From Geminocystis sp. M7585_C2015_104 (GTDB lineage Bacteria; Cyanobacteriota; Cyanobacteriia; Cyanobacteriales; Cyanobacteriaceae), in contig DVEF01000092.1 in NCBI GenBank assembly GCA_015295805.1, forward strand, positions 1 through 49,324: a DNA stretch of 49,324 nt, written 5' to 3'. The translations under genes were made by a program, and so were the position numbers. Under the pieces are notes generated by a model. The model did not search any database and was not told the DNA's origin. It was given only the letters and a program-made list of their open reading frames with translations. Positions 1 to 49,324 of the stretch are shown here, piece by piece; position 1 is the stretch's first letter; every line of letters starts with the position of its first letter.

Positions 1-280
1 CTGAGCCTACGTCTGTAATTACACATGGGCTGGACAGCAGGGCAATTATTTTTTCCAAGGTGGGGAGGATGGCCTGTATGGGGGTACAAATGACGATTAG
101 GTCACATCCGTCATCTAAAATAGTCAGCTCAGTGCCAGCACGAGTCACAGCCCCTCGTTCCAGCGCCGTATTACAGGTGGAGGGTTTTCGGGAAACCCCT
201 ATCACCTCATGACCCCTTGCAACTAGGTCTAATCCCAAAGAGCCGCCAATCAGGCCTAATCCCACAATTCCAATCTTCAT
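1..280 (-). CDS. tyrA: Prephenate/arogenate dehydrogenase TyrA, N-terminal part (runs off left edge)
   Basis: The reverse strand from the ATG at 278-280 reads MKIGIVGLGLIGGSLGLDL, a Rossmann NAD(P)-binding start with GLGLIGGS, followed by a typical second strand ending VSRKPST and the segment DLIVICTPIQAILPTLE. This is the dinucleotide-binding half of prephenate/arogenate dehydrogenase, which oxidatively decarboxylates arogenate or prephenate in tyrosine synthesis. Only about 93 codons are inside the window and the catalytic helical domain lies outside. The gene is divergent from ribBA, with 88 nt between the starts. Family assignment rests on the N-terminus alone; another NAD-dependent dehydrogenase with a similar Rossmann domain is possible but less likely. 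Confidence 0.85.
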   Translation of the reverse strand, partial: MKIGIVGLGLIGGSLGLDLVARGHEVIGVSRKPSTCNTALERGAVTRAGTELTILDDGCDLIVICTPIQAILPTLEKIIALLSSPCVITDVGS

Positions 281-368
281 AAACCCTCTTATCCATGCCA
301 CAAAGAATTATTGTAGAGGTAAGGTAAAATGATAAGGGAGAAAGATACAGAAAACAGAAAAGACACCC

Positions 369-2066
369 GTGGTGGAAGCAGAGAGGAAACAAGAGACAGA
401 AATTAAGTTTGACACCATTGAAGAGGCCCTAGCAGAGATAAAAGCAGGGCGTCCAGTAGTAGTGGTAGATGACGAAAATAGAGAAAATGAGGGGGATGTT
501 ATCTGTGCTGCCCAATTTGCCACCCCGGAGATGATCAACTTCATGGCGGTGGAGGCACGGGGCTTGATTTGTTTAGCTATGACAGGGGAAAGATTGGACG
601 AGTTGCAATTACCCCTAATGGTATCCAAGAATACAGACAGCAACCAAACCGCCTTCACCATTAGTATTGACGGAGCCCCCCACACAGGTGTAACTACGGG
701 TATTTCGGCAGAAGACAGGGCTAGGACAATACAAATAGCAATCAACCCGAAAACCAAACCAGAAGACTTGTCACGTCCAGGGCATATTTTCCCCCTTAGG
801 GCCAAAGACGGAGGGGTACTAAAAAGGGCAGGGCATACAGAAGCCGCCGTGGATTTGGCTCGTCTAGCGGGGTTGTACCCTGCCGGGGTGATTTGTGAGA
901 TTCAAAACCCCGATGGTAGTATGGCAAGACTACCCCAGTTGTATGAATATGCTAAAAAACACAACCTCAAACTCATCAGCATCGCTGACCTAATCAGTTA
1001 TCGTCTAAAACATGATCGTTTCGTCCACAGGGAAGCCTCCTGCTACTTTCCCAGTCTTTTTGGCAATTTTAGAATATATGCCTATAGGAATGTACTAGAT
1101 AACACTGAACACCTAGCTATTGTCAAGGGAGAGATAGAAAAATTCCCCCACCAGCCCGTGTTGGTGCGAATGCATTCCGAGTGTTTGACAGGGGATGCCC
1201 TGGGCTCATTGCGTTGTGATTGTAGAATGCAATTACAAGCCGCCCTCAAAATGATTGAAAATGCCGGTTTGGGGGTAGTAGTGTATTTACGACAGGAAGG
1301 CAGGGGCATAGGCCTGATCAACAAACTAAAAGCCTATGCTTTGCAGGATCAGGGATTTGATACCGTGGAAGCCAATGAGAAACTAGGATTTCCTGCAGAT
1401 TTAAGAGACTACGGGGTGGGGGCACAAATTCTAAACGACTTAGGCATTAAACAAATCCGCCTTATCACCAACAACCCCCGCAAGATTGCCGGTTTGAAGG
1501 GTTATGGCTTGGAAATAGTTGAGCGTGTCCCTCTTTTGGTAGAGACCAACGACTACAACTGTAACTATATGGCAACCAAGGCAGAAAAACTGGGGCACCT
1601 CTTGTTACAAACCTACCTCTGTACTGTGGCAGTAAACTGGAAAACTCCCATTGTGTCGGACCAGCAAAGGTATGAGAAACTGGAGAATATTAGGAGACTG
1701 GCCAGACAGCACAGCTTTTTAATACAAGAGGAAGTACGACCTGTGGCTCTAGCCCTGTTCAGCAAACCCGCCATGATTTTCCATCTAGGCTTTGACAAGG
1801 GCAATCTAGTCACCCCTCAGTGGTATAAAAACAATCATCATCCCTACTTGAGAGCCATTTTGGAAATTTTGGACGAAATCAGCAACTGGGAAAACTTAGA
1901 CTGTTTACAATTTTTAATGGCAGATGGACAAGACCCCATGTTAGGATTACAGGTAAAACTGGCCAGAGAGACCCTCCCACCAGATGTCACCTTTCTAAAC
2001 CTGAAAAAAACATTAGACAGTCAGAAAATATACGTCTACAAATGTCAGGAAGACACCATAAAATAA
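369..2066 (+). CDS. ribBA: Bifunctional RibBA: DHBP synthase / GTP cyclohydrolase II
   Basis: Supplies both branches of riboflavin synthesis: 3,4-dihydroxy-2-butanone 4-phosphate from ribulose 5-phosphate, and the pyrimidine intermediate from GTP. The RibB domain spans about residues 14-212, with the acidic [10 protein letters not shown] motif (34-43) and [17 protein letters not shown] (153-169). The RibA domain spans about 218-410, with the zinc cysteines C272, C283 and C285 in [14 protein letters not shown] and the GTP-binding RQEGRGIGL (309-317). Residues 410-565 form an extra C-terminal region, as in cyanobacterial RibBA proteins; I assign it no activity. The start is a GTG at 369 (a second GTG follows at 372) with no clear Shine-Dalgarno, so the exact start is uncertain. 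RibH, which consumes the DHBP, is encoded at 6093-6593 on the other strand. Confidence 0.96.
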
Positions 2067-2095
2067 AAGAGTAGAAGCTCTTATCCAGAACTGCC

Positions 2096-2395
2096 ATGTT
2101 TAGGGATGACCAGGAGAAAGAAGAAGTAATCGAGCCCTTGACCGACAATCAAGAGAGGATTTTAGCCGAACAAATACCGGCAAAAGACTCCCAAGAAATA
2201 ATAAAAGTAGCAGAAAAACTCAGCAGTATAATTTCCCCCTACTTCATAGTAATTGTGGGTCTGTACCTGTTTGATGATAACTTTTTTCTGGGGGCAATTT
2301 TAATCCTAATTGGAATATTCTCCCTGTTGAATATTTCCTGGCAAGACATTTATAATTGGCTGGAGAAGGTCAGGGAGTTTTTAAAGAATGAATGA
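2096..2395 (+). CDS. Small two-helix membrane protein, function unknown
   Basis: 99 residues. An acidic, charged N-terminus (about 1-45, rich in E, D, K, Q) is followed by two hydrophobic segments, about 48-64 (ISPYFIVIVGLYLF) and 67-84 (FFLGAILILIGIFSLL), then a short charged tail. This suggests a small integral membrane protein with a cytoplasmic N-terminal arm. The ATG at 2096 lies 29 nt after the ribBA stop in the same direction, so it may be co-transcribed with ribBA. It is convergent with plsX. I do not recognise a family. The codon pattern and clear amphipathic/hydrophobic organisation make it a likely real gene. Confidence 0.65.
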   Translation: MFRDDQEKEEVIEPLTDNQERILAEQIPAKDSQEIIKVAEKLSSIISPYFIVIVGLYLFDDNFFLGAILILIGIFSLLNISWQDIYNWLEKVREFLKNE

Positions 2396-2438
2396 AAAGG
2401 GAAGATGAGGGCAAAAAAGCCCACATTAGAACAACACC

Positions 2439-3488
2439 TTAGGTGAGAGAGTTACTAAAACCCATCTCTTCCTGGTGGAGGGAGTAAACTCTGGTGCGAA
2501 TTTCCTCTAAAACCCTGTTGTCCACAGCTTCCTTAGCAAGGCGGATGGCATTAAAAATAGAGGGAGACTGTGAGCTTCCGTGACTTATAACACAAACTCC
2601 ATTGACGCCAAAAAGCAACGCCCCCCCGTGTTCCGCATGGTCAATTCTCTGTTTTAATCTTTTTAGGTTGGGTTTTAAGATACTGGTGCCTATTTTCCCC
2701 CTCCAGCCGTAAGGCAATTCTTCTTTGACAATCTGTAAAATGATTTCCCCTACAGCCTCTATCAATTTCAGCACAACGTTGCCCACAAACCCATCACAAA
2801 CAATAACATCAAACTTGCCCGAGAGAAGATCTCTTCCCTCGGCATTGCCAACAAAGGGGATTTTGCGATTCCGACTTAGCAGTTTGTATGTTTCCTTAGC
2901 TAACTCATTTCCCTTGGTAGACTCCTCCCCAATATTCATTAAACCAACTTTTGGCTCTTCCACCCCCAATACATACTTACTATAAACAGTGCCCATGAGA
3001 GCAAATTGTTCCAGGTATTTAGGCTTACAGTCCACATTGGCACCCACATCCAGAATAATGACTGACTTACCAGGGCACATGGTGGGGAAAACCGCACCAA
3101 TAGCCGGACGCTCAATACCCTTAATACGCCCCAAGGAGAGTAAGGCAGAAGCCATTGCCGCGCCAGAATGCCCTGCAGATACCACCGCCTCTGCCCTTTT
3201 TTCCTTTACCAGATTCATGGCCACATTGATAGATGCCTTTGGTTTACGACGCACTCCAGCTATGGCCTCTTCTTCCATGGTTACTACACCTTCTGAGGGC
3301 ACTATCTGAATGTTTTTCAAATTCACATTATGACGTGCCAACTCCGCCCTAACTGCCTCCACATCCCCTACCAGCAATATTTCCACATCCAACTCAGCCG
3401 CGGCCCGGATGGCACCTGCTACAATCTCCCCAGGGGCATTATCCCCCCCCATAGCATCCACTGCAACTCTTGCGCGTTTCTCTACCAT
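2439..3488 (-). CDS. plsX: Phosphate acyltransferase PlsX
   Basis: Converts acyl-ACP and phosphate to acyl-phosphate, the donor for PlsY in phosphatidic acid synthesis; a peripheral membrane enzyme. The 349 residues are the normal family length. The N-terminus VAVDAMGGDNAPGEIVAGA (residues 8-26) is the PlsX signature, and HAEHGGALLFGVNGVCVISHGSS near residues 285-307 is the conserved C-terminal block. The ATG start is followed by MVEKRARVAVDAMGG. A -10-like TATAAT lies on the minus strand at 3519-3524, giving a leader of only about 25 nt. In many bacteria plsX precedes fabH; here the next gene downstream is on the opposite strand, so no plsX-fabH operon exists. Confidence 0.96.
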   Translation of the reverse strand: MVEKRARVAVDAMGGDNAPGEIVAGAIRAAAELDVEILLVGDVEAVRAELARHNVNLKNIQIVPSEGVVTMEEEAIAGVRRKPKASINVAMNLVKEKRAEAVVSAGHSGAAMASALLSLGRIKGIERPAIGAVFPTMCPGKSVIILDVGANVDCKPKYLEQFALMGTVYSKYVLGVEEPKVGLMNIGEESTKGNELAKETYKLLSRNRKIPFVGNAEGRDLLSGKFDVIVCDGFVGNVVLKLIEAVGEIILQIVKEELPYGWRGKIGTSILKPNLKRLKQRIDHAEHGGALLFGVNGVCVISHGSSQSPSIFNAIRLAKEAVDNRVLEEIRTRVYSLHQEEMGFSNSLT

Positions 3489-4909
<1,421 letters not shown>

Positions 4910-4943
4910 GAGTACAATAGTATAGCTTGTTAGAAAAGCCCAC

Positions 4944-6053
4944 TCAATAACCACGGCGATAGAAAGGTTTTCTAACCACTGTCGCCGGATTTAATTTGCC
5001 CCTAATCTCCACCATCACCTTTTGTCCTACCTTACTATAACAAGAGTCTATGTAGGCCAGGGCTATCCCCCGTTGAAGAGTTGGGGAAAAAGTGCCACTG
5101 GTAACAAACCCCACAGCATTGTTGTCTACCACGAGAGAATAACCATGCCGAGGAATATGTCTGCCATCCATGGTTAATCCCACCAACTTGCGTTTCACCC
5201 CTTCTTGTTTCTGACGTAACAGTGCCTCTTTGCCGATAAAATCATGATTAAAATCAACTAGCCAGCCCAATCCTGCCTCCAAGGGGGTGGTATTCTCATT
5301 AATATCTTGCCCATAAAGACACATACCCGCCTCCAGACGAAGGGTATCCCTGGCGCCCAACCCACAAGGGGTAACCCCTTTTACTATACAATATTGCCAC
5401 AGTTGCCTCCCTGTCTCCCCACTCGTCATGATTTCAAAACCATCCTCCCCTGTATACCCGGTGCGGGCGATAAATACATTCTCTCCACATAGGCTGCTAT
5501 AGGTGTGAGAGAAGCCCTCCAAGGCTCCTAAATCAGCCTCTACCAGCTTAGAAAGTACATTTATGGCATTTCTCCCCTGCAGGGCGATTAGAACTAAATC
5601 TAGAGTCTTATCCTCCAGTGTTACACCCTGTGGAGCCAAGTGTGTTTGAAGCCAGGCGAAATCCTTCTCTCTAGTGGCAGCATTGACAATCAGAATGCCA
5701 GATTCCCTGCCATTTTCTTCCCCCAGGTAGTAAAAAATAACATCATCTACAATGCCTCCCTGGGGATTTAACAAAACTGTGTATTTAGCCTTGCCAGCTT
5801 TTAGATTAGTCAGGTTGGTGGGAGTAAGACGGCCAAATTTTTCCCGCAGCCTTTCGCCTTTAAAAAAAAACTTACCCATGTGGGAAATATCAAACATCCC
5901 CACCTCTTCTCTGACGGCAAGATGCTCATTTTTCACCCCAGTAAACTGTAGAGGCATCTCCCAGCCGGCAAAGGAGGTGAATTTCACCCCTTCTATTTTT
6001 GCCAGCAGGGGATAAAGGGGGGTGCGTGAAGGCTTGGAGTATGAGACTGTCAC
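4944..6053 (-). CDS. gcvT: Aminomethyltransferase, glycine cleavage T protein
   Basis: Transfers the methylene group from the aminomethyl-lipoyl H protein to tetrahydrofolate; in cyanobacteria part of photorespiratory glycine breakdown. The 369 residues are full length. The N-terminal TPLYPLLAKIEGVKFTSFAGWEMPLQFTG and MFDISHMGKF blocks, the folate-binding region RTGYTGEDGFEI and the C-terminal AYIDSCYSKVGQKVMVEIRGK are typical GcvT. The start is a GTG at 6051-6053. The gene lies 39 nt downstream of ribH in the same direction, so the two probably form a transcription unit although their pathways differ. The other gcv genes are not in the window. Confidence 0.96.
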   Translation of the reverse strand: MTVSYSKPSRTPLYPLLAKIEGVKFTSFAGWEMPLQFTGVKNEHLAVREEVGMFDISHMGKFFFKGERLREKFGRLTPTNLTNLKAGKAKYTVLLNPQGGIVDDVIFYYLGEENGRESGILIVNAATREKDFAWLQTHLAPQGVTLEDKTLDLVLIALQGRNAINVLSKLVEADLGALEGFSHTYSSLCGENVFIARTGYTGEDGFEIMTSGETGRQLWQYCIVKGVTPCGLGARDTLRLEAGMCLYGQDINENTTPLEAGLGWLVDFNHDFIGKEALLRQKQEGVKRKLVGLTMDGRHIPRHGYSLVVDNNAVGFVTSGTFSPTLQRGIALAYIDSCYSKVGQKVMVEIRGKLNPATVVRKPFYRRGY

Positions 6054-6092
6054 TTATCCCTGTTTGTTCACTAATACAACCCTTGCCTCTTA

Positions 6093-6593
6093 TTATCTCA
6101 TATCAGATTGTCCCACGCGGGGTAGTCTTCTCACCAGTGTTGCCATCTCAATGGCATTCATGGCATACTGCCATCCGGCATTGCTTTTTATCCCCGCCCT
6201 TTCCAAGGCTTGTTGCATGGTGTCGGTGGTGAGAATGCCAAAAATCACTGGTATGCCCGTCTCCAAAGCCACTGACGCTATCCCCTTGGCAGCTTCGTTA
6301 CACACATAGTCAAAGTGGGGGGTGTCTCCCCTGATAACTGCTCCTAGACAGATAATAGCATCATAAAGCCCACTCAACGCCAACCTCCGCGCTACCATGG
6401 GGATTTCAAAACTCCCCGGCACCCACACATAGTCTACCTGATTTCCCTCGGGATTGGTGTCGATGCCGTGTCTTTTTAGACAGTCTTGACAACCACTCAA
6501 CAGTCTACTAGTGATTAGATCATTAAAACGCCCTATTACTATTGCCAGACGTAGACTTGACGTCTCCTGAAAATTTCCCTCAAAAACCGCCAT
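6093..6593 (-). CDS. ribH: 6,7-dimethyl-8-ribityllumazine synthase
   Basis: Condenses DHBP (made by RibBA, encoded at 369-2066) with 5-amino-6-ribitylaminouracil to form lumazine, the penultimate riboflavin step. The 166 residues include the substrate-binding GRFN (about 21-24), PGSFEIP (59-65) and [15 protein letters not shown] (about 84-98) with the conserved histidine, plus the C-terminal [14 protein letters not shown]. The ATG is at 6591-6593. It is first in a likely ribH-gcvT unit, and psbZ lies upstream in the same direction. Confidence 0.97.
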
Positions 6594-6705
6594 CTTTTCC
6601 TACATTTTGTTTTGGTTTGGTGAGCAAATATACTCATGCCCACCGCCGTTATTAATCTTAATATTTTGTTATCCTTAACATTTTTTAACAAAAAGACAAG
6701 GAGAA

Positions 6706-6894
6706 TTAAACCACAAAGGAGTTAAGAATTGCAACAAGAATTACCAGGAGGACCCAAATGCCAGAACCAATGAACAATAAGGGTTTGGACTGATCCCAGT
6801 TTTGGGGGGTGGCAAAGGCCACTGGCACATATACAACCATCAGGCAGGAGAAAAGCACCAACAGAGTTAACACCAACTGGAATAAGATAGTCAT
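6706..6894 (-). CDS. psbZ: Photosystem II protein PsbZ (Ycf9)
   Basis: A 62-residue two-helix PSII subunit of the core periphery, involved in PSII-light-harvesting interaction and photoprotection. The sequence [28 protein letters not shown] then QNWDQSK then the second helix matches PsbZ (helices about 3-27 and 38-60, loop with WDQSK). An in-frame ATG 33 nt further upstream would add 11 residues. I chose the ATG at 6892-6894 because a GGGAG Shine-Dalgarno sits about 10 nt before it and the length then equals the family. It is divergent from the S1-domain gene, with 146 nt between. Downstream inverted repeats (TTTTGTTA/TAACAAAA near 6666-6695) may end the transcript. Confidence 0.95.
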
Positions 6895-6972
6895 TTTCTT
6901 AGTCTCCCAAAATATTATTTTTCCCACTAACTTTGTTTTAACAAGTTTAGGTCAAATTGGCACTTTGTTAAA

Positions 6973-7006
6973 GGGGATTTTCCCCAAAAGAGCTATTGGT
7001 TATAAT
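6973..7006 (+). promoter_or_regulatory. Promoter of the S1-domain gene with a GGGGA-TTT-TCCCC inverted repeat
   Basis: A TATAAT at 7001-7006 lies 34 nt before the ATG at 7041. The place of the -35 box is taken by a perfect inverted repeat, GGGGATTTTCCCC (6973-6985), rather than TTGACA. Such an arrangement suggests an activator or repressor site. The same interval must also hold the promoter of divergent psbZ. Confidence 0.45.
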
Positions 7007-7040
7007 ATAATCATCGGCGTAACAAAGGCAATAACAAATC

Positions 7041-7940
7041 ATGAACGACAACCCCCACCCCCAAGCCTCCTTTTCCCTAGAAGACTTTGCCAAAGCCCTC
7101 GAAGAGAGACAGTATGATTACCATTTCAAAGTAGGAGAGGTAGTCAGGGGCAAGGTGTTGGAATATGACGCCAATGGGGCTTTTGTGGATATAGGAGGCA
7201 AGTGCCCAGCATTTTTGCCCTTAAAGGAGGCCACATTAGGGAGCATAACCGATATAAAGGAGATATTACCACTGGGGCAGGAGTTTGACTTTGTTATCAT
7301 TGGCGAGGGGAAAGAAGAGGGGCAATTAAAAATCTCCCGTCGTAGGCTTGTTATAAATCAAGCCTGGGACGAGCTAAAACAAATACAGGAAAAAGGCACC
7401 ACCGTCAAGATGCTAGTGACAGGAGTTAACAGGGGGGGAGTGGTGGGATTGGTAAACGGCATTCAAGGATTTATCCCTAAGTCTCACCTATTGCAGAAGG
7501 AAAATCTAGAAACTCTCATAGGACAAACCCTAGAAGCTAACATATTGCAGATAGAACCAGAAGAGAATAAACTAACACTGAGTCAGAAAAATTTAGCCCT
7601 ATCCTCCGCTATTGCCCTTTTACACGAGAGAGAAGTAATCAGTGGTAAAGTGACTAGCATTTCCCCCTACGGCGTGTTTGTCGACTTGGGAAACGGAGTG
7701 ACGGGCCTACTCCATATTACCCAAATTAGTGGCGCTAAGATCACCTCCTTAGAAACCCTCTTCCAGCCAGGGGAAGAAATTAGGGTGGTGGTAATGGAGG
7801 TAGACACCTACAAAAACCGCGTTTCCCTTTCTACCAAGATACTAGAATCCTACCCCGGCGAATTCTTGGAAAACAAGGAAGCAGTGATGGCTAACGCCGA
7901 AGAAAGACTGGCAAGAAAAAAAGCAAAAAAAGATAACTGA
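7041..7940 (+). CDS. S1-domain RNA-binding protein, ribosomal protein S1 paralogue (Rps1b-type)
   Basis: 299 residues with three S1 (OB-fold) repeats: about 29-95 (VGEVVRGKVLEYDANGAFVDIGGK), 113-175 (GTTVKMLVTGVNRGGVVGLVNG) and 193-262 (REVISGKVTSISPYGVFVDLGNG), then a lysine-rich tail ending KKAKKDN. The architecture is that of the short cyanobacterial S1 proteins. These bacteria usually carry a longer ribosomal S1 (about 330 residues) and a second, shorter homologue; the length and divergence here suggest the latter. The likely role is RNA binding during translation initiation or mRNA handling. The ATG at 7041 is preceded by a TATAAT at 7001-7006. S1-family membership is certain, the paralogue assignment is not. 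Confidence 0.85.
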   Translation: MNDNPHPQASFSLEDFAKALEERQYDYHFKVGEVVRGKVLEYDANGAFVDIGGKCPAFLPLKEATLGSITDIKEILPLGQEFDFVIIGEGKEEGQLKISRRRLVINQAWDELKQIQEKGTTVKMLVTGVNRGGVVGLVNGIQGFIPKSHLLQKENLETLIGQTLEANILQIEPEENKLTLSQKNLALSSAIALLHEREVISGKVTSISPYGVFVDLGNGVTGLLHITQISGAKITSLETLFQPGEEIRVVVMEVDTYKNRVSLSTKILESYPGEFLENKEAVMANAEERLARKKAKKDN

Positions 7941-7966
7941 CTTTTGACAACAGTCTTCCCTACGAG

Positions 7967-8018
7967 CCATTGACATTAGTCTATCCAGAGAGTATGATGG
8001 ATAAGCAAAGGTCAATGG
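7967..8018 (+). promoter_or_regulatory. Promoter of the CcmR-type regulator inside a perfect 8-bp inverted repeat
   Basis: TTGACA (7970-7975), a 17-nt spacer and TATGAT (7993-7998) form a near-consensus promoter. CCATTGAC (7967-7974) overlaps the -35, and its exact reverse complement GTCAATGG (8011-8018) lies just beyond the expected transcription start. Each arm contains TCAATG or its complement, the half-site reported for NdhR/CcmR binding. This suggests autoregulation of the LysR gene at 8034. Confidence 0.65.
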
Positions 8019-8033
8019 AGAGGGGAGGTAAAG

Positions 8034-8933
8034 TTGATTCAGGCAACACTACATCAGTTAAAGGTATTTGAAACCACGGCAAGACTAGGAAGTTTTACTA
8101 AGGCAGCAGAGGAATTAGAGATAACTCAACCCACTGTCTCCAGTCAAGTAAAACAATTGACAAAGGCAGTGGGATTGCCTTTATTTGAACAAATTGGCAA
8201 GCAATTATATCTGACAGATGCTGGGAAGGAATTATTGCGCACTTGTCAGGAAGTATTCTCCCAGCTGGAAAACTTTGAAATGAAAATAGCCGACATGAAA
8301 GGCTTAAAGGAGGGAAGGCTACGCCTTTCTGTCATCACCACCGCAACTTATTTCATGCCCAGAATCCTAGGTGCTTTTTGTCAATTGTATCCCAACATTG
8401 ATATTTCCCTCCAAGTGACCAATCATGAACAAATGCAACAGAGGATGATGAATAATCAAGACGATTTATACATCCTCAGCCAACCCCCTGAAGACATGGA
8501 TTTGAAAAGCCAACCCTTTATCGAAAACCCCCTAGTAGTAGTGGCAAGAAAAGATCATCCTTTGGCTAACCGTCGACAAATACCCCTGGAAGAATTACAA
8601 GCCTATCCTTTTATTATGAGGGAATCCGGCTCTGGCACCCGCAAGGCAGTACAAAATTTATTCAAACAACACAATATTCAGGTTTCTGTGCGTCTGGAAT
8701 TAGGCAGCAATGAAGCCATCAAACAAGCCATTCTAGGAGGCTTGGGTATTTCAGTACTATCAAAGCACACCCTCACCGGTGCCTCTCACGAAGATTTAAC
8801 TATCCTGGATGTCCAACATTTCCCCATTATTAGACACTGGTATATCACCTATCTCAGCGGTAAACAACTGTCCGTAATAGCCCAAACTTTCCTCGATTTC
8901 CTCCTAGATAAAGCCCAATTAGTCCAGGTATAA
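8034..8933 (+). CDS. ccmR: LysR-type regulator of inorganic carbon genes, CcmR/NdhR (CmpR-like)
   Basis: 299 residues. The N-terminal winged HTH is about residues 5-63 (TLHQLKVFETTARLGSFTKA then ITQPTVSSQVKQL), and the effector domain is about 90-290 with the ESGSGTRKAVQNLF block. The text closely follows what I recall of the CmpR/NdhR group (LHQLKVFE, LGSNEAIKQAILGGLGISVLS) rather than RbcR. CcmR/NdhR represses low-CO2-inducible NDH-1 and bicarbonate transporter genes, with 2-oxoglutarate and NADP+ as co-repressors and 2-phosphoglycolate as inducer. The start is a TTG at 8034 with a strong GGAGG 5 nt upstream. Its position just before ndhF3-ndhD3-cupA, same direction, supports this role. CmpR, an activator, is the main alternative. 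Confidence 0.85.
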   Translation: MIQATLHQLKVFETTARLGSFTKAAEELEITQPTVSSQVKQLTKAVGLPLFEQIGKQLYLTDAGKELLRTCQEVFSQLENFEMKIADMKGLKEGRLRLSVITTATYFMPRILGAFCQLYPNIDISLQVTNHEQMQQRMMNNQDDLYILSQPPEDMDLKSQPFIENPLVVVARKDHPLANRRQIPLEELQAYPFIMRESGSGTRKAVQNLFKQHNIQVSVRLELGSNEAIKQAILGGLGISVLSKHTLTGASHEDLTILDVQHFPIIRHWYITYLSGKQLSVIAQTFLDFLLDKAQLVQV

Positions 8934-8999
8934 CTTTCAGCCAATTAAACATTCTGATTAAACCAATAAAAAAAACAATATCAACCGAACAACAAAAAC

Positions 9000-9032
9000 C
9001 CCCTTGACAGGGGAGACGCTTAATCTTATAAT
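9000..9032 (+). promoter_or_regulatory. ndhF3 promoter: consensus TTGACA-17-TATAAT, -35 inside a palindrome
   Basis: TTGACA (9004-9009), 17 nt, TATAAT (9027-9032): both boxes are exact sigma-70 consensus. The -35 is embedded in the inverted repeat CCCCT-TGAC-AGGGG (9000-9013). A consensus promoter driving low-CO2 genes needs a repressor, which fits control by the CcmR-type protein encoded just upstream. The ATG of ndhF3 follows at 9066. Confidence 0.75.
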
Positions 9033-9065
9033 AGCTGGCGACGAGGTTATTTTGTAACAATAAAA

Positions 9066-10889
9066 ATGCTGGAATTTTTAAAGAATACAGTTTGGTTCGT
9101 CCCCTGTTACACCTTAATAGGTGGGATTTTAGCCATACTGTGGTCCCCCGGAATAATAAGGAGAACAGGCACAAGGCCAGCAGGGTATATTAACATATTA
9201 ATGACATTTCTGGCCTTCTTACACAGCACAATAGCCCTATACCAAATTTGGGGAGAGCCAGCAAAAGAATACCGTTTTACCTGGTTAAATATAGCCAATT
9301 TAAACATATCTTTTGACGTGCAAATCTCCTCAATTAGTGTAGGGGCCCTGGCACTAATTACCGGCCTAAATTTCCTCTGTCAACTCTATGCCGTGGGCTA
9401 CCTAGAAATGGATTGGGCCTGGGCAAGATTCTACGCCGTCTTGGGTTTTTTTGAGGCCGGAATGTGTGGTCTAGTACTGTGTAATTCCCTGTTTTTCAGC
9501 TATGTATACTTAGAGGTTCTAACCCTTGGCACCTATCTGGCAATAGGATTCTGGTTCGCCCAGCCGTTGGTAGTTTCAGGGGCTAGGGACGCTTTTTGGA
9601 CAAAACGGGTGGGGGACCTTATGCTATTAATGGGGGTAATTGCCATATACCCCTTTGCCAAAACCTGGAATTACAACTATCTGGGATACTGGGCTCAAAA
9701 CTCCCCTATAGACCCCACCTTTGCCACTATACTGTGTTTGGGCCTTATTGCAGGACCCATGGCTAAATGCGCCCAGATTCCCCTCCACCTCTGGTTAGAC
9801 GAAGCCATGGAAGGACCTATACCTGCTACAATACTGCGTAACTCAATTGTAGTGGGGACAGGGGCCTACGTTTTGATACAGTTGCAGCCAGTGCTAGAAA
9901 TATCACCTGTGGTATCACAAATAGTAGTACTGGTGGGTGCGACAACTGCTGTGTTAACCTCTCTGATATCCGTAGCCCAGATAGACGTAAAAAGGGTGCT
10001 TTCCTACCTGGTTAGCACCTATATGGGTTTAGTATTCATGGCAGTAGGCACTAATCACGAAAGGACAGCCCTACTATTGATTGCCGCCTACGCCCCCGCC
10101 ATGGCTTTGTTGTGTATGAGCATTGGGGTGATTGTATGGACCAATATTACACAAGACTTGACCCTCATGGGGGGATTATGGAAACGTCGCCCCTTGCCAG
10201 CTATGGCCTTTCTAGTGGGCAGTTGGGGGATGGTAGCCTTCCCGCCGTTAGGTGGTTTTTGGGTATTGCCCCGTCTTGCCAATGAATTTCTCTCTTCCCA
10301 ACCCTGGTTGTTGTGGGTGTTGCTGTTTGTCAATGCCGTTACCGCCTTTAGTCTCATGCGCGCCTTCTATCTCATATTTCTAGGCGATGTCAAACCGATG
10401 ACAGTCCGCTCGCCAGAAGTATTGTGGGCCATGGTATTGCCCATGATGATTATGATGGGGATTACCCTGCATTTACCCTTTATTTTTAACCAGTTTCAAT
10501 TGATTTATTTAGATTGGAAAATGGGGACAATTTTGAGTACTTCGGCAGCCTTAGGCGCCCTTTCAGCCCTGATAATTTATAGCAAGAAGCCAGCCAATGA
10601 AACCGTGGCCTTAGTTCCCCAAGATATAGGGGATTTATTCGCCTATGACTTATACACTCAAGATCTATATAAAAACACTGTGGCTGCCCTGGTAAACGCT
10701 ATGGCTGCCCTTAGCAATTGGTTTGATAAATACATCGTAGACGGGGTAGTAAACTTGGTGGGATTGGGGACAGTATTTGGCGGCCAAGCATTGCGTTACA
10801 CAACCTCTGGTCAATCCCAGTTGTATGTCTTCTCCATCATGTTAGGATTGATTCTCCTCAGTATAATATTAGAGTTAATACAAGCATAA
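9066..10889 (+). CDS. ndhF3: NDH-1MS subunit NdhF3 (low-CO2-inducible CO2 uptake)
   Basis: Proton-pumping antiporter-like subunit of photosynthetic complex I (Nqo12/NuoL family). 607 residues with about 15 or more membrane helices. It contains the LEVLTLGTYLAIGFW block, the conserved TKRVGD (about 179-184) and LWLDEAMEGPIPATILRNS with its charged residues. The C-terminal YIVDGVVNLVGLGTVFGGQALRYTTSGQSQ region is shared with NdhF4 in this window. NdhF3 with NdhD3 and CupA forms the distal arm of NDH-1MS, which couples electron flow to CO2 hydration in the cytosol. The immediate neighbours ndhD3 and cupA, and the CcmR-type gene upstream, decide NdhF3 rather than NdhF1. Confidence 0.93.
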   Translation: MLEFLKNTVWFVPCYTLIGGILAILWSPGIIRRTGTRPAGYINILMTFLAFLHSTIALYQIWGEPAKEYRFTWLNIANLNISFDVQISSISVGALALITGLNFLCQLYAVGYLEMDWAWARFYAVLGFFEAGMCGLVLCNSLFFSYVYLEVLTLGTYLAIGFWFAQPLVVSGARDAFWTKRVGDLMLLMGVIAIYPFAKTWNYNYLGYWAQNSPIDPTFATILCLGLIAGPMAKCAQIPLHLWLDEAMEGPIPATILRNSIVVGTGAYVLIQLQPVLEISPVVSQIVVLVGATTAVLTSLISVAQIDVKRVLSYLVSTYMGLVFMAVGTNHERTALLLIAAYAPAMALLCMSIGVIVWTNITQDLTLMGGLWKRRPLPAMAFLVGSWGMVAFPPLGGFWVLPRLANEFLSSQPWLLWVLLFVNAVTAFSLMRAFYLIFLGDVKPMTVRSPEVLWAMVLPMMIMMGITLHLPFIFNQFQLIYLDWKMGTILSTSAALGALSALIIYSKKPANETVALVPQDIGDLFAYDLYTQDLYKNTVAALVNAMAALSNWFDKYIVDGVVNLVGLGTVFGGQALRYTTSGQSQLYVFSIMLGLILLSIILELIQA

Positions 10890-10914
10890 ATCGTAAAAGA
10901 TATAGGTGAAATTT

Positions 10915-12405
10915 ATGATGATTAATCTGCTGTTAGCTATCCCAATAATAGGGGCAATAATTGTAGGAATTATACCTAACGAAAAAGGTAGTAACAATGC
11001 CAGAAATGTGGCCCTGGCAACTGGTATTTTAACTCTTATAATCAGTGGAATAATTGCCGCCGATTTCAACCCTAAACAGCCGGGTTTACAGCAACAGTTA
11101 TCAGTGGAATGGTTGCCCTTTTTGGGATTAAATTACACCGTTGGTATAGACGGTTTATCCCTGCCTTTAATCCTCCTCAACTGCCTACTGGTAACACTAT
11201 CTTTTTTAAATGGGGAGTTGGAGGGGAAAAGGTTATCTAAACCAAAACTCTACTTTATACTCGTATTACTCTTAACCGCTTGTGTCAATGGCGCCCTGAT
11301 TGCCCAAAATCTTCTCCTCTTCTTTATACTCTACGAAGTTAAACTGGTACCTACCTACTTGTTGATTTCTACCTGGGGTAGGGATAAAAGTGGTTATGCG
11401 GGAATAAAATATCTCCTGTATACCGCCTTCTCGGGGATTTTCGTGTTGACTGCCTTTTTGGCGTTATATTTCCTCAATGGTAGCAGCAGTTTCGATATAG
11501 ACAAAATTAACACTGCTATCCTCCCGGAAAGCAAACAAATAATCCTACTGGCTAGTATTGTCATTGGTTTTGCCATCAAAATTCCTATATTTCCCCTACA
11601 CACATGGCTACCTCCAGCTTATACGGAATCTGCCACCCCGGTGTCAATGTTGTTAGGGGGTATTGTATCTAAACTGGGTACATACGGTTTAATCCGTTTT
11701 GGTTTACAGTTATTCCCCCAAATTTGGCAAGAAATCTCCCCCTACCTGGCAATAATAGCAGTGGTAAGTGCTATTTACGGCTCTCTAGTAGCAGTATCCC
11801 AAACAGACATCAAGAAAATGGTGGCATATGCCTCCCTGGCACACATAAACTTTGTAGTTTTAGCTACAGCAGCCGCCACCCAGTTGGCCATTACTGGGGC
11901 CATTGTGCAGATGATAGCCCATGGTTTAATTGTGGCCCTATTGTTCCATCTTGTAGGGATCATAGAAGAAAAAACCGGTAGCCGGGAGATGTCAGATTTA
12001 CAAGGCTTGATGAATCCCTATCGAGGCTTCCCCTTCGTGGGAGGTTTGATGATAACGGCAGTGATGGCTAGTGCGGGTATTCCTGGTATGATAGGTTTTG
12101 TGGGCGAATTTATCTGTTTTCAGGGCAGTTTCACAGTGTTTCCTATATATACCCTCCTTTGCCTGATTGCCACCGGTTTGACTGCCGTTTACTTTGTCAT
12201 CCTTATTAACCGGGTTTTCTTTGGCAGGTTAGACAACTATAAGGGTTATTATCCCTCTGTTAAGGGGTTTGAAAGAATCCCCGCAATAATTCTAGCAGTG
12301 ATGATCATCTTTTTCGGCATACAACCTTCTTTACTCACCAATTTCAGCCTCGTCACCAGTCAAATGATAGCTCAAAAGGCACAGTATAATTCAAGAGTAC
12401 TATAA
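10915..12405 (+). CDS. ndhD3: NDH-1MS subunit NdhD3
   Basis: Nqo13/NuoM-family antiporter-like subunit, about 496 residues and about 14 helices. Key visible elements are the FILYEVKLVPTYLLI segment with the conserved glutamate and lysine, IPIFPLHTWLPPAYTESATPVSMLL, and KKMVAYASLAHINF with the helix-breaking lysine pair. I chose the ATG at 10915, with an AGGTG about 7 nt before it. A GTG at 10906 and an ATG at 10918 are also in frame. It lies 25 nt after ndhF3 and 9 nt before cupA, so the three genes are an operon. Confidence 0.93.
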   Translation: MMINLLLAIPIIGAIIVGIIPNEKGSNNARNVALATGILTLIISGIIAADFNPKQPGLQQQLSVEWLPFLGLNYTVGIDGLSLPLILLNCLLVTLSFLNGELEGKRLSKPKLYFILVLLLTACVNGALIAQNLLLFFILYEVKLVPTYLLISTWGRDKSGYAGIKYLLYTAFSGIFVLTAFLALYFLNGSSSFDIDKINTAILPESKQIILLASIVIGFAIKIPIFPLHTWLPPAYTESATPVSMLLGGIVSKLGTYGLIRFGLQLFPQIWQEISPYLAIIAVVSAIYGSLVAVSQTDIKKMVAYASLAHINFVVLATAAATQLAITGAIVQMIAHGLIVALLFHLVGIIEEKTGSREMSDLQGLMNPYRGFPFVGGLMITAVMASAGIPGMIGFVGEFICFQGSFTVFPIYTLLCLIATGLTAVYFVILINRVFFGRLDNYKGYYPSVKGFERIPAIILAVMIIFFGIQPSLLTNFSLVTSQMIAQKAQYNSRVL

Positions 12406-12414
12406 AGATTTGTA

Positions 12415-13731
12415 ATGGGTGTAGGAAAAGAAACTATGAGAGAAACCACAGTGAAACAAAAACTGCCACCAAGCAAACACGAGTTTGCGGAGGTGATTCA
12501 CCGTTTGGAAGCCGGTGGCAGCATGTTGCCGGATACACCGGAAAATCTAATGCAAATCATAGGCATATACAAAGCCTATGCCATCCCCATGGATTTTTAT
12601 TGGCGGGATTTGTTATACATTGCCGAAAGGGTTTTCCTCAATCCCTTACCATTTTTTAAATATTTTCTACCAAAAGAGTATCTGGAAAGACCCAACAGTT
12701 ATGCGGGGGAGAATGCAGAATTAAGAATATGGCGTGGGGAGGCAACTGCACACCCAGAATTGTTGGCCTTTATCGAAAAAGGGGAATTGGGAAGGCTACC
12801 AAGATTGCTTCATCACCTGTTACATGATCGAATTAACATGGAATTTGCCGAAGCCTGTATGCGCGCCATGTTGTGGCATGGCAGAGACATGGGATATGGA
12901 CAATTTGACGCCTATTTAGACTCGGAGGAATATAAGGCTAACGCCGATGTTGCCATCAAAGCCTACTTTAAGAATAACCCCCTAATGCTAGGACTATATA
13001 AACTCTTCCCGGAAATGTTTTTAGAACAGGTGCGACAGTTGTCCTACTATGCTAATCTAGGACTATTCTGGGAGGTAATGTGTCCTGTATTCTTAGAAAT
13101 GTCGGATATATATGACGAGGGGGGATTTAAAACTGTCACTGATGCCATGAATTTCCTGGTTAATGGCATCTTTGCTGTCGCCAATCGTCCTATATACCAC
13201 CATGTTTATATTGATGGCAAGTGTTATGAAATTATCCCCAAATCAAAAGGCTTTACCTGGCTACATGATGCCGCCCTACCCTATGTAGAAGCAGTATTTT
13301 ATCGCACTGCCCCCTTCCGTGGAACAAAATCTTACAATGCCCAAGCCCGTCAGATTCCCCGTGAACAAAAAGACTTTCATTATGGTATCCTATACGCCGA
13401 TGTATTTCCAGTAGGCAGTGCCGGTATTCCCCCCACCTTCCTTATGTATGACATGCTGCATTTCCTTCCCCCCTACCTAGTGGAATATTATCGCCAACAC
13501 TGTCGTGGGGAGGATGACATGCTTATCCAACTGGGAATCAGCTTTCAACGTTCCATGTATAATGTTACCTCGGCAGTAATCCAAGCCCTGAGACAAGCAT
13601 TGCATCATCCCCTCGATGACGACAATCCCCAACACCTGCTGGAAAACCGACAATTCTTTGAAAAGCAATTAGACAGATTTAAACGCCAAGAAGCCAGACT
13701 TAGAGACATTCAAAATCCCAATTACCGATAG
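12415..13731 (+). CDS. cupA: CO2 hydration protein CupA (ChpY)
   Basis: Peripheral subunit of NDH-1MS that performs the vectorial CO2 to bicarbonate conversion. 438 residues, the size of CupA (CupB is shorter). The start region VIHRLEAGGSMLPDTPENLMQIIGIYKAYAIPMDFYWRD and the LLHDRINMEFAEACMRAMLWHGRDMGYGQFDAYLDS block (about 134-170) are family hallmarks. The H137-D138-R139 triplet is in the area thought to hold the zinc site. No membrane helices, as expected for a subunit capping NdhF3/NdhD3. The ATG at 12415 is used; an alternative ATG is at 12436. The small partner CupS, often encoded next to cupA, is not downstream here; a terminator and a glycosyltransferase follow instead. Confidence 0.95.
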   Translation: MGVGKETMRETTVKQKLPPSKHEFAEVIHRLEAGGSMLPDTPENLMQIIGIYKAYAIPMDFYWRDLLYIAERVFLNPLPFFKYFLPKEYLERPNSYAGENAELRIWRGEATAHPELLAFIEKGELGRLPRLLHHLLHDRINMEFAEACMRAMLWHGRDMGYGQFDAYLDSEEYKANADVAIKAYFKNNPLMLGLYKLFPEMFLEQVRQLSYYANLGLFWEVMCPVFLEMSDIYDEGGFKTVTDAMNFLVNGIFAVANRPIYHHVYIDGKCYEIIPKSKGFTWLHDAALPYVEAVFYRTAPFRGTKSYNAQARQIPREQKDFHYGILYADVFPVGSAGIPPTFLMYDMLHFLPPYLVEYYRQHCRGEDDMLIQLGISFQRSMYNVTSAVIQALRQALHHPLDDDNPQHLLENRQFFEKQLDRFKRQEARLRDIQNPNYR

Positions 13732-13746
13732 GTGAAAGGAATACTA

Positions 13747-13803
13747 GCCGCCAATGCCCCAGTTGTTTATAATGCCTCCCGTCATTGGTGGCTTTCTTTT
13801 TTA
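13747..13803 (+). terminator. Intrinsic terminator after cupA
   Basis: GCCGCCAATG (13747-13756) pairs with CATTGGTGGC (13783-13792) over 10 positions with one G-U, followed directly by TTTCTTTTTTT. The loop is long (26 nt). It closes the ndhF3-ndhD3-cupA operon 16 nt after the stop codon. A TATAAT-like sequence sits in the loop (around 13768) and could start the next transcript. Confidence 0.65.
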
Positions 13804-13820
13804 TTTGAGGGTTGACAGTA

Positions 13821-15482
13821 ATGGTGCCATTGTTGGTTATCTTGGGTTTGTTACTATTGTGTGGCATTGCCTTTTTCCTGGGTTTAGGCAATATCGGCTT
13901 GCTGGATAAAACCGAGGCGATGTTTGTAGAAGCCGCGAGACAGATGTTGGTGAGGGGGGATTGGATTACCCCTTATTGGAATGATGCCACCCGTTTTGAT
14001 AAGCCGCCTCTTAGTTATTGGTTAATGGCAATATCCATGCAGATAGGGGGTGTCAATGAAGTAGCCGCCAGAATCCCCTCGGCCTTGTTGGCAACAGCAA
14101 CAGTGTTTCTAGTATTCTACACCCTCCAGAAAGTGACTTTCTCATGGGCAGTGGGGGGGATTGCTGCCGCCATGATGACTCTTAATCCCGCCTGGATTGC
14201 CTGGGGGCGTGTCGGCGTTTCTGACATGTACTTATCTGCTACCATTACTATAGCCTTGCTTTCCTTTTTTCTAGCCTACAGTCAAAACCAGTGGCCATGG
14301 TATCTCAGTTTTTATATTTTCATCGGTTTGGCAGTACTAAGCAAGGGCCCTGTAGGTTTACTACTCCCCTTTTTGATTATTGCCTGTTTCTTGTTATACC
14401 TAGGAGGGGAAACGGCGAGAAAGACTCTTGACAAGATGCGTCTGGGATGGGGATTGCTGGTGATTGCAGCGGTTACACTCCCCTGGTATATCGCTATTAC
14501 CCTAAGACATGGATGGGAGTATATTAATACCTTTTTCGGCTATCACAATTTTCAAAGATTTACTTCGGTAGTTAGTAACCACCCAGGGCCATGGTATTAT
14601 TTTGTCCCAGTGTTGATAGTGGGCGTTATACCCTGGTCTGGCTATCTGCCCTTAGCTATTTTCCATCTTAAACCCTGGAAAAGACACTATTGGCTAAGAC
14701 AACCTCTCCTATCCCACCTGGGGGTGTATGCTTTCTTCTGGCTGGCAATCATATTTACTTTCTTCTCTGTTTCTGCCACCAAACTCCCTAGTTACATCCT
14801 CCCTGCCATGCCAGCTGCTATAATTCTGGTTGCTTTGTTGTGGGGGGAGATTATAAACGACTATGTCCCCACCCGCCAATTTGTTGCCAGTAGTGTTTTA
14901 TATCTACTCCTACTCCTCATAGTAGCCATTGCCAATGGTTTAACCCCCTCCCTTCTAGGTGGCAACCCCCTTACTCCCGGCATAACAGAGGCATTGGAAT
15001 CCTCCGGCTTAGCAACAGTTGGTGTCTGTATCTGGGGTATGGGGGTAATTGGCGGTGTCATCCTACTACTAAAACCCCAATGGCGAAAATGGCTATGGAT
15101 TGTAGGGGTTTCCTGTTTTGCCTGTTTTATTTTGTTTTTCGCCTTACCAGCCGCCTCTATTATTGACACCCATCTACAACTGCCCCTTAGAAGATTAGCA
15201 CAGGAAATTATAACCCTGGGGCAACCCGAAGAGAAATTGATAATGATTGGGTTTATACGCCCCAGTTTAGTATTCTACACCCAAAAACCGGTTCTTTTCT
15301 TCGACGCTCCAGAGGATGCCATCCAATACATTCGTCAGACTTCCCTGCCCCAGTATCTAGTGGTTGCCGACAGTGACAACATGACAAAATTTCTCTCCCT
15401 CCTCCCCGAAGACTCCAGTCAACCCCTTGCTAGAGAGGGAGTCTACCAGCTTATTAGAGGTTTTTCTCTTAATAAAACTTAA
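13821..15482 (+). CDS. Membrane glycosyltransferase, ArnT/PMT-like (GT83 type)
   Basis: About 553 residues with roughly 12 hydrophobic segments. The first periplasmic loop carries LLDKTEAMFVEAARQMLVRGDW and FDKPPLSYWL, with the acidic and DKPP motifs typical of ArnT-like transferases that move a sugar from a polyprenyl-phosphate carrier to lipid or protein. AARIPSALLA follows as usual. A soluble C-terminal domain occupies about residues 455-553. The substrate cannot be told from sequence. The ATG at 13821 is preferred (GAGGG 9 nt upstream) over an in-frame TTG at 13812. It is separated from cupA by a terminator. Confidence 0.85.
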   Translation: MVPLLVILGLLLLCGIAFFLGLGNIGLLDKTEAMFVEAARQMLVRGDWITPYWNDATRFDKPPLSYWLMAISMQIGGVNEVAARIPSALLATATVFLVFYTLQKVTFSWAVGGIAAAMMTLNPAWIAWGRVGVSDMYLSATITIALLSFFLAYSQNQWPWYLSFYIFIGLAVLSKGPVGLLLPFLIIACFLLYLGGETARKTLDKMRLGWGLLVIAAVTLPWYIAITLRHGWEYINTFFGYHNFQRFTSVVSNHPGPWYYFVPVLIVGVIPWSGYLPLAIFHLKPWKRHYWLRQPLLSHLGVYAFFWLAIIFTFFSVSATKLPSYILPAMPAAIILVALLWGEIINDYVPTRQFVASSVLYLLLLLIVAIANGLTPSLLGGNPLTPGITEALESSGLATVGVCIWGMGVIGGVILLLKPQWRKWLWIVGVSCFACFILFFALPAASIIDTHLQLPLRRLAQEIITLGQPEEKLIMIGFIRPSLVFYTQKPVLFFDAPEDAIQYIRQTSLPQYLVVADSDNMTKFLSLLPEDSSQPLAREGVYQLIRGFSLNKT

Positions 15483-15563
15483 AGTAAAAAGTGGTGTCAG
15501 AAGGACAAACAAGTAGTAATCTTTTACTTAAAAGTGTTTTTGCAATATTGGGAAAGGTATTCT

Positions 15564-15797
15564 ATGGCAATTCAACGTGGTTCAAAAGTAAGAGTAAAAA
15601 GAAAAGAATCCTACTGGTATAATGAAATCGGCACCGTGGCCAGTATTGACAAAAGCGGCATCCGCTATCCAGTAATTGTCCGCTTCGACAAAGTGAACTA
15701 TACTGGTTACAGTGGCTCTCCCAGTGGTGTGAACACTAACAATTTTGCTGAGGATGAGTTAGAAGAGGTTGCACCACCCTCCAAGAATGACAAATAA
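15564..15797 (+). CDS. psaE: Photosystem I reaction centre subunit IV, PsaE
   Basis: Stromal-side PSI subunit that helps dock ferredoxin and flavodoxin and takes part in cyclic electron flow. 77 residues starting [20 protein letters not shown], with an SH3-like fold; [38 protein letters not shown] and [10 protein letters not shown] are diagnostic. A longer in-frame reading from 15534 adds ten residues not found in PsaE, so the ATG at 15564 is chosen, with AAAGG about 6 nt upstream. mutM begins 8 nt after the stop. Confidence 0.97.
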
Positions 15798-15805
15798 CAG
15801 CCTCC

Positions 15806-16636
15806 ATGCCAGAATTGCCTGAAGTAGAAACAGTCTGTCGAGGTCTAAACCAAAAGACCTCGGGACTTGCCATAATGGGGATAGAAGTGTTACTTCCCCG
15901 GATTCTGGCACATCCCAAACCCCCCCAGTTGTTTCAACAACAGATAATGGGGCAAAAAATTCTCCATTGGCAAAGGCGGGGAAAGTATCTCCTAGCAAGT
16001 CTGGAAAGAGGTTGTCTAGGCATTCACCTGAGGATGACGGGTAAACTCCTGTGGTTGTCCCAAACTACCCCTCTTAGCCATCATACTAGGGTGCGTCTTT
16101 TTTTCCCTGAGAACAATGAGTTGCGATTTGTAGACACTCGTACTTTTGGCAGATGGTGGTATTGCCCTGAAAATACCTCTCTGGAAAGCATTATCCCCGG
16201 TTTGGGAAAACTTGGAGTCGAACCATTATCCCCGGATTTTTCTTCCCAATACCTACAAGAAAGATTCTCTAAGACTAATCGCCCCATCAAAACTCTTTTG
16301 TTAGCACAGGAAATAATAGCAGGGATAGGCAACATATATGCTGACGAGGCTTTATTTCTTAGCGGAATACACCCCCTCACCCCTGCCTCTCAATTGTCTC
16401 CCCCAAGGCTGAAAAAACTACATGCCGCTATAATCCAGGTGTTGGAGAAGGCTATTATGGAAGGGGGCACCACCTTCAGTGATTTCCTGAATATCCATGG
16501 GGTTAATGGCAACTATGGAGGAAAGGCATGGGTATATCGCCGTCAAAACCAACCCTGTCGTATTTGTGGCAACCCCATCAAAAAGATGAAAGTAGGCGGA
16601 AGGGCAACTTATTTTTGTCCTCAATGTCAGAAATAA
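15806..16636 (+). CDS. mutM: Formamidopyrimidine-DNA glycosylase (Fpg/MutM)
   Basis: Base-excision repair glycosylase/AP lyase for 8-oxoguanine and formamidopyrimidines, relevant in an oxygen-producing cell. 276 residues. It starts MPELPEVETV, with the catalytic P2 and E3. The middle contains LLAQEIIAGIGNIYADEALF of the helix-two-turn-helix. The C-terminus has a CX2C-X16-CX2C zinc finger (CRIC and CPQC) with the conserved arginine-containing turn GGRATYFC. It lies 8 nt after psaE and could be co-transcribed. It is convergent with rpsD. Confidence 0.97.
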   Translation: MPELPEVETVCRGLNQKTSGLAIMGIEVLLPRILAHPKPPQLFQQQIMGQKILHWQRRGKYLLASLERGCLGIHLRMTGKLLWLSQTTPLSHHTRVRLFFPENNELRFVDTRTFGRWWYCPENTSLESIIPGLGKLGVEPLSPDFSSQYLQERFSKTNRPIKTLLLAQEIIAGIGNIYADEALFLSGIHPLTPASQLSPPRLKKLHAAIIQVLEKAIMEGGTTFSDFLNIHGVNGNYGGKAWVYRRQNQPCRICGNPIKKMKVGGRATYFCPQCQK

Positions 16637-16715
16637 TATAAGAAGACAGGAAGACAAGGAATAATAAAGAAAGTCAGCCTTGCAGTAAAATCCCTTTGCC
16701 TTCCTCTTCCTGCCA

Positions 16716-17324
16716 TTAGGCCTTACGAGAGTAGTACTCAATTACTAGCAGTTCATTGACATTGAGTGCAACCCACTCTCTTTCAATTAAACCATTGACT
16801 TTACCTACTAGTTTTTCCTTGTCGAATTCTAGGTGGCTAGGGATATTAGCCAACCCTGGGTTTAATAGATTGGTTTTCACCAGGTTAATAGATTTTTCTC
16901 TCGGTCTCACACTAATCACATCCCCCGGCTTACACTGATAACTGGGGATATTCACCACCTTCCCGTTTACCATTATGTGCCCATGGTTTACCAACTGACG
17001 TGCTGCCGGTATTGTTGGAGCCATCCCTAGCCTAAATACCGTGTTGTCCAAACGCATTTCAAGTAGTCGGAGTAAGGCTAAACCCGTCGATCCCGTAACA
17101 CGACGAGCTTGTCTTACATAACGAATTAACTGTCTTTCGCTGACTCCGTAGTTATAACGCAGTTTTTGTTTCTCTTCCAGACGGATAGCATATTCTGAGC
17201 GTTTGCGACGGGTTTGTCCATGTTGGCCTGGTGGATACTGACGACGGGGTGTTTTTCTTGTCAAGCCCGGTAAATCCCCCAGGCGACGCACTATCCTCAA
17301 ACGAGGGCCGGTATATCGTGCCAT
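16716..17324 (-). CDS. rpsD: 30S ribosomal protein S4
   Basis: Primary 16S rRNA-binding protein of the small subunit body. 202 residues, standard length for cyanobacterial/plastid S4. The start [22 protein letters not shown], the basic stretch [20 protein letters not shown] and the S4 RNA-binding domain (about 90-150, [32 protein letters not shown]) are clear. It stands alone rather than in the alpha operon, as in other cyanobacteria. A promoter about 165 nt upstream leaves a long leader. Confidence 0.98.
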
Positions 17325-17491
17325 ACTTGTATTTCTCTCCTTATCTCACTTCTTGCTTTTGACTTTTAGACCCAAACAAACCATTTTACAGCAAACCCCC
17401 CCCTCTCCTCAATCCCTCCTTCTCCCCCACTTTTGGTCAATGAAATTGGCGCTCAATATCAGCCTTTAAGAAACAAAAAACCATTCATACC

Positions 17492-17520
17492 ATTATAACA
17501 AATACAAGCTTAAATAACAA
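17492..17520 (-). promoter_or_regulatory. Probable rpsD promoter with a long 5' leader
   Basis: On the minus strand TTGTTA (17515-17520), a 17-nt spacer and TATAAT (17492-17497). Transcription from about 17485 would give a leader of roughly 160 nt before the rpsD ATG at 17324. S4 is autogenously controlled in several bacteria, so the leader could carry a regulatory fold, but I see no strong hairpin in it. Confidence 0.5.
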
Positions 17521-17613
17521 GGATAAATGAAACAAATTGGAGAGTCTGAAAACTTTGAGAAAAGAAATGAATTACTTAAGAGATATTTAAGAGCAAATCG
17601 AGGAAAAAAGGAG

Positions 17614-18540
17614 TTAAAAACAACAGTTTGCCAATGACATTTCCCTTAAAGGCGGGGGAGAGGAAGCCTGAAAGAGACTTCGTTTTTCTATGATTTCCAT
17701 AGTTTCGTTAATGCCTATTAGATTGATCTTTTCGACCTTCTCATCTACAATATGCACCACAGAAAATTTGTGGACTCCCTCTTGGATACGGGGGGTGGCA
17801 GCGGCGTTGAGATAAACAGTGCCCTCCTGGTCTATATTAACAATAGTGCGTAGTCTTTCCTTGGTATGTCGGAGGGTATGATGCATATGCCCGAAGGCTA
17901 CCAGAGGCACTACCTTCCCCATTTCCCTAGTGAGTATAATAGCCCGTTGGAAGTCCGGGTCGCCAAAATCCCCCCCCAGTGGCTGCCAGTCTCTGCCACA
18001 ACTATCTTCTGGTTTGTCTCCCAATCCAAAAGGGCCGTTATGCCCTATGAAGATGACATTATTATATCTAGCCCTAGAAACCGACTCTAATATTTTCGCC
18101 ACCGACTCGTTAAAATTATTTACCCCATAGCGTTGGCGGTAAAATTCTTCACACTTCCATTCCCCCCCACCCCAACTAAAAGGACGACTCCCCACCACTG
18201 TTAGATTAAACTGGGGGAAGTCTAGGTAACTGTAACCCACATGACACTCCCCCAACAAGTCTAACTGTATTTGTACCCTGTCTTCCACATTACGATTATA
18301 GGGGCACTTCCTTCTACCCCATTCCGTTGCCGTATACCAGGCGTCATGATTACCACAAATAGCCGCCTTTGGCAGAGGCAATTCGGCTATTTTTCTCACC
18401 ACCTCTACATCTTCATTGCCAAAATCCCCCACAAATAACACCAAATCTACCCCCAAAAATTCCAACGCCTCCGCATCATAGTCATTCCAGAGTTGATGCA
18501 CATCCCCTACTACTGCTATTTTTATCCTCTTCTCCTTCAT
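17614..18540 (-). CDS. Calcineurin-like metallophosphoesterase
   Basis: 308 residues. The metal-binding motif series is complete: GDVH (12-15), GDFGNE (38-43), GNHDAW (63-68), GHNGPFG (around residue 164) and GHMHH (around 217). This gives a dinuclear-metal phosphoesterase fold with no signal peptide, so it is cytosolic. The tail includes IVNIDQEGTVYLNAAATPRI. I believe it belongs to a group shared by cyanobacteria and plant plastids whose substrate is not established. It is downstream of and convergent to nothing close; rpsD follows after 289 nt in the same direction. Confidence 0.85.
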   Translation of the reverse strand: MKEKRIKIAVVGDVHQLWNDYDAEALEFLGVDLVLFVGDFGNEDVEVVRKIAELPLPKAAICGNHDAWYTATEWGRRKCPYNRNVEDRVQIQLDLLGECHVGYSYLDFPQFNLTVVGSRPFSWGGGEWKCEEFYRQRYGVNNFNESVAKILESVSRARYNNVIFIGHNGPFGLGDKPEDSCGRDWQPLGGDFGDPDFQRAIILTREMGKVVPLVAFGHMHHTLRHTKERLRTIVNIDQEGTVYLNAAATPRIQEGVHKFSVVHIVDEKVEKINLIGINETMEIIEKRSLFQASSPPPLREMSLANCCF

Positions 18541-18656
18541 AACTGTTACACCCCTGCCTCCTGTTATTCTACCATCTCTCCCAAATCCCCGGGATATGTT
18601 AAGATAACAAAGCTGTTAGAACCAAATTATATTCAGTTGTAAATCCCACCAGCATT

Positions 18657-19190
18657 ATGGAAGATTATCTGCCTATAATATATCTTTCCCTCTTGCTTAT
18701 ATTCCTCTCTACCGTGGCAATTATCCTCTTCAGACAGATAATTAAAGCCAGAAGGATTGAGTCTCGTGTTTTCCAACTTGAAAATAAACTTAAAAAAGAG
18801 GATGGAGCTGCCAAAGAATACTACGAATTGGCTAGTTTATACCTGGACAAAAAACTATTCTTCCAGGCAATACAACTATTGCAAAAAGCGATAAAAAAAG
18901 CCGAAAACGAAAAAGTTGAACCGGAAAACATGGCCTTGATATACAATGCCCTGGGTTTTGCCTATTTCGCCCAAGAGCAATACGACATGGCCATTCGCAA
19001 CTACAAAGAGGCCCTAAAACTTTTCCCGGCTTATACCATTGCCATAAACAACTTAGCTAACGCCTATGAGAAGAAACAAATGACTAAATTGGCTCTAGAA
19101 ACCTATAAAAAATGTTTGGAATACGACCCGAAAAATCCAGTGGCTTTGAAAAAAATTGAATCCCTAGAAAAAAGACTAGTTGCCAGCTAA
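18657..19190 (+). CDS. ycf37: Photosystem I assembly TPR protein Ycf37
   Basis: 177 residues: an N-terminal membrane anchor (about 4-27), then a short coiled region and three TPR repeats, about 54-90, 92-126 (ALGFAYFAQEQYDMAIRNYKEALKLFP) and 127-160 (ANAYEKKQMTKLALETYKKCLEYDP). Size, anchor and repeat sequence match cyanobacterial Ycf37, a thylakoid protein that supports PSI assembly and trimer stability. It ends 1 nt before the thiL ATG, so the two are translationally close-coupled. A generic TPR protein is the fallback reading. Confidence 0.85.
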   Translation: MEDYLPIIYLSLLLIFLSTVAIILFRQIIKARRIESRVFQLENKLKKEDGAAKEYYELASLYLDKKLFFQAIQLLQKAIKKAENEKVEPENMALIYNALGFAYFAQEQYDMAIRNYKEALKLFPAYTIAINNLANAYEKKQMTKLALETYKKCLEYDPKNPVALKKIESLEKRLVAS

Positions 19191-19191
19191 T

Positions 19192-20181
19192 ATGCAAATA
19201 AAAGATATAGGAGAACAAGGGTTGCTAAAAAGACTTTTTGCCTATTGTGACAGAGACAAAAATGGAGATGATGGGGCTATACTTTCAGTAAGTAAGGGAA
19301 AACAACTAGTAGTTTCCACGGATTTGTTGGTAGAGGGAGTTCATTTTTCCAGTAAAACCCTGACACCAGAAGCAATTGGGCACCGCGCGGCAACGGCAAA
19401 CCTCTCAGATATAGCTGCCATGGGAGGAAAACCTCTCCACGCCACGGTAGGATTGTCTCTGAGAAAGGAGACAGAAGTAGCTTGGGTAGAAAAACTATAC
19501 GAAGGGATGAGCAGCCTATTTGCCAGGTACTCCTGTACAATTGTAGGAGGTGATGTCACCAGGTCTCAAACCAATACCATCGCCATAACTATCCTGGGAG
19601 AAGTTAACCCCAAACAGATAATCTATCGCAACCGGGCTAGGGTGGGAGACGTAATAGTAGTAACCGGTAACCACGGCCTGTCAAGGGGGGGATTGGCACT
19701 GCTAACCGGGAACTATGATAACATACCGGAGGCAACTAGGGAAAAACTCATAGCCGCCCATGCCACCCCCAATCCCCGTCTAGATGTGATTGAATACATC
19801 AACAGCCAATTTCCCCATCATCGCATTGCTGGCATGGATACCAGCGATGGATTAGCAGACGCCATAACCCAAATTTGCCGCAACAGTGGTGTGGGTGCTA
19901 GAATAGACCGAAGAAAAATTAATATAGACGATACTCTCCTCCAGTTGACTGACATTGACACTGCCTTTGAATGGGTACTCTACGGCGGCGAGGATTTCGA
20001 GTTAGTATTGTGTCTAGAGCCAGAAAAGGCCAGCCTACTTCAACTCCGATTCGGAAAAGACTGTCAGATTATCGGTGAAATTACTCCCCAGCAGGAGATT
20101 GTAGTTTATGACTCCCTCGGTATTTATCCCCAAGAAAACCTGGAACCAGAGAAAACTTTTCAACATTTTGGGGTATACTAG
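19192..20181 (+). CDS. thiL: Thiamine-monophosphate kinase
   Basis: Phosphorylates thiamine monophosphate to the coenzyme thiamine diphosphate. About 329 residues, PurM-like ATP-grasping fold. DDGAI (26-30), STDLLVEGVHF (42-52), the GHRAATANLSDIAAMGG block (63-79), VGGDVTRS and the C-terminal ISDG-type MDTSDGLADA and YGGEDFELV are diagnostic. I chose the ATG at 19192 (MQIKDIGEQGLL) over an upstream in-frame TTG because it matches the family start. It begins 1 nt after the ycf37 stop. Confidence 0.96.
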   Translation: MQIKDIGEQGLLKRLFAYCDRDKNGDDGAILSVSKGKQLVVSTDLLVEGVHFSSKTLTPEAIGHRAATANLSDIAAMGGKPLHATVGLSLRKETEVAWVEKLYEGMSSLFARYSCTIVGGDVTRSQTNTIAITILGEVNPKQIIYRNRARVGDVIVVTGNHGLSRGGLALLTGNYDNIPEATREKLIAAHATPNPRLDVIEYINSQFPHHRIAGMDTSDGLADAITQICRNSGVGARIDRRKINIDDTLLQLTDIDTAFEWVLYGGEDFELVLCLEPEKASLLQLRFGKDCQIIGEITPQQEIVVYDSLGIYPQENLEPEKTFQHFGVY

Positions 20182-20261
20182 TTATTAGTTATAGCCCGAT
20201 ATGTGTGCCATTTGTCTTCGACTCTTACTCCCCCAGTTGCAGCACTAGTCTTAATCCCGTC

Positions 20262-20639
20262 ATGATTAAAATTCTTGTAGTCGACGATAATCACACCCCA
20301 AGAGAAGTAATTAGCGAGGCCCTCAAACAGTACAATATACAGGTGGTAGAGGCTTCCAATGGTGTAGAAGCAACCCAGCTAATCGAAAAAGAGAAATTTA
20401 ATCTTATAATCACCGATGTAGTAATGCCAGAAATGAACGGCTATGAACTATGTCGGTGGATCAAAAGTAATCCAAAAACTGAGAATATACCCGTGATAAT
20501 ATGTTCTACGAAAGGGGAGGAGTTTGACATCCACTGGGCAACAAAACAAGGCGCCGACGCATATATAGTCAAGCCCTTCAAAACTATGGATCTGTTGAAG
20601 ACAATCAAGTACCTACTAAAACAAACTAACCAGGTGTAG
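20262..20639 (+). CDS. Single-domain CheY-like response regulator
   Basis: 125 residues, a receiver domain only. Acidic pair D8-D9, phosphoacceptor D52 in LIITDVVMPEMNG, S82 in the switch position and K104 in IVKPF. Start MIKILVVDDN at the ATG 20262; a longer in-frame reading from 20205 adds a non-conserved leader and is rejected. No output domain or kinase is nearby, so its partner is unknown. Chemotaxis/phototaxis-type signalling or a stand-alone phosphorelay step are both possible. Confidence 0.92.
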   Translation: MIKILVVDDNHTPREVISEALKQYNIQVVEASNGVEATQLIEKEKFNLIITDVVMPEMNGYELCRWIKSNPKTENIPVIICSTKGEEFDIHWATKQGADAYIVKPFKTMDLLKTIKYLLKQTNQV

Positions 20640-20663
20640 TATCATAACTACAAAAAATAAAGC

Positions 20664-22028
20664 ATGAGTGGCGACTCAATCACTGTGATTGGCGGCGGGT
20701 TGGCAGGCACAGAAGCCGCCTGGCAAATCGCAAAAGCCGGTATACCCGTGACTCTCTACGAGATGCGCCCTGTAGTACAGACCCCCGCTCATCATAGTGG
20801 CGAATTGGCTGAATTGGTGTGTAGCAACTCCTTTGGGGCAGAATCTATAGATCGTGCTTCCGGACTGCTACATGAAGAACTACGAAGATTAGGGTCGTTG
20901 GTAATACAAGTAGCGGACAGGAATAGAGTGCCGGCGGGAGGGGCTTTGGCAGTAGACAGGGTAAGGTTTAGCAGGGAGTTGACTGACACCATTGCAAGCC
21001 ATCCCCTAATTACCCTAAAACGAGAGGAAGTGAAGACTATACCAGGTAAAGGAATTGTAGTACTGGCAACAGGCCCCCTCACGGCAGAAACCCTGGCCAG
21101 GGAGTTACAAAATCTCACCGGCATGGAGTATTTAAACTTTTTTGATGCCGCCAGCCCTATTATTTTAGGAGAATCCATCAATAGGGACATCGCCTTTTTA
21201 GCCTCCAGGTATGGAAAAGGAGAGGCAGCCTACTTGAATTGTCCCATGGATAGGGAACAATATCTCCTGTTTTGGCGGGAATTATGCAATGCCCAACAGA
21301 CAGAATTAAAAGACTTTGAGCGAGAGAATGCCACCTTTTTCGAGGCTTGTTTGCCCATTGAAGAATTGGCCAGAAGAGGCGAAAATACTATGCGTTTTGG
21401 CCCACTTAAACCCGTGGGCATAGTTGACCCACGTTTTCCGGACAGGAAGTATTATGCGGTAGTACAGCTGAGGCCAGAAGATAAAGAGGGGCAATTGTGG
21501 AATATGGTGGGATTTCAAACCAATCTACGTTGGGGGGAACAAAAGCGGGTATTCCGGTTAATCCCAGGCTTAGAAAACGCGGAATTTGTACGTTTTGGGG
21601 TGATGCACAAAAATATCTTCCTCAATGCCCCCAAATTGCTTCTTCCTACCTTACAATTTAAGAACAGGCCTACTCTATTCGCCTGTGGGCAACTGGTAGG
21701 CACTGAGGGTTATACTGCGGCAGTGGCTGGAGGCTGGTTGGCAGGCACAAATGCCGCCAGGATGGTGCGCAGTCTACCCCTTCTTGTATTTCCCAGGACT
21801 ACCATGCTAGGAGCCCTTATTGAATATATCACCAGCGCCGACAGTAGACATTTTCAGCCAATGCCCCCCAATTTTGGGATTCTACCACCTCTTGACGTTA
21901 AAGTGCGCTCCAAACCCCAACGTTATCGTGCCTATGCCTCCCGCGCCTTGAGTCATCTGGATGATTTTATTTCCACCCACAAACTCCCCCTTCAATCCTC
22001 CCGTGAGAGTGTCGCCATGAATCTCTAG
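20664..22028 (+). CDS. trmFO: tRNA (uracil-54-C5)-methyltransferase, folate/FAD-dependent (TrmFO)
   Basis: Makes ribothymidine at position 54 of tRNA using methylenetetrahydrofolate and FADH2. 454 residues. The FAD-binding [16 protein letters not shown] (8-23) is followed by LYEMRP, and the conserved [15 protein letters not shown] contains the catalytic-type cysteine. [25 protein letters not shown] and [14 protein letters not shown] are also present; all are typical of TrmFO (formerly Gid). It lies 24 nt after the response regulator gene in the same direction. Confidence 0.97.
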
Positions 22029-22088
22029 GCAGGTGGCAACATGCAATATTGCCTCGTTTCCGGGAATTTATCTCAGGCCCCTAAATGT

Positions 22089-22103
22089 CCTATAATCTAT
22101 AGG
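22089..22103 (+). promoter_or_regulatory. 15-nt palindrome over the likely -10 of the cpcU-like gene
   Basis: CCTATAATCTATAGG is a perfect inverted repeat (CCTATA-ATC-TATAGG) that contains TATAAT at 22091-22096, 61 nt before the ATG at 22157. It lies inside a wider inverted repeat, CAGGTGGCAACA (from about 22030) versus TGTTTCCACCTG (to about 22120), with one mismatch in 12. No good -35 is seen. This looks like an operator or a structured leader. Confidence 0.45.
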
Positions 22104-22156
22104 GTTGTTGTTTCCACCTGTTACTTGATAAGCTGAGACACCCTGTAGTAAGTAAA

Positions 22157-22675
22157 ATGGATATTCATGCCTTCCTAGACAAATTCTTGGGTGATTGGTT
22201 TTCCCAACGCACCATCTATCATATTCCAGAAAACAAGGTAGACAACAGTAAGGCAAATATTAGTCTTACTCCCGTTTCCATAGAAGACAGTCGTGTCTCT
22301 TCCCTTTCTCAGTCTCATAATCTGAATCTGGATTTGTTTCTAACTGGTATCCTCTCCCAATGGGACAATTCCCCTGACTGGGGTAAGCCTAAACAAAAAG
22401 GCGAAACCCTAATATTATTTTTCCGTGACAAAAATGAACTCAATCAGGGTACAGTGGTGAGGGTTATTAACCCACAACAGATTGTCAGGGGCACTTACAC
22501 TTTAGCAGAAGATGAGTCTTTAACTTTAAGAGTCAACAATAATGGTCAATCTTTGGAGGAAAGAGTTACCTTTGCCAGTGACAATCTTCGCCTAAGGAAT
22601 ACTATCCTGAAACAGGGGAATGCGGTTAGACAAACTTGTTTTTATTCCGAAATCAGAAGGGTAGTCAAAAATTAA
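22157..22675 (+). CDS. cpcU: Phycobiliprotein lyase, CpcS/CpeS family (CpcU-like)
   Basis: 172 residues. The start MDIHAFLDKFLGDWFSQRTIYH, with WFSQRT, is the hallmark of the CpcS/CpcU/CpeS lipocalin-like lyases, which attach phycocyanobilin to Cys-82-type positions of phycobiliprotein beta subunits and allophycocyanin. The rest is beta-rich, ending TCFYSEIRRV, as expected. In several cyanobacteria CpcS and CpcU act as a heterodimer; the spacing of residues and the missing longer loops look more like CpcU. The CpcS versus CpcU assignment is less certain than the family. It is followed 15 nt later by an M16 protease gene. Confidence 0.8.
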   Translation: MDIHAFLDKFLGDWFSQRTIYHIPENKVDNSKANISLTPVSIEDSRVSSLSQSHNLNLDLFLTGILSQWDNSPDWGKPKQKGETLILFFRDKNELNQGTVVRVINPQQIVRGTYTLAEDESLTLRVNNNGQSLEERVTFASDNLRLRNTILKQGNAVRQTCFYSEIRRVVKN

Positions 22676-22690
22676 TCATTGCCTCCTCAA

Positions 22691-24226
22691 ATGTTGAAGG
22701 TAATACCCAAGATACTGGTCATAATTGTGCTGATTTTGGGACTGGAAAATCTTTTAGACTGTCCTCCTTTTGCCCTGGCAGACAGTGGGTCAATTCTACC
22801 ATATCTAGAAAGGGCAAAGGAGAATATAACTGAGTTTACCCTTGAAAATGAAATCAAATTTATAGTACTAAAAAATTCCCGAGCCCCTGTTATTTCTTTC
22901 GTTACCTATGTGGATGTGGGGGCGGTAAATGAGCCAGAAGGTCAAACAGGAATTGCCCATTTCCTCGAACACTTGGCTTTTAAAGGCACAAGGGAGATAG
23001 GCACTTTGGATTATGAGAAGGAAGAGAGATTGTTAAAAGAATTAGACAGCTTATTTGAAAAGATAAAACAGGCAAAAACAGAGAATGACCAGGAAAAAGT
23101 TAAAAAATTGGAAGCCAAATTCGAACAAATAAATAAACAGGCACATGAACTGGTAAAACAAAACGAATTCGGACAGATAGTAGAATTAGAAGGGGGGGTG
23201 GGGCTAAATGCGACTACTTCAGCAGACGCCACTGTTTATTACTACAGTTTCCCCGCCAACAAACTAGAGTTATGGATGTATCTGGAATCAGAGCGTTTTC
23301 TGCATCCAGTATTCCGGGAATTTTATGAGGAAAAACAGGTAATTTTAGAAGAGAGAAGACTAAGGGTTGATAATTCCCCCATAGGCAAACTAATAGAGGC
23401 ATTTTTAGATGTTGCCTTTACTTCCCACCCCTATAAACGTCCTGTAATTGGCTACCAAGAAGACATTAGTAACCTGACAAGACAAAATGTCCAAGACTTC
23501 TTTGAAAAATACTATGGAGGCAAGAATATAACAATAGCCATAGTGGGAGATGTAGAGGCAGAAGAGGTAAAAAGACTGGCAAGGAAATATTTTGGACGTT
23601 TCCCCCCCGGTAACAAATCAACCCCACCCATTGTAAATGAGCCACCACAAACTAGCACTAGGGAGATAACTATCCACTATCCCTCCCAACCACTGTATCT
23701 AGAGGGTTACCATATCCCCGACATCAACAACCCCGATTATGTAATATGCGAACTCATGGGCTCAATTCTAGCAGATGGACGCACCTCTCGGTTGTACCAA
23801 TCCATGGTAGAAAAACAAAAGATTGCCCTTTCTGTCTCCGCCTTTGCAGGCTTTCCCGGAGAAAAATACCCCAATCTAATGGTGTTTTACGCCACCCCTA
23901 CCCCCAATACTCCCCTTGCCACCCTGGAGACATCCCTACATGAGGAAATTAAAAAGCTAACTGAGCAATTGGTGTCAGTGGAAGAATTGACAAAAGTCAA
24001 AACCCAAGCCAAAGCAAGTCTATTACGCACACTTGATTCCAACATGGGGATGGCTAGACTGCTAGCTAAATACGAAGCCATCACTGGCGACTGGCGTAAC
24101 CTGTTTCTCGACCTAGATAAAATCTCTGCCGTTACCCCCCAGGACATTCAAAGGGTTGCCCGCCTCATCTTCACCCCCGAAAACCGAATCGTCGCCCGTC
24201 TCCTTCCCCCAAATCCTAACCCTTAA
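22691..24226 (+). CDS. Secreted M16-family zinc protease
   Basis: About 511 residues. A hydrophobic N-terminus (MLKVIPKILVIIVLILGL) ends near FALA-DS, a plausible signal peptidase site, so it is probably periplasmic or lumenal. The inverted zinc motif HFLEH (HXXEH) lies in GIAHFLEHLAFKGT; the distal zinc glutamate should be in LELWMYLESERF. Between them is a charged insertion with a coiled-coil look (KIKQAKTENDQEKVKKLEAKFEQ region). The C-terminal half has the DGRTSRLYQSMVE segment of the second M16 domain. I use the ATG at 22691; an in-frame TTG is at 22679. Many cyanobacteria carry two such genes in tandem; only one is here. Confidence 0.88.
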   Translation: MLKVIPKILVIIVLILGLENLLDCPPFALADSGSILPYLERAKENITEFTLENEIKFIVLKNSRAPVISFVTYVDVGAVNEPEGQTGIAHFLEHLAFKGTREIGTLDYEKEERLLKELDSLFEKIKQAKTENDQEKVKKLEAKFEQINKQAHELVKQNEFGQIVELEGGVGLNATTSADATVYYYSFPANKLELWMYLESERFLHPVFREFYEEKQVILEERRLRVDNSPIGKLIEAFLDVAFTSHPYKRPVIGYQEDISNLTRQNVQDFFEKYYGGKNITIAIVGDVEAEEVKRLARKYFGRFPPGNKSTPPIVNEPPQTSTREITIHYPSQPLYLEGYHIPDINNPDYVICELMGSILADGRTSRLYQSMVEKQKIALSVSAFAGFPGEKYPNLMVFYATPTPNTPLATLETSLHEEIKKLTEQLVSVEELTKVKTQAKASLLRTLDSNMGMARLLAKYEAITGDWRNLFLDLDKISAVTPQDIQRVARLIFTPENRIVARLLPPNPNP

Positions 24227-24479
24227 ACCCTTTACCCCACCCACATCCTACCCCCTACATCTTACCCCTAGGCCATTTTTGGTCAGATACCCCCACTCTC
24301 CCTTCTAAAGTTTGAGATAGTACAGTTTTTTGCCCCTTTTGTCAAGTCTTTTTCCAAAATTTTTTGCCCTATTTTCTAACAAAAAATATTTTTTGGAGGT
24401 TGAGGGAGTATATAGACAAAAAACTATCGAAAGATATGTTATGATTGATTAGGTTGTATAGGAGCCAGAAGAGGGAAGA

Positions 24480-24824
24480 ATGAGGATTTTAGAGGCGTTG
24501 ATACTGCTGACGGTAATTGTGGGTTTCCTGGGGATGGTGTTAAAACGGAACCTGTTGATGAAAATAATGAGTATGGATGTGATGAGTACGGGGGTAGTGG
24601 CGTATTATGTCCTCATAGCCGCTAGAAAAGGAATACTAACACCAATTCTGACAGGAAACCAACAGGGCCTGGCATATGCAGACCCAGTACCCCAGGCCGT
24701 GATTTTAACTGCTATTGTCATAGGCTTTTCTATCCAGGCTCTGATGTTGGTGGGGGCGATGAAATTAGCAGTGGACAACCCCACCCTAGATGTAGAAGAA
24801 ATAGAGGGACAGTTTCGGAAATGA
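24480..24824 (+). CDS. MrpC/MnhC-like subunit of a multisubunit cation/proton antiporter
   Basis: 114 residues, three membrane helices (about 4-22, 27-47, 70-95), NuoK/MnhC family. VLKRNLLMKIMSMDVMSTGVVAYYVL and DPVPQAVILTAIVIGFSIQALML are typical of MnhC. The ATG has a strong GAGGG about 5 nt upstream. It overlaps the next gene by four bases (ATGA). The other Mrp subunits (A, B, E, F, G) are not adjacent, which is unusual. Confidence 0.85.
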   Translation: MRILEALILLTVIVGFLGMVLKRNLLMKIMSMDVMSTGVVAYYVLIAARKGILTPILTGNQQGLAYADPVPQAVILTAIVIGFSIQALMLVGAMKLAVDNPTLDVEEIEGQFRK

Positions 24825-26254
24825 TTAAAAGTGTGAGTCTAATCCATTTGGCTTTGCCTTTCGTAGGGGGTTTTCTTGTCTACCTCCTGCCAAGATGGCA
24901 TCGTATCATCTGTTTGGGAGTATTGTCTGTTTCTCTGTTGTTTCCCCTGTATTTGATTGTGAACGGTGGTAGTGTATTTTTAAACCTCAAAAACAATTTT
25001 GGCGTAACCCTCTACTTGGATTCCACTACCGGTTACTTTTTGCTGACCAACAGTCTAGTAACACTGGCGACTCTGATTTACTGTTGGCAGGAGGGGAGGA
25101 ATGTTTTTTTTTATAGCCAGCTAATGATTCTGTTTGCCAGTGTGAATGGTGCCTTTCTCAGTTATGACTTCATCACCTTTTATGTGGCAATAGAAGTTTT
25201 AAGTATTGCTGCCTTTCTCCTTATTAGCTACAACCGCAACAGTCAAAGCATTTGGATTGGCTTGCGGTATCTTTTTGTTAGCAATGTCTCCATGTTGTTT
25301 TACCTCATCGGGGCGGTGTTAGTATATAAGGCAAACCATGGTTTCAGTTTTCAGGGATTGGTTAATTCCCCCCCAGAAGCCATTGCCTTAATCCTGTTGG
25401 GATTGACAGTAAAGGGTGGCGTGTTTATCTCAGGCTTGTGGTTACCCCTAACTCACGCCTCTGTAGAAACACCTCTATCTGCATTACTCTCCGGGGTTGT
25501 TGTCAAGGCTGGATTATTCCCACTCATTCGTCTCGCTACCCTCAGTGAAGACTTGGAGATAATCGTTAGGATTATGGCTTTGGCAGCCGTATATCTAGGG
25601 GGAATTCAAATAATATGGGCAAAAGATATAAAACGACTCCTTGCCCTCAGCACCCTTTCCCAGTTAGGTTATATTATAGCAGCACCCCCTGTAGCGGGAT
25701 TTTATGCCCTAAGTCATGGTTTAGCCAAGGCTACCCTGTTTTTAACTACAGGCAAACTCCCCAGTCGTAGTCTGGAAGATTTGTGGCAAACAGGTATTAA
25801 GACAAGTCTGTGGTGGGTAATGACTGTGTCTAGTCTCTCCCTCATGGGAATTCCTCCCCTTGCCGGTTTTGTTGCTAAGACAGTCACCCTTCAACAATTG
25901 TTACCCTGGCAAACTATCCCCCTTACCGTTGCCACCCTTTTTACCTCTATTGCCTTCACCAAGATACTCATCATCCCCAAAAACGGGGAAACAACAGAAA
26001 TTCACCAAAACCACTGGCTAGCCTTCTCTCTTCTTACGGGGATTATAATCACCACCGGCTTTATCATTCCATCTGCCTATACCCCTGACAAGCTAGCCAA
26101 AAGCCTCATCCTGGCAGCCACTGGCTTTCTCATTTCCATCCCCCTGTTGAGAGGGAAAGAAATACAATTGCCCCCTTTTTGGGAAAATCTTGAAAACCTT
26201 CTGGGAATGATGAGTATCACCCTCATTGGACTTTTCTGGATGGCCCTCTTTTAG
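24821..26254 (+). CDS. MrpD/NdhD-like antiporter subunit
   Basis: 477 residues, about 13-14 membrane helices, of the NuoM/NuoN/MrpD family. FYVAIEVLSIAAFLLIS contains the conserved glutamate, GLWLPLTHASVETPLSALLSGVVVKAGLF the lysine-bearing helix, and DIKRLLALSTLSQLGYI the broken-helix region. It begins with ATGA overlapping mrpC, so the two are translated together. Cyanobacterial annotations often call such proteins NdhD5/NdhD6, but the MnhC-type partner points to a cation/proton antiporter or accessory module rather than core NDH-1. An intrinsic 3' end may be formed by the SRP RNA region on the other strand. Confidence 0.85.
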   Translation: MIKSVSLIHLALPFVGGFLVYLLPRWHRIICLGVLSVSLLFPLYLIVNGGSVFLNLKNNFGVTLYLDSTTGYFLLTNSLVTLATLIYCWQEGRNVFFYSQLMILFASVNGAFLSYDFITFYVAIEVLSIAAFLLISYNRNSQSIWIGLRYLFVSNVSMLFYLIGAVLVYKANHGFSFQGLVNSPPEAIALILLGLTVKGGVFISGLWLPLTHASVETPLSALLSGVVVKAGLFPLIRLATLSEDLEIIVRIMALAAVYLGGIQIIWAKDIKRLLALSTLSQLGYIIAAPPVAGFYALSHGLAKATLFLTTGKLPSRSLEDLWQTGIKTSLWWVMTVSSLSLMGIPPLAGFVAKTVTLQQLLPWQTIPLTVATLFTSIAFTKILIIPKNGETTEIHQNHWLAFSLLTGIIITTGFIIPSAYTPDKLAKSLILAATGFLISIPLLRGKEIQLPPFWENLENLLGMMSITLIGLFWMALF

Positions 26255-26271
26255 TTCCCATCTTACCAACT

Positions 26272-26371
26272 AAAAAGACCCGGAACTGACGCCTACCATG
26301 AGCATCTCGTATTGCTGCTACCTTCCGGTCCTGACAAGGTTTGAGAGTCATGGCAGCGTTAGTCCGAGTCA
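26272..26371 (-). ncRNA. ffs: Signal recognition particle RNA (4.5S, small bacterial type)
   Basis: On the minus strand the conserved apical domain reads GTCAGGACCGGAAGGTAGCAGCA, seen here as GTCAGG, then CCGGAAGG, then AGCAGC at about 26310-26332. The flanking arms pair: GACTCGG from 26370 and the following ACTAACGCTGCCATGA pair with the 3' arm TCATGGTAGGCGTCAGTT and CCGGGTC ending at 26277. A T-run (26272-26276) follows. Length about 95 nt. It partners with Ffh for co-translational membrane targeting. Confidence 0.95.
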
Positions 26372-26377
26372 CTCACC

Positions 26378-26406
26378 ATTATAACCCATTTTCTCTTTTT
26401 TGACAT
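26378..26406 (-). promoter_or_regulatory. Promoter of the SRP RNA gene
   Basis: Minus strand: ATGTCA (26401-26406), 17-nt spacer, TATAAT (26378-26383). The predicted start near 26371 coincides with the 5' end of the SRP RNA fold. Confidence 0.75.
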
Positions 26407-26424
26407 GGTTGCCCCCCGCAACAT

Positions 26425-26454
26425 TTGACGTTATGTAAAAATTAATGGTAGGAT
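26425..26454 (+). promoter_or_regulatory. Probable petE promoter
   Basis: TTGACG (26425-26430), 18-nt spacer, TAGGAT (26449-26454), 43 nt before the petE ATG. Its -35 lies only 18 nt from the -35 of the divergent SRP RNA promoter. Confidence 0.5.
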
Positions 26455-26496
26455 GGAAGACAGGAAGACAGAATGTAAAAGTAATGGGGGAAAAGT

Positions 26497-26868
26497 ATGA
26501 GAAAATTGGGTGTATTGTTAATCTCCCTAGTTGTTTTCTTGTTTGGCAGTATGGGAGTGGTAGCTACCCCAGCCTTAGGAGACACTGTAGTGGTGAAAAT
26601 GGGGACTGACAGTGGGATGTTGGCATTTGAACCTGCAGAGGTTAAAATAAAGGCGGGGGATACTGTGAAATGGGTGAATAATAAACTAGCACCTCACAAC
26701 GTGGTTTTTGATTCCAGTGTGAAAAATGCTGATAAGTTGAGTCATAAGGCCTTAGCATTTGCCCCCGGTGAGTCCTTTGAGATAAAATTTACTGAACCTG
26801 GAGTATATCCCTACTATTGTGAGCCTCATAGAGGCGCTGGTATGATAGGGAAAGTCATTGTGGAATAG
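26497..26868 (+). CDS. petE: Plastocyanin precursor
   Basis: Lumenal copper protein carrying electrons from cytochrome b6f to PSI. 123 residues including a signal peptide (about 1-28, ending near TPALG). The mature domain starts near [18 protein letters not shown]. The four copper ligands are present: H67 (in APHN), C108 and H111 (in YYCEPH) and M116 (in GAGM). A GGGGG precedes the ATG by about 6 nt. Upstream is a TTGACG-18-TAGGAT promoter. Presence of petE implies copper-dependent choice with cytochrome c6, which is not in the window. Confidence 0.98.
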
Positions 26869-26886
26869 ATAGAAAGAGAAAGTCTT

Positions 26887-27447
26887 TTACTGGGGTAGGG
26901 AATTTATTTCAAAGTATCTATGAAACTTGTCTGTGACTTCCAACCAATAGGATTTACCCTCCCGTTGACGGCTTTTTCGCACAAACCCTAATTCCACCAA
27001 CTCTTTGACGTGTTGATAGGCGATACTGCCACGAAGGGATATTAACTCACTCTGAAGAATAGGGCCTTTTAAAGCAATTGCTGCTAAGGTTTTTAGTGTG
27101 GCTTTACTCAACTCCGCAGGCATTAGGTTTTCCAACAGGGATTGGTAAACGGGTTGGAGTTGCAGACAGTAGCCTCCCCCCTTTTCCACAATTTCCAAGG
27201 CGGTTTCCCGATAGGCATAGTCTGTGAGTAGTTGGATTAATGCCTCTTCCACCTCTTCGGGGGAATAACCGGTAAGGGAGGCAATTTCTCTAACAGTGGT
27301 GGGTTTGGCTTTCAGATATAAAATTGCCTCTATCTGTTTGCTTAAAGTCGTCTTCTCTAATTCCCCTTCTTGTTGTCGTTGTCTTCTCCCCCCCCTCCCT
27401 CTATTGCCTTCACCCCCTGCCACCGTCATGGATTTACTCCTAGCCAC
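26887..27447 (-). CDS. scpB: Segregation and condensation protein ScpB
   Basis: Winged-helix partner of ScpA and SMC in chromosome condensation. 186 residues. A basic, glycine/arginine-rich N-terminal tail (about 10-27, with RGRGGRRQRQQ) precedes two winged-helix domains: about 35-105 (LSKQIEAILYLKAKPTTVREIASLTG) and 110-175 (LSKATLKTLAAIALKGPILQSELISLRG). It starts at a GTG at 27447, four bases after the stop of the hsp70-like gene, with GAGGT as Shine-Dalgarno inside that gene's end. An ATG at 27429 is an alternative. scpA is not nearby. Confidence 0.92.
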   Translation of the reverse strand: MARSKSMTVAGGEGNRGRGGRRQRQQEGELEKTTLSKQIEAILYLKAKPTTVREIASLTGYSPEEVEEALIQLLTDYAYRETALEIVEKGGGYCLQLQPVYQSLLENLMPAELSKATLKTLAAIALKGPILQSELISLRGSIAYQHVKELVELGFVRKSRQREGKSYWLEVTDKFHRYFEINSLPQ

Positions 27448-27451
27448 GCCA

Positions 27452-29038
27452 CTACCTCAATTCGGCCACTACTACATTATCCAATAAAATTCTTTCAGTA
27501 AGTAGGTCTTCTACCGTTATCCGCAAACGCTTATTCTCATCCACCCTAAATAATACCCTAATCCTGTCTTGTCCTGGATTGCCCGGTGGCTCCAACCTAG
27601 CAATAGTTTTCCCCCCATCCCTGTCATTCAACGGTTGTACCACCCTTGTCCCTCGCTCTATACTACGAGTAACCAACCTTTCGCCATCAAAGTAAACCTC
27701 TGTGGCTGTTTCCTCTCCGGCTAACTCCCCTATTACCAACTCTATACTAGGCTGATTTGGCGTCGAGGCCCCCAGAATCAACTCCCTTGCCTCTGGCATC
27801 GGGATGGGTTGTCCTTTGGGTATAATTACGTGCCAGTCATGGGCATTTTTCCTCTTATTCCAGTATCTTATGCCGTAACTGTGATACAGAAAGTCCCTTA
27901 CCTCTAATTGCTGTTCTAATTTTAATGCTCCCCTGGCAATGGCATCAAGGGGATGTTCACATTTTATTTTTTCTTTTGGGAAATATTTTTGTAACCATTC
28001 TCTTAGGGCTGGAATTTGTACACTGCCTCCCACTAACAAGACAGTATCAATGGCCTCCTTGTCAATGCCATTAGCCTTGGCTTGTTGCAATACGTTTTCC
28101 ATCAGGGCGGATAAACGCTCAAAAAACCTATTATTTTGCAAAATCTCGACAAAAGTCGAGCGACTTAGCCGTAAATCATAAGTTTCCAGAGTCTCATCGT
28201 TGAAATAAACTTCTTGTGCCTCAGTTTCACTGGAGAGTTTAATCTTCAATCTTTCTGCCAGACGCGTTGTCAGAGAAGACTTAACGATTCCCTGTTGTTG
28301 ATGGAAATAATCCACAATCCAATTGTCTATATCACAACCCCCCAAATTGGTGCCAGCTTTTGCTATTACCCTAGCTAATTTTGTTTTTTGACTTGAGTTT
28401 TTTCCCAACAATTTATCCCCCCATTTTATTATAAAACCCTGAGTTTTTTTGCTGAAGCTCCGAGCTAATTCTACCAGAGAAAAATCTAGTGTTCCTCCCC
28501 CAAAATCCATTACCAAGATTCTACTGTCTCCCTCCTCTTCTCTGCCATACCCCAGTGCCGCCGCCGTGGGCTCATCTATGATTTTAACCCTTTCTACTCG
28601 CCATTTTCTACAAATTTCCGTCAGCCACTGACGATATTTTTCAAAACTATCTACCGGCACTGTTAAAATAAGGGAGTCTACGTCTTTTAATTCTCCGATT
28701 ATTTTATTTAAAAACCACTCTCCAACCTTTTCAAAGGTCACCTTTACTCCATCCAAAACCGGCAGAAAACCCTGGAGTTCGCTGCCTATTCCCCTTTTAA
28801 AATTGTAGAAAAATCTCTCATTCCCTCTATAGTCTAATCCTCTGTCTCTAACTCTCTGCCCAACAATAACATCATCTTCTTGGGCATTGTTTACATATAC
28901 CAGACTGGGGATAACTGGGGGGATATTTGGATTATTCTGAGCCAAGTTAACCAGTTTTACAATCTCCGTTTCTTTTGTTTCCGGATTAATGCGCGCTACC
29001 ACAGTGTTACTGGTACCAAAATCGATTGCAATTGTCAT
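27452..29038 (-). CDS. Atypical Hsp70-family protein (DnaK-like ATPase, short C-terminus)
   Basis: 528 residues. The actin-like ATPase domain (about 1-395) is complete: phosphate-1 IDFGTSNTVVA (4-14), connect-1 DEPTAAALGYG, phosphate-2 MDFGGGTLDFSLVE and the adenosine motif VLLVGGSVQIPALREWL. About 130 residues follow, forming a short beta-rich region without the helical lid and acidic tail of DnaK. It is therefore a divergent Hsp70, probably with a narrow client range or a regulatory role, and not the housekeeping DnaK. It is the first gene of a tight pair with scpB. It is divergent from the membrane protein gene at 29161. Confidence 0.88.
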   Translation of the reverse strand: MTIAIDFGTSNTVVARINPETKETEIVKLVNLAQNNPNIPPVIPSLVYVNNAQEDDVIVGQRVRDRGLDYRGNERFFYNFKRGIGSELQGFLPVLDGVKVTFEKVGEWFLNKIIGELKDVDSLILTVPVDSFEKYRQWLTEICRKWRVERVKIIDEPTAAALGYGREEEGDSRILVMDFGGGTLDFSLVELARSFSKKTQGFIIKWGDKLLGKNSSQKTKLARVIAKAGTNLGGCDIDNWIVDYFHQQQGIVKSSLTTRLAERLKIKLSSETEAQEVYFNDETLETYDLRLSRSTFVEILQNNRFFERLSALMENVLQQAKANGIDKEAIDTVLLVGGSVQIPALREWLQKYFPKEKIKCEHPLDAIARGALKLEQQLEVRDFLYHSYGIRYWNKRKNAHDWHVIIPKGQPIPMPEARELILGASTPNQPSIELVIGELAGEETATEVYFDGERLVTRSIERGTRVVQPLNDRDGGKTIARLEPPGNPGQDRIRVLFRVDENKRLRITVEDLLTERILLDNVVVAELR

Positions 29039-29160
29039 AGGCCTCCACCAAACAATCGAAGGTATATTGTACCATTTCCTTCCCCAATATATCTTCGTTT
29101 ATTCGTTTACAAAAAATCTCTAAAAGGCTATGATAGTTACCACCATTGGCTTCAACAAGT

Positions 29161-31020
29161 ATGAGTGTTTTTGGGCGACGACAAATCCTGTTGTCTTTTT
29201 GTCTCACCACGGCTTTGTTGGTGGCTATAGTAGAGTATAACATTTTTAAAACTCATGATGGTTATACCCATTTTGTCTGGGGGTACTATCACAGCAAACA
29301 AATACTAGAAGGACAATTATACCCCAAGTGGTTTGAAGAAGCTTTTGGAGGATTAGGGGCATCTAGTTTTACTTTTTACCCTCCTCTTTTTCGTTTTTTA
29401 TCCCTTCCCTTCGCCTTGCTAAATCTTTCACCCTCCCAACAGATAAAAGGAGCAATTATTGTTGTGGTAATAATCAATTCCTTGGGAGTTTTTCTTCTCT
29501 CCTACTCCCTGTTTAAAACTAGGGGCTATTCCCGGAATGTTGCCGTTATTTTTGGCACTCTTAACCCCTATTTTCTGGTGGACATTTTCGTCAGAGGCGC
29601 CTACGCTGAAGCCACTTCTATTGCCATTTTACCCTGGCTGATGTTGTCTATTTTGAAATCCCTACAACTCCCAGAAAGAATATCCCTTGGCAATGCCATT
29701 TTTCTTAGCCTGATTTTCCTGTCTCATATTCCCGGTAGTCTGATTTTATTGTCATCTCTCTTTGTGGGGGTATCCTATCTGTTTGTCGCCAGGAAAATCT
29801 CTCTAAAAACGGCTATCAATTGTTTTCTACTCCCCCTAACACTAGCCTTAGGAATAACCAGTTTCTTTCTGCTTCCTGTCGTGATGGATAATAAATTATT
29901 CCAAAAACCATTTCGCTACGACTATGAGAATCACTTCCTTGACTTCAGCCACGAGCTTTCCTATCTCCTAGTAGGGGAAAATTTTCTAATTGCCATTCTA
30001 GGAATTTCTCTGTATCTTTCAAGCTTTCAATATGGGGAATTAAAAGATAATCCGAGAAAAAAATTTTTATCTTTTGCAGCGGCAATTTGTCTATTCTCCC
30101 TAGGCATGGTTACCCCAATTGCCAAGCCAATTTATGAAGGAATAAAAGTCTTTCAAGAGGTTCAGTTTCCCTGGCGATTTTTTGTTACAACTCAGGCCAT
30201 AATACCCTACTTATTCGCCGAGAGTGTGGGAAGAATTATTGATGAAAATAAATGCAAAAAATATACCATACTTTCCAAAATTATTCCCTTAGTAGCTATC
30301 ACTCCATTGATTATGTTTTGCTGTCGTTTGTGGAAGGAAATTTCTCAACCATATCACAATCGTTTTGACAAGAGTTTTGTAGCAGAAATAAACCAGATAA
30401 CCGTAACAGGAAAACCCACCACCTACCAGGAGAAGAATTATCTAACCTATGGGGAAAAATATAAGGTGTTGCCGATAGGAGGAAGATTATTTTTGTTTGA
30501 CAACAATTTTAAATTGATCCAATTGGAGGTGCCTGACTATTTACCAAAGGGGATAGATGCGTTAAAATGGCCGAGGGTGTCATATCCTGCACCTCATCCC
30601 ACTTTTAGGGCCCCCAGACTATATCCGCCAGTGGAGATAATGTATAAGGGGAAATATCATGTGGAAGCCTGGAAACCGGGTAAAAGAGTCTTGCGACTGT
30701 CTCTGCCACAAGCCACAGCGATAATAATAAAGACTTTTTTCTATCCCGGCTGGCATGGTGAGTATACTCCCCTTTCTCCCCAACAAAATAACCATGGATT
30801 TATAATGACAAATGTCTACCACCCCCTCACCCTAACCCCTTGGTGGGATGGGAGAATAGCATTTCAACTACCCCCCGGAGAATACCAAGTTATTATCTCC
30901 TATAAGGGCACTTTGGCCGAGAGAATTGGTGGTATTGTCACCTGGATTACTATGTCTGTTATTGTCTTTTGGCAGTGGCGACGACAATACAAAAAGAAGG
31001 CAATAAGAATAAGAAGTTGA
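29161..31020 (+). CDS. Large membrane protein, glycosyltransferase-like (6-pyruvoyl-tetrahydropterin synthase-related class)
   Basis: About 619 residues with around 10 hydrophobic helices in the first two thirds and a soluble beta-rich segment (about 415-580) before a last helix and a basic tail. The first loop carries DGYTHFVWGYYHSKQILEG then LYPKWFEEAFGGLGASSFTFYPPL. This arrangement is seen in membrane proteins annotated as PTPS-related, distant relatives of PMT/YfhO-type glycosyltransferases, with the early aspartate as possible catalytic residue. Substrate and role are unknown. The ATG at 29161 is chosen; an in-frame TTG lies at 29146. Confidence 0.75.
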   Translation: MSVFGRRQILLSFCLTTALLVAIVEYNIFKTHDGYTHFVWGYYHSKQILEGQLYPKWFEEAFGGLGASSFTFYPPLFRFLSLPFALLNLSPSQQIKGAIIVVVIINSLGVFLLSYSLFKTRGYSRNVAVIFGTLNPYFLVDIFVRGAYAEATSIAILPWLMLSILKSLQLPERISLGNAIFLSLIFLSHIPGSLILLSSLFVGVSYLFVARKISLKTAINCFLLPLTLALGITSFFLLPVVMDNKLFQKPFRYDYENHFLDFSHELSYLLVGENFLIAILGISLYLSSFQYGELKDNPRKKFLSFAAAICLFSLGMVTPIAKPIYEGIKVFQEVQFPWRFFVTTQAIIPYLFAESVGRIIDENKCKKYTILSKIIPLVAITPLIMFCCRLWKEISQPYHNRFDKSFVAEINQITVTGKPTTYQEKNYLTYGEKYKVLPIGGRLFLFDNNFKLIQLEVPDYLPKGIDALKWPRVSYPAPHPTFRAPRLYPPVEIMYKGKYHVEAWKPGKRVLRLSLPQATAIIIKTFFYPGWHGEYTPLSPQQNNHGFIMTNVYHPLTLTPWWDGRIAFQLPPGEYQVIISYKGTLAERIGGIVTWITMSVIVFWQWRRQYKKKAIRIRS

Positions 31021-31062
31021 GTGGTTTTTCCTCTCCCACTACCACCCCCCATATCCCATACC

Positions 31063-32556
31063 CTAACCCCTATCAGGAATGACAGTGGAAACAGTTTCCT
31101 GACTGCCATAAAACAGTATTACTGCTTCGTTATCACTCCAACCCGTGACAAAATGAGGTTGTAGGCCAAATAAGACAATCAAAGAAGCTAAAATAATGGC
31201 AGGTAGCTCGTCTGCCCAAGAAACTGGCGGTAAATTGGCTAATTCTGGCGTTAAACGCCCAAAAAAGACTTTATTTATCATAAGGAGAAAATAAACGGCA
31301 GTTAAACCAGTGCCAACCATACAAAGTATAGTGGGAATGGGAAAAATAGGAAAACTCCCCCTGAAAACCAAAAACTCCGAAATAAAACCAATCATACCAG
31401 GAATACCGGCACTAGCCATCACTCCCAAAATCATCAGACTGCCTGTTATAGGTAATCCCTTCTGGGGATTGAGTAATCCTCTCAAATAATCTACATCCCT
31501 ACTACCCGTGGTTTCATACACCAACCCCACCAGGGTAAACAACAAAGCCGAAATCAAACCATGACTCACCATCTGCAAAATAGAAGCCTGAAGACTAAGT
31601 CTAGTAGCGGCTGAGGCGGCTAACAATACATATGCCATATGGGCAATAGAAGAATACGCTACCACCTTTTTCATATCCTTTTGGGAAATGGCACACATGG
31701 CACCATACAATGCACTATTAGCGGCAATATAGGCTAAGTATGGTGAAATAGCCACCCAACCCTGTAAAAACAATCCCACCCCAAAACGCAACAAGGCATA
31801 AGTGCCTAGTTTTAACAATACCCCAGCCAATAATACCGAAATAGGTGTGCTAGCCTCCACATGGGCGTCTGGTAACCAAGTGTGGAAGGGGAAAATAGGG
31901 ATTTTGATAAACAAACCAATCAAGAGGGGTATTAGCAGGAGAATTTGTGTTTTTACGGGTAACAGATGAGATTTTAACCCCTCAAAAGCAAAAGTGGACT
32001 CCCCACTAAACCATACTAGTCCCAAAAAACTAATTAGTATTAAAATCCCCGACAAGGCAGTGTAGAGAAGAAATTTTGTTGCCGCATATCCCCTCCTTGC
32101 ACCCCCCCACACCGCTATCAAAAAATACAATGGCACTATTTCTATCTCATAAAAAAGGAAGAATAGTAACAGATTTTGTGCCAAAAATGCCCCATTCACA
32201 CTCCCCATTAACAGCAGTATTAGGGCATAATAAAAACGAGGACGCTCAGTTTCCTTCTTAGATATATATATAGCAATTGATGTCAAGAAACAATTGAGGA
32301 GCACTAGAGGCAGGGATAAACCATCAATTCCCAAGTCGTAACTTAAACCTAACCACTCCAACCAGACAAAACTCTCCCTCAGTTGAATTGCTGGTAGGCT
32401 AGCATCAAATTTCGCCGCTACAGCGACACTGTAAATAAAAGTAATTAAGGAGACGAAAAGGGCGAAAAAGCAGTAAAAATATCCCCCTCTTTTCCCTGGT
32501 ACAATGGATATAATTATTGCGGCAAAAACGGGGAACCAAATCAAGAAACTTAACAT
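31063..32556 (-). CDS. ndhD4: NDH-1MS' subunit NdhD4
   Basis: Nqo13/NuoM-type antiporter-like subunit, 497 residues. LLFFLFYEIEIVPLYFLIAVWGG with its glutamates, IPIFPFHTWLPDAHVEASTPISVLL and KKVVAYSSIAHMAYVLL are the family signatures. It lies 62 nt downstream of the ndhF gene in the same direction. Pairing with an NdhF of the short type, without other ndh genes, indicates the constitutive CO2-uptake module NDH-1MS' (NdhF4/NdhD4/CupB). cupB is not adjacent, the arrangement I recall for Synechocystis. NdhD1 of the respiratory form is the alternative. Confidence 0.82.
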   Translation of the reverse strand: MLSFLIWFPVFAAIIISIVPGKRGGYFYCFFALFVSLITFIYSVAVAAKFDASLPAIQLRESFVWLEWLGLSYDLGIDGLSLPLVLLNCFLTSIAIYISKKETERPRFYYALILLLMGSVNGAFLAQNLLLFFLFYEIEIVPLYFLIAVWGGARRGYAATKFLLYTALSGILILISFLGLVWFSGESTFAFEGLKSHLLPVKTQILLLIPLLIGLFIKIPIFPFHTWLPDAHVEASTPISVLLAGVLLKLGTYALLRFGVGLFLQGWVAISPYLAYIAANSALYGAMCAISQKDMKKVVAYSSIAHMAYVLLAASAATRLSLQASILQMVSHGLISALLFTLVGLVYETTGSRDVDYLRGLLNPQKGLPITGSLMILGVMASAGIPGMIGFISEFLVFRGSFPIFPIPTILCMVGTGLTAVYFLLMINKVFFGRLTPELANLPPVSWADELPAIILASLIVLFGLQPHFVTGWSDNEAVILFYGSQETVSTVIPDRG

Positions 32557-32618
32557 ATATTTTAACGTTAAAACTTCCTGAAAAAGTTAAAAAGTAAAAG
32601 GTAAAAATTAAAAGGCTT

Positions 32619-34508
32619 CTAAAATAATGACCAATAATTAATAATATTCTGCCACTGGCCACCTAAAACCCACCACATGAGTAGAGAAACACCAATTAGG
32701 ATGGTAAGAAGATAAAATTGAGACTGGCCAGAAGTATTATATCTGAGAGTATTACTGCCAAAAATGGTGAAGAGAGTAACTAAATTGACTACACCGTCCA
32801 CTATGTATCTGTCACACCAACTGATAAACCTGGAAATATTGCCGACCAGGGAAACCACTGTAATCTGATAAATCCTGTCTAGATAAAAATCATAGGCCAA
32901 CAAGTCTTGCAACAAACGCAACCCCTTCTGTACAGGACGAGAAAAACCACGGTATAAGGGAATAAAACAGCCTACTACCGCCCCCACCAAGCCGGAAAGA
33001 ATAATCAGGGGAATAGCATAAAAAACGACAGGACTGTGATTGTCTAGAATTGGGGGATTAGGACTAAGCCAAAGATTATACTGTAGTGGCACAAGAGGAG
33101 CAATTAGTGTAATAATAGTCAAAGATACCATGGGGAGTGCCATGGGCCAGGGCACCTCTGGCGCACGACGGGTTTTGGGTTGACAATCCCCTAAAAATAC
33201 TGCCCGGAAGACGCGAGTCAAATTTAAAGCATTTAGGAAATTAACCAATATCAGAATGGATAACAACCACCAGGATACCTCTAGTTTTCCGTCAAACCAA
33301 CGAGAATATGTAATTAAAATGCCCAACGGCAATAACCCTACAACACCACCACTGCCAGTCATGTAAGCCAGAGTTGTAGCCGGCATTTTTGACCACAATC
33401 CCCCCATCTCTGTAATATTCTGGCTATTAGTGGTATAAACAACTGCACCCGCACTCAAAAACAACAACGCCTTGGCCACCCCATGACTGAATAGTATCAA
33501 AAAGGCAATGTCTGTATGCCCCAATCCAACCGCAATGAACACCAAACCCAAATAGGCACTGGTAGAATGAGATAGTGCTCTTTTTATGTCTATCTGTGCT
33601 AGGGCAATCAGAGAAGCCCCAATGGCAGTAATTGTTCCTATAATTATCAACGTGTCTGATGCTATGGTGGATATTGTGAATACCGGTTGTAGTTTTATCA
33701 GTATATAAGCTCCAGCACATACTACAATAGAGTTACGCATAACACTGGCAGGATTAGGCGCCTCCATAGCCTCATCCAACCAGAGATTGAGGGGGAATTG
33801 GGCACATTTGCCGGTAGGACCCGCAATGAGAGCTAAACCAACTAAAGCAGCGGTAAAATCGGATAGGGGGTGGGATTGTGCCCATTCTCGCAACTGAGAG
33901 AAATTCAAGCCAGCGCCATAGCTGGATAGTGCCACAATACCCATCAACAATAGAATGTCTCCCACCCTTTTAGTTAAGAAGGCATCCCTGGCAGCTGTTA
34001 CCACCAATGGTTGTGCATACCAAAATCCCACTAGCAAATAGGTAGATAAGGTTAGCATTTCCAACAGGCCATAGCTTAGCAGCAGAGAGTCACTTATGGC
34101 AATTCCCCCTAAAGCCGCCTCAAAAAAGCCCATTAGCCCGTAAAATCTAGCCAATGACCAATCCTTTTCCATGTATCCCAAGGCAAACAATTGGGATACA
34201 AGGCTAATAGTAGTTACTAATTCTATTGCGCCACTGCTAATGGGTGATATTTCAATGGTGAAGGATAAGTGTAAATCTGCTATGGTAAACCAGGGGAAGT
34301 CTAATGTTTCAGAGGGTGTTTGATTTATATTCAGAAAAATAATGCTACCATGTACAAAGGACAAAAATGTCATTAAAAGATTTATGTAGGCTGCTGGACG
34401 TTGTCCTGTCTCGCGAATTAAACCTAGTGCCCAGGGTAGAGTTAAAACTGCCCCCGTTAGGCCATATAGGGGTATCCACCAGATGTGTTTTGTCAAAAAA
34501 TCAATCAT
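32619..34508 (-). CDS. ndhF4: NDH-1MS' subunit NdhF4
   Basis: Nqo12/NuoL-type subunit, 629 residues, close in length to NdhF3 (607) and shorter than typical NdhF1. The alignable blocks are LLEMLTLSTYLLVGFW, TKRVGD, LWLDEAMEAPNPASVMRNS and YIVDGVVNLVTLFTIFGSNTLRYNTSGQSQ. The start MIDFLTKHIWWIPLYGL at the ATG 34506-34508 parallels NdhF3. With ndhD4 it forms an operon for the constitutive CO2-uptake form of NDH-1. A minus-strand TATAAT at 34620-34625 is a candidate -10 about 110 nt upstream. Confidence 0.83.
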   Translation of the reverse strand: MIDFLTKHIWWIPLYGLTGAVLTLPWALGLIRETGQRPAAYINLLMTFLSFVHGSIIFLNINQTPSETLDFPWFTIADLHLSFTIEISPISSGAIELVTTISLVSQLFALGYMEKDWSLARFYGLMGFFEAALGGIAISDSLLLSYGLLEMLTLSTYLLVGFWYAQPLVVTAARDAFLTKRVGDILLLMGIVALSSYGAGLNFSQLREWAQSHPLSDFTAALVGLALIAGPTGKCAQFPLNLWLDEAMEAPNPASVMRNSIVVCAGAYILIKLQPVFTISTIASDTLIIIGTITAIGASLIALAQIDIKRALSHSTSAYLGLVFIAVGLGHTDIAFLILFSHGVAKALLFLSAGAVVYTTNSQNITEMGGLWSKMPATTLAYMTGSGGVVGLLPLGILITYSRWFDGKLEVSWWLLSILILVNFLNALNLTRVFRAVFLGDCQPKTRRAPEVPWPMALPMVSLTIITLIAPLVPLQYNLWLSPNPPILDNHSPVVFYAIPLIILSGLVGAVVGCFIPLYRGFSRPVQKGLRLLQDLLAYDFYLDRIYQITVVSLVGNISRFISWCDRYIVDGVVNLVTLFTIFGSNTLRYNTSGQSQFYLLTILIGVSLLMWWVLGGQWQNIINYWSLF

Positions 34509-34727
34509 TGTTTGCCTTCATATTGCCACTACTTCTGATTGATTTTACAGTAATTTCTTCCCAAAAAAAGGGCCACCAGTTTCACAAAAACACCCCCCAC
34601 AGTTTTACTTTTCCTAGTTATTATACATAAGAGCTAATAAGTTTCTCCTACGGGTAGTATTAAATTTAATCCATTAGGAATCCATAATCATAAAGCATTT
34701 GCGCAAAGCATAAGCTGAATTGTAAGG

Positions 34728-35444
34728 CTAACCCAGGGGATAGTCCTCATCGAATAGAATTCTACCTAAACGAATCATAGTGGCACCAGCTTTTATGGCT
34801 AACTCATAGTCATCAGACATCCCCATAGAGAGTTGATCAAATCTATCATCAAAATAGCCCTTCTGTCTAATTTCCTCTTTCAACTCCCGCAGACGACAAA
34901 AGGCGGCAAACATCTCCTCTGAAGACAACCCCAACGGCAAAATCGTCATTAAGCCACGAAAATGTAGATGAGAAAGGGATTGTAAAAAGTCTAAATCCTG
35001 CCATAACTGCCGGGGATGCCACCCATATTTATTCTCATCCGGTAGCAGTTTCACCTGTAAACACACCTGAGGATAATCGGCTATCTTCCCTGTCTCTTTT
35101 GCCTGTTTACTACACTCATCCAGCTTTTGTGCCAATTTAAGACTATCCACCGAATGAATCCAGGGGAAACATTCTACTACCTTCTTTGCCTTATTTGTTT
35201 GTAGGTGTCCGATAAAATGCCAACATATGTCATTATAGTCCCTAAGTTGTTCCTGTTTAGGGGTAGCATCTTGTAGTCGATTCTCCCCAAAATCCTTTAT
35301 TCCTTCCTGGTAAGCCAATTTTATCGTCTCCACTCCCACAGTCTTTGTAACCGCAATTAATCTCACTGTGGCTGGTATTCCTCGTCTAATCCTCTGCCAT
35401 CTCACCCTTAAACCATTCTCTCTATCTTCTCTCATTTCTCTCAT
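34728..35444 (-). CDS. Pyridoxal phosphate homeostasis protein (YggS/PLPBP family, PipY-like)
   Basis: 238 residues, single-domain alanine racemase-like barrel that binds PLP without known catalysis. LIAVTKTVGVETIKLAYQEGIKDFGENRLQDA contains the PLP lysine (about residue 34) and the GENR motif. WHFIGHLQTNKAK, MTILPLG and LSMGMSDDYELAIKAGATMIRLGRILF (phosphate-binding end) are all conserved. In many cyanobacteria this gene (pipY) follows pipX, the NtcA/PII partner; no pipX-like gene is upstream here. The ATG at 35442-35444 has GGAG about 8 nt before it. Confidence 0.92.
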   Translation of the reverse strand: MREMREDRENGLRVRWQRIRRGIPATVRLIAVTKTVGVETIKLAYQEGIKDFGENRLQDATPKQEQLRDYNDICWHFIGHLQTNKAKKVVECFPWIHSVDSLKLAQKLDECSKQAKETGKIADYPQVCLQVKLLPDENKYGWHPRQLWQDLDFLQSLSHLHFRGLMTILPLGLSSEEMFAAFCRLRELKEEIRQKGYFDDRFDQLSMGMSDDYELAIKAGATMIRLGRILFDEDYPLG

Positions 35445-35568
35445 GTTTTCTCCTTTCTCACTTTTCCCTTACATCATCATATCTTCCCTTCCCCCTTAGA
35501 AGGGGGGCAGCTTAGTAACGTTATGTTATACTTTAAGCCAAAAACCCCTACTACCCCCTGCAGCGATT

Positions 35569-36411
35569 ATGGTAATAGAAACACAACTGTCACCAACAGC
35601 ACCACTGGAGAAGGCTAGGTTCATGCTAGGGAGAGACGCCCGTGCTACCATTGAGGGTAGTAACATAACAGGTAGAATAATAGCCCTTGCCACATTCGCT
35701 GACAAGCCCCTCCATGCTTGCATTCTACCACAAGATGCGAAAGAGGGCATCTGGGTCGCCCAGTTTGAGATTATTGAATCCTTCCCTCAAGTTGTTGAAT
35801 CCCCCCCTTCTTCCCTCCCTCTTCCATCTACCTGTTAGTAGTCTGTTGATGAGTTTTTTTCCTCCATTGGTAAGAATACAGAGGAATACAAGGGGAATAT
35901 TAAGATCTCCCTCAAGGAGACACTCTATTCTCTTCTCAAAAACCAAGGCAATTTTCCTGACTATGTTGCCTAATCAACCCTGGAAAGCCTCACAAAAAAC
36001 TTTGTTGAAGAAATTGCAGACACGGTATCCTCCCCTCCTAACAATTAGCCGGAAAGATTAGCGGAAAATTTAGCCCCCCAAGACACTTCATCCTACAAAA
36101 ATATCTTTGCTGCAACAGTAAATTTTAGACTTGCTTTTGTCAAAAATAAGTCCAAAAATAACGGCTCCCCTTGGAGAGGGAACCCAAATACCTTCAGAAG
36201 GAGATTTTTGTTATCTGGAATATAATTACAACTAATAAAATTTGCTTTTGATGCCACATGTATTGACAACAGGGCCCCTCAATTTATTGTCTTTAGGGGG
36301 TTACTTCATTGTAGAAGGTTAATGCTAGAGTTATCCATTCCTATCCGGGTATTTGGTAGCCATTTTAAACAGATAACCCCACTGGAAAAATTTGCTGCTT
36401 TACTTTCCTAA
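35569..36411 (+). pseudogene. Interrupted reading frame: intact 89-codon 5' part, then several in-frame stops
   Basis: The ATG at 35569 opens 89 codons (MVIETQLSPTAPLEKARFML onward, then a proline/serine-rich end SSLPLPSTC) to TAG-TAG at 35836-35841. The same frame continues with protein-like stretches: SVDEFFSSIGKNTEEYKGN onward to a TAA at 35971, STLESLTKNFVEEIADT to a TAG at 36046, a long open run to a TAA at 36223, and another to 36409. All internal stops are TAG or TAA, each one C-to-T change from a glutamine codon. I recognise no family. It could be a decayed gene of about 280 codons, or a real 89-residue protein followed by chance open frame. No start or Shine-Dalgarno supports the later pieces. 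Confidence 0.4.
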
Positions 36412-36481
36412 TATACTATTCCATAAAAACGCAGGTTTATCATCAAAAAACAGGGGGCAAATACCACAGAAAATTTGCACC

Positions 36482-36513
36482 AAAAAAAGGGGGCAAGTAA
36501 GTGTTCGCCCCCC
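36482..36513 (-). terminator. Intrinsic terminator of ppsA
   Basis: Minus strand: GGGGGGC (36507-36513) pairs with GCCCCC (36489-36494), loop of 12 nt whose ends also pair AA/TT, followed by seven Ts (36482-36488). It lies 25 nt after the ppsA stop codon. Confidence 0.85.
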
Positions 36514-36537
36514 AATATTCTGTCTATTTACTGTGGC

Positions 36538-39045
36538 TTATTGTTGTTCGCCAGCCAGTCTTTCCTCCAATTTGGCAATGTCTAGAAGGGTTTTCAGTAC
36601 AGAATCAGGGTTTAAACTAATAGAGTCAATGCCCAATTCTACCAGGAAACGTGCAAATTCGGGATAGTCACTAGGGGCTTGTCCACAAATGCCTATCTTA
36701 CGGTTGTTGCGTTTGGCTTTTTCTATCACCATCCGCACCATTTCCTTGACGGCCTCGTTGCGCTCATCGAAAATATGTGCTACTAGTGCAGAATCCCTGT
36801 CCAGTCCCAATGTTAACTGAGTCAGGTCGTTTGAGCCAATGGAGAAACCATCAAAAACTTCGCTAAACTCATCCGCCAGAATCACGTTACTGGGTATCTC
36901 ACACATTACATATACTTGTAAACCATTTTCGCCCCGCTTGAGGCCATGTTTCTCCATTTCCTCTAATACCCGACGCCCTTCATAAGGTGTGCGACAGAAG
37001 GGAATCATAGGGATTACATTGGTTAACCCCATCTCGTCACGCACCCGTTTCAAGGCTTTGCACTCTAAACCAAAGGCTTCACGATACTTCTCATCGTAGT
37101 AACGAGAAGCACCACGCCAACCAATCATCGGGTTTTCCTCTTTTGGCTCAAATTCCGCACCCCCCAACAGGTTAGCATACTCATTGGACTTAAAGTCGGA
37201 CATTCTTACAATTACCGGATTGGGATAGAAAGCCGCCGCAATTGTACCAATCCCCTGTGCCAACTGGTCTACAAAGAAGTCTGCCTTGTTATCATAACCA
37301 ATAGTTAACTTGGCTATTTCCTCTTTGGCGGCTTCATCTTTCAACTGGTCAAATTTCATTAAGGCTAAGGGGTGCGCTTTGATGTGGTTGGCAATGATAA
37401 ACTCTAAACGGGCCAACCCCACACCGTCACAGGGAATAGACGCCAGTTTGAAAGCCTCCTCCGGATTGCCCACATTCATCATAATCTTAGTACGAGTCCT
37501 GGGCAAGCTATCTAGGGGTGTCTCCTCAATCTCAAAGGGCAACAACCCCTCATATACCTTCCCTTCTTCTCCTTCCGCACAGCATACCGTTATGTCTTGT
37601 CCTGTCTTAATTACACCCGTGGCATTACCACAACCCACAATAGCAGGAATGCCCAACTCCCTGGCAATAATGGCAGCGTGACAGGTGCGTCCACCCTGAT
37701 TGGTGACAATAGCACTAGCCTTCTTCATTATAGGCTCCCAATCTGGGTCTGTCTTGTTGGTTACCAATACCTCCCCTGCCTTGAACTCCCCAATTCTGTG
37801 GACGTCCAGTATTACACGAGCCTTACCCTGCCCGATCATCTCGCCCACGGCACGACCCGTTACCAGAACATTACCCTTTTCTTTGAGTTTGTAGGTTTTT
37901 AGGACATTGGTAGATTTCTGGGATTGTACAGTTTCCGGACGAGCTTGGACAATAAACAATTCCCCAGTAAGGCCGTCTTTGGCCCATTCTATATCCATGG
38001 GGGTGTATTGTCCTCTTTTCTCACTGTAGTGTTCTTCTATAATACAAGCCCATTTTGCCAGGGTTAGTACTTCATCGTCGGTGAGGGCATATTTTTGTCT
38101 TTCCGAGAGGGGCACAGGGACGTTTTTCACCTGTTTTTGTCCCCCTATATCATATACCATTTTAATTTCCTTGCTCCCCAGCCGCTTATGTAAAATGGGT
38201 CTGTATCCCTGTTTCAGTGTGGGCTTGAACACGAAATACTCATCCGGGTTTACCGCGCCCTGTACTATGTTTTCCCCCAACCCGTAGGAGGCAGTGATGA
38301 AAACTGCATTCTTAAAGCCAGTTTCTGTGTCAATACTAAACATCACGCCGGAGGAGGCCAAGTCGGAGCGTACCATTTTTTGTACCCCCACAGACAAGGC
38401 TACTTGGAAGTGGTCAAACCCCTTCACGGTGCGGTAGGATATTGCCCTGTCGGTGAAAATAGAGGCGAAGCACTTATGACAGGCTTCTAATACGTTTTTC
38501 ACCCCGTGTACGTTTAAATAGGTTTCCTGTTGCCCGGCGAAACTGGCATCTGGCAAGTCTTCTGCTGTGGCACTGGATCTTACCGCTACGTCTGTGTCAT
38601 AGCTGTATTGTCTACATTTTTCTGGATCATCCATTCTCTCACACAGTTTTGGGTCTGCCCCGTAGCGTTCGCAGAGTTTAAAATAGGCTTGGGATATTGC
38701 CAATTCCAACTCTTTAGGGAAGGGAGTGTTTAGGATTAATGCCCTTGCCTGTTTACCTCTTTCCTGGAGGTTTTGCAAGTCTTCCACATCCAAGTCTTCA
38801 AAAATCTTACGCAGTTTTTCTTCCAACCCCGCCTTTTCAATAAAGTAGCGGTAGGCGTAGGCGGTTGTAGCAAATCCTGTGGGCACATTTACCCCTTTTT
38901 TGCTCAACTGTTGAATCATCTCTCCTAGGGAGGCGTTTTTTCCACCCACTAGGGGGATGTCTTCTATTCCCACCTCTTCAAACCACAACACGAACCTTTC
39001 GCTTTTTTGAGGCTCTTTTACTTGTTCTGGTACTACACTTACCAT
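36538..39045 (-). CDS. ppsA: Phosphoenolpyruvate synthase
   Basis: Makes PEP from pyruvate with ATP converted to AMP and phosphate; anaplerotic/gluconeogenic entry. 835 residues from the preferred start. The N-terminal ATP-grasp domain includes VGGKNASLGEM and the RSSATAEDLPDASFAGQQETYLN block. The phosphohistidine swivel domain has GGRTCHAAIIARELGIPAIVG (catalytic His about residue 456). The C-terminal PEP/pyruvate TIM barrel carries MCEIPSNV, SIGSNDLTQLTLG and GICGQAPSDYP with the catalytic cysteine. The ATG at 39045 has GGAGAGG 6-12 nt upstream, whereas an ATG at 39075 in frame has none, so the shorter form is chosen. Confidence 0.94.
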   Translation of the reverse strand: MVSVVPEQVKEPQKSERFVLWFEEVGIEDIPLVGGKNASLGEMIQQLSKKGVNVPTGFATTAYAYRYFIEKAGLEEKLRKIFEDLDVEDLQNLQERGKQARALILNTPFPKELELAISQAYFKLCERYGADPKLCERMDDPEKCRQYSYDTDVAVRSSATAEDLPDASFAGQQETYLNVHGVKNVLEACHKCFASIFTDRAISYRTVKGFDHFQVALSVGVQKMVRSDLASSGVMFSIDTETGFKNAVFITASYGLGENIVQGAVNPDEYFVFKPTLKQGYRPILHKRLGSKEIKMVYDIGGQKQVKNVPVPLSERQKYALTDDEVLTLAKWACIIEEHYSEKRGQYTPMDIEWAKDGLTGELFIVQARPETVQSQKSTNVLKTYKLKEKGNVLVTGRAVGEMIGQGKARVILDVHRIGEFKAGEVLVTNKTDPDWEPIMKKASAIVTNQGGRTCHAAIIARELGIPAIVGCGNATGVIKTGQDITVCCAEGEEGKVYEGLLPFEIEETPLDSLPRTRTKIMMNVGNPEEAFKLASIPCDGVGLARLEFIIANHIKAHPLALMKFDQLKDEAAKEEIAKLTIGYDNKADFFVDQLAQGIGTIAAAFYPNPVIVRMSDFKSNEYANLLGGAEFEPKEENPMIGWRGASRYYDEKYREAFGLECKALKRVRDEMGLTNVIPMIPFCRTPYEGRRVLEEMEKHGLKRGENGLQVYVMCEIPSNVILADEFSEVFDGFSIGSNDLTQLTLGLDRDSALVAHIFDERNEAVKEMVRMVIEKAKRNNRKIGICGQAPSDYPEFARFLVELGIDSISLNPDSVLKTLLDIAKLEERLAGEQQ

Positions 39046-39501
39046 AATGTTCCTCTCCTTTTCTTGTTTTGCCATTTTCTTGCCCTTCTATTCATATTCT
39101 AGTTCCACTCCTCTTTTTCAATTATTAATTTTTAATTAACTTTTGTTGTTTTTTTCTTATTAATTCTTGACATCCCCGTTATTATAACACTCCCACTTCG
39201 ATTTTACCATAACTTTTATCTTTTCCTTTACATCCAGCTACAAATGTTTAATTTTGTTTATCTGTTTCCCTTGTAAATCAGCAGGCTCAGCCGCCGCAGA
39301 ACGGATAATTGGTATACAATCCTTTCTTTTAAAAATGTTAAAATATTAGCCCTATTTTATTGTTTTTTTCTATTGGCAGTTTTTTCTTTCTTCTTCAACA
39401 ATTCTTATCCTTCTCCCTTCTCGCCCCGGTTTAAACTAGCCATTTTGTTCTTAACTTATAATTGGGGATAATAAAATCCAGTGTTAAAATTTCAAAACGT
39501 C
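39046..39501. other. Intergenic region between divergent ppsA and the SDR gene
   Basis: About 450 nt, very AT-rich and pyrimidine-rich on the plus strand, with runs such as TTAATTTTTAATTAACT around 39125. A minus-strand TATAAT at about 39182 could serve ppsA, implying a leader near 130 nt. No gene-like frame, tRNA or clear repeat is visible. Confidence 0.4.
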
Positions 39502-40200
39502 ATGGAGAACAAATTTGTCCTGATTACTGGCGCCACTGGGGGTTTAGGGGTAGCAGTAACAGAAGCAGTACTAAAAAGAAACCCTCGGCAGGTGACAATA
39601 ACCTATCGTCAAGAAGAATCCCTTTCTTTTCTCCTACAACGTTTAACTCCCTCAGAAATATCCAAGTTAAAACCGGTTGCCTGTGATGTTACTGATGAAA
39701 CCCAGGTTAGGACAATGGTAGCCCAAATGTCTCAGGTGGACGTGTTAATTCACCTAGTGGGGGGTTTTGATATGGGTTATGTGGAAGACTTCAGCTTTCA
39801 CCAATGGCAATACATGTTTACTCTAAACCTCCATTCCACCTTCCTCCTTGCCAAATACTGTCTTCCCAAGATGAAACAAACCGGCTATGGTCGTATTGTT
39901 GCCGTAGCCTCGCGTGCTGCAGTTCAACCCACTGCCCAACTGTCAGCCTACGGCGCTGCCAAAGCAGGAGTTTGTAATCTCATTGCCACCATTGCCGAGG
40001 AGACAAAAGCAAAGCATTTAGATATCACTGCCAATACCGTTTTACCCAGCATCATAGATACTCCCAAAAACAGAGAAACAATGGAGTTTAATGATAATTG
40101 GGTTTCTCCTCAGTCTTTGAGTGAAGTCATTTGTTTCCTTGCCAGTGAAGCCGCCAGAGACATCCGCGGTGCCACTATCCCAGTCTACGGCAAAGCCTAA
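39502..40200 (+). CDS. Short-chain dehydrogenase/reductase, substrate unknown
   Basis: About 232 residues, classical SDR. Nucleotide-binding TGATGGLG (about 9-16), the acidic CDVTD, VLIHLVGG in place of the usual NNAG, the catalytic serine in VAVASRAA and YGAAKAG with the catalytic tyrosine and lysine. The tail DIRGATIPVYGKA is the usual SDR C-terminus. The ATG at 39502 is used; an in-frame GTG lies at 39481. Its neighbours do not suggest a pathway. Confidence 0.85.
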   Translation: MENKFVLITGATGGLGVAVTEAVLKRNPRQVTITYRQEESLSFLLQRLTPSEISKLKPVACDVTDETQVRTMVAQMSQVDVLIHLVGGFDMGYVEDFSFHQWQYMFTLNLHSTFLLAKYCLPKMKQTGYGRIVAVASRAAVQPTAQLSAYGAAKAGVCNLIATIAEETKAKHLDITANTVLPSIIDTPKNRETMEFNDNWVSPQSLSEVICFLASEAARDIRGATIPVYGKA

Positions 40201-40245
40201 AAAGCTATTTCCCCCCGTCTGTACCGGTTTATTGCCATATGCCCC

Positions 40246-40328
40246 TTGACAAAATAGCGGGGGCGGGCTATGATGGGGGGGCGGTAGGCAAAGGGACTAC
40301 CAAGACGGCGGGGGTGGTAATTTTTTAT
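40246..40328 (+). ncRNA. Candidate small RNA A: promoter, G-rich leader, hairpin and U-run
   Basis: TTGACA (40246-40251), exactly 17 nt, TATGAT (40269-40274) make a strong promoter in a gene-free stretch. The predicted RNA starts near 40281 and contains GGTAG (40283-40287). ACTACC (40296-40301) pairs with GGTGGT (40313-40318), followed by AATTTTTT, an intrinsic terminator. GGTAG could instead pair with CTACC, so two exclusive folds exist. No open frame fits. A similar unit lies at 42063-42139. It is convergent to the 3' end of frr. Confidence 0.5.
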
Positions 40329-40422
40329 ATGATAATAATTAGCAAATAGTGTGGGGGGAAAGAGGGGAGAAGGTGAGAAGGAAGAAAGACAAAAAAAGGG
40401 GGAAAAGAGAAGGGGGGAGAGA

Positions 40423-40974
40423 TTAAACAGTGGTTAACTCCTTTTCTTTTTGTTTGAGGAGTTCATCGATTTTGGCGATGTACTTGTCAGTAATTTTTTG
40501 AATTTCCTCCTGAAGGGCGCGGGATTCATCTTCAGAGATTTCGCCATTTTTCTCTTGTTTGCGGACTTTATCAATGGCATCACGGCGAATGTTACGGATG
40601 GCAACCCTCCCCTCTTCTGCATATTTAGCAGCAATTTTGACAAACTCCTTGCGACGTTCGGTGGTGAGAGGGGGGATATTCAAACGGATAACCTGGCCAT
40701 CATTGTTGGGGGTTAAACCCAAGTCGGACATGGTGATGGCCTTTTCTATTTGGGGAAGACTATTCTTGTCAAAGGGCTGAATGAGGAGAGTAGTGGCATC
40801 AGGGGTAGTAATACTGGCCAGTGCCTTCAAAGGCGTTTCTGTGCCATAATAGTCCACCATAATCCTGTCCAAAAGGCTAGCATTAGCCCGACCAGTACGG
40901 ATAGTGTTCAAGTCCTGTTGAGTCTTCTCAACACTTTTTTGCATTAAATGTTGAATTTCCTCAGTTATTTTCAC
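40423..40974 (-). CDS. frr: Ribosome recycling factor
   Basis: Splits post-termination ribosomes with EF-G. 183 residues: the [30 protein letters not shown] block (about 20-49), the [37 protein letters not shown] core and the C-terminal helix ending [11 protein letters not shown] are diagnostic. The start is a GTG at 40974 with a perfect GGAGG 5 nt upstream, both lying inside the 3' end of pyrH. The two genes overlap by 14 nt. pyrH-frr order is widely conserved. Confidence 0.98.
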
Positions 40975-41683
40975 AGAAACCTCCTACTATAGTTCCAACC
41001 TTTTCTCCTCTTACTGCTCGGATAATATTACCACGTTGGAAAAGATTAAATACCACGATGGGGATATTATTCTCCTTACACAAGGTAATGGCAGTCCAGT
41101 CCATTACCTTTAAATCCTTGGTCAGAACATCATTATAATGCAAAGTCTCATAACGGCGAGCATTGGGATTCTTCATGGGATCTGAATCGTACACCCCGTC
41201 TACTTTTGTCGCTTTAAATATTACCTGGGCGTCGATCTCAGCGGCTCTGAGGGCGGCAGTAGTATCGGTGGTGAAGAAAGGATTACCAGAACCAGCACCA
41301 AAAATAACAACCCTACCCAATTCCAAGTGTCTAATAGCCTTCCTTCTAATGTAGGGCTCAGCTACTTCTTGCATAGCGATGGCCGTTTGTACCCTAGTGG
41401 GAATATTTATCCTCTCCAAGGCATCTTGTAGAGTCATGGCATTCATCACGGTGGCAATCATCCCCACGTAATCCGCCGTAGCACGGTCCATTCCCGCTGC
41501 TGCCGCCTGTACTCCTCTAAAAATATTACCTCCTCCCACTACTATTGCCACCTGAACATTTTCCCTCACTACTTGGGCTATCTCCTCCGCCACCTGAGCC
41601 ACTACCTTGGGATCTATACCATATCCCAAATCCCCCATGAGGGCCTCCCCGCTCAGTTTTAGTAGTATCCTCTGGTAAGCCAT
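40961..41683 (-). CDS. pyrH: Uridylate kinase (UMP kinase)
   Basis: Phosphorylates UMP to UDP; bacterial hexameric amino-acid-kinase-fold enzyme. 240 residues. [11 protein letters not shown] (7-17), [13 protein letters not shown] (45-57), [34 protein letters not shown] and [12 protein letters not shown] are all typical. The ATG is at 41681-41683. It overlaps frr downstream. tsf and rpsB, often upstream, are absent; a 510-nt gene-free stretch lies upstream instead. Confidence 0.98.
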
Positions 41684-42062
41684 TGTCTTACTGCATTTTC
41701 CTTAAATTTTCTTCAGTTAAGATACCAGTTTTTGACCCTCCCAGCATCAGTGCCGGCTTAGGACTGGTACAGCTCTATACAATGTAAAAAAAACACCTCA
41801 TGCAGGAAGATAGCAGAGGGAGGTATACAAAAGGTAGCCCCAAAAAAGCTTACAATCCCTGCAACCCCTATATATTGGCTCTGAAATTATCAAGTATTAC
41901 CTCTATAATTTTCATTGGCTATCCTTATATATTCCAATGCCTTGCATACACTCTGTGAAATAGCATCCTCCCCCTTTTAGTGGAGGCCCCTGAGGGTGTG
42001 TTCCCCAAATCCCCCTTTGTTAATTTTTGTATCAGAAATCTACCTCAAGGGGGGCGCTATGC
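41684..42062. other. Gene-free stretch upstream of pyrH
   Basis: The stretch from the pyrH start to the glnA stop is 510 nt. This part contains no gene-like frame and no tRNA. It should contain the pyrH-frr promoter on the minus strand, but I could not choose one with confidence. C-runs and short inverted repeats such as CCCCCTTTTAGTGGAGG lie near 41973-41990. The remaining part holds candidate small RNA B and the glnA terminator. Confidence 0.4.
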
Positions 42063-42139
42063 TATGATTGGGGTGGGCGGTGGTCGTGGGCCAGTGCTCA
42101 GACACTTGGGCTGGTTAATTTTTACATGATAAAAATTAA
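42063..42139 (+). ncRNA. Candidate small RNA B, second copy of the element at 40246
   Basis: An extended -10, TGC-TATGAT (TATGAT at 42063-42068), is followed by the G-rich GGGGTGGGCGGTGG, as in copy A. GGCCAG (from 42089) pairs with CTGGTT (42111-42116), then AATTTTT. CCAGTG (42091-42096) can alternatively pair with CACTTGG (42103-42109). Beyond the U-run, TTAATTTTT (42115-42123) and AAAAATTAA (42131-42139) form a perfect inverted repeat around ACATGAT. Copy A has a similar tail. No -35 match. It is convergent to the 3' end of glnA. Confidence 0.45.
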
Positions 42140-42149
42140 CAACAAGAAG

Positions 42150-42178
42150 GGCACAGCCGGGAAAAGGAGAGCCGTGCC
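42150..42178 (-). terminator. Intrinsic terminator of glnA
   Basis: Minus strand: GGCACGGC (42171-42178) pairs with GCTGTGCC (42150-42157), one G-U, loop about 13 nt, followed by the T-rich CTTCTTGTTGTTAATTTTT. It lies 16 nt beyond the glnA stop codon. Confidence 0.7.
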
Positions 42179-42193
42179 AAAAGTTAGAGGGGA

Positions 42194-43624
42194 CTAGACG
42201 TCGTAATAAAGAGCAAACTCGTAGGGATGGGGACGAAGTCGCATGGGATTGACCTCGTTATCGAGCTTGTACTCGATCCAGTTTTGGATAAACTCTTCGG
42301 TGAAAACGCCACCAGCAGTTAAGAATTCATGATCCTTTTCCAAAGCTTCCAAAGCCTGTTCCAGAGATCCAGGAGTAGAAGGGATTTTACTCAACTCTTC
42401 GGGGGAAAGATCATAAATATCCACGTCCAGAGGCTCGCCAGGATCAATTTCATTCTTGATGCCATCAATGCCAGCACAAAGCATGGCAGCAAAGGCTAGG
42501 TAGGGGTTACAACTGGCATCCGGACAACGGAACTCAATGCGCTTGGCCTTAGGATTAGGACCAGAGATAGGAATACGAACGGAAGCAGAGCGATTACCCT
42601 GAGAATAGGCCAGGTTGACGGGAGCCTCAAACCCGGGCACCAGACGTTTATAGGAGTTGGTGGTGGGGTTACTAAAGGCGAGGATGGCGGGGGCGTGTTT
42701 CAAAATACCACCAATGTAGTGGAGGGCCAGTTTGCTCAGATTGGCATACCCGTCACCCCAGAATAGAGGCTGACCATCTTTCCAGAGGGACTGGTGAGTG
42801 TGCATCCCCGAGCCATTGTCGTTAAACAAAGGCTTGGGCATGAAAGTGGCAGTCTTCCCATACTTTCTGGCCACATTCTTGACCACATACTTGTAGGTCA
42901 TCAGATAATCAGCAGCCTTCACCAGAGTGGCGAAGCGGAAGCCCAACTCGCACTGACCTCCAGTGGCTACCTCGTGGTGATGTTTTTCCACAGGCACACC
43001 GCACTCTGACATGGTTAAGAGCATCTCTGTGCGAATATCCTGAAGGGTGTCGCTGGGGGAAACCGGGAAGTAGCCCTGTTTGTAATTGGGTTTATACCCC
43101 AGGTTTCCACCTTCCTCTTCTCTACCAGAATTCCAACGCCCCTCAATACTGTCTACGTAATAATACCCCTTGTTCTCCGTCTGGTCAAAACGGACATCGT
43201 CAAACACAAAAAATTCTGCCTCTGGGCCAAAATAGGCAGTGTCTGCGATACCCGTGCTTTTCAGGTACTCCACTGCCTTCTTGGCGATGCTACGAGGATC
43301 TCTAGAATACCACTCCCCAGTTCGTGGCTCCTTGATACTACAAATCATGCTGAGGGTGGGCTCTTTACAGAAGGGGTCAATCCAGGCAGTGGTCGGATCT
43401 GGCACCATGCACATGTCCGATTCGTTGATAGCCTTCCAGCCACGGATGCTGGAGCCATCAAAGGGCACCCCGTCCTCAAAGGAAGACTCGTCCAGCTGAC
43501 TGCTATAAAAGGAACAGTGTTGCCAAGTGCCTGGCAAGTCAACGAACTTCAGGTCAATAATTTTAATTTCTCTTTCCTGAATTAGTTTCAGTACGTCTTG
43601 TGGAGTCTGCGGAGTTGATGGCAT
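42194..43624 (-). CDS. glnA: Glutamine synthetase type I
   Basis: Primary ammonium assimilation, first half of the GS-GOGAT cycle. 476 residues. [11 protein letters not shown] (about 53-63), the metal-binding [57 protein letters not shown] and [16 protein letters not shown] are all in place. The cyanobacterial enzyme is usually controlled by inactivating factors IF7/IF17; those genes are not in view. The ATG at 43622-43624 follows a canonical NtcA-activated promoter, and a terminator follows the gene. Confidence 0.98.
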
Positions 43625-43681
43625 TAATTCTCTTCTCCTTTTCTACCTACACTGTCTACCGTCTTTTTGTTCAAAGAAACA

Positions 43682-43723
43682 ATCCTATACAACCTCCCTT
43701 CTCGTTTTTGTAGCCATTTATAC
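43682..43723 (-). promoter_or_regulatory. NtcA-activated promoter of glnA
   Basis: On the minus strand GTATAAATGGCTAC (43710-43723) fits GTA-N8-TAC exactly, and TAGGAT (43682-43687) fits TA-N3-T at exactly 22 nt downstream. This is the textbook class-II NtcA promoter layout, placed 58 nt before the glnA start in the pstS-glnA interval. It shows nitrogen-dependent activation independent of pstS. Confidence 0.88.
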
Positions 43724-43761
43724 ATGTTCTCCCCTTTTCTCTAGGATCTATGAGAATACAT

Positions 43762-44784
43762 TTATAAAACATTTTCCAATTTGACCCCCTTAACCCCCTT
43801 GGTGAAAACAGTGCCAGTCTTTTGTTCCTTAAAACGAGCCTGTACCTTGTCATACACGGCATCGGGTAGGTGTACATATCCTGCCTTATTAATTAGGGGC
43901 TTATGTTCCTTCTGCAGGTAGAACTCGACAAAGGCCTTCACTTCGGGACGATTTAGGGACTCTTTTTTAACATATATAAACAGTGGGCGAGATAGAGGTT
44001 GATAGGTACCCTCCTCTACAGTCGTAACACTAGGTTCAATACATCCCTGGCCATTTTTGGGATCACCATCATCTATGGCCACCGGTTTGACCTTGTCTAT
44101 ATTCTCCTCTAGATAGGCCAGTCCGAAGTAACCCAATCCCCCCTTGTCATTGGCCACACCCTGTACCAATACATTATCATCCTCACTGGCAGTATAATCC
44201 CCTCGACCCTGTCCCGATTTGCCCACAACGGCCTCGGTGAAGAAGTCAAAAGTGCCAGAGTCAGTCCCTGGCCCATACAAGTTCAAAGGTTCGTCGGGAA
44301 ACTTAGCATTTACCTGTTTCCACTTAGTTATTTTCCCTTGGGCTTCAGGAGCCCAAATCTTCTTCAACTCCTCTACAGTAAGACAGCTAGCCCAATCATT
44401 TTGAGGATTCACCACCACAGAAATGGCGTCATAGGCTATGGGCAATTCCACAAATTCTATCCCCGCCTCTTGACACTTCTGCATCTCCTCCGGCTTGATG
44501 GGACGAGAGGCATTAGAAATGTCCGTCTCTCCCGCACAGAACTTCTTAAACCCACCGCCTGTCCCGGATACGCCGATGGAAATTTGTACTTGGCCTTGTT
44601 CTTTTTGAAACTCCTCTGCCATCGCCTCGGTGATGGGGAAAACAGTGCTAGAACCATCAATGACTATGTTGCCACTCAATGAGCCTCCTCCCCCTCCCTG
44701 TTGTCCTGTACCCCCACCACAGGCAGTCAAATTCACCAGGGCTAGCACTGCCGCCATGGTTGTGGCAGTTTTTAACCTTTTCAT
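43762..44784 (-). CDS. pstS: Phosphate-binding lipoprotein PstS (SphX-type)
   Basis: Periplasmic phosphate receptor of the Pst transporter. 340 residues. A lipoprotein signal with lipobox LTAC (Cys22) is followed by a glycine-rich linker. The binding fold starts [50 protein letters not shown] and [20 protein letters not shown] supply the phosphate-contacting Ser/Thr/Gly/Asp residues. Extra C-terminal residues ([19 protein letters not shown]) end the protein. It is read away from the permease genes, from a promoter carrying a Pho box (44862-44891). glnA lies downstream, 137 nt away, with its own promoter. Confidence 0.94.
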
Positions 44785-44836
44785 AGTTTCTTCTCCCTGT
44801 CAATTTCGCCACGATTTAATTATTTTCCCCAGCTAG

Positions 44837-44891
44837 AATATACCTTTGTTTAGTTATTTTTTATTTAAGAAAAGTTTAAGATTAGATTAAA
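44837..44891 (-). promoter_or_regulatory. Pho box (SphR/PhoB-type) and -10 of pstS
   Basis: Minus strand, three octamers with 3-nt spacers: TTTAATCT (44884-44891), CTTAAACT (44873-44880), CTTAAATA (44862-44869), exact 11-nt periodicity. This matches the cyanobacterial Pho box, tandem CTTAACCT-like octamers spaced by 3. TATATT (44837-44842) follows after 19 nt as a possible -10. The site lies in the 186-nt divergent interval and may also control the rightward operon, whose own side has a TTGACA at 44911-44916. Confidence 0.82.
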
Positions 44892-44970
44892 TTTTAGAAC
44901 CAGAAAAAAGTTGACATATCATATGTGTTAGCGATGACTAATTATATTATATTGGGAGTAGAAAACAACC

Positions 44971-46116
44971 ATGGCTAGGGAAGTGGACAGCCAGGTACAC
45001 ATAGGGAAAATTGGAGAGTTACCCCTGGACAACTACAGGGTGGACATCAACACCATTACCGAGATGGTGGAAGAAACCCTGTTGGAGAATCCTAAACTGT
45101 CCGGGGTGTTTGTGACTAAAAAAAACGAGGTAGTGGCCACCATTTCTCGTCGGGTTTTCTTTGAAAAAATGAGTAGGGAATATGCCCGGGATATTTACAG
45201 CAAAAGACCAATAAAAGTCCTAGTGAGAACACTGGACTATAAACCATTAACTATACCAGCTGACACGGAAATTAACGAAGCAGTGAAACTGGCACTAAGA
45301 CGCGCCCCCGAGTATGTTTATGAACCAGTTGTGGTCACAAAAGAAGATGAGTATATGGGCATGTTGGAATTGAGTGTTTTAATCCTGGCAGAGGCAAATA
45401 TTTTTTCAGAAATTAACCAAATGCTTGTCAAACAGGGGGATGCACTAAAAAACTACGCGGAGAGACTAGAAAAGGAAAAAAAAGTAGTCAGCGAGTACGC
45501 CAAGGAGTTGGAAAACCAGAGGGAACAGCTGAAAAAAACTAACAAACTGCTAGAAAAACAGGCAAAACAATTAGAAGAACAACAAAAGGACCTGGAGCTC
45601 AGAAATGAGGAAATATCCAGGCTAAACAAGCGCTTTTCAGAAGTAGGAGTTTTGCTGTCAGAGGAGGGGAAAAAAACCCTTGATTCTCTGGAAGAAAGTG
45701 TGGAAAAGGTAGTGGCTTTAAATCAACAAATATCCCTAGCATCTTCCGGATTCAAGTACAAGTTCAGAATGATAAACCAGGCGACAGAATTGGTCTCACA
45801 GATAAGTAAAAGGGTTGAATTCTTGTCTCAGAAAGTGGGCAGAATGGTATCTGGTATATCATCAGAGGAAAAGAAGAGACTGCCCTTCGATATGGTAACA
45901 CAGGAGATAGAAAAATTAAGTGTGCAAATCAACCAGGCAAGTAGTACTATCAATAATGTGGCTGAAGAGCTAAGAAGAGAAATTAACAACCTATCAGGCA
46001 CCGCCGAAGAAAACCAGAAAATAGTAAAAAACCTGGCACGTAACTTCCAAAGCATACAGACTTCTTTAGCAAAACTAACAGCTTTGATAGAGGGGAGAGA
46101 AGAGAAAAATGATTAG
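44971..46116 (+). CDS. CBS-like / coiled-coil / chemoreceptor-like signalling protein in the pst operon
   Basis: 381 residues, no signal peptide or membrane helix, so cytosolic. Residues about 15-145 read as a pair of CBS-like repeats (SGVFVTKKNEVVATISRR; YEPVVVTKEDEYMGMLEL), with FFEKMSREYARDIYSKRPI between them, a pattern I associate with CBS segments of GGDEF-type proteins. Residues 148-222 are a continuous coiled coil (many K/E/Q/L heptads). Residues about 262-375 resemble a chemoreceptor signalling hairpin: INQATELVSQISKRVEFLSQ, then MVTQEIEKLSVQINQASSTI. The tip residues that normally contact CheA/CheW are not conserved. Its end overlaps pstCA by 8 nt. The function is unknown; a phosphate-signalling role is inferred only from position. 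Confidence 0.75.
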   Translation: MAREVDSQVHIGKIGELPLDNYRVDINTITEMVEETLLENPKLSGVFVTKKNEVVATISRRVFFEKMSREYARDIYSKRPIKVLVRTLDYKPLTIPADTEINEAVKLALRRAPEYVYEPVVVTKEDEYMGMLELSVLILAEANIFSEINQMLVKQGDALKNYAERLEKEKKVVSEYAKELENQREQLKKTNKLLEKQAKQLEEQQKDLELRNEEISRLNKRFSEVGVLLSEEGKKTLDSLEESVEKVVALNQQISLASSGFKYKFRMINQATELVSQISKRVEFLSQKVGRMVSGISSEEKKRLPFDMVTQEIEKLSVQINQASSTINNVAEELRREINNLSGTAEENQKIVKNLARNFQSIQTSLAKLTALIEGREEKND

Positions 46117-47995
46117 TAGAACTTTGTCCCTAAGAGCAAAGGGGCTCAAAAAACCTTGGTTGGAGATAATATTCACAATTGTTGGGGTTGTGCCGATTTT
46201 AATTGTGGTGGGAATTTTCCTGGTTTTCCTACTTCAAACCTACGAGTTTTTCCAAAAAGTATCCCCCACAGAATTTTTTACCAGCAGACAATGGACCCCC
46301 AACTATGTCAATGCCAGATTCGGCGTGATTGTGCTACTGTCGGGGACAGTACTAACTACCATTATTGCCTTATTGTTTGCAACCCCAGTGGGCATCCTAG
46401 CAGCAGTTTACTTGTCAGAATATGCCCCCTCCCATCTGCGTCGTCCCCTCAAGGTGGCCTTGGAATCCCTGGGGGGTATACCGGCGGTAGTTTACGGTTA
46501 CTTTGCCCTCCTGGTGTTGACTCCCTTTGTCAAAAACACATTTATCCCCTTCATCTCCAGTTTTAACGCCCTCAGTGCAGGAATCTGTATCGGTATATTT
46601 GTAACACCGGTGATCGCCTCCTTGACAGAAGACGCCCTCGATTCCCTCCCCCAACAGTTGCGCAATTCCGGCTATGCCCTGGCCTTGACCAAACCAGAAG
46701 TGATTTTCCGCATCCTTCTCCCCTCTATATTCCCCCGCATAATAGCCGCAGTCTCCCTGGCAGCTTCCCTGGCCATTGGAGAAACCATGATCGCGGCAAT
46801 AGCCGCCGGACAAAGGCCAAATCTAACCTTTAATCCCCTCGTGCCCGTTGAAACCATGACCAGTTTTATTGTTAGGATTAGTCTGGGCACGGTAGAATAT
46901 GATTCCCTATTGTTCAAGACAATTTTCACTCTAGGGTTTATTCTTTTTCTAGCAACCCTGATTCTCAACAGTATAAGCTACTGGCTGCAGAATTGGGATT
47001 TGAGCAACATCAGCAGAAAACGCCATAAAAGCGAGAGTAAAAGGGCAACCACTGAGGAAAAATATAGGATAACCCTAGAGAAAAAAGATACTATTGTCGA
47101 CAGGGAACAATTCCAGAAAAGTAACCTGAAAAGCAGGAAGGTATGGGAGAAAATACTAGGAGTAGTGGGTTTTATTTGTGCTAGTTTGGGAGTAGTTTTT
47201 ATAACAATATTGTTTCTATCCCTAGTAAGTGATGGGATTAGTCACCTGAACTGGAAATTCCTTACTAGTTTCCCCTCCCGTGACCCGAAAGAGTCGGGAA
47301 TTCTGTCACCTCTGGTGGGCAGTACATGGCTATTTATACTCACTTTGCTGATGGTGACACCACTGGGGGTAGGTAGTGCCATCTACTTGGAAGAGTACCA
47401 GAAGAAGGATTGGTTTGCCCGCTTTCTGGACATTTGTATTGCCAATCTAGCCGCAATACCCACTATCCTCTACGGCTTATTGGGATTGGAATTGTTTGTA
47501 CATTTGGGTAGGCCCATCACAGGAGGCAATAGTATCCTAAGTGGCGCCTTGGTATTAACCATGATTGCCCTGCCCACAGTGATAGTAACCAGCAGGAATG
47601 CCCTAAAAAGTGTAGATCCAGTCTTGCGACAAAGTGGCTACGCGCTGGGTATGACAAAAGAGCAGGTGATAATTAGAATCCTATTACCCAACGCCCTTCC
47701 TGGCATCATAACAGGAGTTTTGATTGCCCAAGGGAGGGCCTTGGCAGAAACGGCAGCCCTAATTGGTGTGGGCGCCAGGGCCATAGTTCGTTTCTTGCCC
47801 CCCTTGTCGTTAGATGGATTACGAAGTAACTACTCAAGCCTGCCAGTACAAATTTTCTACTGGTTACAGAGTCCAAAAGCAGAAGTTCAATCTTTAGCCG
47901 CAGCCGCCATTATAGTTTTGGTTATCATTCTCCTGGCCATAAATGTTTTATCTGTGTTGGTACGGGAGTTTTTAAAACCAAAAACTAGTACATAG
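46109..47995 (+). CDS. Fused phosphate ABC transporter permease PstC-PstA
   Basis: 628 residues comprising two complete permeases in one continuous frame. The PstC half (about 1-297) has a first helix about 20-44, a periplasmic loop and the cytosolic EAA loop PQQLRNSGYALALTKPEVIFRILLP (181-205). The PstA half (about 346-620) has its EAA loop DPVLRQSGYALGMTKEQVIIRILLP (503-527). Between them is a charged cytosolic linker (about 298-345, KRHKSESKRATTEEKYR). PstC and PstA are normally separate genes. The ATG at 46109 overlaps the upstream gene by 8 nt, so translation is coupled. pstB follows 12 nt later. Confidence 0.9.
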   Translation: MISRTLSLRAKGLKKPWLEIIFTIVGVVPILIVVGIFLVFLLQTYEFFQKVSPTEFFTSRQWTPNYVNARFGVIVLLSGTVLTTIIALLFATPVGILAAVYLSEYAPSHLRRPLKVALESLGGIPAVVYGYFALLVLTPFVKNTFIPFISSFNALSAGICIGIFVTPVIASLTEDALDSLPQQLRNSGYALALTKPEVIFRILLPSIFPRIIAAVSLAASLAIGETMIAAIAAGQRPNLTFNPLVPVETMTSFIVRISLGTVEYDSLLFKTIFTLGFILFLATLILNSISYWLQNWDLSNISRKRHKSESKRATTEEKYRITLEKKDTIVDREQFQKSNLKSRKVWEKILGVVGFICASLGVVFITILFLSLVSDGISHLNWKFLTSFPSRDPKESGILSPLVGSTWLFILTLLMVTPLGVGSAIYLEEYQKKDWFARFLDICIANLAAIPTILYGLLGLELFVHLGRPITGGNSILSGALVLTMIALPTVIVTSRNALKSVDPVLRQSGYALGMTKEQVIIRILLPNALPGIITGVLIAQGRALAETAALIGVGARAIVRFLPPLSLDGLRSNYSSLPVQIFYWLQSPKAEVQSLAAAAIIVLVIILLAINVLSVLVREFLKPKTST

Positions 47996-48007
47996 AGGGA
48001 GGTGTCT

Positions 48008-48808
48008 ATGGAAGACAATGTAATCATCAGACTGGAAAATGTGTCTGTTACCTACTACAAACAAGTACTTCTGGCCGGGGTATTCATAGACTTTAAGGCG
48101 CATCAAATCACGGGTATTATAGGACGTTCCGGCTGTGGCAAGACCACCCTACTACGTTGTTTGAATCGCCTAAATGACCTGATAGAGGGAATGAGGGTAA
48201 AGGGAAAAATATTATTCAGGGGGGAAGACATATATCGGCCAGGTGTGGACCTAGTGGAATTGCGTAGTCGGATAGGAATGGTGTTTCAGCGTCCGGCGCC
48301 ATTCCCCATCTCCATCCGCGACAACATCGCCTTCCCCCTAAGGGCAAACGGCTATCCTCGCAAACAAATCCCGGAAATGGTAGAATTGGCCCTCACCAAG
48401 GTGGGTCTGTGGGATGAGGTAAAATACCGTCTTAACCAAAATGCCCTAACCCTTTCCGGCGGACAACAGCAGCGTTTGTGTATCGCTAGAGCCATCGCCA
48501 TCCAACCAGAGGTATTACTATTGGATGAACCCTGTTCGGCATTAGACCCAGTCTCCACCCTAGAAATTGAGAAACTGCTTCTAAAACTAAAAGAAGACTA
48601 TACCATCATCATGACCAGTCACGACCTAAGACAGGTTGCCCGTATCTGTGACGAAGTGGTGTATATGGACGTAGAAGAGAATGCCAGGGGCGGTAAGACT
48701 GGTTATGTAGTTGAGCATAATACAGTAGAAAAAATATTCCTGAACCCCGACAGTAGGAAGACTTACGAGTACACCACTGCCGGATTAACGGGTATAACCA
48801 AAAGATAA
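48008..48808 (+). CDS. pstB: Phosphate ABC transporter ATP-binding protein PstB
   Basis: About 266 residues. Walker A GRSGCGKTT (39-47), Q-loop in GMVFQRPAPFPISIRDNI (the FP..SI segment is typical of PstB), signature LSGGQQQRLCIARA, Walker B EVLLLDEP with SALDP, and the switch histidine in MTSHDL. It energises the fused PstCA permease. The ATG at 48008 has GGGAGG 5 nt upstream and is preferred over a GTG at 48002. The usual next gene phoU is absent; thrS lies convergent downstream. Confidence 0.95.
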   Translation: MEDNVIIRLENVSVTYYKQVLLAGVFIDFKAHQITGIIGRSGCGKTTLLRCLNRLNDLIEGMRVKGKILFRGEDIYRPGVDLVELRSRIGMVFQRPAPFPISIRDNIAFPLRANGYPRKQIPEMVELALTKVGLWDEVKYRLNQNALTLSGGQQQRLCIARAIAIQPEVLLLDEPCSALDPVSTLEIEKLLLKLKEDYTIIMTSHDLRQVARICDEVVYMDVEENARGGKTGYVVEHNTVEKIFLNPDSRKTYEYTTAGLTGITKR

Positions 48809-48865
48809 GGAGGCGGGCCTATCCCCCCCGGGGTTGGCAATCACAAATCCATACGGCGGGTCCTA

Positions 48866-49324
48866 TTAAAAGTCGCCGTAGGACTGGATGGCATTGAGTA
48901 ATCGTTGTATTACCTGTTCCAGGGGAAGAGCCCCAAGCTCCCCCTGGGCCCGGGTACGTATACTGAGGGTGTTATTGTCCTGTTCCTTTGCCCCTACCAC
49001 CGCCATAACGGGGATTTTTTCCTTTTCAGCGGTGCGGATCATCTTAGCCAGTCTGTCGCCACTGGCGTCCACCTCGGCGCGGATTCCCAGACTAAGCATC
49101 TTCTGGCAAACCTGTTGAGCATAGGGACGAAACTCATCAGAGACGGGCAGGAGGCGGACTTGGACAGGGGCTAGCCAGATGGGGAAATCCCCCGCATATT
49201 CCTCAATGAGTATACCAATAAGACGCTCTAAAGAGCCAAAGGGGGCACGGTGTATCATTACAGGGCGTTGACGACTGCCGTCTGGGGCGGTGTATTCCAA
49301 GTCGAAACGTTCTGGTAGGTTGTA
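48866..49324 (-). CDS. thrS: Threonyl-tRNA synthetase, C-terminal part (runs off right edge)
   Basis: The minus-strand frame is open to the window edge and reads YNLPERFDLEYTAPDGSRQRPVMIHRAP in pieces, then FGSLERLIGILIEEYAGDFPIWLAPVQ. This is motif 3 of a class II synthetase (GSLERLIGILIE) followed by the anticodon-binding domain (PVQVRLLPVSDEF and RAEVDASGDRLAKMIRTAEKEKIP). The conserved histidine MIHRAPFGS fits ThrRS. About 152 codons are inside; the catalytic core and editing region lie outside. The stop is at 48866-48868. Confidence 0.95.
   Translation of the reverse strand, partial: YNLPERFDLEYTAPDGSRQRPVMIHRAPFGSLERLIGILIEEYAGDFPIWLAPVQVRLLPVSDEFRPYAQQVCQKMLSLGIRAEVDASGDRLAKMIRTAEKEKIPVMAVVGAKEQDNNTLSIRTRAQGELGALPLEQVIQRLLNAIQSYGDF

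Follow-up and report, generated by a model that had tools for sequence, protein, structure and literature searches.

A CBS-like protein with a chemoreceptor-derived hairpin encoded beside a fused PstC-PstA permease in a probably Pho-regulated cyanobacterial operon

PhoU is a cytosolic protein linked to Pst transport and to control of the Pho regulon. OpuA is an example of a CBS-regulated ABC importer. The nucleotide pattern of CBS domains is S/T-x-x-D, and such domains are also carried by CLC-type channels or exchangers. In chemoreceptors (MCPs), the conserved tip of the signalling domain serves CheA/CheW and receptor packing. A passage of a 2026 paper describes the exact mechanism by which cyanobacteria sense phosphate as incompletely resolved (PMC13226834). 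Here, we analyzed a gene of a cyanobacterial phosphate-transport locus, under the working label cbsp; among published titles, abstract openings and passages of two papers, we found no description of a protein of its kind.

The window (the whole stretch of DNA analyzed, 49,324 nt) contains cbsp on the + strand (44971–46116, start codon ATG) as the first gene of an operon, encoding a 381-aa soluble protein with a CBS-like module, a coiled coil and an MCP-like hairpin. The second gene, pstCA (46109–47995, +), holds PstC and PstA in one 628-aa frame, with both profiles matched over cut-off (TIGR02138, E = 5e-107; TIGR00974, E = 4e-103). The third, pstB (48002–48808, +), encodes the ATPase (TIGR00972, E = 5e-96; 321 bits, below the model cut-off of 343 bits), hence operon genes 2 and 3 match the profiles of PstC, PstA and PstB of the Pst transporter. 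The gene for the phosphate-binding protein, pstS (43762–44784, −; TIGR02136, E = 4e-99), is divergent from the operon. These coordinates confirmed the initial annotation, which had described a 381-codon gene overlapping a permease gene by 8 nt and followed by pstB. The same 8-nt overlap between the cbsp stop and the pstCA start (46109–46116, +) occurs in seven of eight family genomes, where G388 is counted only via an in-frame ATG inside its longest frame, and because of this conservation the overlap suggests translational coupling. That cbsp is a real coding sequence is evident from its 83% identity to the homologue L003 and a dN/dS of ~0.06. A scan of positions 44700–49000 for sigma-70 promoters and terminators gave counts no different from shuffles.

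Passages of two papers give the Pho box consensus as three YTTAAYYW repeats with 3-nt spacers (PMC13226834, PMC1906773). We found this arrangement upstream of cbsp, in the intergenic region shared with pstS: a triple direct repeat resembling the Pho box (SphR), again spaced by 3 nt (44862–44891, −). The repeat agrees with 22 of 24 consensus positions and is the sole site scoring at least 22 in the window; none of 200 dinucleotide shuffles produced a site scoring at least 22. With a matrix built from published sites it scored 21.2, above all 400 control promoters (drawn to exclude the listed pst genes and any gene whose start is at most 1.5 kb from that of cbsp). The genome's other pstS, serving as positive control, likewise reached 22/24. 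Among nearer relatives unlinked to pst, 9/13 promoters had Pho-box-like repeats (empirical p ≤ 0.05 against 400 controls), as did 0/9 promoters of distant homologues, the nearer/distant grouping being post hoc and made after the rows had been viewed. Over all non-family rows, 12/26 promoters were at p ≤ 0.05 (rank test, 1e-6). Two family promoters were not under 0.05 (G056, p = 0.08; G387, p = 0.05), and others that missed this value were G080 (0.63), G576 (0.13), G400 (0.09), G280 (0.08) and G089 (0.07); the test omits L052, for which there was no upstream sequence, and the near duplicates L057, L058, L059, L062 and L065. Judged from promoter sequence, cbsp is probably Pho-regulated.

Within the window's family of 15 genomes, eight hold cbsp and fused PstCA, always adjacent, and seven, two of which are incomplete, hold neither in full. 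Divergent, adjacent pairs were found in three more families (G400, f49; G471, f8; G396, f45, at a contig end), bringing linkage to four families in all, and in G326 (f8) cbsp lies two genes from pstB. Across the order (388 genomes), 13 of the 14 genomes whose intact fused PstCA is closest (E ≤ 1e-174) hold a close cbsp homologue as well (E ≤ 1e-50, reached in 19 genomes), both cut-offs having been chosen after the lists were viewed. At laxer cut-offs, a homologue at E ≤ 1e-25 is present in 16 of 32 genomes with unbroken fused PstCA and in 84/388 genomes overall. G481 has a fused PstCA without cbsp, and G131, G080, G014, G133 and G576 have a close homologue and no intact fused PstCA; acting on the permease therefore cannot be the sole role of cbsp. 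Quick trees of cbsp and PstCA agree on f8, f49 and f1 (alignment A1 and the cbsp tree omit L044, the interrupted frame of G326; the cbsp tree also omits L057, L058, L059, L062, L065 and L066, which are near duplicates and one distant row). The meaningful tie to Pst that had been proposed for cbsp was thus borne out by adjacency in 8/8 family genomes with the gene, by the three further families and by the Pho-box-like promoters. As for constant neighborhood, pst genes adjoin cbsp in every family carrier, and the majority of homologues with examined surroundings do not lie beside pst, so that this expectation held for the family and not for homologues at large. No tblastn match to cbsp at E ≤ 1e-5 was found on plasmids.

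In search of other sensors next to fused PstCA elsewhere, we ran Pfam on ten genes selected for lying at or close to PstCA, to the unlinked gene or to the second Pst operon, and none of them encoded a CBS-like sensor. Their products were a UbiD decarboxylase, an alpha/beta hydrolase, Raf1, a glycosyl-hydrolase-like protein, one response regulator (near pstS in G469), two plastocyanin-type proteins, a phytase-like protein, a phosphodiester glycosidase and a glycosyltransferase.

The putative input module spans residues 13–150 (45007–45420, +) and was assigned from Pfam, PDB profile and hhalign matches. On its own, the window protein matched Pfam CBS below threshold (E = 6e-4) at residues 91–135, the putative second CBS motif, and 13/32 homologues matched at E ≤ 0.01 (best 2e-5). 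Against PDB profiles there were nine matches at E ≤ 1, five named CBS and four CLC-type channels or exchangers, with a best E of only 0.017. An hhalign comparison with CBS proteins of the same genome gave 74.5% and spanned only one motif, the first of a putative CBS pair. CBS proteins of the same genome have SxxD/TxxD in their consensus; S/T-x-x-D is not kept in cbsp, which reads SRRK in the family consensus and SRRV in the window. An AlphaFold2 model of residues 9–155 had a pLDDT of 34 and was unusable. By blastp, the same module also heads cyanobacterial kinases and GGDEF/EAL proteins. We conclude with moderate confidence that the N-terminus is CBS-like.

A coiled-coil linker (residues 151–212; 45421–45606, +), assigned from sequence and an AlphaFold2 helix, leads into a helical hairpin (residues 213–374; 45607–46092, +), assigned from PDB profiles and hhalign. 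AlphaFold2 with two sequences predicted two long helices (residues 125–293 and 306–374), and the N-terminal part of that model (pLDDT < 50) was unusable. The window protein alone matched Pfam MCPsignal at residues 307–370 (E = 0.007; 16.7 bits vs a cut-off of 34.6); between this stretch and the CBS stretch lay sub-threshold Pfam matches to unrelated coiled-coil families, and in NCBIfam it matched an SMC model at 2e-6. MCPsignal (PF00015) was matched by 16/32 homologues at E ≤ 0.01 (best 2e-18), so that family profiles supported both the CBS-like and the MCP-like part of the initial annotation, the CBS part moderately (domain alignments A3 and A4 omit L059). The hairpin profile matched MCPs in the PDB at 9e-17 (31 sequences) and 3e-4 (nine nearest), and also designed coiled coils at 1e-7. 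Comparison with MCPs of the same genome by hhalign gave 97.9% (31-sequence profile) and 94.1% (nine nearest), against ~0.1% for three crossed controls, in one of which residues 141–230 had no profile match to MCP. Foldseek with the whole model was uninformative (802 matches at E ≤ 10, none at E ≤ 0.001). The turn of the hairpin (residues 294–305; 45850–45885, +) lacks the canonical tip, which in the genome's own MCPs is like EAARAGE-GRGFAVVA. Aligned to five of the six own-genome MCP domains (the sixth, locus L106, was left out), the pst-linked clade has lost the tip and has extra residues at the turn, and f27 members retain N, E and R in the tip stretch. By sequence comparison, then, the C-terminus of cbsp is an MCP-signalling-derived hairpin whose tip residues are lost.

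The initial annotation had further suggested that cbsp may act in place of PhoU. As it had noted, phoU is missing from the window: PF01895, run against the genome, had matches at E ≤ 0.001 on contig C20 alone. That absence, and the expectation that both proteins would be helical and cytosolic, might favor a cbsp that stands in for PhoU and reports transporter state to SphS. The genome nevertheless carries phoU near a response regulator and a kinase, read as sphR-sphS, as well as a second Pst operon, and PhoU is present in 13/13 good family genomes, including all eight with cbsp; on these grounds we reject replacement of PhoU as very improbable. Somewhat less remote, and still improbable, is a soluble chemoreceptor that feeds CheA/CheW so that motility follows phosphate or energy state. 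The origin of the C-terminus, six MCPsignal matches over cut-off in the genome and the residues retained in f27 speak for it; the altered turn of the pst-linked clade, without the tip of the genome's own MCP domains, speaks against it.

A broader alternative is that cbsp belongs to the Pho regulon as a general protein of nutrient/energy signalling or as a scaffold, with a target other than the transporter and with pst adjacency reflecting only co-expression. Pho-box-like promoters are often kept by unlinked homologues, the input module is shared with kinases and GGDEF/EAL proteins, and close homologues exist without intact fused PstCA, all as this alternative would have it. However, adjacency to one permease clade recurs in more than one arrangement, and co-occurrence in the family is strict (eight both, seven neither) and accompanied by the 8-nt overlap; these three observations suggest more than co-expression, and we consider the alternative rather unlikely. 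That cbsp is an unrelated gene and a chance neighbor in the operon is disfavored and scarcely probable: many homologues do sit elsewhere, but linkage in four families, joint presence or absence within the family and the Pho-box-like promoters argue against it.

Because relatives keep it adjacent to the pump and a starvation-type repeat precedes it, cbsp probably belongs to phosphate control as a component not described before; the best reading makes it no substitute for PhoU and no chemoreceptor coupled to CheA. We estimate an even chance that cbsp signals in the cytosol as a member of the cyanobacterial Pho regulon and tunes phosphate import via Pst. Under such a scheme, SphR would induce cbsp and the transporter jointly upon phosphate starvation; a small intracellular ligand, first guesses being an adenine nucleotide or c-di-AMP, may bind the CBS-like part; the coiled coil would convey the ligand state to the hairpin; and the hairpin might dock on PstB, or on PstCA at its cytosolic face, setting uptake activity, with cbsp working alongside SphS-SphR-PhoU. 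The more specific proposal, that a starvation-induced CBS-like sensor drives an ex-chemotaxis hairpin which, in parallel with PhoU, gates PstCA-PstB by the nucleotide or energy state inside the cell, is tentative. Since cbsp is conserved, probably Pho-regulated and sensor-like in its module, and overlaps the permease gene, it offers a direct genetic handle on how Pst activity is set and phosphate is sensed from inside the cell. If the proposal is true, a chemoreceptor hairpin has been turned to transport control.

Like PhoU/SphU of the SphS-SphR-Pst control system, cbsp is cytosolic and linked with both Pst transport and the Pho regulon, but it has no match to the PhoU domain (PF01895) and coexists with PhoU in the same genomes. 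With CBS-domain proteins (PF00571), including OpuA, it shares a CBS-like module associated with an ABC importer; it differs in that the module sits on a soluble protein of its own and is not joined to the ATPase, lacks S/T-x-x-D and has weak profile scores. The pilus taxis protein HmpF (NF038350) gave a weak match at residues 158–296 (E = 2e-5), which at 23 bits against a cut-off of 200, and confined to the helical coiled-coil part, does not make the two kin. At the N-terminus, cyanobacterial CBS-like histidine kinases, GGDEF and EAL proteins have the same module by blastp; their outputs are enzymatic, whereas cbsp ends in an MCP-derived hairpin. That hairpin is homologous by profile to the MCP signalling domain (PF00015), and cbsp differs from MCPs in that its pst-linked clade is without the canonical tip and a CBS-like N-terminus replaces the membrane receptor part.

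We examined cbsp, our label for a gene at 44971-46116 (+ strand) whose 381-residue product carries a CBS-like N-terminus, a coiled coil and a hairpin like that of chemoreceptors (MCPs). The initial annotation had its coordinates and description right: the gene overlaps the next one by 8 nt, and pstB (48002-48808) comes after. The overlapped gene encodes a fused PstC-PstA permease (PstCA, 46109-47995), and pstS lies upstream in divergent orientation (43762-44784, - strand). With a dN/dS of ~0.06, cbsp is under purifying selection. A full-length homologue is found in 8 of the 15 genomes of the window's family (f1), fused PstCA is found in the same eight, and the two genes adjoin in all of them; the other seven include two incomplete genomes and G390, which has a weak partial cbsp match (E = 3e-5). 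G392, also among these seven, has a permease match interrupted by stops, and we read it as separate genes. The 8-nt overlap is kept in 7/8 family genomes holding both genes, G388 being counted by an ATG that lies in frame within a longer reading frame; in G389 the overlap is longer. When all first-look candidates were scored, fused PstCA was the sole Pst-type permease match (E ≤ 1e-40) in the near-complete G056, G388 and G389.

Across the phylum sample, 98/386 genomes had some cbsp match at E ≤ 0.001, many to the N-terminal module alone. The window's own Pst proteins served as blastp queries in a neighborhood check of 33 stretches, 32 of which surround a homologue. Here pst genes adjoin it in f1 only; they lie a few genes off in G326 (f8), and in G014 an ABC ATPase 27% like PstB lies ~3 kb away. 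In the order sample, where 84/388 genomes had a homologue at E ≤ 1e-25, the homologues of G400 (f49) and G471 (f8) are adjacent and divergent to fused PstCA, with pstS as the other neighbor in G400, and that of G396 (f45) is divergent to a PstCA truncated by the contig end. The proposed tie to pst is strict within the family and recurs elsewhere, but most homologues with an inspected neighborhood do not adjoin pst. The pst-near homologue of G326 (L044, 1983-3182) contains an in-frame stop, so this gene may be decaying or mis-assembled. Further genes of phosphorus type occur nearby. In G121, a phytase-like gene (L152, 12518-13651) is found near pstB, and a homologue of it (3274-4413) separates cbsp from pstB in G326; a phosphodiester glycosidase gene (L162, 10318-12300, G576) lies downstream of an unlinked homologue.

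The closest intact fused PstCA (E ≤ 1e-174) occurred in 13/19 order-sample genomes with a close cbsp homologue (E ≤ 1e-50), and such a homologue in 13/14 genomes with that permease, at cut-offs chosen after seeing the lists and in counts that track phylogeny rather than being independent. At laxer cut-offs, 16/32 genomes with an unbroken fused PstCA had a homologue. G368 and G121 carry both genes at distant positions. The two proteins gave concordant quick trees for f8, f49 and f1, a pattern that fits one old association, afterwards kept, rearranged or lost.

Next, we considered the promoter. A Pho-box-like triple repeat (YTTAAYYW-like, 3-nt spacers) at 44862-44891, between pstS and cbsp, matches 22/24 positions of a consensus described in PMC13226834 and PMC1906773. 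No other site in the window scores as high, and 0/200 dinucleotide shuffles equaled it. In the eight family intergenic regions, 0, 2, 0, 0, 83, 32, 6 and 9 of 200 shuffles reached the best score; by this test the sites of G056 and G387 do not stand out, since shuffles often equaled them. Promoters were also scored against 400 control promoters using a matrix derived from 22 published sites, giving p values that are optimistic because relatives share ancestry: p ≤ 0.02 in 6/8 family cbsp promoters (0.05 and 0.08 in the other two), and p ≤ 0.05 in 12/26 outside the family (rank test 1e-6). Splitting the latter along the tree, after the fact, gave p ≤ 0.05 in 12/17 nearer relatives (f14, f5, f49, f45, f8, f24, f23; rank test 8e-10) versus 0/9 farther ones (f27, f4, f7, f22, f29; rank test 0.59). 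Among nearer relatives unlinked to pst, 9/13 reached p ≤ 0.05, as did 6/9 pstS positive controls. For linked divergent cbsp genes, the site may serve pst and not cbsp. The region between fused pstCA and the gene for Raf1 (Rubisco accumulation factor) in G395 (L158, 10545-10922) had the top score among the 400 controls; this site may serve pstCA.

The window's genome encodes another Pst operon, whose permease genes are separate (contig C65, L167, 5290-10040; order pstS, pstC, pstB, then two pstA-like genes), and the 22/24 Pho-box-like site before its pstS provided a positive control. On contig C20, we read three genes as sphR-sphS-phoU: those for a response regulator, a histidine kinase and PhoU. 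The last two flank a creatininase-like gene encoded on the opposite strand. PhoU is present in 13/15 family genomes, including all eight carrying cbsp; the two without a match are 63% and 67% complete. The earlier suggestion that cbsp acts in place of PhoU is therefore not supported.

For the window's protein alone, Pfam matches were sub-threshold and coiled-coil families scored level with MCPsignal, so we built a 32-sequence family alignment. MCPsignal was matched by 16/32 members and CBS by 13/32 (E ≤ 0.01). A 31-sequence C-terminal profile matched solved MCPs at 9e-17, and designed coiled coils from 1e-7. With the nine nearest sequences only, this evidence is weak, because a designed protein (0.002) and syntaxins (from 0.009) follow MCPs (3e-4) closely. 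By hhalign, the C-terminus matched same-genome MCPs at 97.9% and 94.1%, against ~0.1% for the controls (coiled-coil linker or N-terminus versus MCPs, C-terminus versus CBS). The N-terminal profile gave nine PDB matches at E ≤ 1, five named CBS and four CLC-type channels or exchangers, proteins that contain CBS domains. The CBS assignment is moderate, as the best of these reached only E = 0.017 and hhalign against the genome's own CBS proteins gave 74.5% over one motif; the S/T-x-x-D pattern of those proteins is not kept in the cbsp family.

By blastp, the N-terminal module also heads histidine kinases, GGDEF proteins, one GGDEF-EAL and one HAMP-PAS protein. Nine such proteins were picked from the matches and scanned: eight have signaling domains, the ninth is a 163-residue stand-alone copy, and Pfam found a CBS domain in none at E ≤ 0.01. 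The module looks like an input module, and is widely reused in cyanobacteria (L174 in G085, L169 in G008, L175 in G131, and others).

Domain make-up, pst linkage, promoter motif and purifying selection are established by computation. From these we propose that SphR would induce cbsp, whose product would bind a ligand and act on the transporter. A CheA-coupled receptor, as the MCP-like hairpin might suggest, is unlikely because pst-linked members no longer have the canonical tip. The f27 homologues (L052, L053) retain a tip closer to that of MCPs; both working and retired chemoreceptor hairpins may therefore occur in the family. A general signaling role in the Pho regulon is a live alternative, given close homologues in genomes without that fused permease clade. 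However, cbsp repeatedly lies beside, and overlaps, genes of one permease clade, which leads us to prefer that it tunes phosphate transport. We did not find this combination and setting described in the open-access full-text literature searched, although the modules themselves are known.
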